Shown here in pieces: positions 1-64,000 of a DNA stretch of 64,000 bases. Under the pieces are notes generated by a model. The model was not told the origin of the DNA. It saw only the letters and a list, made by a program, of their open reading frames with translations, and did no database searches. This DNA comes from Streptomyces sp. ICC1 (GTDB lineage: Bacteria > Actinomycetota > Actinomycetes > Streptomycetales > Streptomycetaceae). The position numbers were made by a program, and so were the translations under genes. Each line of letters starts with the position of its first letter. The stretch's first letter is position 1. The stretch covers positions 3,066,267-3,130,266 of the forward strand of contig NZ_CP030287.1 of NCBI RefSeq assembly GCF_003287935.1, written 5' to 3'.

Positions 1-780
1 GCGCAGGCGCTGACCGTCCCCAAGGGCGATTCGTACGAGCGGCTCGGCATCATGCCCACCTTCCACGGCTACGAGACGGCCCCCCAGCGCCTGGCCGCCC
101 AGTGGAACCCGACGTACTTCGGCGCCGACGGCAAGTCCAACCTGGCCAAGGACCCCGCCTTCGCGAAGATGCTGACGGCGCAGAAGGGCCTGGTCGGCAA
201 GCTCGGCGGCTACGAGAAGCTGGAGAAGTTCCGCAACACCTTCGGCGACGAGTGGAGCGCGGAGCACCCCTTCCACCAGGGTCTGGTGGCCATGCAGATC
301 GACGGCGAATGGCGGGCGGCCATGGCCAAGGAGGCCGGGGTGAAGTTCGAGATCGCCACCGCGCCGATGCCCGTCCCCGACGACCAGCTCGCCGACTACG
401 GCAAGGGCTACCTCGCCGGCACGATCATGGGCATCTCCTCGAAGAGCTCGAAGCAGAACGCCGCCTGGGAGCTCACGCAGTACATGACGTCCGACACCGA
501 CGCGGTCGTGGACTTCGCCAACGCCATCCACAACATCCCCTCGACGCTGGCCGCGCTCGAATCCCCCAGGCTCCAGGTGGCCCCGGAGTTCAAGACGTTC
601 ATCGACATCGCCAGGCACCCGAAGTCGAACACCACGCCCGCGCAGGTCGACGGCGGCACCTACCAGCTGACCTTCACCGACTTCGCGTACTCGGTCGAGA
701 AGGGCGACGTCACGGACATCCCGGCCGGGCTCGCCAAGACCGACCAGCAGATCGACACGGACATCGCGAAGGCGAAGTAG
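1..780 (+). CDS. Sugar ABC transporter substrate-binding protein, 3' part
   Basis: The frame is open from the first base and ends in TAG at 778-780, giving the last 259 residues of an extracellular solute-binding protein. Residues such as FHGYETAPQRLAAQW and GDEWSAEHPFHQGLVAMQIDGEW are in the style of family 1 sugar-binding proteins. The signal peptide and any lipobox lie outside the window. Two permease genes follow after 6 bp, so this is the binding component of that importer, acting outside the membrane. The internal ATG at 52 is not a real start because coding continues upstream of it. The substrate cannot be read from the sequence; the downstream GH4 enzyme suggests a beta-glucoside or other disaccharide. 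Confidence 0.9.
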   Translation, partial: AQALTVPKGDSYERLGIMPTFHGYETAPQRLAAQWNPTYFGADGKSNLAKDPAFAKMLTAQKGLVGKLGGYEKLEKFRNTFGDEWSAEHPFHQGLVAMQIDGEWRAAMAKEAGVKFEIATAPMPVPDDQLADYGKGYLAGTIMGISSKSSKQNAAWELTQYMTSDTDAVVDFANAIHNIPSTLAALESPRLQVAPEFKTFIDIARHPKSNTTPAQVDGGTYQLTFTDFAYSVEKGDVTDIPAGLAKTDQQIDTDIAKAK

Positions 781-786
781 CCACCC

Positions 787-1746
787 ATGACCACGACCGC
801 GATCCCCCCCTCCCCCGAGCTGCGGGCGAAGCGCGGCAGCTCGGCGCTGCGCACGGCGGCCTTCATGTCGCCCTGGCTGATCGGGTTCAGCGTCTTCTTC
901 GCCTACCCGCTCGTCTCGACCGTCTACTTCTCCTTCACCAAGTACGACGGCTTCCGCCCGCCCGTCTTCAACGGGCTGGACAACTGGTCCTACGTCTTCG
1001 CCGACCTCCCGATGTTCTGGCCGGCGATGCGCAACACCCTGTGGCTGGTCCTGGTCATGGTCGCCTGCCGGGTCGCCTTCGGCCTCGGCATCGGCCTGCT
1101 CATCACGAAGATCAAGCTGGGTACGGGCGTCTTCCGCACCCTGTTCTACCTGCCCTACCTGGCCCCGCCGGTGGCGGCGACCCTGGCCTTCGTCTTCCTG
1201 CTCAACCCGGGCACCGGCCCGGTGAACACCCTGCTGGAGGCGGTCGGGCTGCCCGCGCCCGGCTGGTTCACGGACCCCGCCTGGTCCAAGCCGGCGCTGA
1301 CCGCGCTCGCGGTGTGGGGGGTCGGCGACCTGATGGTCATCTTCATGGCCTCGCTGCTCGACGTACCGCGCGAGCAGTACGAGGCCGCCGAGCTGGACGG
1401 GGCCGGGCCGCTGGCGCGCTTCCGCCACATCACCCTGCCGAACATCTCCCCGATCATCCTGTTCGCGGTGGTCACCGGGGTCATCCAGGCGATGCAGTTC
1501 TACACACAGCCCCTGGTGGCGGGGAAGGTGGCGTCCGGCGTGATGGGCGGCTCGGGGCAGCAGTTCGAGCCCGGGTACCCCGAGAAGTCCACGCTGACCC
1601 TCCCCCAGGTCATCTACAACGTCGGCTTCCAGCGCTTCGACTACGGCACCGCCTGCGTGGTCGCCCTGGTGCTGTTCGCCCTCTCCATGGCCTTCACCGC
1701 GCTGCTGATGCGGCGGCGCGGCGGGCTGATCGAGGCAGGTGACTGA
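787..1746 (+). CDS. Sugar ABC transporter permease 1 (MalF-like)
   Basis: A 319-residue inner-membrane permease with about six hydrophobic segments, the first near residues 25-45. The cytoplasmic EAA loop that contacts the ATPase is clear (YEAAELDGAGPLARFRHITLP, near residues 200-220). It starts 6 bp after the binding-protein gene and ends 5 bp before the second permease, so the three are one operon. No ATPase gene is present here. Many actinomycete sugar importers share a distant MsiK-type ATPase, which is the likely partner by family knowledge and is not seen in this window. Confidence 0.92.
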   Translation: MTTTAIPPSPELRAKRGSSALRTAAFMSPWLIGFSVFFAYPLVSTVYFSFTKYDGFRPPVFNGLDNWSYVFADLPMFWPAMRNTLWLVLVMVACRVAFGLGIGLLITKIKLGTGVFRTLFYLPYLAPPVAATLAFVFLLNPGTGPVNTLLEAVGLPAPGWFTDPAWSKPALTALAVWGVGDLMVIFMASLLDVPREQYEAAELDGAGPLARFRHITLPNISPIILFAVVTGVIQAMQFYTQPLVAGKVASGVMGGSGQQFEPGYPEKSTLTLPQVIYNVGFQRFDYGTACVVALVLFALSMAFTALLMRRRGGLIEAGD

Positions 1747-1751
1747 GGAAC

Positions 1752-2666
1752 ATGAGCCAGACCATCACCCGCGCGGAGCGGACCCCGGATCCCACCGCGT
1801 CCGGTCCCTCGCGGTCGGCGCGCGCCGTGCGCACCGCGCGCCGCCGGGCCGTCCTGCACTGGATCGCCGTGCACTCCCTCGGCGTCGCCGCGGCCCTCTT
1901 CTTCGTCCTCCCCTTCGTCTTCCTCTTCCTGACCTCGGTGATGAGCGACCAGCAGGCGCTGACCCGCGACCTGTGGCCGCGCAGCTGGGAATGGGGCAAC
2001 TACGCGAAGGTGTGGGACACCCCCGGCTTCCTGACCTGGTGGCGCAACACCCTGCTGTACGCGGGCCTCGGCACCGTGCTGACCGTGGTCTCCTCGGTGC
2101 CCGTCGCCTACGCGCTCGCCAAGTTCCGCTTCCGCGGCCGGCGGCTCTCGCTGCTGCTGGTGATCGCCATGATGATGCTGCCGCCGCAGGTGGTCGTCAT
2201 CCCGATGTACCTGTTCTGGGCCAAGCAGCTGGACCTGTCCGGCACGCTGTGGCCGCTGATCATCCCGATGGCCTTCGGCGACGCCTTCTCCATCTTCCTG
2301 CTGCGCCAGTTCCTGCTGACCATCCCCGACGAGTACCTGGACGCCGCCAAGGTCGACGGCTGCGGCGAGCTCCGCACCCTGCTGCGGGTGGTGCTGCCGA
2401 TGGCGAAGCCCGGCATCGCCGCCGTCGCGCTGTTCCAGTTCTTCGCCGCCTGGAACGACTACTTCGGCCCGCAGATCTACGCGTCCGACAACCCGGCCGC
2501 CTGGACCCTCAGTTACGGACTGGAGTCCTTCAAGGGCGCCCACCACACCAACTGGAACCTCACCATGGCCGCGACCGTGCTGGTCATGGCCCCCGTGATC
2601 GTCCTCTTCTTCTTCGCCCAGAAGGCATTCGTCGAGGGCGTCACCCTGACCGGAGTGAAAGGCTAG
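1752..2666 (+). CDS. Sugar ABC transporter permease 2 (MalG-like)
   Basis: A 304-residue permease with an arginine-rich N-terminus, about six membrane segments and the EAA motif (YLDAAKVDGCGELRTLLRVVLP, around residues 197-217) followed by the expected MAKPG. A GAGGAA ribosome-binding site sits just upstream of the ATG at 1752. It pairs with the preceding permease to form the translocation channel for the sugar imported by the binding protein at the window edge. The GH4 gene starts 5 bp after its stop. Confidence 0.92.
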   Translation: MSQTITRAERTPDPTASGPSRSARAVRTARRRAVLHWIAVHSLGVAAALFFVLPFVFLFLTSVMSDQQALTRDLWPRSWEWGNYAKVWDTPGFLTWWRNTLLYAGLGTVLTVVSSVPVAYALAKFRFRGRRLSLLLVIAMMMLPPQVVVIPMYLFWAKQLDLSGTLWPLIIPMAFGDAFSIFLLRQFLLTIPDEYLDAAKVDGCGELRTLLRVVLPMAKPGIAAVALFQFFAAWNDYFGPQIYASDNPAAWTLSYGLESFKGAHHTNWNLTMAATVLVMAPVIVLFFFAQKAFVEGVTLTGVKG

Positions 2667-2671
2667 TAACG

Positions 2672-3937
2672 ATGAAACTCGCAGTGGTGGGCGGCGGTTC
2701 CACCTACACGCCCGAGCTGATCGACGGATTCGCGCGCCTGCGCGACACCCTGCCCATCAGCGAGCTCGTCCTGATCGACCCGGCGGCCGACCGGCTGGAG
2801 CTGATCGGCGGCCTGGCCCGGCGGATCTTCGCCAAGCAGGGGCACCAGGGCCGGATCACCACCACCTCCGACCTCGACGCGGGCGTCGCCGACGCGGACG
2901 CGGTGCTGCTGCAGCTGCGCATCGGCGGCCAGGCGGCCCGCCTCCAGGACGAGACCTGGCCGCTGGAGTGCGGCTGCGTCGGCCAGGAGACCACCGGCGC
3001 GGGCGGCCTCGCCAAGGCGCTGCGCACGGTGCCCGTGGTCCTCGACATCGCGGAGCGGGTGCGACGCTCCAACCCGGACGCGTGGATCATCGACTTCACC
3101 AACCCGGTCGGGATCGTCACCCGCGCCCTGCTCCAGGCCGGGCACAAGGCGGTCGGGCTGTGCAACGTCGCCATCGGCTTCCAGCGCCGGTTCGCCGCGA
3201 TGCTGGACCTGACTCCGGCCGACATCCACCTCGACCACGTGGGCCTCAACCACCTCACGTGGGAGCTGGGGGTGCGCAAGGGCGGTCCGGAGGGCGAGAA
3301 CCTGCTGCCGGGGCTGATCGCCGCGCACGGCGACGCCATCGCCGCGGACCTGCGCCTGCCGCGCGCGGTGCTGGACCGGCTCGGCGCCGTGCCCTCGTAC
3401 TACCTGCGCTACTTCTACGCGCACGACGAGGTGGTCCGGGAGCTCGGGACCAAGCCCTCGCGGGCCGCCGAGGTCGCCGCGATGGAGAAGGAGCTGCTCG
3501 GCCTGTACGGGGATCCCGCGCTCGACGAGAAGCCGGAGCTGCTCTCCAAGCGGGGCGGGGCCTTCTACTCGGAGGCGGCCGTGGACCTGGCCGCGGCCCT
3601 GCTGGGCGACGGCGGCAGCGCCGTACAGGTGGTCAACACCCTCAACAACGGCACCCTGCCCTTCCTCCCCGACGACGCCGTCATCGAGGTGCAGGCCCGG
3701 GTGGACCGCTCCGGACCGGCGCCGCTGGCCGTACCCCGCCTGGACCCGCTGTACGCGGGGCTCGTCGGGCACGTGACGGCGTACGAGGACCTCGCGCTGG
3801 ACGCGGCGCTGCGCGGCGGCCGCGAGCGGGTCTTCAAGGCCCTGCTGGCACACCCGCTGGTGGGGCAGTTCGACCTCGCCGAGGGGCTGACCGACCGGCT
3901 CCTCGCGCACAACAAGGAGCATCTGGCATGGGCGTGA
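2672..3937 (+). CDS. 6-phospho-beta-glucosidase, glycoside hydrolase family 4
   Basis: A 421-residue GH4 enzyme. The N-terminus has the NAD-binding glycine motif VVGGGSTYTPEL (5-16). The family motif QETTGAGG is at 105-112. The metal ligands are present: Cys164 in GLCNVAIG and His194 in GLNHLTW. GH4 enzymes cleave glycosides by an NAD+- and Mn2+-dependent redox-elimination route, and this subgroup usually acts on 6-phosphorylated beta-glucosides in the cytosol. ATG 2672 lies 5 bp after the permease stop. The usual partner is a PTS, but here the neighbours are an ABC importer and a sugar kinase, so a kinase may supply the phosphorylated substrate. The exact substrate is inferred. Confidence 0.9.
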   Translation: MKLAVVGGGSTYTPELIDGFARLRDTLPISELVLIDPAADRLELIGGLARRIFAKQGHQGRITTTSDLDAGVADADAVLLQLRIGGQAARLQDETWPLECGCVGQETTGAGGLAKALRTVPVVLDIAERVRRSNPDAWIIDFTNPVGIVTRALLQAGHKAVGLCNVAIGFQRRFAAMLDLTPADIHLDHVGLNHLTWELGVRKGGPEGENLLPGLIAAHGDAIAADLRLPRAVLDRLGAVPSYYLRYFYAHDEVVRELGTKPSRAAEVAAMEKELLGLYGDPALDEKPELLSKRGGAFYSEAAVDLAAALLGDGGSAVQVVNTLNNGTLPFLPDDAVIEVQARVDRSGPAPLAVPRLDPLYAGLVGHVTAYEDLALDAALRGGRERVFKALLAHPLVGQFDLAEGLTDRLLAHNKEHLAWA

Positions 3938-4947
3938 GCCGGCCCGTCCCGCCGGCGGCCGCGGCGGTCCTCGCCGTGGACGCGGGCAACAGCAAGACGG
4001 ACGTGGCGCTGATCGCCGCGGACGGCCGCGTCCTCGGCACCGGGCGCGCGGGCGGCTTCCAGCCCCCGCGCGTCGGGGTGGAGGCGGCGGTGGACGTCGT
4101 CGGACAGGCCGTCGCCGAGGCGGTCGAGGCCGCCGGGATGGCGCACCTCGCGCCCGGCAGTCCGTACGCCGTCCAGGTCTCGGCCTGTCTGGCCAACGCG
4201 GACCTGCCGGTGGAGGAGCTCCAGCTCGCGCGGGCCATCGGCGCGCGCGGCTGGGGCACGGCCACCGAGGTGCGCAACGACACCTTCGCGATCCTGCGGG
4301 CCGGGCTGACCGGGGCCGGGGGGCCGCGCGGGGTCGCGGTGGTGTGCGGGGCCGGGATCAACTGCGTGGGCATGCTGCCCGACGGGCGCACGGCCCGCTT
4401 CCCGGCGCTCGGGCAGATCTCGGGCGACTGGGGCGGCGGCGGCGGACTGGCCTTCGAGGCCATGTGGTGGGCGGCGCGCGCCGAGGACGGACGCGGCGGG
4501 CCGACCGCTCTCGCGGCGGCCCTGCCGGGCCACTTCGGGCTGGGTTCCATGTACGCACTGATCGAGGCGGTCCACCTGGGCACGATCGCGCCCGGCCGCG
4601 TCCACGAGCTCGTGCCCGTGCTGTTCGCGGCGGCCGCGGGCGGCGACGCGGTCGCCTCGGCGCTCGTCGAGCGGCAGGCCGAGGAGGTGGTGGCGCTGGC
4701 GTCGGTGGCGCTGGACCGGCTCGGACTGCTGGGCGAGGAGGCGCCCGTACTGCTCGGCGGCGGCGTGCTGGCCGCCCGGCACCCGCAGCTGAACGGGCGG
4801 ATCGGGGAGCTGCTCGCCGAGCGGGCCCCGTACGCCCTGCTGTCGGTGGTGACGGCCCCGCCGGTGCTGGGCGCCGGCCTGCTGGGGCTGGACGCGATCG
4901 GCGCGGGCCCCGAGGCCCACGGCAAGCTGCGTGCCCATTTCGGTTGA
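3928..4947 (+). CDS. BadF/BcrA-type sugar kinase (N-acetylglucosamine-kinase-like)
   Basis: A 339-residue ASKHA-fold ATPase. The phosphate-1 motif DAGNSKTDVAL is at residues 18-28. A phosphate-2-like glycine stretch (VVCGAGINCVG) lies near 133-143, followed by SGDWGGGGGLAFEA and a C-terminal adenosine motif (PVLLGGGVL). The family includes N-acetylglucosamine and glucosamine kinases. The ATG at 3928 overlaps the GH4 stop by 10 bp, which implies translational coupling and a joint role. It probably phosphorylates the imported sugar or a hydrolysis product. It is the last gene of the operon; the sugar is unknown. Confidence 0.85.
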   Translation: MGVSRPVPPAAAAVLAVDAGNSKTDVALIAADGRVLGTGRAGGFQPPRVGVEAAVDVVGQAVAEAVEAAGMAHLAPGSPYAVQVSACLANADLPVEELQLARAIGARGWGTATEVRNDTFAILRAGLTGAGGPRGVAVVCGAGINCVGMLPDGRTARFPALGQISGDWGGGGGLAFEAMWWAARAEDGRGGPTALAAALPGHFGLGSMYALIEAVHLGTIAPGRVHELVPVLFAAAAGGDAVASALVERQAEEVVALASVALDRLGLLGEEAPVLLGGGVLAARHPQLNGRIGELLAERAPYALLSVVTAPPVLGAGLLGLDAIGAGPEAHGKLRAHFG

Positions 4948-5201
4948 ATGCTCCTCGCCCGAAAGGACGCCGACACCCCCGACCCGAAAGAGTGACCCCC
5001 GTGGGCGACCGGTCAGGAACCACGGAGGGCTCCGGGGCGTATTCACGGTGAAGGGGTGACGGAGGGGTCGCGCGCGGGAGGGGGGCGGCGCCGGGGGGAC
5101 GGACCGGGGCGGATCGTGCTTGATCCAGCACCGGGTGCTGTGGTCCACCGTCACTAAGGCCATACTGCTGCGAAGCACTAAGGACCGAGGGGGAGGTCAC
5201 G
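4948..5201 (+). promoter_or_regulatory. Intergenic region upstream of the glnX-like operon
   Basis: This 254-bp gap contains no convincing ORF. It holds a short hairpin (CAGCACCGGGTGCTG, about 5125-5139), a direct repeat CACTAAGG at 5152-5159 and 5176-5183 (24 bp apart), and a GGGGAGG ribosome-binding site ending 6 bp before the GTG at 5202. The promoter of the downstream seven-gene operon should lie here. CATACT near 5161 is a possible -10, but no clear -35 partner was found. The direct repeat is a candidate regulator site. Confidence 0.35.
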
Positions 5202-6608
5202 GTGGCCATCACGTCACGCGCGCCCGCGCCCGGAGGCGGCCTCGCGGCGCCCTCCGCGCCGCCCGCGCCACCGCCCGACGGGCTGCCCCGGCGGGTCACC
5301 GCCTGGGCCGAGGGCGTGGACCGGCTGCGCGCGGCCGCCACGACCGAGCCGGGCCGGCTGCGGATCATCGGCGCGGTCCTGGCCGCTCTGGTCCTGCTGT
5401 TCGGCGCGGTGTCCTTCTGGGAGGTCTCCGGCCGGGTCACCGCCGCCGACGACGTGGTGGGCCGCAGCCAGCCGCTGAGCGCCGACGCGGCGAGCATCTA
5501 CCGCTCGCTGGCCGATGCCGACACGGCCTCCTCCAGCGGGTTCCTCGCGGGCAGCGACGAGCCGCGCGAGGTCCGCCAGCGGTACGAGAAGGACATGGCC
5601 AACGCGTCCCGGCTGCTGGTGAGCGCGGCCGCGAACACCACGGCCGGCGAGGACTCCCGCAAACAGATCACCCTGCTGAGCGAGCAGCTCCCCCGCTACT
5701 CCGGCCTCATCGAGCAGGCCCGGGCCACCAACAAGCAGGGCCTGCCGCTCGGCGGCGCCTACCTGCGCTACGCCAACGAGCAGATGAGCACCCAGCTGCT
5801 GCCCGCCGCGCAGCGGCTCTACGAGTCGGAGACCGGCCGGCTCTACACGGACTACGACGACGCCCGCTCCGTGCCGCTGGCCTCGATCGGCACGGGCCTG
5901 CTCGCGCTGGCCGCCCTGCTCTGGGCCCAGCTGCGCAACTACCGCCGGACCAACCGGGTCTTCAACCACGGGCTGGTCGCGGCGACCGCCGCCTCGCTGG
6001 TGGTGCTGCTGTGGCTGGTCGCCGGGCACACGGTCGCCCGGTCGGGGCTGAGCGAGGCGCGCGCGGAGGGGCAGGAGTCCCTCAAGGTGCTCAACGACGC
6101 GCGGATCGCCTCGCTGCGGGCGCGGGCGAACGAGAACCTGACGCTGATCTCGCGCGGCGCCGTCCTGGCGGACGACAAGAAGTCCGACAAGTACGACGTG
6201 GACTACGACCACGACATGAAGCTCCTGGAAGCGGGCCTCGCGACGGCGTCGAAGCTCGCGGACGACGAGGCCGGCCGCGCCCCGGTCGCCGGCGCCACCG
6301 ACGGGGTCAAGCGGTGGAAGGAACTGCACACGGCCGCCCGGCAGACGGACTTGAAGGGCGACTACCAGGGCGCCCTCGGCCAGGTCATCGGGGACAAGGA
6401 CCACAAGGAGTACAGCGGGACCGCCTTCGACACGGTGGACGCCTCGCTGGAACAGGCCGTGGTCCACGAGCAGCGGGAGTTCACCCGGGCGGCCCAGGGC
6501 GGGCTCGGGGCGCTCGACGGTTTGTTGACAGGCACGGCGGCCCTGGCGGTCGTCGGCGCGGTGGCGGCACTGCTCGGCATCGGCCGCAGGCTTTCGGAGT
6601 ACAGGTGA
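5202..6608 (+). CDS. glnX-like: GlnX-like sensory membrane protein
   Basis: A 468-residue membrane protein with a Pro/Ala-rich cytoplasmic N-terminus, a membrane segment at about 55-75, a mostly helical external domain (76-225), two membrane segments near 227-247 and 262-282, a second external domain (283-435) and a last membrane segment near 440-460. This layout and the neighbourhood match GlnX, which links the binding protein GlnH to kinase PknG in mycobacteria and corynebacteria. GTG 5202 was chosen because GGGGAGG precedes it. Its stop overlaps the next start (GTGA). The topology is read from the sequence; the signalling role is inferred from family and context. Confidence 0.8.
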   Translation: MAITSRAPAPGGGLAAPSAPPAPPPDGLPRRVTAWAEGVDRLRAAATTEPGRLRIIGAVLAALVLLFGAVSFWEVSGRVTAADDVVGRSQPLSADAASIYRSLADADTASSSGFLAGSDEPREVRQRYEKDMANASRLLVSAAANTTAGEDSRKQITLLSEQLPRYSGLIEQARATNKQGLPLGGAYLRYANEQMSTQLLPAAQRLYESETGRLYTDYDDARSVPLASIGTGLLALAALLWAQLRNYRRTNRVFNHGLVAATAASLVVLLWLVAGHTVARSGLSEARAEGQESLKVLNDARIASLRARANENLTLISRGAVLADDKKSDKYDVDYDHDMKLLEAGLATASKLADDEAGRAPVAGATDGVKRWKELHTAARQTDLKGDYQGALGQVIGDKDHKEYSGTAFDTVDASLEQAVVHEQREFTRAAQGGLGALDGLLTGTAALAVVGAVAALLGIGRRLSEYR

Positions 6609-7708
6609 GCGCGATGCCGGGACGGACGAGGCACGAGGACGAGGGCTCCGGGAACGCGGGGGCCATCGGGACCACCAGGGCCGCCGGGCTCCACGGCGCG
6701 GACGCGGAGCACGAGCCCGGCGGCCTGCGGCGGTTCGCGCGCCGGCTGCGCGGCTGGGGCGGGGTCGGCGCGATGGCGGCGGCCTGCGCGCTGACGGCCG
6801 CGGCCGTGCTCCTGCCACTGGCCCACGCGGCCCCGGGCGGCACGGGACACGCGGCGCCGGTGCGCGAGCCGGCCAGGATGGCCGTGGCCCCGCTGGCTCC
6901 CGGCGACACCTGCCAGGACCCGGAGGCGAGCCTGCGGCCGGGCGGACTGGACGGCCCGGCCATCCAGCGGATCCGCGCGGCGGGCCACCTCGTCGCGGGC
7001 GTGGACCAGAACAGCTTCAAGTGGGGCTACCGCAATCCGGCCGGCCAGCTCGACGGCTTCGACATCGCCCTGGTCAAGGCCATAGCCAAGGACATCCTCG
7101 GCGACGAGAAGGCGGTCATCTACCGGGCGATCCCCACCAGCCAGCGCATCCCCGCGCTCAAGGACAACACCGTCGACATCGTCGTGCGGACGATGACCAT
7201 CAACTGCAAGCGGCTGGAGGACGTCGCCTTCTCGACGGCGTACTTCGAGGCGGGACAGCAGGTGCTGGCGCCCAAGGGCTCGGCGATCACCGGCTACGAC
7301 GCCTCCCTGAAGGACCGCAGGATCTGCACGGCGGCCGGTTCCACGGCGGAGGCGGCCCTGGCCTCCCAGTCGTACGGGTCCGTCCCGGTCAGCGTGCCCA
7401 ACCAGCTGGACTGCCTGGTCCGGCTGCAGTTGGGCGAGGTGGACGGCATCATCACGGACAACGCCCTCGCCGCCGGCCAGGCCGCGCAGGACCCCTCGAT
7501 CCAGCTGGTCGGCTCCCCGTTCACCAAGGAGTTCTACGGGGTGGCCATGAACAAGGACGCCGGCGATCTGGTGCGGCGGGTCAACAAGGTCCTGGAGGAC
7601 TACCGTGCGGGCGGTGAGAACAGCCCGTGGATGAGCGCCTACACGACCCATCTCAAGCCCGTGCTGCCCGGCGTGAGCGGACCGCCGGCGCCCAAGTACC
7701 GGGACTGA
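6605..7708 (+). CDS. glnH-like: GlnH-like amino-acid-binding protein
   Basis: A 367-residue family 3 solute-binding protein with a hydrophobic signal segment near residues 57-80 and an Ala-His-Ala-type cleavage region. The substrate-domain pattern is typical: GFDIALVKAIAKDILG, then VDIVVRTMTIN and later DGIITDN. It resembles glutamate/glutamine/aspartate-binding proteins. There is no lipobox cysteine after the signal, unlike lipoprotein GlnH, so it may be secreted or anchored by its N-terminus. GTG 6605 overlaps the upstream stop by 4 bp; ATG 6614 is the alternative. No permease or ATPase accompanies it, which fits a sensing role better than transport. Confidence 0.85.
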   Translation: MSAMPGRTRHEDEGSGNAGAIGTTRAAGLHGADAEHEPGGLRRFARRLRGWGGVGAMAAACALTAAAVLLPLAHAAPGGTGHAAPVREPARMAVAPLAPGDTCQDPEASLRPGGLDGPAIQRIRAAGHLVAGVDQNSFKWGYRNPAGQLDGFDIALVKAIAKDILGDEKAVIYRAIPTSQRIPALKDNTVDIVVRTMTINCKRLEDVAFSTAYFEAGQQVLAPKGSAITGYDASLKDRRICTAAGSTAEAALASQSYGSVPVSVPNQLDCLVRLQLGEVDGIITDNALAAGQAAQDPSIQLVGSPFTKEFYGVAMNKDAGDLVRRVNKVLEDYRAGGENSPWMSAYTTHLKPVLPGVSGPPAPKYRD

Positions 7709-7713
7709 GGCCG

Positions 7714-9129
7714 GTGGCGGATTCTGAGCCCGATGTCACGAGACCGAAGGCGGGACCGGTGGAGGCACATCCTTTGGGGGCACATCCTTTGGGGGCACAG
7801 CCGGCAGTGCTGGACAGGGACGGCGTGGACCGCGCGCTGGCCCGGCTGGGCGCGGAGCACGAGGCCGTCGAGACCTCGCTGCTCGCGCTCCAGGACCACT
7901 CCGGGCGGCGGCTGCTGGAGGGCGCCGGGCTGACCGGGGTCACCAAGGAGCGGTGGGCCGTGGCGGACGCGGCCATCACCCGGCTGTGGCGCTACTTCGA
8001 CGCCTACAGCGGTGCGCTGGCCGCTGCCCGCGAGATCCGGGAGCGGCGGCGCTGGCCGAGCCGCGAGGACCTGGTCGAGCTGACCGACCGGCTGTGCGGG
8101 CCCGGGGTGCTGATCGCCGGGGCCGCGGTGGAGGGCGCCGCGCTCGCTGAGCGGTTCTCGCTCGCGGAGCTGGTGTCCCGGATGAACGAGCTGTACGCGG
8201 GCTCCCTGGACGTGGTGGTGGCCGCCGATTCGGTGTGGTCCGCGCTGCCCGCCCGGATCGACCTGCTCTCCGCCGAGCTGCACCGCACCCGCGCGCTCGC
8301 CCACTCGGTCGGGGTCCGTCCGGGGGAGCACCCCTCGGGGGACGACCTGGAGGCCATCACCGCCGAGCTGGCGGACCTGCGGGCGCGGGTGATCGAGGAC
8401 CCGCTGGCGTTCTGGGTCGCGGTGTCGGGGAGTTCGGCGCCGGGCGGCGGCCGGCCCGACACCGGGCGGTACGACCGGGCCGCCCTCGCGCTGGAGGACG
8501 TGCGCCGGGAGGTGGAGGCGGTGCTGGACGTCCGGCAGGACTCCGAGCAGCGGCTGATCGGCCTGCGGGACGTGCTCTCCCGGGCCGACCGGACCCTGGC
8601 GGAGGCCCGGGTGGCGCGCGGCGAGGTGCTGGCGAAGATCGCCGCGTCCGAGGTGCCCGCGGTGAGCGGTCCGCCGACGGCGCTGCAGGAGCAGCTGTCG
8701 GCGGCGGCCGAGTACCGGCGCCGGTCCCAGTGGCACCGGCTGTCCCCGCTGCTGGAGTCGTTGGAGGAGCGGGCCGAGGAGGAACTGCTGCGGGCCCGTG
8801 AATCGTTGACCGCGGTGACGGCCCCGCTCGCGGTGCGGGCGGAGCTGCGCGGGCGGCTCGACGCCTACAAGGCGAAGGTGGCCCGGCACGGGATGGCGGA
8901 GGACCCGCTGCTGATCGAGCGGTACGACACGGCCCGGCGGATGCTGTGGAGCGCGCCCTGCGATCTGCGGGCCGCCGAGCAGGCGGTGCTGCGCTACCAA
9001 TGGGCGACGGCCGAGACCCTGGTACCGCAGCAGCAACCACAGCAACACGAGCAACACGGGCACCAGCAACAGCAACAGCAGGCTTCGGATCGGGAGTGGC
9101 CCGCCGGGCCGGGAGAGGGGGACGCGTGA
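7714..9129 (+). CDS. Uncharacterised coiled-coil protein in the pknG locus
   Basis: A 471-residue soluble protein that I cannot assign to a family. It is mostly helical with long stretches rich in Ala, Glu, Leu and Arg that suggest coiled coil (for example around residues 25-75, 180-225 and 260-330). The last 35 residues are Gln/His-rich (runs of Q near 445-460). The N-terminus contains a repeated HPLGA pair from a tandem DNA repeat at 7765-7800. GTG 7714 follows TGAGG, and the 3' end overlaps pknG by 4 bp (GTGA). Its place between the binding protein and the kinase suggests an adaptor or scaffold in the pathway, which is inference only. Confidence 0.75.
   Translation: MADSEPDVTRPKAGPVEAHPLGAHPLGAQPAVLDRDGVDRALARLGAEHEAVETSLLALQDHSGRRLLEGAGLTGVTKERWAVADAAITRLWRYFDAYSGALAAAREIRERRRWPSREDLVELTDRLCGPGVLIAGAAVEGAALAERFSLAELVSRMNELYAGSLDVVVAADSVWSALPARIDLLSAELHRTRALAHSVGVRPGEHPSGDDLEAITAELADLRARVIEDPLAFWVAVSGSSAPGGGRPDTGRYDRAALALEDVRREVEAVLDVRQDSEQRLIGLRDVLSRADRTLAEARVARGEVLAKIAASEVPAVSGPPTALQEQLSAAAEYRRRSQWHRLSPLLESLEERAEEELLRARESLTAVTAPLAVRAELRGRLDAYKAKVARHGMAEDPLLIERYDTARRMLWSAPCDLRAAEQAVLRYQWATAETLVPQQQPQQHEQHGHQQQQQQASDREWPAGPGEGDA
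7765..7800 (+). repeat. Tandem 15-bp repeat in the coiled-coil gene
   Basis: Two adjacent copies of GCACATCCTTTGGGG encode HPLGA twice. The codons CAT, CCT and TTG are rare in this GC-rich genome, so the stretch stands out from the flanking sequence. The repeat unit is a whole number of codons. Confidence 0.7.
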
Positions 9130-11939
9130 GTCTGATCGCGGCGGCGTGCATGCGCCCCGGCTGCCCCGGCTCGTACGAGGACATGGGCGGCGGCGAGCTG
9201 TACTGCGACACCTGCGGCCTCGCGCCGGCCGGCGCGGTCGCGGCGGGCGCCGAGCAGCTGGTGTCGGTGCCGACGGCGATGACGAGCGCGGCGCGCCACG
9301 GGGATTCGCAGGGCTCCCAGGGGTCCCACGGGTCCGGGCGGTCCTCCTCCTCGGCCTCCTCGCGGGCCTCGCGGTCCTCGCGGTCGTCCTCCTCCCGGCG
9401 CTCCGTGTCGGGCCGGCTCTCGCGCGCGCTCACGGGCGCCGCGTCCACCCGGTCGGTGTCGGTGCGCAGTTCGGGCTCGGCCCCCTCGGCCTCGGGCCGC
9501 AGCCGGCTCGGGGCAGGGCTGGTCAACGTACCGGAGGTGCCGCGTCCGGATCCTTCGGAGTCGGTGCTGGAGAATCCGGAGGTCCCGGAGCGCAAGCGGT
9601 TCTGCTCGCGCTCGGACTGCGGTGCTCCGGTGGGCCGGGCGCGCGGTGAGCGGCCGGGACGGACGGAAGGTTTCTGCACCAAGTGCGGGCACCCGTACTC
9701 CTTCGTGCCGAAGCTGCACGCGGGCGACCTGGTCCACGGCCAGTACGAGGTCGCGGGCTGCCTCGCGCACGGCGGCCTCGGCTGGGTCTACCTCGCGGTG
9801 GACCGGGCCGTCTCGGACCGGTGGGTGGTGCTCAAGGGCCTGCTGGACACCGGCGACCAGGACGCCATGGCGGCCGCGATCTCGGAGCGGCGCTTCCTCG
9901 CGGAGATCGAGCACTCCAACATCGTGCGGATCTACAACTTCGTGGAGCACCTGGACCAGCGGACCGGTTCGCTGGACGGGTACATCGTGATGGAGTACGT
10001 CGGCGGCAAATCGCTCAAGGAGATCGCCAACGAGCGGCGGCGGACGGACGGGCGGCGCGATCCGCTGCCCGTGGAGCAGGCCTGCGCGTACGGCATCGAG
10101 GCCCTGGAGGCACTCGGCCACCTGCACAGCAGGAACCTCCTGTACTGCGACTTCAAGGTCGACAACGCCATCCAGCAGGCCGACCAGCTGAAGCTGATCG
10201 ACATGGGCGCGGTGCGGCGGATGGACGACGAGGAGTCGGCCATCTACGGCACCGTGGGCTACCAGGCGCCGGAGGTCGCGGAGGTCGGCCCCTCGGTCGC
10301 CTCCGACCTGTACACGGTGGCGCGCACGCTGGCCGTCCTGACCTTCGACTTCCAGGGTTACACCAACGTCTTCGTGGACTCGCTGCCGGACCCGGAGCAC
10401 ATCGAGGTGTTCGGGCGGTACGAGTCGTTCTACCGGCTGCTGGTACGGGCAACCGACCCCGATCCGGGCCGGCGCTTCTCCTCGGCGCAGGAGATGGCGG
10501 ACCAGCTGACGGGAGTGCTGCGCGAGGTCGTCGCGCTCCAGACGGGCCGGCCGAGGCCGCAGGTCTCCACGCTGTTCGGGCCGGAGCTGCGGGTCCCGGA
10601 CGACCGGCTGTTCACCGACGAGCCGGGAGCGGAGGTCTCCCGGCTGGGCAGGCGGCCCCCGAAGCGCCGCAGGACGGTCCGGGGTCCGGCCGTTCCGGCG
10701 ACCGGGGCCGGTCTTCCCCCGGCCTCCGTCCCGGGCTCGGCCGCCGGGTTCGGCCCGGGTGCGGGTCAGGGTGCCGGGTTCGGCCCGGGTGTGGGTGGGG
10801 GTCAGGGTGCGGGGTTCGGCCCGGGTGCGGCCGCGCCGGCCGCCGACCCGCTGGTGGCCCCCTCGGCGGCGCCGATCACGGGCTACGGAGCGTCCGGGCT
10901 CGTGACCACGGCGACGCACAAGGCCGCCGGTCCGGCCGTGCCCGCGCCGCGCCGCGCCCCGGCGGCCGTGGAGCCGGCGTCCGCCCCGGCCGCCGGGCGG
11001 CGGCCCGAGCTGTCGACGCTGGCCCCCCGCGTGGCCGCGCTGGCGCTGCCGGTTCCGCTGGTCGACGCCGCCGACCTCAACGCCGGATTCCTGGCGGGCC
11101 TGCTGGCCTCCGCCCCGGCCGACCTGCTGGCCGCCCTCGGCTCGGCACCGGCCGAATCCGCCGAGCTGCGGCTGCGGGAGCTCCGGGCCCGGCTGGAGCT
11201 GGGCGAGGCCGACGCGTCCCAGGTCTTCGAGGCACTGGCCGCGCTGGAGGCCCGCCATCCGGACGACTGGCGGGTGGTGTGGGCCCGCGGCATCGCCTCG
11301 CTGGCCGTCGGGGAGGACGAGACGGCGGCGCTGTCCTTCGACGCCGTCTACGACGCCTTCCCCGGCGAGCCCGCGCCGAAGCTGGCGCTGGGCCTGTGCG
11401 CCGAGGTCCTGGGGCAGCTGGACAACGCCGCCGAGTACTACCGCCTGGTGTGGGCCACCGACCCCGGCTTCGTCGGGGCCGCCTTCGGGCTGGCCCGGGT
11501 GCAGCTGGCCGCCGGGGACCGGGGCGGAGCCGTGCGCACCCTGGAGTCCGTACCGGAGGCCTCGATCCACTACACCGCCGCGCGGGTGGCGGCCGTACGG
11601 GCACGCCTGCGCGACCGGTCACCGCAGGAAGCCCTGCTGCCCGATCTGGCGGCGACCGCGGCCCAGGTGGAGGCACTGGGGAGGCTCGGCCTGGACTCGG
11701 TGCGCCACGAGCGCCTGAGGGCGGAGGTTCTGGGCTCGGCGCTGGACTGGGTACTGTCGGGTAGCCGGGGTTCCGACCCCGGAGGCACCTCGCTGTTCGG
11801 CTGCCAACTGGACGAGCGGGGGCTGCGCTTCGGCCTGGAGCGCTCGTTCCGCGTGCTGGCACGGCTGGCACAGCGGGGCGAGGAGAGGATCGAACTGGTG
11901 GAGCGGGCAAACCGTTTCCGTCCACGGACGTGGGTGTGA
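9126..11939 (+). CDS. pknG-like: PknG-type serine/threonine protein kinase
   Basis: A 937-residue cytosolic kinase with the PknG plan. Two Cys pairs near the N-terminus (Cys8/13 and 27/30) precede a Ser-rich linker, and a second rubredoxin-like cluster (FCSRSDC, then FCTKCG) lies near 160-190. The kinase domain follows: glycine loop AHGGLGWVYLA, lysine in VVLKGL, catalytic Asp in LLYCDFKVDN and metal Asp in LIDMGA, where DFG is altered as in PknG. A Gly/Pro-rich linker leads to a helical TPR-like C-terminal half (about 640-930). Mycobacterial PknG is about 750 residues, so this one is longer. GTG 9126 overlaps the upstream stop. Family members respond to amino acids and control 2-oxoglutarate metabolism. 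Confidence 0.9.
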   Translation: MSLIAAACMRPGCPGSYEDMGGGELYCDTCGLAPAGAVAAGAEQLVSVPTAMTSAARHGDSQGSQGSHGSGRSSSSASSRASRSSRSSSSRRSVSGRLSRALTGAASTRSVSVRSSGSAPSASGRSRLGAGLVNVPEVPRPDPSESVLENPEVPERKRFCSRSDCGAPVGRARGERPGRTEGFCTKCGHPYSFVPKLHAGDLVHGQYEVAGCLAHGGLGWVYLAVDRAVSDRWVVLKGLLDTGDQDAMAAAISERRFLAEIEHSNIVRIYNFVEHLDQRTGSLDGYIVMEYVGGKSLKEIANERRRTDGRRDPLPVEQACAYGIEALEALGHLHSRNLLYCDFKVDNAIQQADQLKLIDMGAVRRMDDEESAIYGTVGYQAPEVAEVGPSVASDLYTVARTLAVLTFDFQGYTNVFVDSLPDPEHIEVFGRYESFYRLLVRATDPDPGRRFSSAQEMADQLTGVLREVVALQTGRPRPQVSTLFGPELRVPDDRLFTDEPGAEVSRLGRRPPKRRRTVRGPAVPATGAGLPPASVPGSAAGFGPGAGQGAGFGPGVGGGQGAGFGPGAAAPAADPLVAPSAAPITGYGASGLVTTATHKAAGPAVPAPRRAPAAVEPASAPAAGRRPELSTLAPRVAALALPVPLVDAADLNAGFLAGLLASAPADLLAALGSAPAESAELRLRELRARLELGEADASQVFEALAALEARHPDDWRVVWARGIASLAVGEDETAALSFDAVYDAFPGEPAPKLALGLCAEVLGQLDNAAEYYRLVWATDPGFVGAAFGLARVQLAAGDRGGAVRTLESVPEASIHYTAARVAAVRARLRDRSPQEALLPDLAATAAQVEALGRLGLDSVRHERLRAEVLGSALDWVLSGSRGSDPGGTSLFGCQLDERGLRFGLERSFRVLARLAQRGEERIELVERANRFRPRTWV

Positions 11940-11942
11940 TTG

Positions 11943-13727
11943 ATGTCGATGCATCGGCCGTCGGGCTGCCCCAGCTGCGCGGAACCCCTGGAAGAGGGTG
12001 ACCGTTTCTGCGGATTCTGCGGACACGCCCTCACGGCCTCCGGCCCAGCGGCCTCCGCCCCCACCGGGCCGGCCGCCGCCGTGACCGCCCCGGCTCCGGC
12101 CTCGGCTCCGGTTCCGCCACCGGCTCCGGCTCCGCTCGCCCCTGCCGCGGAACCGGCGGATCCGGCCGCGGGGATCGCGGCCGGCGGGATTCCGGCCGGC
12201 GTTCCGGCCACGCGCGGCCGACCGGCGCCCGACGAGGTGCTCGCACCCCTGTCCTCCGGCGGCTCCGCCCCCGGCGGGTACGGCGCGCCGGCCGCCGCCG
12301 GGTACCCGGGCGGCGAGCCCGCGCCCGGCTGGGGCAGCACCTCCACGGCCGCACCCACCCTGGTCTCCGGGGTCGCCGGCTGGACCGACCCGGCCCCGGC
12401 GGACGCCCACGCGACGGCTCCGCGCTCCGCGGCACCGGACGGCGGCCCCGACCCGGCGCCCGATGCCCGGTCCCGGTACGACGGCCCCGTCCCGCAGCCC
12501 CAGCACCCGGCGGGCGGAGCCCCGTACGGCGCCGCGGCGCCGCAGGGCCCGGACCCCTTCGGCCCCACCGTCCCGCTCGGCCAGGGCTCCGCAGGCGCCT
12601 CGGGCTCCGCAGGCGCCTCGGGACACGAGGGCTCCGGGCACGCTCCGGAGCCGGACGGCCCGTACGGCGACCCCGGTCCCGGTTCCGGTCCCGGTTCCAC
12701 TTCCGGTTCCGGTTCCGCGGACCAGGCCCCGTACGGCGCTCCCGCCCCGCAGGGCGACGGCTCCGCGCACGAAGCCCCGTACGGCGGCGGCGAGCCGGAG
12801 TCCGGCGGGAAGACCTGCGTCGCGTGCCGCGCCGGGCGGGTGGACACCGACGGCTACTGCGAGCACTGCGGCCACGCGCAGCCCCGGGAGCGTGACCACC
12901 TCGAAGAGGAGCTCGGGAGCGTCGCCGCCGTCAGCGACCGCGGGCTGCGCCACCACCGCAACGAGGACTCCTTCGCCGTGGCGGCCACCGCGCTGCCCGA
13001 CGGGTCCGCCGCCACCGTGGCCATCGTCTGCGACGGCGTGTCCTCCGCCAGCCGCCCCGACGAGGCTTCGGCCGCCGCCGCGGGCGCCGCCAACGAGGCA
13101 CTGCTCGAGGCGCTCCCCCGCGGCGCCCACCCCCAGGAGGCCATGCACGAGGCGATCCTGGCCGCCGCCGCGGCCGTCAACGCCCTCGCGCCCGAGGTGC
13201 CCGGCGCCCAGAACGCCCCCGCCTGCACCCTGGTCGGCGCCGTCGTCAGCGGCGGCCTGCTGACCATCGGCTGGGTCGGCGACAGCCGTGCCTACTGGGT
13301 CCCGGACGACCGTGCCGCGCTCCCCCGCCGGCTCACCGAGGACGACTCCTGGGCCGCGCAGATGGTCGCGGCGGGCCTGATGGGCGAGGCCGAGGCCTAC
13401 GCCGACGTCCGCGCGCACGCCATCACCGGCTGGCTCGGGGCCGACGCGTACGACCTGGAACCGCACACCGCCACCTTCAAGCCCGACCACGACGGCGTGG
13501 TCGTGGTGTGCACCGACGGACTGTGGAACTACGCCGAGTCGGCGCGGGACCTGGCCCAGGTGCTCCCCTCCGACGCCGCCGTCCGGCCCCTGCACAGCGC
13601 GCAGGTCCTGGTGGGCCACGCGCTCGACGGCGGCGGGCACGACAACGTCACCGTGGCCGTCGTCCCGTTCTCCGCGCCGCCGCAGAGCCCGTCCGCGAGC
13701 CCCGCCGCCCCGCAGGCCCAGGCCTGA
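11943..13727 (+). CDS. PP2C-type Ser/Thr phosphatase with two zinc ribbons
   Basis: A 594-residue protein. An N-terminal zinc ribbon (Cys9, 12, 23, 26) is followed by about 250 residues of Ala/Pro/Gly-rich linker, a second zinc ribbon (CVAC then CEHC, near 290-310) and a PP2C domain. PP2C metal motifs are visible: RHHRNEDS, CDGVSS, GDSRAYW, CTDGLWNY and GGHDNVTVAV. It should reverse Ser/Thr phosphorylation, most likely by the kinase encoded 3 bp upstream. ATG 11943 is preferred over TTG 11940; ATG 11949 is also possible. The matching zinc ribbons in kinase, phosphatase and FHA protein suggest a shared docking scheme (inference). Confidence 0.9.
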   Translation: MSMHRPSGCPSCAEPLEEGDRFCGFCGHALTASGPAASAPTGPAAAVTAPAPASAPVPPPAPAPLAPAAEPADPAAGIAAGGIPAGVPATRGRPAPDEVLAPLSSGGSAPGGYGAPAAAGYPGGEPAPGWGSTSTAAPTLVSGVAGWTDPAPADAHATAPRSAAPDGGPDPAPDARSRYDGPVPQPQHPAGGAPYGAAAPQGPDPFGPTVPLGQGSAGASGSAGASGHEGSGHAPEPDGPYGDPGPGSGPGSTSGSGSADQAPYGAPAPQGDGSAHEAPYGGGEPESGGKTCVACRAGRVDTDGYCEHCGHAQPRERDHLEEELGSVAAVSDRGLRHHRNEDSFAVAATALPDGSAATVAIVCDGVSSASRPDEASAAAAGAANEALLEALPRGAHPQEAMHEAILAAAAAVNALAPEVPGAQNAPACTLVGAVVSGGLLTIGWVGDSRAYWVPDDRAALPRRLTEDDSWAAQMVAAGLMGEAEAYADVRAHAITGWLGADAYDLEPHTATFKPDHDGVVVVCTDGLWNYAESARDLAQVLPSDAAVRPLHSAQVLVGHALDGGGHDNVTVAVVPFSAPPQSPSASPAAPQAQA

Positions 13728-13753
13728 CACCCGTCCCCGAGGAGTACCGACCG

Positions 13754-15079
13754 ATGGCGAACTTCGCCAAGCCGAGTGCCCCGCGCTTCAGCGTGGAGGT
13801 GTACCAGAACGAGTTCCTCCCCGAGGGCGGCCGCGACGTCCACGCGATCGTCACGGTCACGTCCACGGGCGGGGCCACCGCCGCCCGGACCCCCGTGGCC
13901 GCGGGCGGCGCCGCCGTCGTGATCATGGTCGACTGCTCGGGCTCCATGGAGTACCCGCCCGACAAGATGCGCGGAGCCCGCGAGGCCACCGCCGCGGCCA
14001 TCGACACGCTCCGCGACGGCACCGCCTTCGCCGTGATCGCCGGCACGCACGTGGCCAAGGAGGTCTACCCGGGCCAGGGCCGCCTCGCGACCGCCGACGC
14101 GGCCACCCGCGCCCAGGCCAAGGGGGCCCTGCGCGGGCTCTCCTCCGGCGGCGGCACCGCCATCGGCACCTGGCTCCGCCTGGCCGACGGCCTGCTGCGC
14201 GGGGCCGGCGCCACGATAAAGCACGGGATCCTGCTGACCGACGGGCGCAACGAGCACGAGGAGCCGGCCGTCCTGCGCGCCGCCCTCGACGCCTGCGCGG
14301 GCCGGTTCACCTGTGACGCCCGCGGCGTGGGAACCGACTGGGAGGTCAAGGAGGTCACCGGGATCGCGAGCGCGCTGCTCGGCACCGCCGACATCGTGGC
14401 CGACCCGGCCCACCTCGCCGAGGACTTCACGCTCATGATGGAGAACGCCATGGGCAAGGAGGTCGCGGACGTCGCGCTGCGCCTGTGGACCCCGGTGGGC
14501 GTGGAGATCCAGTACGTCAAGCAGGTCGCCCCGGCCGTCCAGGACGTGACGGACCGCCGCACGCAGGCGGGCCCGCGCGCCGGGGACTACCCGACGGGTT
14601 CGTGGGGCGACGAGTCCCGCGAGTACCACGTGTGCGTCCGGGTCCCCAGCGCGTCCGTCGGCCAGGAGATGCTGGCCGCCCGCGCCACGCTCGTCATGCC
14701 GGGGGCGCCGGGCGATGCCCCGGCCGTCCTCGCCCAGGGCCTGGTCCGCGCCGTGTGGACGGACGACCTCGCCGCGTCCACCGCCATCAACCCGCAGGTG
14801 GCGCACTACACCGGGCAGGCGGAGCTCGCGCAGGCTATCCAACAGGGCCTGGAAGCCCGCAAAATGGGCGATGTCGGTGGCGCCACGGCCAAACTCGGCC
14901 GAGCCGTCCAGCTCGCGAGCGCCTCGGGCAACGCGGACACCGCGAAGCTCTTGGCCAAGGTGGTCGATGTCGTCGATGCGGCGGCGGGTACTGTGCGGCT
15001 GAAGGCCAAGGTCGCCGACGCTGACGAAATGACCCTTGAAACGCGTTCGACCCAAACCGTTCGAGTGAAGAAAGCCTGA
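13754..15079 (+). CDS. VWA-domain protein of the pknG locus
   Basis: A 441-residue soluble protein with a von Willebrand A domain. The metal-ion-dependent adhesion motif DCSGSM is near residues 58-63, with the conserved threonine in SGGGTAIGTW and the distal aspartate in LLTDGRNEH. A beta-rich middle and a helical C-terminal domain follow (TAKLGRAVQLA, then ending RVKKA). VWA domains hold protein partners through a bound metal. There is no signal peptide. The gene starts 26 bp after the phosphatase with GAGGAG upstream, so it is in the same operon. It could be a substrate, an assembly factor or an effector of the kinase pathway. Confidence 0.88.
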   Translation: MANFAKPSAPRFSVEVYQNEFLPEGGRDVHAIVTVTSTGGATAARTPVAAGGAAVVIMVDCSGSMEYPPDKMRGAREATAAAIDTLRDGTAFAVIAGTHVAKEVYPGQGRLATADAATRAQAKGALRGLSSGGGTAIGTWLRLADGLLRGAGATIKHGILLTDGRNEHEEPAVLRAALDACAGRFTCDARGVGTDWEVKEVTGIASALLGTADIVADPAHLAEDFTLMMENAMGKEVADVALRLWTPVGVEIQYVKQVAPAVQDVTDRRTQAGPRAGDYPTGSWGDESREYHVCVRVPSASVGQEMLAARATLVMPGAPGDAPAVLAQGLVRAVWTDDLAASTAINPQVAHYTGQAELAQAIQQGLEARKMGDVGGATAKLGRAVQLASASGNADTAKLLAKVVDVVDAAAGTVRLKAKVADADEMTLETRSTQTVRVKKA

Positions 15080-15167
15080 CCGCCAGGTCGGGCCCGCACG
15101 CTGGACAAGCCGAAGACGAAGAAGTGGACCCGCCTCGACCGGGCGGGAAGAAGGAGGAAGCGCCGCG

Positions 15168-16235
15168 ATGCCGACCTGCCCGAACGGGCACCAGTCCGCC
15201 TCCGACGACTGGTGCGAGGTCTGCGGCCACCGCATGGCTGCCCCCACGGGCAACCCCGGGGCGCCCTCCTACGGCTACGGCTACCCTCCCACCGGCGAGC
15301 CGACCGCCCAGGCCGAGCTCTGCCCGCAGTGCCGGACCCCGCGCGAGGCCATGGCCCCGTTCTGCGAGGAGTGCCGGTACAACTTCCTGACCCGTACGGC
15401 GACTTCGTACACGCCCCTCGCCCCGGACGCGGGACCGGGCGCGGGACCGGGCACTGGCCAGGGCGCCGGCCAGGGTGCGCACGGCGGCCCCGGCGGCGCC
15501 GGGACCCGGACCATGGGCACGCCGGGCCCGCCGCCGCCCTCTCCGGGCGCGCCGTCGGCCCCGCCCGCGTACTCCCAGGACCACTTCGACTACCAGGGCT
15601 CGCGGCCCTCCCGGGTCAACCGGCCGGCCGAGCCGCTGCAGCGCGAGGACGACTGGATGCTGCCGCCCCCGGCGCACCAGGAGTACCAGCAGCCCCAGTA
15701 CCAGCAGCAGCCCCCGCCGCCCCAGCAGCAGCAGCCTCAGTACCAGCAACCGGGGCAGTACCCGCCGCCGCAGCCGCAAGGGCACCACCAGCAGCCCCAC
15801 CAGCCCTTCCCGCCCCAGCCGCAGGGCGGCGGCGCCTGGACCGCGACCATCGGCCCGGACCGCTCGTACTTCATGGCGATGATGCACCGCAGCGGTCCCG
15901 AGGCCGCCGGGCTCAGCCTGCCCGCGTACTCCCCCGAGCAGCACCTGCCGCTCACCGGGGGCCAGATCACCATCGGCCGCCGCCGCGCCTCGACGGGCGA
16001 GTCCCCCGACATCGACCTGTCGGTGCCCCCGGAGGACCCGGGCGTCTCGCACCAGCACGCGGTGCTCGTCCAGCAGCCCGACGGCAGCTGGGCGGTGGTG
16101 GACCAGAACTCCACCAACGGGACGACCATCAACGGGGGCGAGGAGTCCATCCAGCCCTACGTGCCGGTCCCCCTCGGCGACGGCGACCGCGTCCACGTCG
16201 GCGCCTGGACCACGATCACCGTCCGGCGCGGCTGA
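15168..16235 (+). CDS. FHA-domain protein with N-terminal zinc ribbons
   Basis: A 355-residue protein with a zinc ribbon at the N-terminus (Cys4, His8, Cys16, Cys19), a second Cys-pair set near 48-68 (CPQC and CEEC), a Pro/Gln-rich linker (about 90-215) and a C-terminal FHA domain. The FHA core is intact: ITIGRRR, VSHQHAVL and DQNSTNGTTING. FHA domains bind phosphothreonine, so this is the natural reader of the upstream kinase. It lacks the short N-terminal Thr motif of GarA/OdhI, so it is not simply a GarA orthologue. It is the last gene before the terminator; an AAGGAGG site precedes ATG 15168. Confidence 0.9.
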   Translation: MPTCPNGHQSASDDWCEVCGHRMAAPTGNPGAPSYGYGYPPTGEPTAQAELCPQCRTPREAMAPFCEECRYNFLTRTATSYTPLAPDAGPGAGPGTGQGAGQGAHGGPGGAGTRTMGTPGPPPPSPGAPSAPPAYSQDHFDYQGSRPSRVNRPAEPLQREDDWMLPPPAHQEYQQPQYQQQPPPPQQQQPQYQQPGQYPPPQPQGHHQQPHQPFPPQPQGGGAWTATIGPDRSYFMAMMHRSGPEAAGLSLPAYSPEQHLPLTGGQITIGRRRASTGESPDIDLSVPPEDPGVSHQHAVLVQQPDGSWAVVDQNSTNGTTINGGEESIQPYVPVPLGDGDRVHVGAWTTITVRRG

Positions 16236-16281
16236 CCGGGCGCGTCTGACCCGGCGCGGCCGCGGGTCCTGAACGCGGCGA

Positions 16282-16314
16282 AGCCCTCCGGCGACACACC
16301 GGAGGGCTCCGTTT
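16282..16314 (+). terminator. Rho-independent terminator after the FHA gene
   Basis: A perfect 10-bp stem (AGCCCTCCGG at 16282-16291, CCGGAGGGCT at 16299-16308) with a 7-nt loop, followed by CCGTTTT. It lies 46 bp after the FHA stop and 15 bp before the end of the convergent membrane-protein gene. It closes the seven-gene operon and may serve both directions. Confidence 0.85.
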
Positions 16315-16329
16315 TCGGACCGGGGATGC

Positions 16330-17217
16330 TCAGCCGCCGACCAGGGGGTCCCGTGCACCCCGCCGACGGCGCACGCCCACCACCACTGCGGCGACCAGCA
16401 GCAGGACCAGCAGGACGGCGAGCGTGAGCGGGAGCAGCGACCCGGGCGTCGCACCGAAGTACAGGAACGGCAGTCCCGCGAGCAAGACGGCGGGTGCGGT
16501 GCACAGCCGGGCGAACGCCGGGCGTCCGGCCAACAGCAGTCCGGCGGCCACCGGCACGACGAAGCGCAGCTGGGTGAACGGGTACTCCAGCGGGACCACC
16601 AGCACCGCACCCTCCAGCACCAGCGTCCACGCCATCACGGCGGCCACCCCGGCCCGGGTGCGGATCCGCGGAGCCGGCCGCAGGTCCGGCGGGCACGCCA
16701 CCGCCCCCAGGGCCAGGGCCAGGGTCGGGGCCAGGACGAGCATCGGGGTGGTGAAGAGCGCCGAGATCCCGATGCCACCGATGCCCGTCCGGAACGTAGT
16801 GGCGGCGATCTCCACGACCACTCCCACCAGCACGATCCAGTTGCCCACCGGCCAGCGGCCGGCCAGTGCGAGGAACACGCCGAGCAGCATGACCAGGTAT
16901 CCCGCGACCAGCGTCACGAAACCCGCGCCGACCTGTCCCCCGGCGAAGAGGGCGTAGCGCATCAATCCGACCCATCCCGACGCGGTCGCCCCGACCACGA
17001 CCAAGGCGAACGGCGCCAGCGCCGCCAGGAGTCGGCCGGGCCGACCCGTGGAGCCCAGGCCGAGCCGCATGCGCAGGGCGTGTCCGGCCACGTCGGCACC
17101 TTCCCGTAGCCGGGCGGGCGCCCCCGCCCCTCGCGTGGCCTCCCGGTACGCGTCGGCGATCTCGTCGCCGAACTCCCGCCGGTAGGCGGCGGGATACAGC
17201 CTCAGCAGCGTGGTCAC
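16330..17217 (-). CDS. PadR-linked polytopic membrane protein
   Basis: A 295-residue integral membrane protein. The cytoplasmic N-terminus (LLRLYPAAYRREFGDEIADAYRE) resembles that of proteins often found beside PadR repressors, followed by seven or eight hydrophobic segments and an Arg-rich C-terminus. GTG 17217 overlaps the padR stop by 4 bp, so the two are co-translated. By analogy with other PadR pairs it may be a stress or efflux component whose production the repressor controls. No transport motif was recognised. Confidence 0.75.
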   Translation of the reverse strand: MTTLLRLYPAAYRREFGDEIADAYREATRGAGAPARLREGADVAGHALRMRLGLGSTGRPGRLLAALAPFALVVVGATASGWVGLMRYALFAGGQVGAGFVTLVAGYLVMLLGVFLALAGRWPVGNWIVLVGVVVEIAATTFRTGIGGIGISALFTTPMLVLAPTLALALGAVACPPDLRPAPRIRTRAGVAAVMAWTLVLEGAVLVVPLEYPFTQLRFVVPVAAGLLLAGRPAFARLCTAPAVLLAGLPFLYFGATPGSLLPLTLAVLLVLLLVAAVVVGVRRRRGARDPLVGG

Positions 17218-17639
17218 GAGCCCACCACCGTTCCGCCGACGCGGAAGGAGGCGCGGACGGAGGCACGGGAGGAGGCACGGAAGGAGGCGCGGAAGGAGGC
17301 GCCGACGGAGGTTCCCGCCCCGCCGAGTCCCAGCCGCCGGGTCGCCTCCTGCGCGGTGCGCGCGAGCCGGGCCGCCTCGGCGGCCAGGGTCTCCCGCCCG
17401 CGGGGGGCGAGCGCGTAGCTGCGCCGCCTGCGTCCGTCGACCACCTCTTCCTCGTGGACGGCGATGAGTTCTTGCTCCAGGAGCCGCTCCAGGGCTCCGT
17501 AGAGCGTTCCGGTGCGCATCTTGGTGCGGCCTTCCGAAATCTTCTCGACCTCCTGGGCGATCGCGTAGCCGTGCCGCGGGGCATCGGCGATCGCCGTGAG
17601 GATCAGCAGGGTCGGCTCGCGGAGAGCTTGATCATTCAC
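17214..17639 (-). CDS. PadR-family transcriptional repressor
   Basis: A 141-residue regulator. The winged-helix signature is clear: LLILTAIADAPRHGYAIAQEV near residues 10-30, then RTGTLYGALERLLEQ and RRRSYALAPRGRETL. The dimerisation tail is replaced by a repetitive ASFRASFRASSRASVRASF stretch derived from short tandem DNA repeats at about 17222-17310. The start is GTG 17639. A 38-bp dyad lies just upstream, so autoregulation of this gene and its membrane partner is likely. Confidence 0.88.
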   Translation of the reverse strand: MNDQALREPTLLILTAIADAPRHGYAIAQEVEKISEGRTKMRTGTLYGALERLLEQELIAVHEEEVVDGRRRRSYALAPRGRETLAAEAARLARTAQEATRRLGLGGAGTSVGASFRASFRASSRASVRASFRVGGTVVGS

Positions 17640-17648
17640 ACACCGACC

Positions 17649-17686
17649 ATAGCTCGGCAGCCGACATATGTCGATAGCCGACCTAT
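17649..17686 (-). promoter_or_regulatory. 38-bp dyad, probable PadR operator
   Basis: A perfect 12-bp palindrome CGACATATGTCG (17662-17673) is nested in outer arms ATAGCTCGGC (17649-17658) and GCCGACCTAT (17677-17686) with the same centre, so 15 of 19 positions pair. It sits 10 bp upstream of the padR GTG and overlaps the last 4 bp of the methyltransferase gene. PadR proteins bind dyads of this general size in their own promoters. Confidence 0.65.
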
Positions 17687-18669
17687 GGAGCCCGGGTCTC
17701 CCCCAGGGGCCACACGTAGGGCCCCTGGGGATCGTCCAGCCACGACCACTGCCCCTCGGCGCTGACCGTCACCCCGAACCGCTCGCGCGCCGGCCGGTCC
17801 TCGCGCCGCCACAGGTCCAGCGCCTCCCTCGTGTGCAGCGCGCCCGAGGTCAGCAGCAGCATGAACTGGAAGCGCTCGTTCTCCACCAGCTCGTACGGGA
17901 GCCCCTCCGGCATCCCGTACGTGCCCGGCGGCGCCGCCGTGGCCCCGCGCAGGGGCACGAAATATGCCGAGGTGTGCAGGAAGCGGCCCTCCGCGAGCTC
18001 CTCGTCCCGCACCGTGAGCGCGATCAGCCCGGTCGACAGCGGGGCCAGGATCCGCGCCCCCGGCCGACACTGGGCGAGCCAGGCGTACGGGATCAGCGGG
18101 AGCGTGCAGGTCACCAGGATCCGGTCGAAGGGGGCGCGCGAGGGGCAGCCGCGCGCCCCGTCTCCGGTGACGACGGCAGGCCGGTGGCCGAGCCGGGCGA
18201 GGTGCGCGCGGGCCGACTCGGTGATCTCCTCGTCCAGGTCCACCGTGGTGACGAGGTCGTCGCCGAGCCGGTGGCACAGCAGGGCCGCGTTGTAGCCGGT
18301 GCCCGCGCCGATCTCCAGCACGTGGTCCCCGTCGCGCACGTCGAGGGCGTGGAGCATCTTCGCCATCAGCGAGGGCTGGCTGCTGGAGGAGACCAGCTCG
18401 CCGTCGCGCAGCCGGGTCGCGAGCGGGGCGTCGGTGTAGACCCCGCGCAGCCAGCGGGCGCGCTGCGCGGGGTCGGGGTCCTCGGCCCAGAGCCGTTCGT
18501 GGCCCGCGCCGCGGCCGGTGAAGTAGTACGGGACGAAGACGTGCCGGGGCACGGCGGCGAAGGCCGCCCGCCAGGCCGGATCCTCCAGCGCCCCGGCGGC
18601 GGTCAGCTCACGGACCTGCGCCGCGTGCGCGGTCTCCAGCACGTCGCGGACCTCGGCTTGTGCGCCCAT
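17683..18669 (-). CDS. Protein-L-isoaspartate O-methyltransferase-like protein
   Basis: A 328-residue SAM-dependent methyltransferase. The N-terminal part has PRHVFVPYYF, and SSSSQPSLMAKML precedes the SAM motif VLEIGAGTGYNAALL (about residues 120-135), as in the Pcm family. These enzymes repair isoaspartyl sites in ageing proteins; actinomycetes also use relatives as tailoring enzymes for peptides. The usual Pcm is about 210 residues, so the C-terminal 110 residues are extra. ATG 18669 was chosen because upstream codons translate a Gly/Pro-rich repeat region and not protein-like sequence. No RiPP precursor was found beside it. Confidence 0.85.
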   Translation of the reverse strand: MGAQAEVRDVLETAHAAQVRELTAAGALEDPAWRAAFAAVPRHVFVPYYFTGRGAGHERLWAEDPDPAQRARWLRGVYTDAPLATRLRDGELVSSSSQPSLMAKMLHALDVRDGDHVLEIGAGTGYNAALLCHRLGDDLVTTVDLDEEITESARAHLARLGHRPAVVTGDGARGCPSRAPFDRILVTCTLPLIPYAWLAQCRPGARILAPLSTGLIALTVRDEELAEGRFLHTSAYFVPLRGATAAPPGTYGMPEGLPYELVENERFQFMLLLTSGALHTREALDLWRREDRPARERFGVTVSAEGQWSWLDDPQGPYVWPLGETRAP

Positions 18670-18699
18670 GCATCCACTGTCCTGCGGACCTCGCCGCCG

Positions 18700-18785
18700 G
18701 GCGACCCCGGGGACTCCCCCGGGGCTTCCCCCAGGACTCGCCAGGGACTCCCCTGGGACTCCCGCCGGGACCCCCTTGGGGGGGC
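18700..18785. repeat. Repetitive GGGACTCCC-type intergenic region
   Basis: The spacer between the methyltransferase and globin starts contains several overlapping imperfect palindromes and at least three copies of a GGACTCCC core with CCCCGGGG and CCCCTGGG blocks. It encodes nothing convincing. It can form alternative hairpins just upstream of both divergent genes. Confidence 0.5.
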
Positions 18786-18829
18786 CTAGGGCCGGGGTCC
18801 TCCGTCCGGGCGTCTGAGACGATGGTCGG

Positions 18830-19234
18830 GTGAATGAGATTCCGCGGGGCACGGTCCAGGAGCAGACCTTCTACGAACAGGTGGGCGGCGAGGCCACCTT
18901 CCGCCGCCTGGTCCACCGCTTCTACGAGGGGGTCGCGGAAGACCCGCTGCTGCGTCCGATGTACCCGGAGGGGGACCTGGGACCGGCCGAGGAGCGGTTC
19001 GCGCTGTTCCTGATGCAGTACTGGGGCGGCCCGAACACCTACAGCGAGAACCGCGGCCACCCGCGCCTGCGCATGCGGCACGCGCCGTTCCAGGTGGACT
19101 CCGCGGCCCACGACGCGTGGCTGCGCCACATGCGGGTCGCCGTGGACGAGATCGGCCTCGCCCCGGAGCTCGAGGCGCAGCTGTGGCGCTACCTGACGTA
19201 CGCGGCGGCGTCGATGATCAATACGGCGGGCTGA
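18830..19234 (+). CDS. glbO-like: Group II truncated haemoglobin
   Basis: A 134-residue 2-on-2 globin. FYEQVGGEATFRRLVHRFY marks the N-terminal helices, LFLMQYWGG the CD/E region, and RMRHAPF contains the proximal histidine. Tyr and Trp positions typical of group II (trHbO) are present. These proteins bind O2 and NO and may assist respiration or detoxification. It starts with GTG at 18830 and is a single gene, ended by a strong hairpin at 19244-19277. Confidence 0.92.
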   Translation: MNEIPRGTVQEQTFYEQVGGEATFRRLVHRFYEGVAEDPLLRPMYPEGDLGPAEERFALFLMQYWGGPNTYSENRGHPRLRMRHAPFQVDSAAHDAWLRHMRVAVDEIGLAPELEAQLWRYLTYAAASMINTAG

Positions 19235-19243
19235 CCGGCCGGG

Positions 19244-19277
19244 CCCGTACGGGAGCCCGTAAGAGCTCCCGTACGGG
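19244..19277. terminator. Bidirectional hairpin terminator
   Basis: A perfect 13-bp stem (CCCGTACGGGAGC at 19244-19256 and its complement at 19265-19277) with an 8-nt loop lies between the convergent globin gene and the hypothetical gene ending at 19298. There is no long T-run, as is common in this genus. Confidence 0.75.
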
Positions 19278-19297
19278 AGCCCCTGCGGGCGGCTCCG

Positions 19298-20023
19298 TCA
19301 GACCGGCCGGACCAGCAGGGCCCCGAGGCCGCCCGGGCGGCGCGCGACGATCGAGCCGTACGGGGTGCGCAGCCGCAGCCAGCCCCCGGCGGCGAACAGC
19401 GCGAGCGGTTCGGGGGCGTCGTGCGGAGCCGACGCCGCGAGCGCGGCGGCGGGCACGGGGGACCGTACGGGCCGCAGGAAGCCCAGGGACTGCGCGGCGT
19501 GCGCGGCGCGCAGTGGAAGTTCGGTGTCCCCCAGCGTGCGGGACCAGATCTCGCGGCCGATGCGGTCGCGCTCGGAGCGGGTCCGGTGCTGCGGGGGCAG
19601 TGCCTCGTCGCGGGCCCGGAACTCGGCGACGCAGGCCGCCAGGGCCTCCCGTACGGCCTCGGGGCCGGGCAGCCCGGGCACCTGCCGCCAGCCCGCGCGG
19701 GGCGGCAGCACTCCGGCCCAGGGCGGTCCGGTGACGGGCGCGGGTACGCCGGCGCCGGCCTCCCGGCCCTCGTACACGGACTCGAGGAGCTCGCCGGCCG
19801 AGACGGTCAGGTCCAGCGGGACGGAGACGGGCGCGGCGAGCCGCACCGTGCGGACGGCCAGCACGTCGAAGGACGGGGGCCGCCCGAAGACGGCGAGCGC
19901 GCCGCCGCCGGCCTGCGCCTGCAGGCGGACGGCGGCGGCGCGGTCGTAGTGCACCAGTCGGCCCAGGAAGGCGGCGAGGTCCGCCGCCTCCCCGGAATCG
20001 GCGAAGTGCAACTGCTCGTTCAT
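19298..20023 (-). CDS. Conserved hypothetical protein
   Basis: A 241-residue soluble protein of unknown function, Ala/Arg/Pro-rich, with no signal peptide or membrane segment. The N-terminus (MNEQLHFADSGEAADLAAFLGRLVHYD) and the later stretch ERDRIGREIWSRTLGD look like genuine conserved protein. It overlaps the upstream thioesterase stop by 4 bp (ATGA), so it is coupled to it and is probably in the ettA transcription unit. Confidence 0.75.
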   Translation of the reverse strand: MNEQLHFADSGEAADLAAFLGRLVHYDRAAAVRLQAQAGGGALAVFGRPPSFDVLAVRTVRLAAPVSVPLDLTVSAGELLESVYEGREAGAGVPAPVTGPPWAGVLPPRAGWRQVPGLPGPEAVREALAACVAEFRARDEALPPQHRTRSERDRIGREIWSRTLGDTELPLRAAHAAQSLGFLRPVRSPVPAAALAASAPHDAPEPLALFAAGGWLRLRTPYGSIVARRPGGLGALLVRPV

Positions 20024-20487
20024 GCCGCGATGCCCCCGGCAGGGGCCGCGGCACCGGCCTGCGGCTCGTCCAGGTACTCCTGGAGGAAGAGCTTCTCCTC
20101 GGCCGAGATGCGGCGGGGCCGCCCCTCGGCGAGGTTGTAGGGCACGACGACGGTCTCGGCGCGCACGTAGACCGTTTCGGGCGTGTCCGCCGTCGCCTCG
20201 TCCTTGACCTCGTAGCGGATGGTCAGGGACGCGGCGCCTATGCGGGTCACCCAGGACTCGATGAGGACCGGCTCGTGGCGGTGCACGAGGGGCAGCTTGT
20301 AGTCGATCTCGTGGCGGGCCACGACGGAACCGCCCGTGAAGGACTCACTGCCCTCCCCCGGCGCGAGGCGGAACATGAAGTCGATCCGCGCCTCCTCCAG
20401 ATAGCGGAGGAAGACGACGTTGTTGACGTGCCCGAAGGCATCCATGTCCGCCCAGCGCAGGGGGCACCGGTAGTGGTGTCTGGCCAT
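20020..20487 (-). CDS. Acyl-CoA thioesterase, 4HBT hot-dog family
   Basis: A 155-residue hot-dog-fold thioesterase. The 4-hydroxybenzoyl-CoA thioesterase-type motif DMDAFGHVNNVVFLRYLEEAR is near residues 14-34 and includes the catalytic Asp. It should hydrolyse acyl-CoA esters in the cytosol; the chain preference is unknown. It lies 19 bp downstream of ettA and overlaps the next gene, so it is part of a three-gene unit. Confidence 0.9.
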   Translation of the reverse strand: MARHHYRCPLRWADMDAFGHVNNVVFLRYLEEARIDFMFRLAPGEGSESFTGGSVVARHEIDYKLPLVHRHEPVLIESWVTRIGAASLTIRYEVKDEATADTPETVYVRAETVVVPYNLAEGRPRRISAEEKLFLQEYLDEPQAGAAAPAGGIAA

Positions 20488-20506
20488 GGCGACGCGACCT
20501 CAGTCC

Positions 20507-22171
<1,665 letters not shown>

Positions 22172-22340
22172 GAGAAACCGTCCGGCAGATCGATGGGTGG
22201 GCAGATACACCCCATCTTGCCTGACGTCCATCCCCCGGGGGAAACCCGTATGGTCCCGGCGCTCTGACCTGCGCGGCGGCTGGAGGGGACGGACGACCGT
22301 GGCCGTCATGGCTTGCCGCCGGGCCGTCCCCGGCCCCCTC

Positions 22341-22386
22341 GGACGGCCCTGCGGACGGCCCGGGGACGGCCCTGCGGACGGCCCGG
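22341..22386. repeat. Tandem 23-bp repeat in a 313-bp non-coding gap
   Basis: Two perfect adjacent 23-bp copies (GGACGGCCCTGCGGACGG plus CCCGG) at 22341-22363 and 22364-22386. The surrounding gap, 22172-22484, should hold the ettA promoter. Otherwise I see only GC-rich repetitive sequence in it. Confidence 0.7.
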
Positions 22387-22484
22387 CGGCACCCACCGTG
22401 GGTCCCGTTCTCGCAGGTGGCGGGCCCGCCCTGATGACCCGGCCCGACGGCCCGAGCCGGTCGGGCCACGGGCAGGATGGGGAC

Positions 22485-22820
22485 GTGCTCCCTCCCCGAC
22501 TGCTGTGGTGCGACCCCCGGCCCATCCCCCGGTTCAACCTGCAGGAACCAGTGACCATCGTCGTCCGCGATCCCGGCTTCCACGAGCCGGCCGATGAGGA
22601 TGACTGCTGGAACTTCTGGTACTTCTGCCAGGCCCATGACAGCCTCTTCCGTGAGGAGCCCTGCCGGGGAGGGCCCCACCTCGTCGTCTCGCACTGCGAG
22701 GAGCACGGACCGGAGAACGTGTGGCCGCAGCCCCTCATGCTGCTGTTCCCGGAAGGGTTCGACCCCCCGCTGAGCGCTGAGCAGCTGGCCTGGGTGCAGG
22801 CCGAGAACGACGCCGTCTAG
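22485..22820 (+). CDS. Small hypothetical protein rich in Cys/Trp/His
   Basis: A 111-residue protein I do not recognise. It has a well-conserved look: PRPIPRFNLQEPVTIVVRDPGF, then DDCWNFWYFCQAHD and HLVVSHCEEHGPENVWP. Several Cys and His residues could bind a metal. GTG 22485 follows GGATGGGGAC; ATG 22434 in the same frame is the alternative. Its TAG stop (22818-22820) lies inside the inverted-repeat element at 22817-22981. Confidence 0.6.
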   Translation: MLPPRLLWCDPRPIPRFNLQEPVTIVVRDPGFHEPADEDDCWNFWYFCQAHDSLFREEPCRGGPHLVVSHCEEHGPENVWPQPLMLLFPEGFDPPLSAEQLAWVQAENDAV

Positions 22821-22981
22821 TGCTGTGGCCGGAAAGGTTTGCCGGGTCGCGGTGTCCGGTGCGGTGCCTCGCAAGGCGGAGGGCCGCCGCTTGTACTGGA
22901 CGTACTTCGGTGGTCCGACAACGCGGCGAGGTGCCGTGCCGGGCGCCGCGACCCGGTGAACCTTTCCGGTCACAGCACTAG
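22817..22981. repeat. 165-bp inverted-repeat element (MITE- or RNA-hairpin-like)
   Basis: The 36-bp ends (22817-22852 and 22946-22981) are inverted repeats matching at 33 of 36 positions, starting CTAGTGCTGTG. The match continues inward for 20 more positions (22853-22872 with 22926-22945). Every mismatch over the 56 pairs is a transition that leaves a G-U pair, so the RNA could form an uninterrupted 56-bp stem with a 53-nt loop. Both ends are CTAG. A partial extra copy of the end (TAGTGCTGTGGCCGG) follows at 22983-22997 and encodes the end of the next gene. It contains no ORF of note. Confidence 0.85.
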
Positions 22982-24205
22982 CTAGTGCTGTGGCCGGGCG
23001 GCGGCGGTCAGGCGGGCGCCGGCCGCCGCCCGTACTGCGGGCAGCTCCATCGGATCGTCGCGCAGGACCGCGATCCGCGCCAGGTTCTCCGGACCGGGGG
23101 GCGCCGAGGCGATCCCGAGCAGCCGGGTCCGTTCCTCGCAGTCCCAGAGCGACTCGGTGTAGGCGTCATCCAGCCCGGACGGGTCGATGGCGGCGAGCGC
23201 GCCCAGGTAGTCGGCCCGCTCGTACGAGTGCGGGGTGTGCAGCCAGAACCGGCGCAGCACGGGGACGGCCCCGGCGGCGGCGGGCCCGAGGCCGGCCAGC
23301 CGCTTCGCGGTGACGTCGGGGCCGCACCAGGTGCGCGCCTCCCACTGACCCGCGAGTTCCGCCACGAGCCCCGGCAGCGCCTCGGGGCCGGGGTGGTCGG
23401 CCAGGACGTCGGCGCCCAGCCGGGCCAGCCACTCGCGGTCGTCCGCCGCCCAGCCGGGTGCCGCGGGCACGGCGAGGGCTCCGAGGCGGCCGACCGCCCG
23501 CAGGAGGAAGGGCAGGGGCCTGAGGCCGTTCCCGGTGCCGAGTGAGGGCACCAGGGGGATCAGCCCTTCGGCGGGCTCCCGCCCGGCCAGCACGCGCAGC
23601 GCGTCGATCTTCGTCTGGAACTCCGTGCCGTCGGCGGCCAGCAGGGCGAGCAGTTCCCCGTCGCCCAGCCCGTCCAGCGAAGGCCGCGGAGGGTGCCGGA
23701 GGCCCGGCACCTCGATCCCGAACCGGGCCCACGGCTCGTAGGACCACGGGAGGTCCTCCTCCCCGCCGATCCGGGCCCGCGCGATGTCGCCCAGGTCCTC
23801 CCACCACTCGACAGGCCAGGTGACCGCGACGGATTCCAGTACGCGGACCCAGTGCTCGCCCTCCCGGACGTACGCCCGCAGTCCCTCCCGGGCCTCGTCC
23901 GAACCGGCGAGGGCCAGCAGCTCCAGCACGTAGACGGCCCGGAACGTCGCCTCCTCGTCCCCCGCCAGCTGGTCGACGACCGGCGTCGGCGAGAGCTCCA
24001 GGTCCCGGACGAGCCGTGCCTGGTAGAGGTGGCGGGTGTCGGTCTGGCAGTCCCACTTCCAGTCCCGGCGGATCCCGTCGTACACGGCCGCGGCGGCACC
24101 GCTCGGATCCCGGAGCGCCCGTATCGCGCCCAGGCCGCGCCCCCGTTGCAGCAGGCCCTCGACCGAGTCGGAGGGGGCGTGGGGCATTGCGTCTTCTTCG
24201 CTCAT
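22982..24205 (-). CDS. Hypothetical helical-repeat (HEAT-like) protein
   Basis: A 407-residue soluble protein with repeated Leu/Ala-rich helical pairs, Trp-rich patches (DWKWDCQTD, WPVEWWEDLGD) and no signal peptide. The pattern suggests a HEAT-type scaffold, but I do not recognise the family. ATG 24205 was chosen; ATG 24187 is also possible. Its last four codons and stop (RPQH, TAG) are encoded by a 15-bp copy of the end of the neighbouring inverted-repeat element, so the natural C-terminus may have been altered. Confidence 0.7.
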   Translation of the reverse strand: MSEEDAMPHAPSDSVEGLLQRGRGLGAIRALRDPSGAAAAVYDGIRRDWKWDCQTDTRHLYQARLVRDLELSPTPVVDQLAGDEEATFRAVYVLELLALAGSDEAREGLRAYVREGEHWVRVLESVAVTWPVEWWEDLGDIARARIGGEEDLPWSYEPWARFGIEVPGLRHPPRPSLDGLGDGELLALLAADGTEFQTKIDALRVLAGREPAEGLIPLVPSLGTGNGLRPLPFLLRAVGRLGALAVPAAPGWAADDREWLARLGADVLADHPGPEALPGLVAELAGQWEARTWCGPDVTAKRLAGLGPAAAGAVPVLRRFWLHTPHSYERADYLGALAAIDPSGLDDAYTESLWDCEERTRLLGIASAPPGPENLARIAVLRDDPMELPAVRAAAGARLTAAARPQH

Positions 24206-24373
24206 CACCGGGCACCCTGCCCGACCGGGGGCGGGCCCGCCACGCGTTTTCGGTGCGGGCGGGGTCGGCGAAAGGGCCCCGCGGGCCCCGTCTCGCACGG
24301 CAGGATGACGCTGACGCCGACGGGGAGCGGCCGGGGGGCTGCGGCCGCGGTGGGAGGAAAAGGTGGGGGGAGC

Positions 24374-24919
24374 ATGGACAACGGACTGATCGCGCTCGGC
24401 GCCGCCGTCGTCGGCGTGGCCGGAACGCTGCTGGCGACCCTGTTGTCGCAGCGGATGCTGTCGCGCCTGCAGGCGGCTCAGTTCGAGCGGGAGCAGCAGG
24501 TGGCCCACACCTCGTGGGTGCGGGAGCAGGAGCTGGCGGACCTGGCCCGCCGGCGCGAGTGCTACACGGCGGCGAACGCCGCGTACCGGCGGTACCGGAT
24601 CGCTCTCATGTACTTCCTGTGGGTCGTCCACCGTGAGCAGGTCGAGCCGCAGGAGCGGGCGGCGGTGGAGGAGGCCCGCAACGCGCACCACGCCGCCTTC
24701 GCGGAGGCGCAGATGATCGCTTCGGCCGCCGTGCTCGTGGAACTGGACCTGATGACGAAGCGCATGGCCGGCGCCTACTCCCGGACCATGCGGCTGGCGG
24801 AGGGGACGCCCGAGCCGCGCGGGTCGTTCGAGGAGATCCACGCCGAGCTCATCGCCCTCACGGTGCGCTGGGAGGGCATGCGGGGCGCGATGCGGACCGA
24901 TCTCGGCGTCGCGGGCTGA
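24374..24919 (+). CDS. Hypothetical membrane-anchored coiled-coil protein
   Basis: A 181-residue protein with one N-terminal membrane segment ([20 protein letters not shown], residues 5-24) followed by a long charged helix ([19 protein letters not shown]) and a helical body. A GGTGGGGGGAG ribosome-binding site precedes ATG 24374. This plan is common in streptomycetes, but no function is known to me. It stands alone, ending about 75 bp before the Ala/Glu-rich coding pattern of the VWA gene. Confidence 0.75.
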
Positions 24920-24947
24920 CGCGCCGCTCGGCCGGGCCGGCGGGGCG

Positions 24948-24988
24948 GCCGGCCTGGCGGGGCCGGGCTGCCGGCCTGGCGGGGCCGG
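24948..24988. repeat. 19-bp direct repeat upstream of the VWA gene
   Basis: GCCGGCCTGGCGGGGCCGG occurs at 24948-24966 and again at 24970-24988, at the point where the Ala/Glu-rich coding pattern of the VWA gene begins without a start codon. It could mark a deletion or slippage junction. Confidence 0.6.
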
Positions 24989-25206
24989 CAGCCCCGCAGC
25001 CCCCCACCCCGGCCGCACCGGAGCCGGCCGCCGAGGCCGAGGCCGTTGCGGACAAGGCCGAGCCCGCCGCGGCGGACACCACCGCGCCGCAGGCGCAGAC
25101 CGAAGCCCCCGCCGAGGCCGAGCCGGAGCCGGCAGCTGCCGTCGCTGAGGCCGAGCCGGAGCCGGCAGCTGCCGCCGCCGAGGCCGACACCGCCGACGCC
25201 GCCGTC

Positions 25207-25680
25207 GCGGACCAGGCCGAGCCGGAGGCGGAGGCCACCGCGCCCGTGGCCGAAGGCCACGACGAGGAGGCGGCCCCGGCCGCCGATACCGCCACCCCGG
25301 CGGCGGAGCCCGACACGGCCGCCACCGCTGTTGCGGACAAGGCCGAGGCGGAGCCGGAAGCGCTCCCCGAGCAGGTCCCGGTGGACGTGCCCGCGCCGCA
25401 GGCGCAGGACGAAGTCCCCGCCGAGGCCGAGCTGGCCGCCGAGGCCACCGCACCCGTGGCCGTGGACGGCGAGGAGGCGGCCCCGGCCGCCGAACCCGTC
25501 ACCGCGGAAGCGGAGCCCGCCGCGGACGCCACCGCGCCGCAGGCACAGGCGCAGGACGAGACCCCTGCCGCAGCCCCGGAGGCAGAGCCCCTCGCGGCCG
25601 ACGCCGCCACTGCGGACCAGGCCGAGCCGGAGGCGGAGGCCACCGCGCCCGTGGCCGAAGGCCACGACGAGGAGGCGGCC
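25207..25680. repeat. 69-bp perfect direct repeat within the VWA gene
   Basis: The 69 bases at 25207-25275 recur unchanged at 25612-25680, 405 bp apart and in the same reading frame, encoding an [24 protein letters not shown] stretch twice. Perfect nucleotide identity over 69 bp indicates a recent duplication or gene conversion. Recombination between the copies would remove 135 codons in frame. Shorter tandem copies (GAGCCGGAGCCGGCAGC) occur near 25120-25160. Confidence 0.85.
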
Positions 25681-26373
25681 GCGGCCGCCGGAGCCGGGGA
25701 GGCCGACGCCGACGGCCCCGCGCGCGGGCTCGGTGACGTCAAGCGGCAAGCGCCCCCGCTCGCCGCCGCCCACAAGGCCGCCGGCCAGGTGCTGCGGGCC
25801 AAGGGCAAGGCCGGGGCACGGGCCACGGTGTACCTCGTCCTCGACCGGTCGGGCTCGATGCGGCCGTTCTACAAGGACGGCAGCGCCCAGTACCTCGCCG
25901 ACCACGTCCTCGCCCTCGCCGCGCACCTCGACGACGAGGCCACCGTCCGCACGGTGTTCTTCTCCACCGAGGTGGACGGCACCGCCGACCTCGCCCTCGA
26001 CGCGTACGACGAGGCCTGGGTCGAGACCCGCCACGCGGAGCTCGGCCGGATGGGCCGCACCAGCTACCACGTCGCCGTCGAGGCCGTCGTCGAGCGCTAC
26101 CAGAAGGACGGCGGCGAGGGCCCGGCCCTGGTCGTCTTCCAGACCGACGGCGCTCCCGACAACCGGCAGCCCGCCAGGGCCGCCCTCGTCGAGGCCGCCG
26201 CCACCGCTCCCGGCATCCACTGGCAGTTCGTCGCGTTCGGCGACCACGACGCCAAGGCCTTCGACTTCCTGCGCAAGCTGGACGCCGAGAACGCCGGCTT
26301 CTTCCACGCCGGCCCCGCGCCGACCGAGCTGACCTCTGCCGCCCTCCTCAAGGGCATCCTCGAGACGTTCTAG
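25246..26373 (+). CDS. VWA-domain protein (tellurium-resistance-type), 5' end uncertain
   Basis: The C-terminal 200 residues form a VWA domain like those encoded in streptomycete ter clusters: [17 protein letters not shown] holds the metal motif, then [16 protein letters not shown] and [10 protein letters not shown]. Before it lies an Ala/Glu/Pro-rich low-complexity region. The given start is GTG 25246, the first possible start in frame. The same coding pattern runs upstream in frame to about 25000 with no ATG, GTG or TTG. Relatives begin with a short basic segment that is missing here, so the gene may be 5'-truncated or use CTG. Confidence 0.65.
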
Positions 26374-26418
26374 TCCCCACCGCACGACGCACCACGCACC
26401 ACGCACGACGCACCACGC

Positions 26419-26454
26419 GAAGGGCCCGGGATCCATGCGGATCCCGGGCCCTTC
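26419..26454. terminator. Bidirectional terminator between VWA gene and aspS
   Basis: A perfect 16-bp stem (GAAGGGCCCGGGATCC at 26419-26434 and its complement at 26439-26454) with a 4-nt ATGC loop lies between the convergent VWA gene and aspS. It is preceded by a 16-bp direct repeat (GCACGACGCACCACGC, two copies). Confidence 0.88.
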
Positions 26455-26478
26455 GTCGAGCAAGAAGACCTGGACGAC

Positions 26479-28296
26479 CTAGCGCGCGGCGTCCGGGTGG
26501 ACCGCCTCCGCGACCGGCTTGGCGTCGGCCGGCTTCGTCTCCACCGGCTTGCGCAGCGCGATGTTCAGCTCGCGCAGGCGGGACTCCTCCAGGACGGTGG
26601 GCGCGCCCATCATCAGGTCCTGGGCGTTGCCGTTCAGCGGGAAGGCGATGGTCTCGCGGATGTTCGGCTCGTCGGCCAGCAGCATCACGATGCGGTCGAC
26701 GCCCGGGGCGATGCCACCGTGCGGCGGGGCGCCGAGGCGGAACGCGCGGAGCATGCCCGCGAACTCGCGCTCGACGGTCTCCGCCTCGTAGCCCGCGATC
26801 TCGAAGGCCTTCAGCATGACCTCGGGCTCGTGGTTGCGGATGGCGCCGGAGGACAGCTCGATGCCGTTGCAGACGATGTCGTACTGCCACGCCAGGATGT
26901 CGAGCGGGTCCTTCTCCTCCAGGTCCTTCATGCCGCCCTGCGGCATGGAGAACGGGTTGTGGGAGAAGTCGATCTTGCCGGTCTCCTCGTCCTTCTCGTA
27001 CATCGGGAAGTCGACGATCCAGCAGAACCGGAAGACGTCCTCCTCGAACTGCCCGGCGCGCTTGGACGCCTCGACGCGGACGCCCGCCATGATCTTGGAG
27101 ACCTCGTCGAACTCGCCCGCGCCGAAGAACACGGCGTGGCCGGCGGCCAGGCCGAGGCGCTCGGTGAGGACCTTGACGTTCTCCTCGGTGAGGAACTTGG
27201 CGATCGGGCCGGTCAGCGCGCCGTCCTCGCCCACGCGGACCCAGGCCAGGCCCTTGGCGCCCAGCGAGATCGCGTACTCGCCGAGGCCGTCGAAGAACTT
27301 GCGCGGCTGGCCGGCGGTGTCCGGGACGGCCAGGGCACGCACGTGCTTGCCGGCGAACGCCTTGAACTCCGAGCCCTCGAACACGTCGGTGATGTCGACG
27401 AGCTCCAGCTTGGAGCGCAGGTCGGGCTTGTCGTTGCCGTACTTGAGCATCGACTCGCGGAACGGGATCCGCGGGAAGGGCGAGGTGACCGCGCGGCCCT
27501 TGCCGAACTCGGTGAAGATCTCCGTCATCAGCCGCTCGATCGGCTGGAAGACGTCCTCCTGCTCGACGAAGGACATCTCGACGTCGAGCTGGTAGAACTC
27601 GCCCGGCGAGCGGTCGGCACGGGCGTCCTCGTCGCGGAAGCAGGGCGCGATCTGGAAGTACCGGTCGAAGCCGGAGATCATCAGCAGCTGCTTGAACTGC
27701 TGCGGCGCCTGCGGGAGCGCGTAGAACTTGCCCGGGTTCAGGCGGGACGGCACCACGAAGTCACGGGCGCCCTCGGGGGAGGTCGCGGTGAGGATCGGGG
27801 TCGCCATCTCGTTGAAGCCGAGGGCCACCATCTTGGAGCGGATGGAGGCGATGACGGCCGAGCGCAGCATGATGTTGCGGTGCATGCGCTCGCGGCGCAG
27901 GTCGAGGAAGCGGTACTCCAGGCGCCGCTCCTCGTTCACCCCGTCGTCGGTGTTGATGGTGAAGGGCAGCGGGGCGGAGGCGCCGAGCACCTCGACCGCG
28001 GTGACCTCGACCTCGACGTCGCCGGTGGCGAGCTCGGGGTTGACGTTGTCCGCGCCGCGGGAGACGACCTTGCCGTCGATGCGGACGACGGTCTCCTTGG
28101 TGACGCTGCTGAGCGCCTCGTTCGCGGCGGTGCCGGGACGGGCGACGAGCTGCGTGATGCCGTAGTGGTCACGCAGATCGATGAAGAGGATGCCGCCCAG
28201 GTCTCGACGATTGTGCAGCCAGCCACTCAGCCGGACGTCGGAGGCGACGTCGGAGGCACGAAGCTCGCCGCACGTGTGGGACCTGTACCGATGCAT
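26479..28296 (-). CDS. aspS: Aspartyl-tRNA synthetase
   Basis: A 605-residue class II synthetase of the bacterial type. The N-terminal OB fold ([23 protein letters not shown]) binds the anticodon; motif 2 is [17 protein letters not shown]; an inserted GAD domain separates it from motif 3 ([21 protein letters not shown]). It charges tRNA-Asp in the cytosol. Whether it also charges tRNA-Asn cannot be told from this. ATG 28296 starts [16 protein letters not shown], the usual N-terminus. A divergent regulator gene lies upstream. Confidence 0.97.
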
Positions 28297-28306
28297 CAGT
28301 CATCCA

Positions 28307-28334
28307 GTTCTACGTGATACCAGGGTGGATTCAA
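28307..28334 (-). promoter_or_regulatory. Candidate aspS promoter
   Basis: On the minus strand TTGAAT (28334-28329) and TAGAAC (28312-28307) are separated by 16 bp, a plausible housekeeping sigma promoter. The start of transcription would fall within a few bases of the aspS ATG at 28296, giving an almost leaderless mRNA. There is no T-box-like leader. Confidence 0.4.
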
Positions 28335-28434
28335 CCGTGCCAAGGTTACCGTCCGGGGCGGACCCCCGTGCGGGCGTGCCCGCACCGGGGTGGTGAACAG
28401 GCACGTCACGGGTATGACCTGTAAAGATGACCGG

Positions 28435-30627
28435 GTGCGCACAGAGGACGTCCTGGCCGCCATCGCGACCGGTTTGTGGCGATGGGACAACGCCTCCGGG
28501 ACGGTCACCCTCGACGGCGAGGCCGCCCGGCTGCTCGGGCTGCCCGCCGAGCCCGTCGCGCTGCCCGAGGTCGCCGTGCGCTCCCGCTTCCACCCGGTGG
28601 ACTGGAACGAGATCAACGGCATCGTGAACCTCGCGGTCGCCGAGGGCACCCTCGCCGAGGCCCGGCTGCGGATCATGGACGAGGACGGGCGGGTGCTACG
28701 CACCGTACGGAGCCGCTCGAAGCCGCTGGAGAACCGCAGCCCGGACGGCCGCGTCGACTACGAGCTGATCGGCACCATCCAGGAGATCGCCGAGGCGCAG
28801 CCCGGCACCACGGCCGTGCACACCCCGATCACCGGCGACTGGCGCCGCTCGCGCGAGGCGTTCCTGCTCGACGCCGGGCGGGCGCTGGCCGAGGCCCGCT
28901 CCACCTCCGAGGTGCTGCGGGTGGCGGCCTCGCTGTCGATGCCCGGCTTCATCCCCGACGGGCTGGCCGTCTTCGGCGTGGCCGGCACCCGGCTGTCGAT
29001 CATCGGGCACCACGGGCACGACGTGGGGGACGAGGGTCCCTTCGCGGACATGCCGGTGGACACGGACTATCCGGCCGCGGAGGTCGTCCGTACCGGCCGG
29101 GCGATCTACCTCCCCAGCCCCGAGGACTACAAACGGCGCTTCCCGGCCACCTGGCCGCTCGCCCAGCGCTTCGACCGGATCTCCTGGGCCTTCCTGCCGC
29201 TGATCGTCGCCGGGCGGACCATGGGCGCCTGGATGGCCGCGTTCAAGCACCCGGTGTCCTTCTCGCCCGACGAGCGGTCCGTCCTGACGACCGTGGCCCG
29301 GATGCTCGCGCAGGCCCTCCAGCGGGCCGGTGTGGCCGAATCCGAGCGGGAACTCACCACCGGCCTGCAACGGTCGATGATGCCCCAGCTGGGCCCCGAG
29401 ATCCCGGGCATGACGATCGCCGCCCGCTACGTGCCGACCGGCGGCGGGCTCCAGGTCGGCGGCGACTGGTACGACATGATCCCGCTGCCGTCGGGACGGT
29501 TCGCGCTGGTCATCGGCGACGTGCAGGGCCACGACGTCCGGGCGGCCGGGCTCATGGGCCAACTGCGGATCGCGGTGCGCGCGTACGCCTCGGAGGGCCA
29601 CCGGCCGGACGCGGTGCTCTCCCGGGCCTCCCGCTTCCTGGCGGGGCTGTGCTCGGAGCAGGACACGGGCTCGGACTCCGGCGAGGACGCCGACTTCCTG
29701 AGCCCGCGCTTCGCGACCTGCCTGTACGTGGAGTGCGATCCGCAGACCGGACTGCTGGAGGTGGCCCGCGCCGGGCACCCCGACCCGGCGATCCGGATGA
29801 CGGACGGCACGGTCCTGATGCGGCCCACGGCGGGCGGACTGCCGCTGGGCATCGTGCCGGACACCGACTATCCGACGACGCGCTTCACCCTGGAGCCCGG
29901 CGAGACGATGATGCTGTGCACCGACGGGCTCATCGAGACGGGCGGGCACGACCTCGACACGGGCTGGGCGCGGCTGCGGGCGATCCTGGAGTCGGAGACC
30001 CCCGATCCGCAGGACTCCGGTCCCGGCCACCTGGAGACCCAGCACCTCGAAAGACTCGCGGACCTGCTGGTCCAGGCGGTCCACGGCCCGTCCTCGCACC
30101 ACACCACCGGACCGCTGGCCGACCGGCGCGAGGACGACATAGCCGTGGTCCTGCTGTGCCGCGAGGGCGCGGGCTGCGGCTGCGAGAGCCCGCTGCTGCA
30201 CCCTTCGCGCCCGGCCCGGCGCACCATGCTCACCGTCGCGCAGGCGGAGCCGGAGCGGGTCGCGGGCGTGCGCCAGCAGATCCGGGAGCTGCTGCACGAC
30301 TGGGCGGACGCGGAGCAGGTCGACGCGGCGGTGCTGATGGTCTCCGAAATGGTGACGAACGTACTGGTCCACACGGACGGGGACGCGCTGCTGATGGCGC
30401 AGGCGGTCGGCGAGCTCGGCTCGCGCCGGCTGCGGGTGGAGGTGGCGGACGCCTCCGACGAGCTGCCGCACAAGCGGCAGCCGGGTGAGATGGCGTCGAG
30501 CGGGCGGGGCGTGCTCCTGCTGGAGATGCTGGCGGACCTCTGGGGCGTCGACCCGCGCGGCGAGGGCAAGTCCACCTGGTTCGAGCTGGTGGAGCGCTCG
30601 AAACCCGATTCCGACCCGCTGGACTGA
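28435..30627 (+). CDS. PAS-GAF-PP2C(SpoIIE)-HATPase regulatory phosphatase
   Basis: A 730-residue multidomain regulator: a PAS-like N-terminus (about 1-105, with the TGLWRWDNASG start), a GAF domain (about 125-290), a SpoIIE/RsbU-type PP2C domain (about 310-545, motifs GGDWYDMIPLPSGRFALVIGDV and TDGLIETGGHD), a Cys-rich linker (CREGAGCGCESP) and a C-terminal RsbW-type ATPase (MVSEMVTNVLVHT, then GRGVLLLEML). Such proteins couple a sensed signal to partner switching that controls sigma factors. GTG 28435 gives the family-like VRTEDVLAAIATGLW; GTG 28390 and ATG 28414 are alternatives. It is divergent from aspS. Confidence 0.9.
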   Translation: MRTEDVLAAIATGLWRWDNASGTVTLDGEAARLLGLPAEPVALPEVAVRSRFHPVDWNEINGIVNLAVAEGTLAEARLRIMDEDGRVLRTVRSRSKPLENRSPDGRVDYELIGTIQEIAEAQPGTTAVHTPITGDWRRSREAFLLDAGRALAEARSTSEVLRVAASLSMPGFIPDGLAVFGVAGTRLSIIGHHGHDVGDEGPFADMPVDTDYPAAEVVRTGRAIYLPSPEDYKRRFPATWPLAQRFDRISWAFLPLIVAGRTMGAWMAAFKHPVSFSPDERSVLTTVARMLAQALQRAGVAESERELTTGLQRSMMPQLGPEIPGMTIAARYVPTGGGLQVGGDWYDMIPLPSGRFALVIGDVQGHDVRAAGLMGQLRIAVRAYASEGHRPDAVLSRASRFLAGLCSEQDTGSDSGEDADFLSPRFATCLYVECDPQTGLLEVARAGHPDPAIRMTDGTVLMRPTAGGLPLGIVPDTDYPTTRFTLEPGETMMLCTDGLIETGGHDLDTGWARLRAILESETPDPQDSGPGHLETQHLERLADLLVQAVHGPSSHHTTGPLADRREDDIAVVLLCREGAGCGCESPLLHPSRPARRTMLTVAQAEPERVAGVRQQIRELLHDWADAEQVDAAVLMVSEMVTNVLVHTDGDALLMAQAVGELGSRRLRVEVADASDELPHKRQPGEMASSGRGVLLLEMLADLWGVDPRGEGKSTWFELVERSKPDSDPLD

Positions 30628-30666
30628 GCCCCGGGCGGCGGGCCCCCGCCGTGCTTGGATACAGCC

Positions 30667-31728
30667 GTGCCGACTTCCCTGCTGCCCGAGCCCGTGCGCC
30701 GAGTCGCCGCCTGGTGCCTCGTCGTCCTCCTCGTCGCCGCCGTGCTGGCCCTCTTCGTATGGCTGTGCACCGTCTTTAGGACGGTCGTCACGCCCGTCCT
30801 GCTCGCCGTGCTCGGCACGGCCCTGCTCGGGCCGCTGCACCGGCGGCTGGTCGGCATGAAGGTCAACCGCTCGCTCGCCGCGGCCCTCACCTGCCTGGCC
30901 GTGGTCGCGGTGGTCGGCGGGGCCTCGTACGTCGTCGTCCTCGCGCTCATCGAGACCGGCGACCAGATCATCGACTCCCTGAAGCGGGCCGGCAAGGGCC
31001 TCGCGGACCACTTCGGGGCGCTCGGGACCTCCGTCGAGGACATCGCCGAGAACTCCAAGGACCTGCTCACCAAGTTCGGCGGCACGGCCGCCTCCGGCGT
31101 GGTCGCGGGGCTCAGCGTGGTCGGGACGATGATCGCGACGGCCCTGCTGGCCCTGGTCCTGATCTTCTTCTTCCTCCGCGACTCCCACCGGGCCGTGGGA
31201 ACGCTGCGCTCCATGGTGCCGAGCAGCGCGGGCGACCCGATGGAGGCGATGGGGCGGCGCGCCTACGGGGCCGTCGAGGGCTTCATGCGCGGGACCACCT
31301 TCGTGGCCCTGGTCGACGCCGTGCTGATCGGCGCGGGCCTGCTGGTCCTGGACGTGCCGGGCGCCGTGGGCCTGGCCGCCCTGGTGTTCGTCACCGCCTA
31401 CATCCCCTACCTCGGCGCCTTCCTCTCCGGCGCCGTGGCGGTCCTCGTCGCCCTCGCCGACCGGGGCTGGGTGATCGGCCTGTGGGCGCTGGGCCTGGTG
31501 CTGGCGGTCCAGATGATCGAGGGGTACGTGCTCCAGCCCCTGGTGCAGAGCCGCACGGTGCAGATGCATCCGGCGGTGGTCATGCTCGCGATCACCGCCG
31601 GGGCGAGCGTCGCCGGCATCCTGGGGATGCTGCTCGCCGTGCCGCTGACCGCGGCCGTCTTCGGGATCATCTCCGAACTGCGCACCCGGTACGAGACGGG
31701 TCCGGCGCAGGTCCCCCCGACCGCCTGA
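30667..31728 (+). CDS. AI-2E family transporter (PerM/TqsA-like)
   Basis: A 353-residue membrane protein with about eight hydrophobic segments. The family pattern is visible: an N-terminal pair of membrane segments, a central soluble region (DSLKRAGKGLADHFGALG), and a C-terminal half with YIPYLGAFLSGAVAVLVAL and QPLVQSRTVQMHPAVVML. Family members are trimeric exporters or ion-coupled antiporters. The substrate is not predictable. GTG 30667 starts 39 bp after the regulator stop, so the two may be co-transcribed. Confidence 0.88.
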   Translation: MPTSLLPEPVRRVAAWCLVVLLVAAVLALFVWLCTVFRTVVTPVLLAVLGTALLGPLHRRLVGMKVNRSLAAALTCLAVVAVVGGASYVVVLALIETGDQIIDSLKRAGKGLADHFGALGTSVEDIAENSKDLLTKFGGTAASGVVAGLSVVGTMIATALLALVLIFFFLRDSHRAVGTLRSMVPSSAGDPMEAMGRRAYGAVEGFMRGTTFVALVDAVLIGAGLLVLDVPGAVGLAALVFVTAYIPYLGAFLSGAVAVLVALADRGWVIGLWALGLVLAVQMIEGYVLQPLVQSRTVQMHPAVVMLAITAGASVAGILGMLLAVPLTAAVFGIISELRTRYETGPAQVPPTA

Positions 31729-31785
31729 CGCCCCGCCCCGCCCCGCCCGGCCACCTGGTGTCCTGGGCCACGCCGCGCCGCCGGG

Positions 31786-31813
31786 TGTCACGTTCCGCGG
31801 CGCCCGCTTGTCC
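31786..31813 (+). promoter_or_regulatory. Candidate ECF41 promoter of the epimerase gene
   Basis: TGTCACG (31786-31792), 17 bp, then GTCC (31810-31813) approximates the TGTCACA-N17-CGTC pattern reported for ECF41 sigma factors. Transcription would start at or next to the ATG at 31821, giving a leaderless mRNA. The sigma gene for an ECF41 factor lies one gene downstream. Confidence 0.5.
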
Positions 31814-31820
31814 CATGGGC

Positions 31821-32726
31821 ATGACTCACACCAAGAGCGTGCTGCTGGCAGGGGCGAGCGGGGTCTTCGGGCGCCACATCGCCGAGGAGCTCACCGCGGC
31901 GGGCCACACCGTCCTGGGTCTGGGACGGGGCGCCGGGAACGCGGTGGTGGCGGACCTGATGGACCGGGAGGGCCTGCTGCGGGCCGTGGACGGGCTGGAG
32001 GTCGACACGGTCGTGCACGCGGCCACCGCGCTCGCCAGGACGCCGATGCGGCACCGGGACATGACCGCGACCGACGCGCTGCGGGTGGCGGGGACCGCCC
32101 ACCTGCTTGAGGCGGCCCGGGCGGTCGGAGCCCGGCGGGTGATCGCCGAGTCGATGGCGTTCGGCTACGGCTACCGCGACTTCGGCGACCGCGTGGTCAC
32201 GGAGGAGGACGTCTTCGGCCCGACCGGCCTGGACGCGCACTCCCAGCGGCACGTGGACGCCATGCGGTACAAGGAGGAGACGGTCCTGGCGGCCGACGGG
32301 ATCGAGGGCGTAGCGCTGCGGTTCGGCCTGTTCTACGGGCCCGGCGGCACCGAGGCGCTGCTGGCACCGCTGCGCAGGCGCGCGCTCCCGGCGGTCGCCG
32401 ACCGGGGCCGGGTGCTGCCGTGGGTCCAGCTGCGGGACGCGGCGCGCGCGGTGGCGCTGGCGGTCGGGGGCGGGCGGCCGGGGCAGGCGTACAACATCGT
32501 GGACGACACCCCGACGGGCTTCGGCGCGCACGTGAGCGCGGTCGCCGCCGCGTTCGGCGCCCCCCGGCCGGTCGCGGTCCCGGCCTGGCTGACCCGGCCG
32601 ATGCCGTACGCGCACAAGATGTTCACCACCAGCCTGCGGCTCTCCAACGCGAAGGCCGCGGCCGAGCTGGGCTGGACCCCGCGGTACGCGTCCTGCGCCG
32701 AGGGCCTCGCCGCGATGGCCGGTTGA
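31821..32726 (+). CDS. NAD(P)-dependent epimerase/reductase, ECF41-linked
   Basis: A 301-residue extended short-chain dehydrogenase fold. The dinucleotide motif is VLLAGASGVFGRHIAEEL (near residues 7-24); later come HAATAL and FGLFYGPGG. The usual YxxxK pair appears as MRYKEE, so catalysis may differ from a classical epimerase. ECF41 sigma factors usually neighbour a COE gene (carboxymuconolactone decarboxylase, oxidoreductase or epimerase) that they control; this is that partner. ATG 31821 is favoured by the candidate promoter; ATG 31815 is the alternative. Confidence 0.85.
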   Translation: MTHTKSVLLAGASGVFGRHIAEELTAAGHTVLGLGRGAGNAVVADLMDREGLLRAVDGLEVDTVVHAATALARTPMRHRDMTATDALRVAGTAHLLEAARAVGARRVIAESMAFGYGYRDFGDRVVTEEDVFGPTGLDAHSQRHVDAMRYKEETVLAADGIEGVALRFGLFYGPGGTEALLAPLRRRALPAVADRGRVLPWVQLRDAARAVALAVGGGRPGQAYNIVDDTPTGFGAHVSAVAAAFGAPRPVAVPAWLTRPMPYAHKMFTTSLRLSNAKAAAELGWTPRYASCAEGLAAMAG

Positions 32727-32759
32727 CCCCGCCCGGCCGGCCGGTTGACGGTGGATGCC

Positions 32760-32788
32760 CGTCACGGGCGGGTGCGGTTCGGCACGAT
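32760..32788 (+). promoter_or_regulatory. Candidate ECF41 promoter of the sigma gene
   Basis: CGTCACG (32760-32766), 18 bp, then CGAT (32785-32788) is a weaker version of the element before the epimerase gene, at the same distance from its ATG (32795). The matching geometry supports autoregulation by the sigma factor, but the spacing and -10 deviate from the reported consensus. Confidence 0.35.
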
Positions 32789-32794
32789 ATGCCC

Positions 32795-33712
32795 ATGACG
32801 ATCACGACTGACCCGGAGCAGGACCCCTTCACCGAGCACCGGCGGCTGCTGTTCGCCACCGCCTACCGGATGCTGGGGACGGTCACCGACGCGGAGGACG
32901 TGGTCCAGGACGCCTGGCTCACCTGGAACAGGGCGGACCGCACCGGGGTGCGCCACCCGAAGGCCTACCTGGTCCGGACGGTGACCAACCTGTCCCTGAA
33001 CCGGCTGACCTCGGCGCGGGCCACGCGCGAGGAGTACGTCGGCCCGTGGCTGCCGGAACCGTTGGCGGCCTCGCCCGACATCGCGGAGGGCAGCGAGCTG
33101 GCCGAGAGCGTCTCGACGGCGATGCTGGTCGTGCTGGAGACCCTGTCCCCCGCGGAGCGCGTGGTGTTCGTGCTGCACGAGGTGTTCGGGTACGCCCACG
33201 GGGAGATAGCCGGGTTCCTGGACCGGCCGGAGGCCACGGTCCGGCAGATCTCGCACCGGGCGCGCGCCCACGTACAGGCCCGCCGGCCGCGCTTCGACAC
33301 CGACGGCGCCCGGCGCCGGGAGGTCACCGCGCGGTTCATGGACGCCTGCGCCGGCGGCGACCTGAACGCCGTCATGGAGCTGCTCGCCCCCGAGGTCACG
33401 GCGTGGTCGGACGGCGGCGGCAAGGTCACCGCCTCCCACCACCCGCTGCACGGCCCCACCCAGGTGGCCCGCTGGCTGCTGCGGGTCATGGCGCAGGCGA
33501 AGACGGCGGGCGCCGCCGTCACCACGGCCGTCGTCAACGGCGAGCTCGGCGTCCTGTGCCTGCTGGCGGACGCGCCCGTGGGCGCGCTCACCTTCGACCT
33601 GGAGGACGACCTCCTGCGCAACCTCCGCTTCCAGGTCAACCCGGACAAGCTGACCGGCCTGATCCGGCCAGACTTCCCCGCACGGACGACGAAGACAGAG
33701 GACCCCCGATGA
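32795..33712 (+). CDS. sigJ-like: ECF41-family sigma factor (SigJ-like)
   Basis: A 305-residue extracytoplasmic-function sigma factor. Region 2 has RMLGTVTDAEDVVQDAWLTW; region 4 has LSPAERVVFVLHEVFGYAHGEIA and the helix-turn-helix ATVRQISHRARAHV. A C-terminal SnoaL-like domain of about 110 residues follows, with the hallmark NPDKL near the end (QVNPDKLTGL). In ECF41 factors this fused domain, not a separate anti-sigma factor, controls activity. ATG 32795 is preferred; ATG 32789 is in frame two codons earlier. The next gene overlaps by 4 bp. Confidence 0.92.
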   Translation: MTITTDPEQDPFTEHRRLLFATAYRMLGTVTDAEDVVQDAWLTWNRADRTGVRHPKAYLVRTVTNLSLNRLTSARATREEYVGPWLPEPLAASPDIAEGSELAESVSTAMLVVLETLSPAERVVFVLHEVFGYAHGEIAGFLDRPEATVRQISHRARAHVQARRPRFDTDGARRREVTARFMDACAGGDLNAVMELLAPEVTAWSDGGGKVTASHHPLHGPTQVARWLLRVMAQAKTAGAAVTTAVVNGELGVLCLLADAPVGALTFDLEDDLLRNLRFQVNPDKLTGLIRPDFPARTTKTEDPR

Positions 33713-34011
33713 CCGACACCACGTCCGACCGCCACGAACGCACCCGCACCGGTACCGGCGCCGGCGAAGCCGCGTGGACGCTGCCCCTGCTGTCGCTGGC
33801 CCCCGTCGCGGCCATCCGGCAGTTCACCGGGCATTCCCCGACATGGCTCGCCCTCGCCTGGGCGTTCTGCGCACTGTCCGCGGTCCTGCTGGCGGCGGGC
33901 TGGGTGACCACGATCCGCCGTGGACCCCGAAGAAGTCCCCGGGCGTGGGTCTGGTGCGTGCTCGCCCACGCGATATTCGCCGTGCAGGCCATCTGGCTGC
34001 TGCGGAGCTGA
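33709..34011 (+). CDS. Small membrane protein coupled to the ECF41 sigma gene
   Basis: A 100-residue protein with about three hydrophobic segments (near 24-40, 45-67 and 80-97) and an Arg-rich loop (TTIRRGPRRSPRA). ATG 33709 overlaps the sigma stop (ATGA), so it is translated with the sigma factor. It has no recognised family and lacks anti-sigma motifs. It could be a membrane tether, a signal input or a target of the sigma factor. The gene ends before a GC-rich hairpin region shared with the convergent pirin gene. Confidence 0.65.
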   Translation: MTDTTSDRHERTRTGTGAGEAAWTLPLLSLAPVAAIRQFTGHSPTWLALAWAFCALSAVLLAAGWVTTIRRGPRRSPRAWVWCVLAHAIFAVQAIWLLRS

Positions 34012-34085
34012 AGCCGCAACCGGCCGGGCCACCGGCCGGGGCCGGCAGCCGGTCGGGCCCGGTCGGGCCCGGCCCGGCCGGTGTG

Positions 34086-35087
34086 TCAGTCCTGCGCCGC
34101 CTCGCCCGTGCCGCGGTGGCCGAGGCCGGTGCGGGCGGTGGTGGGGATGCGGCCCAGGCGGCCGGCCTGGAAGTCGTCGAACGCCTGCTGCAGCTCGTGC
34201 TTGCTGTTCATCACGAACGGCCCGTAGTGCGCCATCGGCTCCCGGATCGGACGTCCGCCGAGCAGGACGATCTCCAGGTCCGGGGCGTTGGAGTCCTGGG
34301 CCTCGTCCGCCCGCAGGGTCAGCGAGCCGCCCTCGCCGAAGACCGCGGTCTGCCCGGTGTGGATCGGCCTGCGGTCCTCGCCGACCGAGCCGCGCCCGGC
34401 CAGTACGTACGCCAGGGCGTTGAAGTCCTCGCGCCAGGGGAGGGTGAGCCGCGCGCCGGGGGTGACCGTCGCGTGGATCATCGTGATCGGGGTGTGGGTG
34501 ATGCCGGGGCCCTGGTGGCCGTCCAGCTCGCCGGCGATCACCCGGAGCAGGGCGCCGCCGTCCGGGGTGGAGAGCAGCTGGACCTGGCCGCCGCCGATGT
34601 CCTGGTAGCGCGGGGGCATCATCTTGTCGGAGGCCGGGAGGTTCACCCACAGCTGGAGGCCGTGGAAGAGCCCGCCGGACACGACGAGGGCCTCCGGCGG
34701 GGCCTCGATGTGCAGGAGGCCGGACCCGGCGGTCATCCACTGGGTGTCGCCGCCGTTGATGACTCCGCCGCCGCCGTTGCTGTCCTGGTGGACGAAGGTT
34801 CCGTCGATCAGGTAGGTGACGGTCTCGAAGCCGCGGTGGGGGTGCCAGGGGGTGCCCTTGGGCTCGCCCGGCGCGTACTCCACCTCACCCATCTGGTCCA
34901 TCATGATGAACGGGTCGAGGTACTGGTAGTTGATCCCGGCGAACGCGCGTCGTACCGGGAATCCCTCGCCCTCGAAACCCCCCGGGGCGGTCGTGACGGC
35001 CAGCACCTTGCGGGCGGTCGTCGTCTCCTGGGCGGGCTCCGCGACGCGCGGGAGCGTCAACGGGTTCTCCACAGTCACTGCAGGCAT
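34086..35087 (-). CDS. Pirin family protein
   Basis: A 333-residue bicupin. The N-terminal cupin carries the metal-binding HPHRGFETVTYLIDG near residues 82-96, followed by MTAGSGLLHIEAPPEA. The second cupin has LPWREDFNALAYVLAGRGSVG. Pirins bind iron; some have quercetinase activity and some modulate metabolic enzymes. A GAAGGAGG site precedes the ATG. The upstream region contains GTTT-N5-AAAC (35113-35125), a possible repressor site. It is a single-gene unit. Confidence 0.92.
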   Translation of the reverse strand: MPAVTVENPLTLPRVAEPAQETTTARKVLAVTTAPGGFEGEGFPVRRAFAGINYQYLDPFIMMDQMGEVEYAPGEPKGTPWHPHRGFETVTYLIDGTFVHQDSNGGGGVINGGDTQWMTAGSGLLHIEAPPEALVVSGGLFHGLQLWVNLPASDKMMPPRYQDIGGGQVQLLSTPDGGALLRVIAGELDGHQGPGITHTPITMIHATVTPGARLTLPWREDFNALAYVLAGRGSVGEDRRPIHTGQTAVFGEGGSLTLRADEAQDSNAPDLEIVLLGGRPIREPMAHYGPFVMNSKHELQQAFDDFQAGRLGRIPTTARTGLGHRGTGEAAQD

Positions 35088-35247
35088 GGTCGGAACCTCC
35101 TTCTGGCGTCGAGTTTAGTTGAAACCCGAACTTTCTGCCACCCGCCAGAACAGCCCGCCCTCCCGCCGCATTCCCGGCCCGGAAACACGCGTACGCCCGC
35201 CCCTGCCGCGCGGTCCGCGCGGTGGGACGGGCGTACCCGTACCGATC

Positions 35248-35604
35248 CTAGATCATGACGGCGATCATGGTCGGCGCCACGACGTCCACCCAGCCGTGGG
35301 GCAGGACGTCCACACACCCGCCGGGAGTGCCGGTGACCGGGCCGCAGACCCGCACGAGGCCGGCGTCACGGTTGTTGAGCACCCGGAGGGTCCCCATCTG
35401 CGGGTAGGGGAAGTAGGTGGAGCCCGGGTACATCACGAGCGACGGGCGGCCCGCCGGCCAGCTCCCGCCCTCCCCGTAGAGGCACGCCGTGCCCGCCGGG
35501 CACCCCCGCACCTGCACGGCCGCCTCGGCCCCCACCGCGCCGACCGTGGCCACCGCTCCCAGGGCGAGCGCGAGCGCCGCCCCCGCCCTGGCGATCCGGC
35601 GCAC
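35248..35604 (-). CDS. Small secreted Cys-rich protein, I36-inhibitor-like (2)
   Basis: A 118-residue protein with an N-terminal signal peptide (hydrophobic residues 7-28, cleavage near AEAA). The mature part begins with GCPAGTACLYGEGGSWPAG, the CPxGxxCLY pattern of family I36 peptidase inhibitors and relatives, with a second Cys pair (VRVCGPVTG, GGCVDV). The start is GTG 35604, 2 bp after the stop of the related upstream gene, so the two are a tandem pair of paralogues. Inhibitory activity is not established. Confidence 0.75.
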   Translation of the reverse strand: MRRIARAGAALALALGAVATVGAVGAEAAVQVRGCPAGTACLYGEGGSWPAGRPSLVMYPGSTYFPYPQMGTLRVLNNRDAGLVRVCGPVTGTPGGCVDVLPHGWVDVVAPTMIAVMI

Positions 35605-35606
35605 GG

Positions 35607-35990
35607 CTACCAGGTCGCGATCACGATGGAGTTGATCGGCGACAGGTTCTCGGGCCAGCCGTCGCCCGGGCGCATCTTGGGCAGGCAGTCGGTGCCGTTG
35701 CTGTTGCGACACAGCTTCACGGTCCAGCCGCCCGTCTGGTTGTTGTAGACGATGTGCTGGCCCTCCTGGTTGTAGAGCTTGTGCACACCCTGGGTCGTGT
35801 ACCGCTGGTTCCACGGCACCGGCTCGTTCCAGTTCGTGCCCCGGTAGATGCAGACCGCGCCGGACGGGCAGCCGAAGGAGTCGGCCGCCTGCGCCGGGCC
35901 CGCCGCCAGGACCCCCGTGCCCAGCGCCAGCACCCCCGCGACCGCCGACGTCATGACCTTCGTGCGGATGGATGTACGCGTACGAGCCAT
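35607..35990 (-). CDS. Small secreted Cys-rich protein, I36-inhibitor-like (1)
   Basis: A 127-residue secreted protein with a twin-Arg-like basic start and signal peptide (cleavage near AQAADS, residue 35). The mature part has GCPSGAVCIYRGTNWNEP and a second pair of cysteines (KLCRNSNGTDCLP). It resembles the peptidase inhibitor I36 (SMPI-type) superfamily, also found among small secreted streptomycete proteins with other roles. AGGAGG precedes the ATG at 35990. It is followed by its paralogue. Confidence 0.8.
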   Translation of the reverse strand: MARTRTSIRTKVMTSAVAGVLALGTGVLAAGPAQAADSFGCPSGAVCIYRGTNWNEPVPWNQRYTTQGVHKLYNQEGQHIVYNNQTGGWTVKLCRNSNGTDCLPKMRPGDGWPENLSPINSIVIATW

Positions 35991-36121
35991 CAATGCCTCC
36001 TGGTGGATGAGGCGGGGAGCCCCCCGTGTTCCAGCTCCCCGCGGCACCCACTCTCGGACGCGGCCCGCGCCGCCGCGATCCTTTCGGGCAGCGCCGAAAG
36101 GAAGCCCGTCCGCCCGTCCGC

Positions 36122-37081
36122 TCAGGCGCCGCTGTGCAGGAGGTCCACGCCCAGCGCCGTCGCGGAGTGCAGGACCGCCTTGCCGTCGCGGGCCGTGGTG
36201 ATCAGGCCGGCCGCGCGCAGGGTGCGGGTGTGCTCCGAGACCGAGGGCAGGCTGATGTCGAGGTCCCGGGCCAGCTCGGACGTGGTCCGCTGCTGGATCA
36301 GCAGCTGGAGGACGGCTGCCCGCGTCCGCCCCAGCAGCGCGTCCAGCGCGCCGTCCGCCCGCTCCGGGGACACCAGCGGCAGCGGGGTCATCGCGGGGTA
36401 GAGGAGTACGTACGTCCCGTCCGGGTGGTCGTCCAGCAGCGGGCGGCCCGTCCAGAACGGCGAGGGCATCAGCACCAGCCCGCGCCCGCCGAGCCGGACC
36501 TCGTAGTCCGGCGGCCGGCCCACCTCGAAGACGGTGCCCGACCAGTCGGCCGCGGGGTGCGTGCTCGCCAGGCAGGCCTTGATCCCGTGGGCGGCCAGCA
36601 GCCGGGTCCGCCAGGCCACGTCCGCCTGGAAGGACTGGCGGATCCGCGGCCACTGCGGGGCGATGAGCACCTCGTACGCGGACCGGATCGCGGTGTCCAG
36701 CTGGTCCCAGGCCTCCCGGTCCTGGCTCCAGAGGGCACGCAGCCACGACGGGGAGCCGGGTGCGCGGGTGGCGGCGCGGGTCAGCCCCTCGGGGGTGAGG
36801 AAGGGCACCCGGTCCCGGATGACGGTGAGGCCCTCCTCCAGGCTGCGCGCGTACGGCTCCACGAAGTGCGGGTTGTCCCCGTCGGGCCGCAGCAGGTCGA
36901 ACAGCGGCCGCACCCGGCCCGGCAGCTGCTGGGCTGCGAGGCTGCGCCAACGGCCGAAAACCGCCTGCTCGTCCGTGCGCTGCGCGGCGACGAGCGCGAG
37001 GGCCAGCTCCACGAGGGGCAGCGGCTCGCTCGCGAAGGTGACGTTGAAGAGGTCCTCGGCCTCGAAGTGCACGCGCAGCAT
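36122..37081 (-). CDS. ArsR-type winged-helix regulator
   Basis: A 319-residue regulator with an unusual order: a long N-terminal ligand-type domain (about 1-240) and a C-terminal winged helix (RTRAAVLQLLIQQRTTSELARDLDISLPSVSEHTRTLRAAGLI split across residues 250-295). This plan is common in streptomycetes for ArsR-family proteins with an added N-terminal domain. It lies upstream of the two secreted-protein genes, separated by 131 bp, and may control them; no operator was identified. Confidence 0.85.
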   Translation of the reverse strand: MLRVHFEAEDLFNVTFASEPLPLVELALALVAAQRTDEQAVFGRWRSLAAQQLPGRVRPLFDLLRPDGDNPHFVEPYARSLEEGLTVIRDRVPFLTPEGLTRAATRAPGSPSWLRALWSQDREAWDQLDTAIRSAYEVLIAPQWPRIRQSFQADVAWRTRLLAAHGIKACLASTHPAADWSGTVFEVGRPPDYEVRLGGRGLVLMPSPFWTGRPLLDDHPDGTYVLLYPAMTPLPLVSPERADGALDALLGRTRAAVLQLLIQQRTTSELARDLDISLPSVSEHTRTLRAAGLITTARDGKAVLHSATALGVDLLHSGA

Positions 37082-37104
37082 GTCCGCCCCCGTGCCGTCG
37101 GTGG

Positions 37105-37557
37105 TCAGCCGTACATGCGGCGCATGGCGTAGTCGACCATCTGCTCGACCGCCTTCGCGTCGAAGACCATCCGGTGGTCGCCCTCCATGTCGAGGACGAA
37201 GCCGTAGCCGGTGGGCAGCAGGTCGATCACCTCGGCGCCGGTGATCACGAAGTACTTGGACTCCTTGCCGGCGTACCGGCGGAGCTCCTTGAGCGTGGTG
37301 AACATCGGGATGACCGGCTGCTGCGTGTTGTGCAGCGCCAGGAAGCCCGGGGTCTCGCCGCGCGGGCAGTAGACCTTCGAGGAGGCGAAGATCTGCTGGA
37401 AGTCCTCGGCGGACAGCGACCCGGTCGTGAAGGCGCGCACCGCGTCCGCGAGGGAGGGCGGCGAGGGCTCGGGGTACAGCGGCGGCGCGTAGCCCTGCTG
37501 GGGCTGCGCGTATTGCTGCTGCTGCCCTGCGCTCACGTTCTGGTCGTAGCCGTACAT
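37105..37557 (-). CDS. SseB-family protein
   Basis: A 150-residue protein. After a Gln/Tyr/Pro-rich N-terminus comes an SseB N-terminal-type domain: FLALHNTQQPVIPMFTTLKELRRY, then ITGAEVIDLLPTGYGFVLD. The family is of uncertain function in actinomycetes and often appears near Esx-type secretion genes or alone. It lies 23 bp upstream of the ArsR-type gene and may share its transcript. Confidence 0.85.
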   Translation of the reverse strand: MYGYDQNVSAGQQQQYAQPQQGYAPPLYPEPSPPSLADAVRAFTTGSLSAEDFQQIFASSKVYCPRGETPGFLALHNTQQPVIPMFTTLKELRRYAGKESKYFVITGAEVIDLLPTGYGFVLDMEGDHRMVFDAKAVEQMVDYAMRRMYG

Positions 37558-37605
37558 GGACCGAAGCCTACCGATGGCGTGGCCCGCCGGGACGACGAGT
37601 TCCGG

Positions 37606-37809
37606 TCAGTGGCCCTTCAGCCCCTCGACGAAGCCCGCCCATGCGGTGGCCCCGATCACCAGGACGGGCCCGTCCTGCACCTTGGAATCCCGGACCGGGA
37701 CGATCCCGACCAGGCCGTCAGCGACCTCGACGCACACTCCGCCGTCGGTATTGCTGTAACTGCTCTTGCGCCAGCGCGCAGAGCTCAAGTCAACGTGTCT
37801 GTTTGCCAT
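37606..37809 (-). CDS. DUF397 small protein
   Basis: A 67-residue DUF397 protein with the hallmark WRKSSYSNTDGGVCVEVADG and VPVRDSKVQDGPVLV. In streptomycetes these small proteins almost always accompany an XRE/DUF5753 regulator and act as its partner. The ATG at 37809 overlaps the regulator gene by 20 bp, so they are co-translated. Confidence 0.95.
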   Translation of the reverse strand: MANRHVDLSSARWRKSSYSNTDGGVCVEVADGLVGIVPVRDSKVQDGPVLVIGATAWAGFVEGLKGH

Positions 37810-38647
37810 TTCGGAAGTCCTCTGCGGCCGCCTCGATCATGGCGAGGGACACCTCTGGCGGCAGCGCGGCAGCCCTCAAAAGATCGTACGACCTTCGGTA
37901 GCGCTTCACGATGGCCGGATCATCGATGGTGACACCGCTGTGCAGAGACTCCGTATAGACGAGCGGAGGAGCGTCACCGAAGGTCAAGATGAGGACGGTA
38001 CCGGCCGACATGAAGGGATGCGCTCCAGCGTTCCACGGAAGGATCTGTGGAACGACTCGCCGCCGCCGCCCCAGGGTGGTGACGCGGTCGAGCTGGTCCG
38101 CCATCCCTTCCGGCGGAAGCACCGGCAGCCGTAGCAGCGATTCATGGAGGATCACCCAGTACTCCGCCGCCCTCTGGTCGTCCTCGAAGAGACGTGCCCG
38201 CCCCAATCGGGCGTTGACCTTCACGTCGGTCTCGTCCAAAGGCTCCAGGGGGCGTTCCGCCCGGAAGAGCGCCCGCATGTACGCCTCGGTCTGCAGTACG
38301 CCCGGAAGCACAATCGGGCACCACTCATCGATCGTTTCCGCCAGCTGCTCAGCCTCCAGAACCCTCTCGGCATACTTGGCCTGACCGATGGTCCGCGCCT
38401 TGCGCACGTCCTCGCACCGGCGCTCGAAGAACCCGTCCGCCCTCAGGACCCGGTCCACGTGCTGCGCCAGGTCCAGAGGCATGCGCCGCCGACCGTGCTC
38501 GATCTCGCTCAGGTAGCTGACCCCGTAGAAGCTGCCCTCGACGGCCTGTTGGAGCGTGAGCCCCGCCCCCTCGCGCCGCCAGCGCAACTCCTTGCCGTAG
38601 AAGGCCGGCACGCTCACCGAGCCGTCAATGTCCTTGCTCGCGGCCAT
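37790..38647 (-). CDS. XRE/DUF5753 regulator (WhiJ-like)
   Basis: A 285-residue regulator with an N-terminal helix-turn-helix (ELRWRREGAGLTLQQAVEG, SYLSEIEHGRRRMP) and a DUF5753 domain (QTEAYMRALFRAE, NARLGRARLF, LPWNAGAHPFMSAGTVLILTF). WhiJ-type proteins with DUF397 partners control development and antibiotic production. A divergent small-protein gene and an RsbW-like ATPase gene follow on the other strand, completing the known four-gene pattern. Confidence 0.93.
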   Translation of the reverse strand: MAASKDIDGSVSVPAFYGKELRWRREGAGLTLQQAVEGSFYGVSYLSEIEHGRRRMPLDLAQHVDRVLRADGFFERRCEDVRKARTIGQAKYAERVLEAEQLAETIDEWCPIVLPGVLQTEAYMRALFRAERPLEPLDETDVKVNARLGRARLFEDDQRAAEYWVILHESLLRLPVLPPEGMADQLDRVTTLGRRRRVVPQILPWNAGAHPFMSAGTVLILTFGDAPPLVYTESLHSGVTIDDPAIVKRYRRSYDLLRAAALPPEVSLAMIEAAAEDFRNGKQTR

Positions 38648-38761
38648 CCTCGGAGCCTGCCTTCCACACTTCGCACTGTGGACTCGAAACTCTTCCCACG
38701 CTACGCCGGGGCACGCCAGCCTGTGAGCAGTTCGTCACTCCCCGCTGCGAAGGAATCCGCC

Positions 38762-38968
38762 ATGAGCGACCACCCCCACGACCGCGAGGCGACCACGGCC
38801 CTCGAAAACCTCCGCGCCGCCCTCGCGGGCCACGGGATCACGCTCCCCTCCCTCGACCTCCAGCTCCTCTCCTACGCCGGGCGCTACAGCTCCACCCCCC
38901 TCATCACCCTCGGCAACTGCAACGCCGCCACCGCGCAGCGCCTCGCCGACGCCCTGGCCATGCCGTGA
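38762..38968 (+). CDS. Small hypothetical protein of the WhiJ-like cluster
   Basis: A 68-residue acidic protein (MSDHPHDREATTALENLRAAL, then LITLGNCNAATAQRLADALA) with no membrane segment. Such small proteins are common beside XRE/DUF397 pairs. A GAAGGAA site precedes ATG 38762. It overlaps the following ATPase gene by 4 bp (GTGA), so it probably works with it. Confidence 0.75.
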   Translation: MSDHPHDREATTALENLRAALAGHGITLPSLDLQLLSYAGRYSSTPLITLGNCNAATAQRLADALAMP

Positions 38969-39378
38969 CCGGCCTCACCATCCGGCTGCTCGCCACCCCC
39001 GGCGCCGTACCCCTCGCCCGCCACGCAGTGCGGGAGCATCTCGGACCCGGGGCGTCCGCCGACACGGAGCTCTGTGTGAGCGAGCTGCTCACCAACGCGC
39101 TCGCCCACCTCGGCCCCGGCACGCCCGTCACGCTGCGGATCACCGGAAGGGCAGCCCGTACGCGGGTCGAGCTCACCGACCCCGATCCGCGGGAACCCGT
39201 ACTCCGGCAGGCGGCCGACACCGAGGAGTGCGGGCGGGGGCTGGCGCTGCTGGCCGCCGTGGCGCTGGAATGGGGCGTCCGGCCCGAAGGGGCCGGCGGG
39301 AAGACCGTCTGGTGTGAGCTCGAACTTGACCCTGGTCACAGTCCGACCGGAAGGGTTGCCGTTATTACCGGCGGGTAG
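38965..39378 (+). CDS. RsbW-type ATP-binding protein (anti-sigma-like)
   Basis: A 137-residue GHKL ATPase. The N box is [14 protein letters not shown] (near 30-43) and the G2 loop is [13 protein letters not shown]. Such proteins bind and phosphorylate anti-sigma antagonists or sequester sigma factors. GTG 38965 overlaps the previous stop. Its last codons overlap the first of two operator-like palindromes of the next gene. Confidence 0.88.
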
Positions 39379-39401
39379 CATCATTACGTTACCGATTGGT
39401 A
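39365..39401 (+). promoter_or_regulatory. Two tandem TTACCG-N3-GGTA palindromes
   Basis: TTACCGGCGGGTA (39365-39377) and TTACCGATTGGTA (39389-39401) are the same 13-bp dyad, 24 bp apart (start to start), i.e. on one face of the helix. They lie 45-80 bp upstream of the acyl-CoA dehydrogenase ATG. TetR-family fatty-acid regulators bind dyads of this size, so a repressor of lipid catabolism is the best guess. Confidence 0.6.
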
Positions 39402-39445
39402 TGCACGAAGAACCACTCTCACCGAGCCTTAACGGAGCCGTCGCC

Positions 39446-41272
39446 ATGGGGCACTACAAGTCGAATCTCCGCGACATCGAGTTCAACCTCTTCGAGGTGC
39501 TCGGGCGCGACAAGCTGTACGGCACCGGACCGTTCGGTGAGATGGACACCGAGACCGCCAAGACCATCCTCAGCGAGATCACCAAGCTCTCCGAGAACGA
39601 GCTGGCCGCCTCCTTCGAGGACGCGGACCGCAACCCGCCGGTCTTCGACCCCACCACGAACACCGCGCCCGTCCCGGCGTCCTTCAAGAAGAGCTACAAG
39701 GCCTTCATGGACTCCGAGTACTGGCGCCTGGGCCTGCCCGAGGAGATCGGCGGCACCACCTCGCCCCGCTCGCTCATCTGGGCCTTCGCCGAGACGATCC
39801 TGGGTGCGAACCCGGCCGTCTGGATGTACTCCTCCGGCCCGGCGTTCGCCGGCGTCCTCTTCGAAGAGGGCAACGAGGTACAGAAGAAGATCGCCGCGCT
39901 CGCGGTCGAGAAGCGCTGGGGCTCCACCATGGTCCTCACCGAGCCGGACGCCGGCTCGGACGTCGGCGCCGGCCGCACCAAGGCGGTCGAGCAGGCGGAC
40001 GGCTCCTGGCACATCGAGGGCGTCAAGCGCTTCATCACGTCCGGTGAGCACGACATGGAGGAGAACATCCTCCACTACGTCCTCGCGCGCCCCGAGGGCC
40101 ACGGCCCGGGCACGAAGGGCCTGTCCCTCTTCCTGGTCCCGAAGTTCCACTTCGACTGGGAGACCGGCGAGCTGGGCGAGCGCAACGGCGTCTACGCGAC
40201 GAACGTCGAGCACAAGATGGGCCTCAAGGCCTCCAACACGTGCGAGATGACCTTCGGCGACCAGCACCCCGCCAAGGGCTGGCTGATCGGTGACAAGCAC
40301 GACGGCATCCGCCAGATGTTCATGATCATCGAGTTCGCCCGGATGATGGTCGGCACGAAGGCCATCGCGACCCTGTCGACCGGCTACCTGAACGCGCTGG
40401 AGTACGCCAAGGAGCGCGTGCAGGGCCCGGACCTGGCCGAGTTCATGGACAAGGCGGCCCCCAAGGTCACCATCACGCACCACCCCGACGTGCGCCGCTC
40501 GCTCATGACGCAGAAGGCGTACGCCGAGGGCATGCGCGCCCTGGTCCTGTACACCGCGTCCATCCAGGACGAGATCCAGGTCAAGCAGGCCGCCGGCGAG
40601 GACACCAAGTCCCTCGTGGGTCTGAACGACCTGCTCCTGCCGATCGTGAAGGGCTACGGCTCCGAGAAGTCCTACGAGCAGCTCGCGCAGTCGCTCCAGA
40701 CCTTCGGCGGTTCCGGTTACCTGCAGGAATACCCGATCGAGCAGTACATCCGCGACGCCAAGATCGACACCCTCTACGAGGGCACCACGGCCATCCAGGG
40801 CCAGGACTTCTTCTTCCGGAAGATCGTCCGCGACCAGGGCGCCGCCCTGAACGTCCTCTCCGAGACGTTCAAGAAGTTCCTGGCCGAGGGCCCCGGCGGC
40901 GAGGACCTCGCCCCGGCCCGCGACGCGCTCGCCAAGGCGGCCGTCGACCTGGAGGCCATCGTCGGCCAGATGATCGTCGACCTCACCGCCACCGGCGAGG
41001 ACGTCAAGAACATCTACAAGGTCGGCCAGAACACCACCCGCCTGCTCATGGCCTCCGGTGACGTGGTCGTCGGCTACCTGCTCCTCAAGGGCGCGGCCGT
41101 GGCCGCCGAGAAGCTGCCGACCGCCTCCCCCAAGGACGTGCCGTTCTACACCGGCAAGATCGCGGCGGCGAAGTTCTTCGCCGCCCAGGTCCTGCCCGGC
41201 GTCTCGGTCGCCCGCGCGCTCGCCGAGAGCGTCGACAACACCCTGATGGAGCTCGACGAGGCCGCCTTCTAG
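39446..41272 (+). CDS. fadE5-like: Acyl-CoA dehydrogenase, FadE5-like
   Basis: A 608-residue flavoprotein that follows mycobacterial FadE5 closely from its first residues ([20 protein letters not shown]). It has the FAD/substrate motif [32 protein letters not shown], and the catalytic glutamate in [20 protein letters not shown]. FadE5-type enzymes are longer than the usual 380 residues and oxidise a wide range of acyl-CoA chain lengths in the first step of beta-oxidation. It is a single-gene unit between two tandem operators and a strong terminator. Confidence 0.95.
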
Positions 41273-41315
41273 GCCCCGTCCTCCCCATCCCACAGCTGTA
41301 CGCGGTGTACGTACG

Positions 41316-41358
41316 CGCCGACGGCCGGGTCCTCCGCACGGGGGCCCGGCCGTCGGCG
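41316..41358 (+). terminator. Terminator after the FadE5-like gene
   Basis: A perfect 14-bp stem (CGCCGACGGCCGGG at 41316-41329, complement at 41345-41358) with a 15-nt loop whose ends can pair further (CC with GG). It lies 44 bp after the stop. Confidence 0.8.
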
Positions 41359-41471
41359 TGCGCCGGGGCGGGCGCGGTCAAGGGGCGCTCCGACGGCCAC
41401 CGAGGGGCCCCGTACCGCCTGTGGGCTGCGGGGTTCCCGGGTTGTCGGTGCTTCGTGGGACGCTCGGGGGT

Positions 41472-42212
41472 ATGAGTCCACAGGAGCAGCAGCGCGGCAG
41501 CAGGGGGTACTCCGTCCCGACGGGGCGGCCCTATGCCCTCAAGGAGCTGCAGTCCGCCGTGGGCAGCCTCGGCGACCACCTCAAAGAGCTCTACGACGGT
41601 GCCCACCCCACCGAGTACGAGTCCGTCGCCGACGCCCTCTACACCGCCTTCCAGACCGCCTCCGGGCTCGCGCCCGCCAAGAGCTACACCGGCTGTCCGG
41701 AGCACCCCAACGGCGCGCTGGACCCCGAGGCGCCCGAGGGCTGGGGCCGCTGCCTCATCTGCAACGACCGGCGGCGCCTGGGCATGCGCGCCCAGGGCGC
41801 CCGGGCGGCCGCCGCCGCCCCGCCCGCCGGGGAGCAGCGCCGGCTGGGCTACCCCGTGCCCGACCCCCCGTACACGCTCCAGGCGCTGCGCGAGCGCCTG
41901 CGCGCGGTCGAGGACCGGCGCTTCCACCTGAGCCTGGGATCGCCGCCCGAGGACTTCGTCGCGATGGCCGACGACCTGCACCGCGCCTTCATCGTGGCCC
42001 GCGAACTGTCCCGGCCGCGCAACGCCTCCGGCTGCTCCGAGCACCCCGGTGCGCCCATCGATCCCGACGCACCACCGGGTGAGGCCTGTATCTTCTGCGC
42101 CGGACGCAAAAGACGCGCACAGCGCTCCGCGCAGACCCCGGAGATGCTCCCGCGCATCCGCCGGGGCGAGCGCAGACAGCTGCAGCGCCGCTTCGAGCGT
42201 CCGCCGGGCTGA
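41472..42212 (+). CDS. Hypothetical protein with duplicated CxEHP/CxxC halves
   Basis: A 246-residue protein made of two similar halves. Each half has a helical part with YALKELQ/YTLQALRERL-type starts and ends with a Cys/His motif: GCPEHPNGALDPEAPEGWGRCLIC in outline in the first (near 75-97) and GCSEHPGAPIDPDAPPGEACIFC in the second (near 192-214). The Cys and His spacing fits a zinc site. A basic Arg-rich tail follows. I do not know the family. It is a single-gene unit. Confidence 0.7.
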   Translation: MSPQEQQRGSRGYSVPTGRPYALKELQSAVGSLGDHLKELYDGAHPTEYESVADALYTAFQTASGLAPAKSYTGCPEHPNGALDPEAPEGWGRCLICNDRRRLGMRAQGARAAAAAPPAGEQRRLGYPVPDPPYTLQALRERLRAVEDRRFHLSLGSPPEDFVAMADDLHRAFIVARELSRPRNASGCSEHPGAPIDPDAPPGEACIFCAGRKRRAQRSAQTPEMLPRIRRGERRQLQRRFERPPG

Positions 42213-42367
42213 CAAGCGGCCTCGGGGAAGTGCGGCGCGGAGACGTGCCCCTCTTCCCCGGGGCCGCTCGGCCCCGGGGTCCGGGCCACACCCCTCCCGT
42301 TCCCCTTCCTCCGGCCATCCGCCGCAGTCCGGCCATGACGAACACGACCGTCGTTAAGGTGAACCAC

Positions 42368-43663
42368 ATGAGCTCTCCCGCCGCCCGCTTCGACCGCGGC
42401 CACACCGACGACCTGATGACCTTCCTGACGGCGAGTCCGTCGCAGTACCACGCCGTGGCCAACGCGGCCGAGCGGCTGGAGAAGGCCGGATTCAGGCAGT
42501 TGGCCGAGACGGACGCCTGGGACGCGAGCACCGGGGGCAAGTTCGTACTCCGCGGCGGCGCGATCATCGCCTGGTACGTGCCCGAAGGCGCTGCCCCGCA
42601 CACCCCGTTCCGGATCGTCGGCGCGCACACCGACTCCCCCAACCTCCGCGTCAAGCCGCTGCCCGACACCGGCTCGCAGGGCTGGCGGCAGATCGCCGTG
42701 GAGATCTACGGCGGCACCCTGCTCAACACCTGGCTCGACCGGGACCTGGGCCTGGCCGGGCGGTTGACCCTGCACGACGGGACCGACCGGCTCGTCAACA
42801 TCGACCGCGCGCTGATGCGCGTGCCCCAACTCGCCGTCCACCTGGACCGGTCGGTGAACACCGACGGGCTCAAGCTCGACAAGCAGCGCCACATGCAGCC
42901 GATCTGGGGCCTGGGCGATGTCCACGAGGGCGACCTGATCGCCTTCCTGGAGGACGAGGAAGAACTGGAGCGCGGCTCCGTCGCCGGCTGGGACCTGATG
43001 GTCCACTCGATCGAGCCGCCCGCCTACCTGGGCCGCGACCGCGAGCTGCTGGCCGGCCCGCGCATGGACAACCTGCTGTCCGTGCACGCGGGCGTCGTCG
43101 CGCTGGCGGCGGCCTCGGCCGCCGAGAAGCTCGACCACATCCCCGTACTGGCCGCCTTCGACCACGAGGAGAACGGCTCGCAGTCGGACACCGGCGCGGA
43201 CGGGCCGCTGCTGGGCAACGTGCTGGAACGTTCAGTCTTCTCGCGCGGCGGCACCTACGAGGACCGCGCGCGGGCCTTCGCCGGTGCCATCTGCCTCTCC
43301 TCGGACACCGGCCACGCCGTGCACCCCAACTACGCGGAGCGGCACGACCCCTCGCACCACCCGCGCGCCAACGGCGGCCCGATCCTCAAGGTCAACGTCA
43401 ACCAGCGGTACGCGACGGACGGCAGCGGGCGGGCGGTGTTCGTGAACGCCTGCGAGCGGGCCGGCGTGCCGTGGCAGACCTTCGTCTCCAACAACTCGAT
43501 GCCGTGCGGCACGACGATCGGCCCGATCACCGCCGCCCGCCACGGCATCCAGACCGTGGACATCGGCGTGGCCATCCTGTCGATGCACAGCGCCCGCGAA
43601 CTGTGCGGCGCGGACGACCCGTACCTCCTGGCCAACACGATGGTGGCGTTCCTGGAGAGTTAG
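42368..43663 (+). CDS. M18 family aminopeptidase
   Basis: A 431-residue metallopeptidase. The first zinc histidine is in GAHTDSPNLRVKP (near residues 80-92), followed by RDRELLAGPRMDNLLSVHAG, DHEENGSQSDTGADGP, and a C-terminal HSARELCGADD. M18 enzymes release acidic or neutral N-terminal residues from peptides in the cytosol as large tetrahedral complexes. ATG 42368 gives the family-like MSSPAARFDRGHTDDLM; an earlier in-frame ATG at 42335 adds 11 unlikely residues. Confidence 0.93.
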   Translation: MSSPAARFDRGHTDDLMTFLTASPSQYHAVANAAERLEKAGFRQLAETDAWDASTGGKFVLRGGAIIAWYVPEGAAPHTPFRIVGAHTDSPNLRVKPLPDTGSQGWRQIAVEIYGGTLLNTWLDRDLGLAGRLTLHDGTDRLVNIDRALMRVPQLAVHLDRSVNTDGLKLDKQRHMQPIWGLGDVHEGDLIAFLEDEEELERGSVAGWDLMVHSIEPPAYLGRDRELLAGPRMDNLLSVHAGVVALAAASAAEKLDHIPVLAAFDHEENGSQSDTGADGPLLGNVLERSVFSRGGTYEDRARAFAGAICLSSDTGHAVHPNYAERHDPSHHPRANGGPILKVNVNQRYATDGSGRAVFVNACERAGVPWQTFVSNNSMPCGTTIGPITAARHGIQTVDIGVAILSMHSARELCGADDPYLLANTMVAFLES

Positions 43664-43693
43664 GCCGTCCGCGCGGCCGGCTGCGGCCGGGGC

Positions 43694-45532
43694 TCAGTCG
43701 TCCATGCCGGCGAGGACGAGGGGGAGCCGGGCGACACCCTGCGGGGTGATCCGTACCGGCACCCCCCAGTCCTGCTGGTGGACGTGGCAGGCGGGGTACT
43801 CGTTCTCCGGGTCGTCGTCGCAGGACGCGGCCATCGCGGAGACGTGCAGGACCCCCTCGGTGACGTCGGGGTTCAGCGCGAGCTCCCGGAACAGGTCGGT
43901 CCCGGCCCCGTCCCCGGCCGCCAGCAGTCCGGGCGGGGTCGAGGAGACCAGCAGCCGGGTCGAGGGCCCGTAGCGGGTGTCGAGCTTCTGCCCGGACGGC
44001 GCCCGGAAGACGATGTCGAGGCGGAGCGTGCCGGGGGCCACCTCGGTGGCGGCCCGCTGCGTGCGGTGGGCGACCGCGTCCACCCGTACGGCTTCCTCGG
44101 GGAGCCGCAGCCGGGTCAGCCGGTGCCGGGCGGACTCGACGACGACGATGTCGTCCCCGACGAGCACGGCGTCGCTGGGCTCGCGCAGGTCGGTGGCGAG
44201 GGTGGTCACCTGCCCGGTGGCGGGGTCGTAGCGCCGCAGGGCGTGGTTGTACGTGTCGCACACCGCGACCGAGCCGTCGGGCAGCGCGGTGACCCCCAGC
44301 GGGTGCTGGAGCAGCGCCTGGGCGGCGTCGCCGTCGCGGTGGCCGAAGTCGAAGAGGCCGGACCCGACGGCGGTGGTGATCGCGTAGCCCCCGTCGACGG
44401 GGTGGACGTACCGGACCGAACTGGTCTCGGAGTCGGCGATCCACAGCCGGTTCTGCGTGGCCGCGAGCCCGGACGGCTGGGCGAACCAGGCCCCGGCGGC
44501 CGGCCCGTCGTGCAGCCCCTCGTTGGTCGTCCCGGCGGCGAGCTCCACGGTCCCCGCCTCCGGGTCCCACGTCCACAGCTGGTGGACGCCCGCCATGGCG
44601 ATCCACACCTTGCCCCGCCACCAGGCCACGTCCCACGGCGAGGACAGGTCCACCCCAAGGGCCGGCCCGGAGGTCGGTGACCCCTGCCACCACTGGCGGC
44701 CGGTCCCGGCGACGGTCTCCACGGCCCCGGTCGCGGGGTCGAAGCGGCGCAGCGCGTGATTGACGGTGTCGGCGACGACCACGGTCCCGTCGGGCAGCAG
44801 GGCGAGCCCCTGCGGCTCGCTGAAGCTCTCGGCGGTGAACCCGCGCACGCCGCTGCCGACGCGCCGTACGACGCTCTCCCCGTCGGCGGCCAGCTCCACC
44901 AGCTGGTGGCGCGTCGTATCGGAGACGAGCAGGTTCCCGGAGGGCAGCACGAGCGCCTTCCCGGGGAACCGCAGGTCCCCCGCGACCGGCTCGGGCGCCA
45001 CGTACGGCCCGTCCCCGCGCCGCAGCGTCCCCTTGGCCCCGTGCTCGGCCTCCAGCTCCTCGACGAGCCGCTCGATGGCGTGCGCGTGGCCCTCGCCGGC
45101 GTGCTGCGCGACGACGTACCCCTCGGGGTCGATGACGACGAGCGTCGGCCAGGCGCGGACGGCGTACTGCTTCCAGGTGGCGAGCTCGGGATCGTCGAGC
45201 ACCGGGTGGTGCACCCCGTACCGCTCGACGGCGTCGACGACGGCGGAGTGCTCGGCCTCGTGCACGAACTTCGGCGAGTGCACGCCGATGATCACGACGG
45301 TGTCCCGGTGCTTCTCCTCCAGCTCCCGCAACTCGTCGAGGACGTGCAGGCAGTTCACACAGCAGAAGGTCCAGAAATCTACAACAACGCACTTACCTCG
45401 CAGGTCGGCGAGGGTGAGCTCTTTACCACCGGTGTTCAGCCAGCCGCCCTTGCCGATCAGCTCGGGGGCACGGACACGGGCACGTCGGCGGGGCGCGGGC
45501 GCGGGGGTGAGCGCCGGGGCAGCATCGTTCAT
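43694..45532 (-). CDS. Thioredoxin-like / NHL-repeat protein
   Basis: A 612-residue protein. The N-terminal thioredoxin fold carries WTFCCVNCLHVLDEL near residues 53-67, so the active site reads C-C-V-N-C instead of a plain CxxC. It is followed by six or so NHL beta-propeller repeats (GNLLVSDTTRHQLVEL, GTVVVADTVNHALRRFDPATG, GSVAVCDTYNHALRRYDPATG). The mammalian relative is NHLRC2. There is no signal peptide, so it acts in the cytosol, probably in redox handling of proteins. It is convergent with the M18 gene. Confidence 0.92.
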   Translation of the reverse strand: MNDAAPALTPAPAPRRRARVRAPELIGKGGWLNTGGKELTLADLRGKCVVVDFWTFCCVNCLHVLDELRELEEKHRDTVVIIGVHSPKFVHEAEHSAVVDAVERYGVHHPVLDDPELATWKQYAVRAWPTLVVIDPEGYVVAQHAGEGHAHAIERLVEELEAEHGAKGTLRRGDGPYVAPEPVAGDLRFPGKALVLPSGNLLVSDTTRHQLVELAADGESVVRRVGSGVRGFTAESFSEPQGLALLPDGTVVVADTVNHALRRFDPATGAVETVAGTGRQWWQGSPTSGPALGVDLSSPWDVAWWRGKVWIAMAGVHQLWTWDPEAGTVELAAGTTNEGLHDGPAAGAWFAQPSGLAATQNRLWIADSETSSVRYVHPVDGGYAITTAVGSGLFDFGHRDGDAAQALLQHPLGVTALPDGSVAVCDTYNHALRRYDPATGQVTTLATDLREPSDAVLVGDDIVVVESARHRLTRLRLPEEAVRVDAVAHRTQRAATEVAPGTLRLDIVFRAPSGQKLDTRYGPSTRLLVSSTPPGLLAAGDGAGTDLFRELALNPDVTEGVLHVSAMAASCDDDPENEYPACHVHQQDWGVPVRITPQGVARLPLVLAGMDD

Positions 45533-45697
45533 CCTTCAAGCTTGCCATCCACCTGTGAACGCAGGATCACGCCCGTACGAAACGCCTGCTCAGGGCATAC
45601 GCTCCACCACGGCTGGCAGTCCGGGGGACCAGAGGTAACCGGGCGAGAGCGTCATTCCGTCATTTCGTCACTCCTGTCCGCTGCGCGCTTGCCGTGG

Positions 45698-46895
45698 TCA
45701 GGTAGGAGTGTCGGTTCCCGCCGGCTCTGCCCAATGGATCTGGATGCGTTGCTCGGGGATGATGCGCTGCCCGCGCACTCCCTTGTTCACCTCAACGCGG
45801 TCTATGGCGAGCGACAGCCGTTCGCGCCGGTCCTCGTTCGTCGCGTCCGTCCATGCCTCGCGCAGAGTGACGCCATCGAGCATCGGAGACACGTCCACGG
45901 ACGGCATGGGGAGCCTGTGGAGATCGCCGCGGAGGCCGTCGACACGTCCCCTCAGGCGCTCTGAAAGCCGGTTGTAGCGTTCCACGGCTGCCGCGCCACT
46001 GAACTCACCACGCACGTAGCGTGCATCCTCCAGATCAGCCAGACGGGCTCCTCGTCCTGGATCTCCGCGGTGAGCGCATCTCGTTTCGCGAAGAACCGCG
46101 CAGTAGACAAGTCCTGTGAGCAGCGCCGTCCCCTCGGGCTTCGGGCGCCGCTTTCCCGCGTGCACGAACGTTCTGGATTCCAGCGTTCGGATGATCCGTT
46201 CGCGCTCTCCGACCGTGATGATCCCCTCGCCGATCTCAATCGTGTCGAGTGTCTCGGGATCTCGGTACGGAAAGACCCTGCCCGTGTACTTCCGCTCGCC
46301 GTCGTCCGTCTCAACGGTCTCGGTCTCCGGCATCAGACCAGCGAAGGCCGGTGAACGCAGGAGCTGCATGATGCTGGCCGCGTTCCACTGCCCGCCCCTG
46401 GGCGAGAGGATCTCGTACTCGTTGAGGAGTCGGGCAATCTTGAACCAACGATGCCCCGGCGAGCGCTTCATCCGCGATCAAACGGGCGTAGACAGCGTGC
46501 TCCGGGTCGTGGACCAGCTTCTTGGTCTTCGCGTCGATGAGCAGCCCGTACGGGGGCTGTCCGCCGATCCACTGCCCCTTGCTGCGGAGGTAGCGCTTCG
46601 CATGCCCTACACGCGTGCCGAGATTCTTCGACTCGGACCGGGCGAGCTCAGCAAGCATCGCGACGACCATGCGCGCGGAGTCATTCGAGGTGTCGAGGCC
46701 GTCCACGACTGAGACGAGACGGCCGCCGGCCTCCTCGATGTCGTCCAGCACCTTGCCCACCTGGCCGCTGCCCTTGCGGGACAGACGGTCCAGTTTCCAG
46801 ACGATCAGCGTGCCGACGACGCCCGCCGTGACGGCCGCCAGCGCGGCGTCGAAGCCTTTGCGCTCAACGGTCTTGTAACCGGAACGCCCTCACCC
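45698..46895 (-). pseudogene. Large serine recombinase, decayed
   Basis: On the minus strand the fragments read as a phage/ICE-type large serine integrase: SGYKTVERKGFDAAL, then GTLIVWKLDRLSRKGSGQVG, GGRLVSVVDGLDTS and, after a frame change, WFKIARLLNEYEILSPRGGQWNA. The catalytic-serine N-terminus is missing (homology starts near 46895). A one-base T insertion near 46450 shifts the frame; the zinc-ribbon region near 46115 is deleted and joined out of frame to FAKRDALTAEIQDEE, and a one-base loss near 46050 restores the frame for ARLADLEDARYVRGEF. It cannot make an active integrase. It marks a lost integrated element. Confidence 0.85.
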
Positions 46896-46959
46896 CTTCG
46901 GGACCCCGGTCCGGCTCCCGGAGCCGTTCGGGATCGACCTCGACACCAGCGAGCTCTAG
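46879..46959 (+). pseudogene. 3' remnant of a Uma2/DUF820-like gene
   Basis: On the plus strand the frame ending in TAG (46957-46959) reads FGTPVRLPEPFGIDLDTSEL, which resembles the C-terminal strand of Uma2 (DUF820) putative endonucleases of streptomycetes. An in-frame stop at 46876-46878 and the absence of any upstream match show that only the tail remains. It abuts, and slightly overlaps, the truncated 5' end of the serine recombinase. The assignment is by pattern only. Confidence 0.5.
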
Positions 46960-46972
46960 GAGGTCCTGGCCG

Positions 46973-47776
46973 TCAGGCTCCGAAGCCTTGGAGCGAGCGG
47001 ACCAGGGAAGTGATGAAGGTGTCCTGGACCTCGGTGGGGAGGAGGTCCAGGGAGAGGTACGGGTTCAGGTCCTCCAGCTCGACCAGGAGGAGCTCGCCCG
47101 AGGGAGCTCGGCAGGCGTCCACGCGCTGGATGCCGTGGTCGAGGGTGTTCCAGTCGATGAAGGTGCGGGCGAAGGCCAGGTCCGCCGGGGTGGGCTCGTA
47201 GGGGGTCAGCTCCCAGCGGCGGTCCGGGTCGGGGGCGTACAGGGCGTACTGGAAGGCGTCGTCCACGAAGTAGAAGGACACCTCGTACGCGAAGTCGATG
47301 CGCGGCTGGATCAGGAACTCTCCCGGTGCGCAGTCCGGGTGCGGGGTGAAGGTCAGGCCGATCGAGTCCGCGCCCTGTTTCGGCTTCACCGCGTACGAGG
47401 GGGAGGCGGGGAGGAGGGACAGGTCCGCCGGGTCGTCGATCGTCGGGATGACCGGATGGCCGGCCTTCGTCAGGTCGAGGAGGTACTGCTTGCCCGCCAT
47501 GTCGCCGCGGCCCGTGAGCGGGTTGTAGACCCGGGTGCCGGCGGCGAGGGCGGCCGCGCGGAAGGAGTCGTAGGCCTCTTGGTGGTGGATGACCGGGCCG
47601 CTGTTGCGGACGACGACCGTGTCGAAGCCCTTCGGCAGAAGGGCCTCCGCGTCCAGCGGGTGGCACAGGGCCAGCGGGAAGTGCTCGCGCAGGCGCGAGG
47701 TGAGGAAGACGTCTTCGTCGCCGTAGCGGCGGCCGCGCGCCGGGTACGCCAGGTCGGTCACGTAAAGGAGTGGCAT
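46973..47776 (-). CDS. ATP-grasp-like protein
   Basis: A 267-residue cytosolic protein. Features of the ATP-grasp fold are visible: a Rossmann-like N-terminal part (TVVVRNSGPVIHHQEAYDSF), the nucleotide-contact stretch SYAVKPKQGADSIGL, and an acidic metal site LLLVELEDLNPYLSLDLL near the end. ATP-grasp enzymes join a carboxylate to an amine or thiol. The substrate is unknown. It is divergent from the LURP-one-like gene, with only 32 bp between starts. Confidence 0.75.
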   Translation of the reverse strand: MPLLYVTDLAYPARGRRYGDEDVFLTSRLREHFPLALCHPLDAEALLPKGFDTVVVRNSGPVIHHQEAYDSFRAAALAAGTRVYNPLTGRGDMAGKQYLLDLTKAGHPVIPTIDDPADLSLLPASPSYAVKPKQGADSIGLTFTPHPDCAPGEFLIQPRIDFAYEVSFYFVDDAFQYALYAPDPDRRWELTPYEPTPADLAFARTFIDWNTLDHGIQRVDACRAPSGELLLVELEDLNPYLSLDLLPTEVQDTFITSLVRSLQGFGA

Positions 47777-47808
47777 GACGCGAACCTATCGCGGGCAGCG
47801 ATGACGGC

Positions 47809-48324
47809 ATGAAATACCTGGTTCGGGACAAACTGCTGGCCGTCGGGGACGACTACTGGATCGAGGACGAGGACGGCCGGCACGCCTTCCTCGTCGACGG
47901 GAAGGCGCTGCGCTTCCGGGACACACTGGAGCTCAAGGACCCCGACGGGCGGATCCTGATCACGCTGCGGGCGAAGATGTTCGCCCTGCGCGACGCGATG
48001 ACGCTGGAGCGGGACGAGCGGCGGCTCGCGGTGATCCGGAAGAAGCGGTTCTCGCTGCTGCGCAACCACTACCTGGTGGTGCTCAACGAGGGCACCGAGC
48101 TCGATGTCAGCGGGCGGATCCTGGACCGGGAGTTCAAGGTCGAGTACGACGGGGAGCTCCTCGCCCTGGTCTCCCGCCAGTGGTATCGGGTTCGCGAGAC
48201 GTACGCCGTCGACGTGGTCCGCGAGGACGCGGACGCCTCGCTGCTGATCGCGGTCGCCGTGTGCGTGATCCGGATGTCCGAGAAGGAGCGCGAGGGGGAC
48301 GGGGACCGGGACGGGGAGGACTAG
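47809..48324 (+). CDS. LURP-one-related (tubby-fold) protein
   Basis: A 171-residue protein with the LURP-one-related pattern MKYLVRDKLLAVGDDYWIEDEDG and KALRFRDTLELKDPDGRIL, later FKVEYDGELLALVSRQWYRVRETYAVDV. The fold resembles tubby C-terminal domains and may bind membrane phospholipids; the bacterial role is unknown. An acidic tail ends in DGDRDGED. Its TAG stop shares the palindrome CTAG (48321-48324) with the stop of the convergent gene. Confidence 0.9.
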   Translation: MKYLVRDKLLAVGDDYWIEDEDGRHAFLVDGKALRFRDTLELKDPDGRILITLRAKMFALRDAMTLERDERRLAVIRKKRFSLLRNHYLVVLNEGTELDVSGRILDREFKVEYDGELLALVSRQWYRVRETYAVDVVREDADASLLIAVAVCVIRMSEKEREGDGDRDGED

Positions 48325-48782
48325 TCGCAGCCGCGGCGGTCGCAGGTCTTGACCGGGCCCGCGCCGGGGATGCGGGCGAGGTGCTCGCGCAGGGCGGCCC
48401 GTTCGGCTTCGGTGAGGTCCGGGTCGTACGTGACCTCCAGCCGGGTCCCCGATTCGAGGGTGGCCTGGGAGGTGCTGGTCACTCCGTACTCCCAGAGGAC
48501 CGGCGTCTCGCGGCCCTCTTCGTCGAAGGGGCCCGATATCTCGACGGAGTACGCGTACACGGGCCGCAGCACGTCGCGCGCGACCGGGGCCACGGCGGTC
48601 AGCAGCGCGGCGGCAGCTGCCGCGGTGACGACCGCGAGGACGCGGGCGAGGACCCGCTCCGCCGGGGCCGGCGGAGCGGACGGGGCCGGCGCCGCGGGCG
48701 GGGCCTGGGCCGCGGGCGGGGCCTGGGCCGGCTCGCCGGTCCCGGCCCTCGCCGCCTCGTCCGCCGTGTCCCCGTCCGTCAT
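48321..48782 (-). CDS. Hypothetical single-pass membrane protein
   Basis: A 153-residue protein: a Pro/Ala-rich cytoplasmic region (about 1-42), one membrane segment (VLARVLAVVTAAAAAALLTAVAP region, 43-66) and an external domain ending in VKTCDRRGCD, whose two cysteines could form a disulphide. No family was recognised. Its stop overlaps the convergent gene by 4 bp. Confidence 0.7.
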   Translation of the reverse strand: MTDGDTADEAARAGTGEPAQAPPAAQAPPAAPAPSAPPAPAERVLARVLAVVTAAAAAALLTAVAPVARDVLRPVYAYSVEISGPFDEEGRETPVLWEYGVTSTSQATLESGTRLEVTYDPDLTEAERAALREHLARIPGAGPVKTCDRRGCD

Positions 48783-48837
48783 GTTCCGTGCTCACCTTTG
48801 ACCTCGTGCCGACTTCGCACAAGTAAACCCCACCGGG

Positions 48838-49617
48838 TCAGCGTCCCAGTCGGCGGTCCTTCAGGGCCGGGAACTGCTCCCGCGTCTCGGCGACCTTCGC
48901 CGGGTCCAGCTCCACCGTCAGCACGCCCTCCCCCGGGCCCGCCTCCGCCAGGACCTCGCCCCACGGGTCGACGACCAGGCTGTGCCCGGCCTGCTCGACG
49001 CCGCCGTTCGTGCCGGACGACCCGCACGCGAGGACGTACGCCTGGTCCTCGACGGCCCGGGCCCGGTTCAGCAGGGTCCAGTGGCCGCGGCGGCGGGCCG
49101 GCCAGCCCGCGGCCACCACCATCGTCGTCGCCCCGGCGTCGACCAGGCCGCGGAAGAGTTCCGGGAAGCGAAGGTCGTAGCACGTGGCGAGGCCGAGGGT
49201 CTGCTCCGGCAGGACGACCGTGGTCAGGGACTCGCCGGCGGACATCAGGACGGCCTCGCCCTGGTCGAAGCCGAAGCGGTGGATCTTGCGGTACGTGGCC
49301 GCGAGCTCGCCCGTCGGGGAGAGGACGAGCGCGGTGTTGTAGAGCGAGCCGTCGCCCGCTCGCTCCACGATGGAGCCGGCGTGCAGCCAGACCCCGGCGT
49401 CGCGGGCCGCCTTGGACATGGCCTCGTAGGTCGGGCCGTCCAGCGGCTCCGCCTCCGTCTCGAACTGCTCGTAGGCGAAGGCCCCGATGGTCCACAGCTC
49501 CGGCAGGACGACGAGGTCGGAGGCGGACTGTTCGCGTACGAGGTCGGCGGCACGGGAGCGGCGGGAACCAGCCGACTCCCCCTCATTCACCGCGATTTGG
49601 ATCAGGGAAGCGCGCAC
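48838..49617 (-). CDS. Carbon-nitrogen hydrolase (nitrilase family)
   Basis: A 259-residue enzyme with the complete nitrilase-family triad: Glu in LPELWTIGAF (near 39-43), Lys in YRKIHRFG (near 109-113) and Cys in ATCYDLRFPELFRG (near 144-146). The sequence RFPELFR is typical of omega-amidase or deaminated-glutathione amidase-like branches. It should hydrolyse a small amide in the cytosol. It is divergent from the mycothiol-type gene across 155 bp. Confidence 0.93.
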   Translation of the reverse strand: MRASLIQIAVNEGESAGSRRSRAADLVREQSASDLVVLPELWTIGAFAYEQFETEAEPLDGPTYEAMSKAARDAGVWLHAGSIVERAGDGSLYNTALVLSPTGELAATYRKIHRFGFDQGEAVLMSAGESLTTVVLPEQTLGLATCYDLRFPELFRGLVDAGATTMVVAAGWPARRRGHWTLLNRARAVEDQAYVLACGSSGTNGGVEQAGHSLVVDPWGEVLAEAGPGEGVLTVELDPAKVAETREQFPALKDRRLGR

Positions 49618-49772
49618 AGTACCACCGTCCTGGCATTCAAGCCGTCAACTCGGGCCTACGATCGTCACACGAAAGCACTGCCGGGGTGCTCTCCGGCAGC
49701 GTAGTTTTGAAGCCATTGCACAAGCTTCCAGAACGCGCCAACGCGCCAATGAACAGCACGCGAGGGGTCCCG

Positions 49773-50603
49773 TTGACCGTCCATCCGCATCCCAGCCTTC
49801 AGCCCTACGCCGACGCGTGGACCCACTCCATCGAGGCGATATCCGAGCTGGTCCTTCCGCTGACGGACGGCGCGTGGAACCGGGCGACGCCCTGCCCGAA
49901 CTGGTCCGTGCGTGACGTCGTGTCACACATCATCGGCATCGAGTGCGAGCAGCTCGGCGACCCGCGGCCGATCCACACCCTCCCCCGGGACCTGCGGCAC
50001 GTGGTCGACGAGTTCACCCGGTACATGGAAGTGCAGGTCGACGTACGGCGCCACCACACGGCGCCGGAGATGACCTCGGAGCTGGAGTACACGGTCATCC
50101 GCCGCTCGCGCCAGCTGCGCAACGAGAAGCGCGATCCGGACACCACGGTGCGCGGGCCGCTGGGCGAGCCGACGACGCTGGAGCACGCGCTGCGGCTGCG
50201 CGCCTTCGACGTGTGGGTCCACGAGCAGGACCTGCGGGCGGCGCTGGGGGCGCCGGGCAACTGGGACTCCCCGGGCGCGTACGTGGCGCGGGACATGCTG
50301 CTGTCCGGGCTGCCGAAGGTGGTCGCGAAGAAGGCGGGGGCGCCCGCGAACTCGGCGGTCGTCATCGACGTGCACGGCGCGCTGGAGTTCATGCGGACGG
50401 TACGGGTCGACGCGGAGGGCCGCGGCACGATCGACAAGGCCCCTTCGCTGGGGCCGGCGGTGACGCTGACGCTGGACTGGGAGACATACGTACGGCTCGC
50501 GGCGGGCCGGGTGCGGGCGCACACGGTCGCGGACCGGGTGAAGGTGGAGGGCGACCAGGCGCTGGCCGAGGCGATCCTCGCCCAGTTCTCCGTGACCCCG
50601 TAG
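49773..50603 (+). CDS. Maleylpyruvate-isomerase-fold mycothiol-dependent-type protein
   Basis: A 276-residue protein of the MDMPI/DinB-like group. The N-terminal helical bundle has WNRATPCPNWSVRDVVSHIIGIE with the metal-binding His, and HEQDLRAALG lies later; a C-terminal SCP-2-like domain follows (VADRVKVEGDQALAEAIL). Such proteins use mycothiol or a divalent metal for isomerase or transferase reactions; the substrate is unknown. TTG 49773 fits GAGGGG upstream and a family-like (M)TVHPHPSLQPYADAW; ATG 49749 is the alternative. Confidence 0.85.
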   Translation: MTVHPHPSLQPYADAWTHSIEAISELVLPLTDGAWNRATPCPNWSVRDVVSHIIGIECEQLGDPRPIHTLPRDLRHVVDEFTRYMEVQVDVRRHHTAPEMTSELEYTVIRRSRQLRNEKRDPDTTVRGPLGEPTTLEHALRLRAFDVWVHEQDLRAALGAPGNWDSPGAYVARDMLLSGLPKVVAKKAGAPANSAVVIDVHGALEFMRTVRVDAEGRGTIDKAPSLGPAVTLTLDWETYVRLAAGRVRAHTVADRVKVEGDQALAEAILAQFSVTP

Positions 50604-50658
50604 CCGGAGCCGCAGCAGGAGCCGCAGTCGTTGCCGTTGCCGTTGCCGTTGCCCGGGA

Positions 50659-52155
50659 CTACGGGAGCCCCGGGCCGGGGGCCGCCGCGCGGTCCGGGGC
50701 CGGCGCGGCGGCCTGCCCGGGCGGCGCCGCCGGCGCCGCGGCCCGCCCCGCCGGCGGCGCCGACCGTGCGCGTGCGCGTTCCCGTTCGCGGGCCAGGGCG
50801 CGGCCGCGCAGGCGCAGGACCTGGGTGATGCCGAGCAGTTCCAGGACGAAGACCGACGAGAACGCGACGCGGTAGTCGTCGCCCGTGGCGTCGAGCAGCA
50901 GGCCCACCGCCAGCAGGGTCGTCATCGACGCGATGAAACCGCCCATGTTGGTGATTCCGGAGGCCGTGCCCTGGCGCTCCGGCGGGTTGGCCGGGCGGGC
51001 GAAGTCGAAGCCGATCATCGAGGCCGGGCCGCAGGTGCCGAGCACCAGGCAGAGGCAGACCAGCAGCCACATCGGCGCCCGGTCCCCCGGATAGGCGAGC
51101 ACCGAGCCCCACAGCAGCGCGGTGAGGGCGACCGTGCCCAGCGCGAGGGGGATCCGCGCGGACTGCCGCCCGGCCACGATCTGCCCGTAGACCAGGCCGA
51201 GCGCGATGTTCGAGGTGACGACGAGCGTCAGCAGGCCGCCCGCGGTGGTGCGCGAGAGCCCCTGCGCCTCGACGAGGAAGGGCATGCCCCACAGCAGCAG
51301 GAACACCATCGCCGGGAACTGCGTGGTGAAGTGCACCCACAGGCCGAGCCGGGTACCGGGCTCCTTCCAGGAGTCGGCGATCTGGCGCCGCACGAAACCC
51401 CCCGTGCCGGAGCCCCCCGTACCGAAGCCCGCCGTACCGGAGCCCCCCGCCCCGGCGGGCCGCGGCGCGGGCTCATGGGCCGCGGCGTTGTCGGGGCTGT
51501 CGGGGCTGTCGGGGCTGTCGCGCAGGAACAGCACGAGCGGGACCAGGACGACCAGCCCCGCCACCGCGCTGCCCGCGAACGCCGGGACCCAGCCGACCCC
51601 GTGCAGGACGGGCGCCAGCACCAGGGTGGAGACCAGGTTGCCCGCCATCCCGACCAGGCCGGCCAGCTGCGCCATGAACGGGGCCCGGCGGGCCGGGAAC
51701 CAGCGGCTCCCGAGCCGCAGCACGGAGATGAAGGTCATGGCGTCGCCACAGCCCAGCAGGGCGCGGGCGGCCAGGGCCATCCCGTAGGAGGGGGAGAGGG
51801 CGAAGCCGAGCTGGCCCGCGGTGAAGAGCACCGCGCCGAGGGTGAGGACCTTCTTGGTGCCGAGCCGGTCCACCATCAGGCCGACGGGTATCTGCATGCC
51901 CGCGTAGACCAGCAGTTGGAGGAGGGAGAAGGTGGACAGCGCGGAGGCGTTCACGTGGAAGCGGTCGGCGGCCTCGATGCCGGCGACGCCGAGGCTGGTG
52001 CGGAAGATGACCGCGACGAAGTAGACGGCGACGCCGATCGACCACACCAGGACCGCCTTGCGGCCGCCCGGAGGATCCTTGACGACGGGACCGACCGGAC
52101 CGACGGGACCGACCGGACCGACCGGACCGGCGCCGCCGCCGGCTCGCGCGCTCAT
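50659..52155 (-). CDS. MFS transporter
   Basis: A 498-residue major facilitator with about 12 membrane segments. The loop 2-3 motif GLMVDRLGTKKVL is near residues 80-92. The central loop (about 205-260) is Gly/Ser/Asp-rich with a PDSPDSPD repeat. A GPVGPVGPV repeat precedes segment 1, and the C-terminal 50 residues are Ala/Pro-rich. These regions come from short tandem DNA repeats. The ATG at 52155 overlaps the GntR stop by 4 bp, so regulator and transporter are co-translated. The substrate is unknown; organic acids or sugar acids are common for GntR-FadR partners. Confidence 0.92.
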   Translation of the reverse strand: MSARAGGGAGPVGPVGPVGPVGPVVKDPPGGRKAVLVWSIGVAVYFVAVIFRTSLGVAGIEAADRFHVNASALSTFSLLQLLVYAGMQIPVGLMVDRLGTKKVLTLGAVLFTAGQLGFALSPSYGMALAARALLGCGDAMTFISVLRLGSRWFPARRAPFMAQLAGLVGMAGNLVSTLVLAPVLHGVGWVPAFAGSAVAGLVVLVPLVLFLRDSPDSPDSPDNAAAHEPAPRPAGAGGSGTAGFGTGGSGTGGFVRRQIADSWKEPGTRLGLWVHFTTQFPAMVFLLLWGMPFLVEAQGLSRTTAGGLLTLVVTSNIALGLVYGQIVAGRQSARIPLALGTVALTALLWGSVLAYPGDRAPMWLLVCLCLVLGTCGPASMIGFDFARPANPPERQGTASGITNMGGFIASMTTLLAVGLLLDATGDDYRVAFSSVFVLELLGITQVLRLRGRALARERERARARSAPPAGRAAAPAAPPGQAAAPAPDRAAAPGPGLP

Positions 52156-52802
52156 CGGGCGGACCCCCGCACCAGTTCCGCGACCCGGCCCACGTGCGCC
52201 CGTACGGCCGCCGCGGCCGTCTCCGCGTCGCCCGCGCGCAGGGCGTCGAGGATCTCCGTGTGCTCGCTCAGCGTCCGCTCCACCCGGTCGGGGTGCGCGT
52301 GCAGCACGGCGACGCCCATCCGCAGCTGGCGGTCGCGCAGCTGGTCGTAGAGGCGGCACAGGATCTGGTTGCCGGCGCTGCGCACGATCTCCGCGTGGAA
52401 GGCCCGGTCCGCGGCCATCATCGCGCCGAGTTCACCGGCGGCGCCGAGCCGGCGCTGCTCCCCGATGAGCTCCGCGAGCCGGTTCAGCAGCCCGGGCGGG
52501 GCGGGCACGGCCCGGCGGACGCTGAACTCCTCGACCAGCAGCCTGGTCTCGATGACGTCGGCGATCTCCTGGGCCGAGACGGGCAGGACGAGGGCGCCCT
52601 TCTTCGGGTACAGCTTCAGCAGCCCCTCGGTCTCCAGCCGCAGCAGCGCCTCGCGGACCGGCGTGCGGGAGACCCCGACCGCGACGGCGAGCTCGCCTTC
52701 CGTGAGGAGGATCCCGCCCTCGTAGCGGCGTTCGAGCACGCCCTGCTTGACGTGCTGGTAGACCCGTTCGGCGGCGGTCACGGCGGTGGCGGCTGATGAC
52801 AT
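52152..52802 (-). CDS. GntR-family regulator (FadR/VanR type)
   Basis: A 216-residue regulator. The N-terminal winged helix is clear: TEGELAVAVGVSRTPVREALLRLETEGLL near residues 36-64. The FCD effector domain follows (MAADRAFHAEIVRSAGN, then HTEILDALRAGDAETAAAAVRAHV), with His residues typical of metal-dependent ligand binding. ATG 52802 was chosen over an earlier start. It probably represses the operon with the coupled MFS gene in response to the transported acid. TACAAC-N5-TGCAAC just upstream (about 52815-52831) is a possible operator. Confidence 0.92.
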   Translation of the reverse strand: MSSAATAVTAAERVYQHVKQGVLERRYEGGILLTEGELAVAVGVSRTPVREALLRLETEGLLKLYPKKGALVLPVSAQEIADVIETRLLVEEFSVRRAVPAPPGLLNRLAELIGEQRRLGAAGELGAMMAADRAFHAEIVRSAGNQILCRLYDQLRDRQLRMGVAVLHAHPDRVERTLSEHTEILDALRAGDAETAAAAVRAHVGRVAELVRGSAR

Positions 52803-52865
52803 GCGCACAGCATAGATACAACAAGGGTGCAACCCGCCGCACGTCCACGATGCGGACCCGGTGCC

Positions 52866-53189
52866 TCACTTCCCCGGCGCCGCCACCACCACGTCCAGGA
52901 CGAACTCGTCGTACGGGGCCTCCTGCGGGTACGGCGGCCGGACCTGCGCGAAGCGGATCCGGGCCCGGCCGTCCGCCCGGGCCCGGACGACGTACACGCG
53001 CTCGACGGGCGCCCCGGGCAGCGGCGGCCGCGCCGGGGCCGGCAGCGGCGGGCCCTCGGCCACGGAGACGGCATCGGAGTCCCCGGTCACCTGCCAGGTC
53101 CACACGTAGCCGCGCGCACCGCGCCCGGTCAGCCGCAGCTCGTACGGCTCACCCGGGGCTAGCGCCACCTCGCGTACCTCCACGCGCAC
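52866..53189 (-). CDS. Chagasin-like (I42) cysteine-peptidase inhibitor
   Basis: A 107-residue beta-sandwich-type protein. The arrangement LRLTGRGARGYVWTW, VYVVRARADGRARIRFAQVRPPYP and a final strand FVLDVVVAAPG matches the chagasin fold, whose three loops plug papain-type active sites; the usual NPTTG loop is changed. There is no signal peptide. GTG 53189 is the start; GTG 53183 is also possible. It lies 32 bp downstream of the papain-family peptidase gene on the same strand, so peptidase and inhibitor are made together. Confidence 0.7.
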   Translation of the reverse strand: MRVEVREVALAPGEPYELRLTGRGARGYVWTWQVTGDSDAVSVAEGPPLPAPARPPLPGAPVERVYVVRARADGRARIRFAQVRPPYPQEAPYDEFVLDVVVAAPGK

Positions 53190-53221
53190 TCCTCTCGCGC
53201 CGGCCGCTCACGCCGGGCCAC

Positions 53222-55162
53222 TCACGCCGGGCCGATCACGGTCCCCTCGTGCCAGCCCGCGCCGTCGCGCCAGTAGTGCTGGAGCAGGCGGTCGGTGCGC
53301 AGGGCGATCACCTCCAGGTTGAACCCGAAGCTGCCCTGCAGCATCCCGGTGACGGCCAGCACGTCGTGGCCGAAGACCGCGGAGCGCTGCCAGGCGGCGC
53401 CGCCCGCGTTGCCGCGCCACCAGTGCTCGATCCGGCCGCCCGCGCCCGTCACGCACAGCTCGTAGTTCCCGGCGGTGTCCTCGTCGGCCGCCCCGTACTG
53501 CGCCTCGATCATGCAGGGCGCGGAGGTGGTCCCGGCGCCGAAGATCTCGCCGGGGCGCCAGGCGAAGCCGTTCGGGTCGTCGCGCCACCACAGCTGCATC
53601 CGCCCGTCGGTGCGGGCGGCCACCAGGTCGAGGTGGCGGGAGCGGGTCTGGACCAGGGCCGGGCCGTAGTGGGCGATGCCGGAGGCGAAGCGGCCGCCGT
53701 CGTTCCAGGTCCAGGGGGCGCCGTTGATCCGCCACCAGTGGTTCAGCCGGCCGTCGGCGGTGCGGACGACCACCTCGAAGTTGCCCGGCGCCCCGTAGTC
53801 GCTCTGGATGAAGGCCGGGGTCGAGCCGACCGCCGCGTCGCCCGGGCCGAAGGCGCCGCCGTCGCGCCAGGCACCGCCGAAATGCTCGTAGTACCAGTGG
53901 CGCAGCCGGCCGCCGGTGGTGACGTGCAGCGACTCCATGTTCCGGTTGTAGGTGGTCCCCGTGAAGGCGGGCTGGCCGGAGGCGTCGGAGGCGAAGGTCC
54001 GGGCACGGGCCCACGGGAAGGGGGCGTCGCCCTCGCGCCACCAGTGCCGCAGGGAGCCGCCCTCGCCCCGCGCGGCCAGCTCGAAGTTGCGGTGGGCGCG
54101 CCCGTTGCCGCTCTCGTAGACGTTCCCGGCGTGCAGGCGGCGTTTGCTCCACGGGTCGATGTTGGTGCCGCGCAGACCGCACTTGGCCCAGTGGTCGATC
54201 TTCGCCTCGCCGTACGCGATCCGGCCGTGGCCGCCCACGTGGTAGCCGGGCCCCCAGGAGTTCTTGAAGAGCCAGCAGCCGGCCGCGTCGTCGTAGCCGG
54301 TGATCAGGACGCAGTGGCCGCCCGCGAGGCGGTCGCTGGTGCGGTGGTAGACGCCGGCGCCGAGGCCGAAGAAGTCGTCGTACACGTCGAAGCAGGCCGT
54401 CAGCGGCCCGACCGTGTCCAGCCACACCTTCTGCTGCTCCACGTCGCCGAGCCGGACGTAGTCGGTGATCCGGACGGTGCGGCCCGAGCGGTCCCAGCTC
54501 GGCGTGTACTCGGCCCGCCAGGCGTCGCGGCGGTCGGCGGGCGTGCCCGGCGGGGGCGGGGAGTACGGCCAGCAGCCCGGGTCGGCGAGGCCGCCGTTGC
54601 CCTTGATCCAGTCGAGCGCCGCCTCGGGGCTCCCGGTCTGCCCGCAGGGTGCCTTCAGCCCGTCGTGCACGTCGCCCTCGGACCGCTCGGCCCATACGTG
54701 GTGCTCGATGCGGGCCATCGACTCGACCAGGCCGGCCGCCCCGAACGACCAGCAGGAGCTGCAGGGGTTCTGGTCCTTCACCTTGGTGATCCAGGGCCAG
54801 CCCCAGCGGGTGCGCCAGTCCACGGCGGCGGGCCGGGCCGCCGGTGCCGGACCCCCGGTCCGCGACGGCGACGGCGCCGATGACGGCGACGGCGACGGCG
54901 CACCCGGCAGCAGGCCGTGCGCCGCCCTGCGCCGGGTGAGGTGCGGATTGCCGCTCGGCCGCCCGATGAGCGCCCTCAGGTCCACGGGCGGCGCGGCCGC
55001 GGCGGGCGTGATCGGCGATCCCTCCCCCAGGCCCAGCGCGGGCCTGGGGACGGGATCGTCGTCGGCGAGGTGTTCGCTCACGGACCATCGCGCCCCGTGG
55101 GCCGCGAGCTGGGCCCGCAGCTCCCCCGCCGACTGGACGGACTGGTCCGACTGCTCCGGCAT
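53222..55162 (-). CDS. Papain-family (C1) peptidase fused to six Trp-rich propeller repeats
   Basis: A 646-residue protein. The peptidase part (about 110-345) has Gln131 and catalytic Cys137 in NPCSSCWSFG, His283 in GGHCVLITGY and Asn301 in LFKNSWGPGYH, so the active site is complete. Residues 360-640 hold six repeats of about 50 residues, each with a core such as LRHWWREG, LRHWYYEH, LNHWWRIN, MQLWWRDD, IEHWWRGN or LQHYWRDG, suggesting a six-bladed propeller, possibly a glycan-binding lectin type. The N-terminal 110 residues may be a propeptide. No signal peptide is seen at ATG 55162. An inhibitor gene follows. Confidence 0.9.
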   Translation of the reverse strand: MPEQSDQSVQSAGELRAQLAAHGARWSVSEHLADDDPVPRPALGLGEGSPITPAAAAPPVDLRALIGRPSGNPHLTRRRAAHGLLPGAPSPSPSSAPSPSRTGGPAPAARPAAVDWRTRWGWPWITKVKDQNPCSSCWSFGAAGLVESMARIEHHVWAERSEGDVHDGLKAPCGQTGSPEAALDWIKGNGGLADPGCWPYSPPPPGTPADRRDAWRAEYTPSWDRSGRTVRITDYVRLGDVEQQKVWLDTVGPLTACFDVYDDFFGLGAGVYHRTSDRLAGGHCVLITGYDDAAGCWLFKNSWGPGYHVGGHGRIAYGEAKIDHWAKCGLRGTNIDPWSKRRLHAGNVYESGNGRAHRNFELAARGEGGSLRHWWREGDAPFPWARARTFASDASGQPAFTGTTYNRNMESLHVTTGGRLRHWYYEHFGGAWRDGGAFGPGDAAVGSTPAFIQSDYGAPGNFEVVVRTADGRLNHWWRINGAPWTWNDGGRFASGIAHYGPALVQTRSRHLDLVAARTDGRMQLWWRDDPNGFAWRPGEIFGAGTTSAPCMIEAQYGAADEDTAGNYELCVTGAGGRIEHWWRGNAGGAAWQRSAVFGHDVLAVTGMLQGSFGFNLEVIALRTDRLLQHYWRDGAGWHEGTVIGPA

Positions 55163-55380
55163 TCCGGCCCCCCATGCACCCTCGCGGATCCGAGCCCGGG
55201 GAGCGTCCACCGGGCCGGGGCGCACGTCAAGGGGGTCCGTGCGGTCGCGCGGCGGCACGGCGGTCGCACGGCGGTCGTACGCCGTTCGCGCGGTGGCGGG
55301 CGCCGTGCCGCGCCGTCGTGCGCTGCCGCCCTGGCGGTCGGCCCGGGCACGGTGCGGCGGCGCGGCGGCCGGGGCCCCGG

Positions 55381-56211
55381 CTACCCGACGGGCAGCGCCG
55401 GAACCGGAAGGGCCGGCGCCGGGACCGGGAGCGGGGGCAGGCCGGGCAGCCCGGCGCCGGTCAGCAGCGCGAGCAGCGCGGCGACGAGGTCGGTCACCAC
55501 GTCGGTGGCCTTGGCCTTGGCGTCGGTGGAGCAACCGCAGGGGCCCGCGGCCTTGGTGAGGCCGTCCACGGAGGCCTTGAGCTTGTCGATGGCACCGGTG
55601 ACCAGGTCCAGCGGACCATCGGCGGCCTTGCGGGCGGCCACGGGCAGCGCGACGGGCAGCTTGGGCGCGTCGACCGGCAGCTTCGGGGCTTCGACGGGCA
55701 GCTTCGGGGCCTCCACCGGCAGCGCCGGCGCGTCGACCGGCAGCTTGGGCGCTTCCACCGGCAGCTTCGGGGCTTCGACGGGCAGCTTCGGGGCCTCCAC
55801 CGGCAGCGCCGGGACGTCGACCGGCAGCTTCGGCGGGTCCACCGGGAGCTTCGGCACGTCCACCGGCGGGACCGGCACGGGCAGGGCCGGGACGGCGGGC
55901 AGGGTCTTCCTCAGCTCCGCGAGCGCCGCGTCGATCTTCTCCTTGAAGGCGGCGAGGTCCGCCTCCGGGAGCTTGCCGTCGGGGGACTTCAGGATGGCGG
56001 CCAGCAGATCGGTGACCGGTTTGAGCAGCCCGCCCAGACCGCCCAGCGACTGGACCTGCGCGAGCAGCGCCTCGGTGCCGGGGATGGCCTTCCCGGCCAC
56101 CGCGGCCTGCGGCTTCGCGGGCTCGGCGGTGGCCGATGCCAGGCCGGGGGACACGGCCAGCAGGCTCAGGCAGAGGGCGGCGGGGACGGTGTAGCGCGTG
56201 ATGCGGTGCAA
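55381..56211 (-). CDS. Secreted heptad-repeat (LPVEAPK) protein
   Basis: A 276-residue exported protein. The signal peptide is (M)HRITRYTVPAALCLSLLAVSPGLASA (residues 1-26). A helical part (about 45-120) is followed by about 12 seven-residue repeats of the type KLPVEAP/ALPVDAP (about 125-215), then a Cys pair (GPCGCS) and a C-terminal Leu/Pro-rich segment. TTG 56211 is the start, since AGGAG precedes it and the family-like signal begins there. The repeat would form an extended Pro-rich rod in the cell wall. The function is unknown. Confidence 0.75.
   Translation of the reverse strand: MHRITRYTVPAALCLSLLAVSPGLASATAEPAKPQAAVAGKAIPGTEALLAQVQSLGGLGGLLKPVTDLLAAILKSPDGKLPEADLAAFKEKIDAALAELRKTLPAVPALPVPVPPVDVPKLPVDPPKLPVDVPALPVEAPKLPVEAPKLPVEAPKLPVDAPALPVEAPKLPVEAPKLPVDAPKLPVALPVAARKAADGPLDLVTGAIDKLKASVDGLTKAAGPCGCSTDAKAKATDVVTDLVAALLALLTGAGLPGLPPLPVPAPALPVPALPVG
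55620..55880 (-). repeat. 21-bp tandem repeats encoding LPVEAPK heptads
   Basis: Roughly a dozen near-identical 21-bp units run through this part of the secreted-protein gene (for example GGCAGCTTCGGGGCTTCGAC on the plus strand). Near-identity at third positions points to recent expansion or homogenisation, so the copy number may vary between strains. Confidence 0.8.
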
Positions 56212-56489
56212 CGGAACTCTCCTGTCAGGGGGACAGCGGGGACAGCGGTGACAGCGGGGACATGGGACGTGTCCCCGCCCACTCACCGACACCCCGTCAC
56301 CCCCCGCAACCCGAAGCCCGGTTGACACCCCCGCGACACGCCGGGCAACCGGGCTACGTACGCCTGTGACCTGCCCCGATGCCGTCACCCCCCGGGTGTG
56401 CTGCACCCTCGTGAAGACACCCCCGAAGTCGCCGCCCGCTCCGCGGCCCCCGGGCAGGGCCCCACAGCCGCCCCGTTAGGCTGACCCGC

Positions 56490-56784
56490 ATGGATGGGTG
56501 GATGGCGCCGAGCTCCATCGAGCGGGAGCTCTACGGGGCCAAGACGCGCGGCGACTGGCCGGGATACCTCGACGCACTCGCGCGCAGCGAGCTGTTCATG
56601 CCCCAGTTCCGCGCCCACGTCGACGCCGAGCCCGCGCAGGCCCGCTTCCACCCCTCGCCCGGCGGGCGCAGCCTCGCCGTCTACACGCGCGGCATGCTGC
56701 CCGTCCCCGACCCGCACACCGTGTACGTCCGCCAGTCCCTCGCCTGGTTCGCCGAGGCCTGGGACTCCGCCGACCCGCCCCACC
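56490..56784 (+). pseudogene. SseB-like gene truncated by an intergenic repeat
   Basis: The frame from ATG 56490 encodes a good SseB/SAV_915-like N-terminal half: SIERELYGAKTRGDWPGYLDAL, FMPQFRAHVDAEPAQARFHPSPGG, VYTRGMLPVPDPHTVYVRQSLAWFAEAWD. After about residue 96 it passes into a typical streptomycete intergenic repeat and runs on without its own stop into the next gene. The expected C-terminal half is absent, so the gene is truncated. Confidence 0.65.
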
Positions 56785-56790
56785 CTGTAC

Positions 56791-56876
56791 GTCTCCGGGG
56801 TGCTCCGGCCCGGGCGGAGCCCGGACCCGTGGGGCTCCGCCCCCGACCCCGCGCCTCAATCGCCGGCGGGGCTGGA
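56791..56876. repeat. Streptomyces-type intergenic hairpin repeat
   Basis: A hairpin (TCCGG-GT-GCTCCG at 56795-56807 with CGGAGCCCGGA at 56815-56825) is followed by GGGGCTCCGCCCC and GACCCCGCGCCTCAATCGCC. From general knowledge this string is a recurrent intergenic repeat in streptomycetes. Here it replaces the 3' half of the preceding gene. Confidence 0.65.
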
Positions 56877-56920
56877 TCCGCACCCACCACCACCACTCAC
56901 CCCCGAACGGGAGTTCAGGC

Positions 56921-57724
56921 ATGGCAGCAGCAGCCGCCGAGGACGAAGTCCTCCACCGCATCGACAACGGCGTCTCGTGGATCACCCTCAACCGGCCCGA
57001 GGCGATGAACGCCGTCACCTGGGACCAGCGCGAGCGCGTCATCGCCCTGCTCGCCGAGGCCTCCGCCGACCCCGCCGTGCGGGCCGTCGTGATCACCGCC
57101 ACCGGCAAGGGCTTCTGCGCGGGCGCCGACCTGCGCGGCGCGCCCGCCACCGGCGAGAGGGTCGCCGGCGACGTCGCCCGCATGATCCGGCTCGGCGCGC
57201 AGCGCCTGATCACCGCCGTGCTCGACTGCGAGAAGCCGGTCATCGCCGCCGTCAACGGCACCGCCGCCGGGATCGGCGCGCACCTCGCGCTCGCCTGCGA
57301 TCTGGTCATCGCCGCCGAACCGGCCCGTTTCATCGAGGTGTTCGTACGGCGCGGGCTGGTCCCGGACGGCGCCGGCGCGTACCTGCTGCCCCGCCTGGTC
57401 GGCCCGCAGAAGGCGAAGGAGCTGATGTTCTTCGGCGACGCCGTCCCGGCCGTCGAGGCCGAGCGCCTGGGCCTGGTCAACAAGGTGGTCGCGGCCGAGG
57501 AGCTGGAGGAGACCGCCCGGGCGTGGGCCGAGCGCCTCGCGCAGGGCCCCACCCGCGCCCTCGCGATGACGAAGCAGCTGGTCAACGCCTCCCTGGACAG
57601 CGACCGGGCGACCGCCCTCGCCGCCGAGGCCACCGCCCAGGAGCTGAACATGACCACCGCCGACGCCAACGAGGGAGTGGCGAGCTTCGTGGAGCGCCGT
57701 ACGCCCAAGTACCTCGGCCGCTAA
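56921..57724 (+). CDS. Enoyl-CoA hydratase/isomerase family protein
   Basis: A 267-residue crotonase-fold enzyme. The oxyanion-hole segments are GKGFCAGADLRG (near 63-74) and GTAAGIGAHLALACDL. At the position of the second catalytic acid it has VPDGAGAYLLPRLVG, with Asp as in PaaG-type isomerases, where the first glutamate is absent. It could therefore be an isomerase instead of a hydratase. It acts on acyl-CoA in the cytosol. It stands alone downstream of the repeat. Confidence 0.9.
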   Translation: MAAAAAEDEVLHRIDNGVSWITLNRPEAMNAVTWDQRERVIALLAEASADPAVRAVVITATGKGFCAGADLRGAPATGERVAGDVARMIRLGAQRLITAVLDCEKPVIAAVNGTAAGIGAHLALACDLVIAAEPARFIEVFVRRGLVPDGAGAYLLPRLVGPQKAKELMFFGDAVPAVEAERLGLVNKVVAAEELEETARAWAERLAQGPTRALAMTKQLVNASLDSDRATALAAEATAQELNMTTADANEGVASFVERRTPKYLGR

Positions 57725-57743
57725 GACAGCACAGCACGGCACG

Positions 57744-57775
57744 GACCGGGCCGGGCCGGGCCGGGCCGGGCCGGG
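57744..57775. repeat. CCGGG pentanucleotide tract with hairpin
   Basis: Six tandem copies of GGGCC lie between the convergent enoyl-CoA hydratase and VOC genes; the 3' part can pair with CCCGGCCCG just after it, so it could terminate transcription. Confidence 0.6.
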
Positions 57776-57794
57776 TGCGCCCGGCCCGCGCGGG

Positions 57795-58571
57795 TCACAT
57801 CCGGGGGTCCGGCTTCAGGAGCGCGAACATCGCTCCCGCCGGGTCCGCGAGGAAGGCGATCCGGCCGACGTCCGGCACGTCCGCCGCCGGCATCAGCACC
57901 GAGCCGCCGCCCGCCGTGGTCGCGGCGGCGGTGGCGTCGACGTCCGCGACGTTGAAGTACGGCACCCAGCCCTTGGGCCCGTCGCCCTCGGAGGGGGCGA
58001 CTCCGCCGAAGGAGCCGTCCTCCTGGTCCCCGTCGGCGATGCTCAGCACCCGGTACGTCATGCCGGGCGCCTCCATGTCGGCGGAGCGCCAGCCGAACAG
58101 ACCGGCGTAGAAGGCGATGTCCGCGACCGGGTCCGGCACGTGCAGCTCCGCCCAGACCAGGGTGTTCTCGGCAGAGGCCAGCCCCAGCCCCGCGGTCTTC
58201 CCGGGCTGCCACAGCGCGAACTCCGCGCCCTGCGGGTCGGTGACCTGGGCCAGCCAGCCCTCCCCCATGACGTCCATGGGCTCCGTGCGCACCACTCCGC
58301 CGCCGGCCCTGACCCCGTCCACGGTGGCCTGGATGTCGGGGGTGTGGAAGTGCAGCATCCAGGCGGACTTGGCGCCCTTCTCGGTGAGCGGCCCGAGCGC
58401 GGCGACGGTCTTGCCGTCGACCTGGAAGAAGCCGTAGCCGCCCGCCTCGGGTCCGAGGGAGACGAAGTCCCAGCCGAAGACTCCGGTGTAGAAGGAGATG
58501 GCGGCGTCGGTGTCGGGGCTTCCGAGGTCGAGCCAGTTGGGCGATCCCTTGCGGAAATCGGTGCCGAGCAT
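57795..58571 (-). CDS. VOC (glyoxalase/dioxygenase fold) protein, two domains
   Basis: A 258-residue protein of two VOC modules. Each begins with a typical pattern: PNWLDLGSPDTDAAISFYTGVFGW (first, near 11-34) and WAELHVPDPVADIAFYAGLFGW (second, near 140-161). Each ends with a PDP/DPAGAMFAL-type strand. VOC proteins bind a divalent metal and act as lyases, dioxygenases or resistance proteins. The substrate is unknown. It is a single gene. Confidence 0.92.
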   Translation of the reverse strand: MLGTDFRKGSPNWLDLGSPDTDAAISFYTGVFGWDFVSLGPEAGGYGFFQVDGKTVAALGPLTEKGAKSAWMLHFHTPDIQATVDGVRAGGGVVRTEPMDVMGEGWLAQVTDPQGAEFALWQPGKTAGLGLASAENTLVWAELHVPDPVADIAFYAGLFGWRSADMEAPGMTYRVLSIADGDQEDGSFGGVAPSEGDGPKGWVPYFNVADVDATAAATTAGGGSVLMPAADVPDVGRIAFLADPAGAMFALLKPDPRM

Positions 58572-58732
58572 GAGGTCCTCCTGTGGTCCGTGGCGCAGTC
58601 CCTACGCGGTCCCCGACACGATGCCCAGCCGGTACGGGACCTGCGGGCCACGGGGCCCGGCGGTTCCCCGGGTTCACCCGTACGGCGTAAGGGGACTCCT
58701 GCCCCCCGTGGCGCCGCCGCCACCCGCCCCGC

Positions 58733-59638
58733 CTACTTCTTGTGCAGTACGCGCAGGTCGCCCGCGTCCGGGTCTCCGATCAGGACGAACAGCTCCGGCT
58801 CGCGCGCCGTCCCCGCCACGTCCCACCTCAGCTCCGTGCCCCGGGCCGTGCAGTCGGGCATCTCCAGGACCACACCCGCCCGCTGGAGGCGATCCTCCTC
58901 TTGGGGCGTCCAGGTCCCGTTCCCCGAGCAGACGGTCACCACCTCCGTGCCCTCGCCCGGCGTCCAGGTACTCACCGGCAGCCTCTTCGCGACCACCTCG
59001 CCCTGTGCGCCCAGTTCGAGGCGGATGCCGTCGCCCGCCCATTCGCCGATGTAGTCGGCGCGCTCCAGGACCGGCGGCTGGTAGGCCGGGGCGACGGCTC
59101 CGAGGTAGAAGGCGGCGATCGCTCCGGCCACGGCCGGCAGCACCGCCCACTTGCGCACCTTGGCCCTCGGCACCTGCCGCATCCGCGCGAACACCGCCAC
59201 CCCCACGGGCAGCAGCCCGTAGGCCGCGAGCCAGAGCCAGGTGGCGGCGTACGAGGAATCGTTGAGGAGGGCGACCGGTGCCGCGTACACGGCCGCGAGC
59301 GCGCCCAGGACCGGCAGGGCCCACCAGGGTGCGGGGTACTTGCTGCGGACGCCCGCGGCGTTCGAGAGCTCCATCACCGGTGTGGTGAACAGGATGCTGT
59401 GCAGGTTTCCCAGCAGGACCACGACGAGGGGGCTGCCCACGACCATGACGGCCAGCCAGAAGAGGACGGCGATGCCGTGTCCGAAGCCCCGGCCGTAGGG
59501 CTCCTCGGACATGCCGGTGAGCTGCCAGTACAGCACCGCGCAGTAGAGCTGCGCTCCTCCCACGGTCTCCGCGCCGGGCGCGATGCCGCTCCAGGCCGGC
59601 TTCTGCGGCTGCTGCGCCGTGACCACGTGGTTCCACAT
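58733..59638 (-). CDS. Hypothetical polytopic membrane protein
   Basis: A 301-residue protein with about five membrane segments (first near 50-70: VLFWLAVMVVGSPLVVVLL) and a C-terminal external domain of about 110 residues (GDGIRLELGAQGEVVAKRLP, TVCSGNGTWTPQEEDR, ELRWDVAGT) resembling small beta-sheet domains. I know no function. It is divergent from the flavin reductase gene, with a palindrome between them. Confidence 0.7.
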   Translation of the reverse strand: MWNHVVTAQQPQKPAWSGIAPGAETVGGAQLYCAVLYWQLTGMSEEPYGRGFGHGIAVLFWLAVMVVGSPLVVVLLGNLHSILFTTPVMELSNAAGVRSKYPAPWWALPVLGALAAVYAAPVALLNDSSYAATWLWLAAYGLLPVGVAVFARMRQVPRAKVRKWAVLPAVAGAIAAFYLGAVAPAYQPPVLERADYIGEWAGDGIRLELGAQGEVVAKRLPVSTWTPGEGTEVVTVCSGNGTWTPQEEDRLQRAGVVLEMPDCTARGTELRWDVAGTAREPELFVLIGDPDAGDLRVLHKK

Positions 59639-59661
59639 GACGAACGCCCCCCTGGACGCAT

Positions 59662-59677
59662 ATTGAACACGTTCAAT
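59662..59677. promoter_or_regulatory. TetR-type palindrome ATTGAAC-AC-GTTCAAT
   Basis: Perfect 7-bp arms with a 2-bp spacer, 24 bp upstream of the membrane-protein start and 62 bp upstream of the flavin reductase start. TTGAAC/GTTCAA dyads are typical TetR-family operators. A half site GTTCAAT recurs at about 59722-59728. One regulator could control both divergent genes. Confidence 0.6.
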
Positions 59678-59738
59678 TGATGTGAACCCTACACCGCCCT
59701 TCCCATCTGACGCACCGTCAGGTTCAATCGGTCCTGTG

Positions 59739-60398
59739 ATGGGACACGCAGGGATGGCGGCCACCGTCGTCCGATACCTCAGGTCAGTCGGCTCCCCCAC
59801 CTCCGCCGCGGCGGAGCCCGGGGCCGAGCCCGTCGACGCTCCCCCACACTCCGTCCGGGGGTACCCCCTGCCGCGCCCCGATCTGCGGGCCGTCGGCGAG
59901 GACGAGCGCGCGCCCGTCAGCCCCGCCGAATTCCGGGCCGTACTGGGAAACTTCGCCAGCGGGGTCACGATCATCACCGCGCCCCCCGGCACGGACGGGG
60001 AGGGCCCGGCCGGCTTCGCCTGCCAGTCCTTCGCCTCGCTCTCCCTCGACCCGCCGCTGGTCACCTTCATGGTGGCCCGTACGTCGACCACCTGGCCCCG
60101 CATCGCGCGCGCCGGGGTGTTCTGCGTCAACATCCTCGGCGCCGACCAGGGCGCGCTGTGCCGGGCGTTCGCGGTCAGCGGCGCGGACAAGTTCGCCGGG
60201 GTGGACCACACACCCACCCCCGCCACCGGGTCGCCCCAGCTGAACGCGGTGCCCGCCTGGATCGACTGCCGGATCCACGCCGTGCACACCGGCGGGGACC
60301 ACCTCATCGTCGTCGGCAAGGTCGAGGCCATGGGCGCGGCCGGCGAAGGGGACCCGCTCCTCTTCCACAAGGGCCGCTTCGGCCGCTTCGCCGACTGA
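59739..60398 (+). CDS. Flavin reductase family protein
   Basis: A 219-residue protein whose C-terminal 160 residues are a flavin reductase-like domain: AEFRAVLGNFASGVTIITAP, GFACQSFASLSLDPPLVTFMVA, FCVNILGADQ and DHLIVVGKVEAM. These enzymes supply reduced FMN/FAD to monooxygenases. The first 60 residues are poor quality and are encoded partly by intergenic-type repeats (59801-59816 and about 59838-59870). No start codon lies downstream of them, so ATG 59739 (or 59754) is used by default. Confidence 0.8.
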   Translation: MGHAGMAATVVRYLRSVGSPTSAAAEPGAEPVDAPPHSVRGYPLPRPDLRAVGEDERAPVSPAEFRAVLGNFASGVTIITAPPGTDGEGPAGFACQSFASLSLDPPLVTFMVARTSTTWPRIARAGVFCVNILGADQGALCRAFAVSGADKFAGVDHTPTPATGSPQLNAVPAWIDCRIHAVHTGGDHLIVVGKVEAMGAAGEGDPLLFHKGRFGRFAD

Positions 60399-60486
60399 CC
60401 CCCCGCTGCCGGGTCGCGGCCTCGTACCGGGCGCGGCCGGGCCCGCCGGACAGACCGTGGACGGCGACCCGCCGGCCTCAGCCGGG

Positions 60487-60584
60487 TGCCCGGCTCCTTG
60501 GCATGCCCGGCTCCCCGGCGTGCCCGACTCCTTGGCGTGCCCGACTCCCTGGCGTGCCCGACTCCCTGGCGTGCCCGGCTCCGG
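60487..60584. repeat. Five to six tandem 17-bp repeats
   Basis: Five units of TGCCCG(A/G)CTCC(C/T)TGGCG occupy 60487-60571, followed by a partial sixth. They lie between the flavin reductase stop and the terminator at 60628. They contain no ORF that looks like protein. Confidence 0.85.
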
Positions 60585-60627
60585 TGGCGGCCCTCGGCTG
60601 GATCGTCAGGAACCGCTGACACGGACC

Positions 60628-60668
60628 CGTGGCCGGCCCCCGCGCCAGGTGCGCGGGGGCCGGCCACG
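60628..60668. terminator. Strong bidirectional terminator
   Basis: A perfect 18-bp stem (CGTGGCCGGCCCCCGCGC at 60628-60645, complement at 60651-60668) with a 5-nt loop lies between the convergent flavin reductase and alcohol dehydrogenase genes. Confidence 0.85.
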
Positions 60669-60690
60669 GTTGCGGGGCGTACGGCCCGGT

Positions 60691-61758
60691 TCAGAACGTG
60701 AGCACGCCGCGCGCCACCCGCCCGTGGTGGGCGTCGTCCGCGGCCTTGGCGAAGTCCTCGATCGGGTAGAGCTCGGTCACCAGCTCGTCCAGCAGCAGCT
60801 TGCCCTGCCGGTAGAGCTCGGCGTAGAGCGCGATGTCGCGCTGCGGGCGCGAGGAGCCGTACCGGCAGCCCATGATCGTCTTGTCCAGGTACATGGACGA
60901 GACCTGGAAGGACGCCTCCTCCTTGAAGCCGGGCACGCCGAGCAGGACGGCCTGCCCGTGCCGGTCGAGGAGGTCGATCGCCTGGCGGATCAGCCTGACG
61001 TTGCCCACGCATTCGAAGGCGTGGTCCGCGCCGGACGGCAGGATGTCGCGGACGGCCGCCGAGGAGTCCGGGACCGCCGAGGCGTCGATGAAGTGCGTGG
61101 CGCCGAACTGCAGGGCCACCGCCTCCTTCGCCGGGTTCGCGTCCACCGCGACGATGGTCGTGGCGCCCGCGATCCGCGCGCCCTGCAGGACGTTGAGCCC
61201 GATGCCGCCCGTGCCGATGACCACGACCGTCTCGCCCCGGTCCACCTTCGCCCGGTTCAGTACGGCGCCCACACCCGTCAGGACCCCGCAGCCGATCAGC
61301 GCGGCCGAGGTCAGCGGAATGTCCTCGGGGATCTTCACCGCCTGGACGGCCTTGACGATGGTCCGCTCCGCGAAGGCGGAGTTGGAGGCGAACTGGTAGA
61401 GCGGCTGCCCGGCCCGCGAGAACGGCTGCCCCGGCATCCCGATCGCCTTGCGGCACATGGTCGGCCGGCCCCGGTCGCAGTCGGCGCACGCCCCGCAGTT
61501 GGCGAGCGTGGACAGCGCGACGTGGTCTCCGGGCACGACGTGCGTCACCCCGGAACCGACCGCCTCCACCACGCCCGCGCCCTCGTGGCCGAGGACCACC
61601 GGCGGCGGGAACGGGATCGTCCCGTCGATCACCGAGAGGTCGCTGTGGCACAGTCCGGCCGCCGCTATCGCGACCAGCACCTCCCCCGGCCCCGGGTCTC
61701 GGATCTCCAGATCGTCGACCACCTGGGCCTGCTTGCCGTCGAATACGACGCCTCTCAC
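60691..61758 (-). CDS. Zinc-dependent alcohol dehydrogenase (MDR family)
   Basis: A 355-residue medium-chain dehydrogenase. The catalytic zinc ligands are in [10 protein letters not shown] and [13 protein letters not shown]; the structural zinc cysteines are in [16 protein letters not shown]; the NAD motif is [15 protein letters not shown]. It resembles mycothiol-dependent formaldehyde and other class III-like dehydrogenases. GTG 61758 overlaps the acyl-CoA dehydrogenase stop (GTGA) with AAGGAG upstream, so the pair are coupled. It probably oxidises an alcohol from the same catabolic pathway. Confidence 0.93.
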
Positions 61759-63023
61759 CTGGACTCCTTAGGCAGGCCGAGCACGCGCTCGGCGATGATG
61801 TTGCGCTGGATCTCGTCCGAGCCGCCGTAGATGGTGTCGGCGCGGGTGAACAGGAACAGCCGCTGCTCCTCGTCGAGTCCGAGTTCGTACGGGACCTCCC
61901 GCACCCAGTCCGCCGGCCCGGCGCTGGCCACCGCGCCCCGGACGGCGACGGCCAGTTCGCCCAGGCGCCGGTGCCAGCCGCCCCACAGCAGCTTGGCCAC
62001 GCTCGGCGCGCCCGGGTCCCCGTCCGCGGAGCCCAGCGTCCGCAGCGCGTTCCACCGCATGGTGCGCAGTTCGGCCCACTGGCGTACGAGGCGTTCGCGC
62101 AGGACGGGGTCGCCCGCGCCGGCGGCCACGTACGCCCCGACCACGCGCTCCAGCTCCGCCGCGAAGCCGATCTGCTGGACGAGGGTGGACACTCCCCGTT
62201 CCAGGGCGAGCAGTCCCATGGCCACGGACCAGCCGTTGCCCTCGCCGCCGACGACCTCTTCGGCGACCGCGCCGTCGAAGAACACCTCGTTGAACTCGGA
62301 GGTCCCCGACATCTGCCGGATCGGCCGGACGTCGACCTTGCCCGGCTGGTCCATCCGTACGAGGAGGAAGGACAGCCCCCGGTGCCGCTTGGAGCCGGGC
62401 TCCGTGCGGGCCAGGACGAAGCACCAGTCGGCGTCCTGGGCCAGCGAGGTCCAGATCTTCTGCCCGGTGACGCGGTGGCGCCCGGACGCGCCCCGGCCGG
62501 GTTCCCGTACTGCGGCCGTACGGATTCCCGCGAGGTCGGAGCCGGCGTCCGGTTCGGAGTAGCCCTGGCACCACAGCTCCTCGCCCAGCGCGATCGCGGG
62601 GAGGAAGCGGGCCCGCTGCTCCGGGGAGCCGTAGGCGATGAGCGTCGGCGCGAGGAGGTTCTCGCCGATGTGGCCGACCCGGGCGGGGGCGCGTGCGGCC
62701 GCGTACTCCTCGGCCCACACCACCTGTCCGGTCAGGGAGAGCCGCCGGTTGCCGTACGCGCCGCCGGCCGGCCCGGGCCCACGGTCCGGGCCGGCCGCAC
62801 GGTCCGGGCCGGCCCCGCCGTCGGCCGCCTGCCAGCCCTGGCCGATCCAGCCGCCGCGCCCCAGCTCGCGCTCCCAGGCGCGGCGGAGCTCGACGCCCTC
62901 GTGCTCGCTGCCGGGACCGCCGAGGCCGATGGCCTGCGCGTACGGTCCCGTGAGGTGCTCGGCGAGCCACGCCCGGGCGCGGCCGCGCAGCTCCTCGTCC
63001 TCCTCGCCGAAGCCGAAGTCCAT
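61755..63023 (-). CDS. Acyl-CoA dehydrogenase lacking the usual catalytic Glu
   Basis: A 422-residue flavoprotein: [20 protein letters not shown] at the N-terminus, then [20 protein letters not shown] and [21 protein letters not shown]. Where most relatives have YEGT it has [22 protein letters not shown], so the base is not at the usual place. Related subunits in steroid side-chain enzymes of actinobacteria share this feature and pair with an active subunit; no such partner is here. An insertion ([17 protein letters not shown]) near residues 70-90 comes from DNA repeats. AAGGGGGG precedes the ATG at 63023. Confidence 0.9.
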
Positions 63024-63084
63024 GTCGGTGCCCCCCTTGGGTGCTGTCCTGTGTCCGGGTCCGGCCGTCGGGCCGGTCCCGCGC

Positions 63085-63116
63085 GCCTGCACGCCTGCAC
63101 GCCTGCATGCCTGCAT
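63085..63116. repeat. Four tandem 8-bp repeats (GCCTGCAC/T)
   Basis: GCCTGCAC twice, then GCCTGCAT twice, in the spacer between the SDR stop and the acyl-CoA dehydrogenase start. No gene lies here. Confidence 0.8.
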
Positions 63117-63154
63117 GCCCGCGCGCCGTGCCGGGCGGATCGCCCGGACCGGGC

Positions 63155-64000
63155 CTACGCGTTGGGGCGGTCCTTGGCGGCGGCCGCCTTGGCCATGGCT
63201 TCGAGCTGCGCGAGCATCGGCATCGGGTCGGTGCCGACCGTGCCGGGCAGGAAGTCGGCGATCTTCTCGGGGGTCCAGGAGCCCTCGGCGTAGCCTGCGC
63301 GCAGTTCGCGGGGCTGGGCCCAGACGGCGATCTTCGGGCCGGCGATCGTGTAGACCTGCCCGGTGATCTTCTCGCCGCCGACGGCGACGGCCCAGTCGGA
63401 GAGCAGGTAGGTGACCAGCGCCGCCACGTCCTCGGGCTCGCCGATCTCCTTGAGCTCCATCGGCACGTTGGCCGACATCCGGGTGCGCGCCACGGGCGCG
63501 ATCGCGTTGGAGGTCACGCCGTACTTGGCCAGGCCCAGGGCGGCGGAGCGGACGAGGGAGATGATCCCGCCCTTGGCCGCGCTGTAGTTGGCCTGGGCCA
63601 CCGAGCCCTGGTGGTTGCCGCTGGTGAAGCCGATGAGCGTGCCCGTGCCCTGCCGGCGCATGACGGCGGAGGCGGCGCGGAAGACGGTGAAGGTGCCCTT
63701 GAGGTGGGTGGCGATCACCGGGTCCCACTCCTCCTCGGACATGTTGAACAGCATCCGCTCGCGCAGGATGCCGGCGACGCAGACGACTCCGTCGATGCGC
63801 CCGTACTGGGCGAGCGCGGTGTCGATGATGCGCTGACCTCCCGCCATGGTCGAGATGTCGTCGGCGACGGCGACGGCTTCGCCGCCCGCCGCGATGATCT
63901 CCTTCACGACCGATTCGGCGATCTCGCTGGTGGGCTCGTTGCCCTCCATCCCCACGCCGTAGTCGTTGACGACGACCTTGGCGCCCTCGGCGGCCGCGGC
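63155..64000 (-). CDS. SDR-family oxidoreductase, 5' end outside the window
   Basis: At least 282 residues of a short-chain dehydrogenase, running off the right edge; the first visible residues AEGAKVVVNDYGVG are the end of the Rossmann beta-alpha-beta unit, so about 30 residues are missing. Later motifs are GRIDGVVCVAGILRERM, FTSGNHQG with the catalytic Ser, and YSAAKGGI with Tyr and Lys. It resembles hydroxyacyl-CoA or steroid dehydrogenases of the multifunctional enzyme type 2 kind. The acyl-CoA dehydrogenase gene follows after 131 bp, so both probably serve one catabolic pathway. Confidence 0.9.
   Translation of the reverse strand, partial: AAAAEGAKVVVNDYGVGMEGNEPTSEIAESVVKEIIAAGGEAVAVADDISTMAGGQRIIDTALAQYGRIDGVVCVAGILRERMLFNMSEEEWDPVIATHLKGTFTVFRAASAVMRRQGTGTLIGFTSGNHQGSVAQANYSAAKGGIISLVRSAALGLAKYGVTSNAIAPVARTRMSANVPMELKEIGEPEDVAALVTYLLSDWAVAVGGEKITGQVYTIAGPKIAVWAQPRELRAGYAEGSWTPEKIADFLPGTVGTDPMPMLAQLEAMAKAAAAKDRPNA

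What the first reader, a model, noticed from the sequence alone, without database searches (positions are those of the whole stretch)
5202..16235. A complete PknG signalling operon: sensor, kinase, phosphatase, VWA protein and phosphothreonine reader
Seven co-directional genes encode GlnX-like, GlnH-like, an unknown coiled-coil protein, PknG-type kinase, PP2C phosphatase, VWA protein and FHA protein, with GTGA overlaps at three junctions and a terminator after the last. In mycobacteria and corynebacteria only the first parts of this set are known to sit together and to report amino-acid status. Here writer, eraser and reader of Ser/Thr phosphorylation are in one transcript with the sensor, plus two proteins (coiled-coil and VWA) with no known role. 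This is the best candidate for a poorly described system in the window.
Basis: partly seen in the sequence, partly recalled or inferred. Interest (0 to 1): 0.85.

Follow-up and report, generated by a model that had tools for sequence, protein, structure and literature searches.

The report
PknG operon with built-in phospho-switch
In Streptomyces and many related bacteria, a known amino-acid-sensing kinase system sits in one gene cluster with its own phosphatase, a helical protein, and two proteins resembling a nutrient switch from archaea, suggesting that the textbook mycobacterial version is a trimmed-down form.

Summary
The seven genes are real, co-directional and in the stated order (5202-16235): GlnX, GlnH, a helical coiled-coil protein (CC), PknG, PP2C, VWA, FHA, then a terminator hairpin. 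Two junctions, not three, have GTGA overlaps. The host is a Streptomyces. All seven occur in this order in 61 of 80 named Streptomycetaceae loci; 18 of the other 19 run off a contig end. The set recurs in other families, in one of them in another order, and in one genome of a second class. In a 266-genome class sample, 43 of 47 PknG-positive genomes outside Streptomyces and the Nocardia/mycobacterial family keep PknG beside PP2C, VWA, FHA or CC. The published three-gene operon is the rule only in that last family, where the PknG tree suggests loss. VWA is an ArnB relative (Foldseek: 4fx5, then the Sulfolobus ArnAB complex); FHA has ArnA's zinc-ribbon plus FHA layout. VWA ends in a conserved Thr tail, present in 60 of 60 loci with PP2C and FHA and 0 of 10 without PP2C. 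Best reading: an ArnAB-like phospho-switch driven by GlnH-GlnX-PknG. No phosphorylation, binding or co-transcription was tested. New variant of a known kind.

The parts
5202..6608 (+). GlnX: membrane signal transducer, four transmembrane segments by inspection
   Evidence: NCBIfam NF058618 472.6 bits, cut-off 250; frame
6605..7708 (+). GlnH: periplasmic amino-acid-binding protein; no lipobox seen by inspection
   Evidence: SBP_bac_3 1.8e-23; best solved relative M. tuberculosis GlnH 6h2t, 175.9 bits; pocket residues
7714..9129 (+). CC: all-helical elongated protein of unknown role, hallmark of the extended operon
   Evidence: no Pfam or NCBIfam match; AlphaFold2 mean pLDDT 90.6
9126..11939 (+). 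PknG kinase
   Evidence: Pfam rubredoxin, kinase and PknG_TPR domains; 2pzi 564 bits
9147..9215 (+). extra N-terminal zinc ribbon of PknG (C-x4-C-x13-C-x2-C), typical of extended operons
   Evidence: sequence
9495..9716 (+). PknG rubredoxin domain
   Evidence: PF16919 114 bits
9747..10346 (+). PknG kinase domain
   Evidence: PF00069 8.5e-25
11010..11930 (+). PknG TPR domain
   Evidence: PF16918 4.2e-85
11943..13727 (+). PP2C phosphatase with two zinc ribbons ahead of the catalytic domain (start could be 11943 or 11949)
   Evidence: PP2C_2 1.8e-12 and Zn_Ribbon_1; Stp1 family 105.7 bits, below its cut-off 230
11967..12020 (+). first zinc ribbon of PP2C
   Evidence: Pfam PF13240; sequence
12816..12869 (+). 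second zinc ribbon of PP2C
   Evidence: sequence; relatives
13754..15079 (+). VWA protein, ArnB-like: vWA domain, beta-sandwich, C-terminal helices, Thr tail
   Evidence: Pfam VWA and VWA_3_C; 4fx5 446.6 bits; fold matches 8s05 and 5a8j
13931..13945 (+). MIDAS DxSxS motif of VWA (DCSGS)
   Evidence: D60, S62, S64 invariant in alignment A4
15023..15076 (+). conserved C-terminal tail of VWA, DEMTLETRSTQTVRVKKA: proposed phospho-acceptor and FHA ligand
   Evidence: pLDDT under 50 at 425-441 in the model
15168..16235 (+). FHA reader: zinc-ribbon N terminus, long Pro/Gln-rich linker, FHA domain
   Evidence: FHA 1e-15; ribbons
15177..15224 (+). first, ribbon-like motif of the FHA protein (CxxxH and CxxC)
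   Evidence: sequence, by inspection
15321..15374 (+). zinc ribbon of the FHA protein (CxxC and CxxC)
   Evidence: sequence; relatives
15966..16202 (+). FHA domain
   Evidence: PF00498
16282..16308 (+). terminator hairpin after the operon
   Evidence: fold of 16262-16330, -39.2 kcal/mol, z -4.0

Best explanation
One signalling unit that couples the known GlnH-GlnX-PknG amino-acid sensor to an ArnAB-like phospho-switch. GlnH binds an amino acid outside, GlnX passes the state inward, and PknG is activated (inferred from the studied orthologues). PknG then phosphorylates threonines in the C-terminal tail of the ArnB-like VWA protein (inferred). The zinc-ribbon FHA protein, laid out like ArnA, binds VWA loosely through its ribbon and tightly through pThr (inferred from Sulfolobus), and the ribbon-bearing PP2C removes the phosphate (inferred). 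The ribbons on kinase, phosphatase and reader would dock them to the same VWA hub; CC would be a helical scaffold between GlnX and PknG (weakest step). GarA, encoded elsewhere with its ETTS motif, stays a second PknG target. Shown here: the gene set, its conservation, the ArnB fold relation, the tail and ribbon associations. Not shown: any phosphorylation, binding or output.
For: Order conserved in 61 of 80 named loci, 18 of the other 19 cut by contig ends; set kept when permuted (Nocardiopsis-type family) or on two strands (one genome of another class). VWA: the model matches over about 400 columns 4fx5, then 8s05 (ArnAB complex), then 5a8j (ArnB paralogue), ahead of every other entry in Foldseek's ranking; a profile of 13 relatives also reaches ArnB (8s05_A, E 1e-6, vWA part only). 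In Sulfolobus ArnA binds the ArnB C terminus that carries the phosphosites, its zinc finger docks on unphosphorylated ArnB, and a kinase and a phosphatase switch the complex (PMC6509490, PMC7472852, PMC12852372). Tail motif L[DE]xxSxxT: 60 of 60 VWA proteins in loci with PP2C and FHA, 0 of 10 in loci without PP2C. Extra PknG ribbon: 63 of 64 scored VWA-linked PknG, 2 of 42 scored bare PknG. PP2C has two ribbons in 87 of 88 Streptomycetaceae and 31 of 35 other cases. GarA with ETTS in this genome.
Against: No biochemical evidence. Three Nocardiopsis-type loci (L136, L137, L145) keep CC, PknG, PP2C and FHA but show no VWA. L276, L278 and L310 have the ribbon without VWA; L278 and L310 are bare PknG. 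In the 13-row alignment only S432 and T435 among the tail's Ser/Thr are invariant; T430 is Ala or Val in three rows, so the likeness to GarA ETTS and ArnB IETT is partial. In the profile search generic vWA proteins (4cn8, 9c4f) score better than ArnB, and in VIA-align's ranking 8s05 is sixth, among single-domain vWA matches, and 5a8j is not in the 50 rows shown. The VWA model is weak (mean pLDDT 65.8). The ArnAB authors wrote that other ArnB-like proteins mostly take no part in such multi-phosphorylation; even in Sulfolobus no single site is essential and no phosphopeptide fell in step with the loss of ArnA binding. GarA's own zinc ribbon does not track the operon. In the class of G169 only 1 of 24 genomes has CC.
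Confidence: 0.5

Rival explanations
1. Only the known GlnX-GlnH-PknG to GarA metabolic control works here; CC, PP2C, VWA and FHA are conserved neighbours with a separate housekeeping role.
For: GlnX, GlnH, PknG and an ETTS-bearing GarA are all present; mycobacteria and C. glutamicum manage with the three-gene operon (passages of PMC6069109 and PMC9769921); of 47 sampled PknG-positive genomes outside the two big groups, G537, G544 and G589 show none of the four genes beside PknG, G455 shows only PP2C, and G375's main copy is three-gene.
Against: The four genes stay with PknG through order change and strand split, CC and VWA_3_C matches are almost all beside PknG, and PknG itself carries an extra ribbon mainly in such loci.
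Confidence: 0.25
2. The FHA protein and PP2C act on PknG itself: autophosphorylated N-terminal Thr/Ser of PknG are read by FHA and erased by PP2C, as GarA docks on phosphorylated PknG in mycobacteria (recalled); VWA is only a structural partner.
For: A Ser-rich basic stretch ahead of the rubredoxin domain in the 13 Streptomyces PknG rows printed; three loci keep PP2C and FHA without VWA.
Against: In Streptomyces that stretch is mostly Ser with few conserved Thr, whereas FHA domains prefer pThr (recalled); VWA tail loss goes with PP2C absence.
Confidence: 0.15
3. A defence or conflict system using a vWA and kinase core, related to the trypsin/kinase/VWA triads found elsewhere in Streptomyces.
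For: Paralogous loci L036-L038, L304 and L040 couple a PknG-like kinase and VWA; in L036, L037 and L040 the protein upstream looks trypsin-like by inspection; trypsins and vWA proteins occur in conflict systems (PMC7159879, passages).
Against: PADLOC hits only the kinase domain of gene 4; CC is in 37 of 37 same-genus genomes of the class scan, as one place per genome; GlnX and GlnH are nutrient sensors in studied orthologues.
Confidence: 0.05

Closest known systems
GlnH-GlnX-PknG-GarA/OdhI amino-acid signalling of mycobacteria and corynebacteria
   Same: The same three genes in the same relative order, PknG domains, and a GarA with ETTS in the genome.
   Different: Four further genes; an extra N-terminal zinc ribbon on PknG; the GlnH pocket residue Trp232 is Gln in 95 of 98 aligned Streptomycetaceae rows; this GlnH lacks an evident lipobox.
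ArnA-ArnB switch of Sulfolobus acidocaldarius with kinase ArnC and phosphatase PP2A
   Same: Zinc-ribbon plus FHA partner; vWA with beta-sandwich and C-terminal helices; Thr-bearing C terminus; kinase and phosphatase.
   Different: PP2C instead of PP2A; kinase is PknG with a membrane sensor; all in one gene cluster; no known output; phosphorylation unproven.
4FX5, VWA protein of Catenulispora acidiphila
   Same: 446.6 bits over residues 7-440, same tail STKT.
   Different: No function found in the passages seen; its gene neighbourhood was not examined here.
TerY-P triad and type VI secretion PpkA/PppA/Fha threonine pathway (both recalled; a review passage lists PpkA, PppA and Fha1)
   Same: Kinase, PP2C, vWA (and FHA) together.
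   Different: No TerY family or type VI secretion genes were looked for; PknG, GlnX and GlnH are not part of those systems (recalled).

Membership tests
GlnX-GlnH-PknG-GarA system | GlnX family membrane protein | tested here: met
   NF058618 472.6 over cut-off 250; the narrower equivalog NF041460 is below its cut-off (179.3 of 780)
GlnX-GlnH-PknG-GarA system | PknG with rubredoxin, kinase and TPR domains | tested here: met
GlnX-GlnH-PknG-GarA system | GlnH with acidic-amino-acid pocket | tested here: inconclusive
   R147, T162, R169, D250 kept, S164 to Thr, K161 to Arg, W232 to Gln
GlnX-GlnH-PknG-GarA system | GarA/OdhI with ETTS phospho-motif in the genome | tested here: met
   193.3 bits (just under the curated cut-off of 200) and ETTS
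GlnX-GlnH-PknG-GarA system | PknG activity controlled by amino acids through GlnH/GlnX | not testable with these tools
   needs experiment
ArnAB-type switch | tripartite vWA, beta-sandwich, helical protein related to ArnB | tested here: met
ArnAB-type switch | partner with N-terminal zinc finger and FHA domain | tested here: met
   zinc ribbon and FHA in gene 7; homology to ArnA itself not tested
ArnAB-type switch | phosphorylated C terminus read by the FHA domain | not testable with these tools
   only motif conservation
ArnAB-type switch | dedicated kinase and phosphatase | tested here: inconclusive
   PknG and PP2C are adjacent; that they act on VWA is untested and the phosphatase class differs
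Anti-phage system (PADLOC) | specific defence protein models beyond a kinase domain | tested here: not met
   only kinase-domain matches in gene 4 (25 rows shown); none in the other six at E 1e-5
T6SS threonine pathway / TerY-P triad | T6SS genes or TerY family protein | not tested
   no search run

The most novel reading that the evidence does not exclude
The PknG operon is ancestrally a seven-gene sensor-to-ArnAB-type switch found across much of the Actinomycetes. The famous mycobacterial and corynebacterial GlnX-GlnH-PknG operon is a reduced copy that lost CC, phosphatase, VWA hub and reader, together with the PknG zinc ribbon that docked on the hub. The VWA tail is a PknG substrate still missing from the literature, and ArnAB-type switches link nutrient sensing to phosphorylation in both bacteria and archaea.
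Probability: 0.35. Interest if true: 0.85.

Novelty: new variant of a known kind. Interest (0 to 1): 0.68.

Why it matters
PknG is intensely studied in mycobacteria as a nutrient-sensing kinase and virulence factor, with GlnX and GlnH as its only known operon partners in the papers I saw. If the larger set is the older form, the studied system is a remnant, and Streptomyces offers a harmless host in which PknG has its phosphatase, reader and a candidate substrate next door. It also suggests a function for an orphan crystal structure (4FX5) and would show that the ArnA-ArnB switch, so far archaeal, has a bacterial counterpart with a defined input.

Tried and rejected
GarA zinc ribbon as a marker of the module: in 25 genomes it was in 13 of 13 seven-gene genomes outside f3 and in none of the other 12. 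With 88 genomes it was also in 39 of 62 scored genomes without a CC match (3 unscored), so I dropped it. Some of those later proved to have extended operons with a divergent CC (G423, G445, G469), but 11 that carry the ribbon (G396, G398-G401, G404, G405, G407-G409, G411) have no PknG match.

Strict rule 'PknG ribbon equals VWA': weakened by L136, L137, L145, L276, L278 and L310; I keep it as an association. Eight VWA-linked and seven other loci could not be scored for lack of an anchor, and two were too short. Of 46 bare loci, 29 are from f3, so they are not independent.

Defence reading: PADLOC gave only kinase-domain hits. The CC profile search listed the 120 best of 2580 proteins, all Streptomyces where named, so I searched with a Nocardiopsis-type and a Nocardia-type CC. 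Paper searches; only PMC1262709 held both PknG and vWA as whole words, and the passages seen do not describe this operon.
Full report
What is there. The window holds seven co-directional genes from 5202 to 16235, with high third-position GC in every frame. Domain scans give GlnX (NCBIfam NF058618, 472.6 bits over a cut-off of 250), a family 3 solute-binding protein, a protein without any family (CC), PknG with rubredoxin, kinase and TPR domains, PP2C with zinc ribbons, a vWA protein with the VWA_3_C tail domain, and an FHA protein with zinc-ribbon motifs. A hairpin of ten inner pairs with a U-rich tail follows the last gene. The assembly is one contig of 9.03 Mb. It is a Streptomyces: G222, which the tool calls same genus, has a first contig of 772272 bases, the length of the S. 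griseoviridis JCM 4250 contig that holds L119.

Conservation in the genus. Of 19 same-genus loci besides the window, 17 hold all seven genes in order (one, L022, with CC in two pieces); L029 starts at a contig edge and L030 has broken copies. Of 80 named Streptomycetaceae loci, 61 are complete in order; 18 of the other 19 stop within 500 bases of a contig end, and L086 lacks only a GlnX match. In the 61 complete loci, GlnX/GlnH overlap by four bases in 57 and CC/PknG in 36. In a phylum sample of 396 genomes, CC matched 23 (22 over nearly the whole length: 20 of 20 same-genus with the window's own, G367 and G169; G375 only the last part) and VWA_3_C 24. Of these, 22 of 23 and 23 of 24 lie within 6 kb of a PknG TPR match on the same contig, counting G375's PknG-like paralogue. 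The exceptions are G339 (contig break) and G278 (weak match).

Beyond Streptomyces. A class sample of 344 genomes gave CC matches in 84. I fetched 40 regions around such matches. Families f7, f108, f93 and two f3 genomes show the order GlnX-GlnH-CC-PknG-PP2C-VWA-FHA (CC under my HMM threshold in three f7 loci). In f92 (Nocardiopsis and relatives by the names) the order is CC-PknG-PP2C-VWA-FHA-GlnX-GlnH; there L136, L137 and L145 have no VWA match, L149 only a remnant, and some f93 loci lack PP2C. G169, of another class, has GlnX-GlnH on one strand and the other five on the opposite strand; only 1 of 24 genomes of that class has CC, so transfer is possible there. To avoid choosing by CC, I searched 266 class genomes for the PknG rubredoxin domain: 95 have it, 25 of the window's genus, 23 of f3 and 47 others. 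Of the 47, 43 keep PknG beside at least one of CC, PP2C, VWA and FHA, 31 beside PP2C, VWA and FHA together, and 23 beside all six partners. G537, G544 and G589 showed none (in G544 and G589 only one divergent copy was seen), and G375 has a three-gene locus plus a VWA-linked paralogue. Four positives of the window's genus (G560, G567, G582, G598) were not fetched. f3 holds Nocardia by name match and, by recall of GTDB, is the mycobacterial family: all 23 sampled f3 genomes have a GlnX-GlnH-PknG locus, and one, G595, has a seven-gene locus besides. All f3 loci fetched, G669 included, are 25 GlnX-GlnH-PknG, 4 PknG alone and 2 seven-gene; G669 and G595 each keep three-gene copies too.

Direction of change. 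A PknG tree of 53 rows (chosen by me; near-copies and seven diverged paralogues left out, an earlier tree of 64 rows agreeing) puts the three-gene and solo f3 kinases in one clade (100/100) whose sister is the seven-gene pair L158/L159 (100/98 for the join), inside the wider seven-gene diversity. The extended or bare state needs two changes. On such a two-change history the f3 three-gene state is a loss. Transfer of seven-gene operons into f3 is not excluded, and the deepest forks are unresolved.

The tail. The window protein ends DEMTLETRSTQTVRVKKA. Of 87 Streptomycetaceae tails, 84 keep ST[KRQ]T near the end; three do not, one of them from the broken L030. Across 13 diverse rows D424, E425, L428, S432 and T435 are invariant, while T430 is Ala or Val in three. 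A motif L[DE]xxSxxT is present in 60 of 60 VWA proteins (E under 1e-100) from loci with PP2C and FHA and in 0 of 10 from loci without PP2C; 24 of these 70 loci are of the window's genus. Five of the ten have a related form such as IGVDSTKT, and the reading of L162 is unsure. The ten fall in few clades, so this is a handful of events, not seventy. ArnB phosphopeptides include LIET*T*RR and SIET*T*RR (the later study found no phosphate on the first), and GarA's site is ETTS, so part of the tail resembles both; this is suggestive only.

Zinc ribbons. PknG of extended operons has an extra N-terminal ribbon before the rubredoxin domain. By locus, 63 of 64 scored VWA-linked PknG have it whole or with one ligand changed (the exception, L165, has a broken kinase frame), against 2 of 42 scored bare PknG (L278, L310) and 8 of 9 with other extended genes but no VWA seen; 15 loci had no anchor and two were too short. 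PP2C carries two ribbons in 87 of 88 Streptomycetaceae and 31 of 35 other cases; FHA proteins carry at least one by the same pattern in 115 of 118. From the ArnAB structure I infer that the ribbons dock kinase, phosphatase and reader on the VWA hub.

Sensor end. GlnH keeps R147, T162, R169 and D250 of the M. tuberculosis pocket, with S164 to Thr, K161 to Arg and W232 to Gln. Gln is at 232 in 95 of 98 Streptomycetaceae rows (one His, two gaps) and Tyr in 17 of 17 f92 rows. PMC6069109 gives R147, T162 and W232 side-chain contacts to the aspartate ligand, so the ligand may differ here. GarA with ETTS is encoded elsewhere in the genome.

CC. AlphaFold gives a confident all-helical protein (mean pLDDT 90.6) without a fold match above noise. 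A scaffold role is a guess from shape and from its place between GlnH and PknG.

What is known. [quoted passage not shown] glutamicum. I found no description of the four further genes in the library searched. Most subscription papers are not held, so a report elsewhere is possible. The TerY-P triad and the type VI threonine pathway are recalled as similar toolkits and were not tested.

Verdict. The strongest new points are the wide conservation of the seven-gene set, the derived look of the mycobacterial three-gene form, and the ArnB relation with a conserved Thr tail that goes with the phosphatase. The mechanism is a testable inference.

Noticed in passing
L036:6975-12367, L037:5682-11082, L038, L304, L040:5659-10987: Second PknG-like kinases in several Streptomyces and in G375 sit beside a VWA protein with its own zinc ribbon; in L036, L037 and L040 an upstream protein that looks trypsin-like by inspection has a C terminus faintly like CC.
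   Followed up: partly
L030:4630-11908 and L303:7647-12701: Two Streptomyces genomes (G295, G590) have decayed operons: CC, PP2C and FHA remain, while matches to PknG, GlnX, GlnH and VWA are broken (L030) or missing (L303).
   Followed up: no
L162:4249-14737, L163:4093-14850, L179:3641-14131: f93 loci with GlnX-GlnH pairs on both sides of CC-PknG-VWA-FHA, without PP2C and without the VWA tail motif.
   Followed up: partly
L136:4954-13146, L137:4998-12988, L145:4602-12722: Nocardiopsis-type operons with no VWA match but the other six genes; L149 has only a VWA remnant.
   Followed up: no
L171-L173 and L159 (G669): A Nocardia genome (by name match of its CC) with four PknG copies: one three-gene, two without GlnX and GlnH matches nearby, one seven-gene.
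   Followed up: partly
window 6605-6850: This GlnH starts with a long N-terminal region, an arginine-rich RRFARRL and no evident lipobox, unlike the lipoprotein GlnH of C. glutamicum; in L041 a lipobox-like FMSAC is seen.
   Followed up: no
G000:C1:6657883-6658239 (L002): GarA of this genome has an N-terminal zinc ribbon; such ribbons are common in GarA of the class but absent in the 12 f3 genomes sampled.
   Followed up: yes
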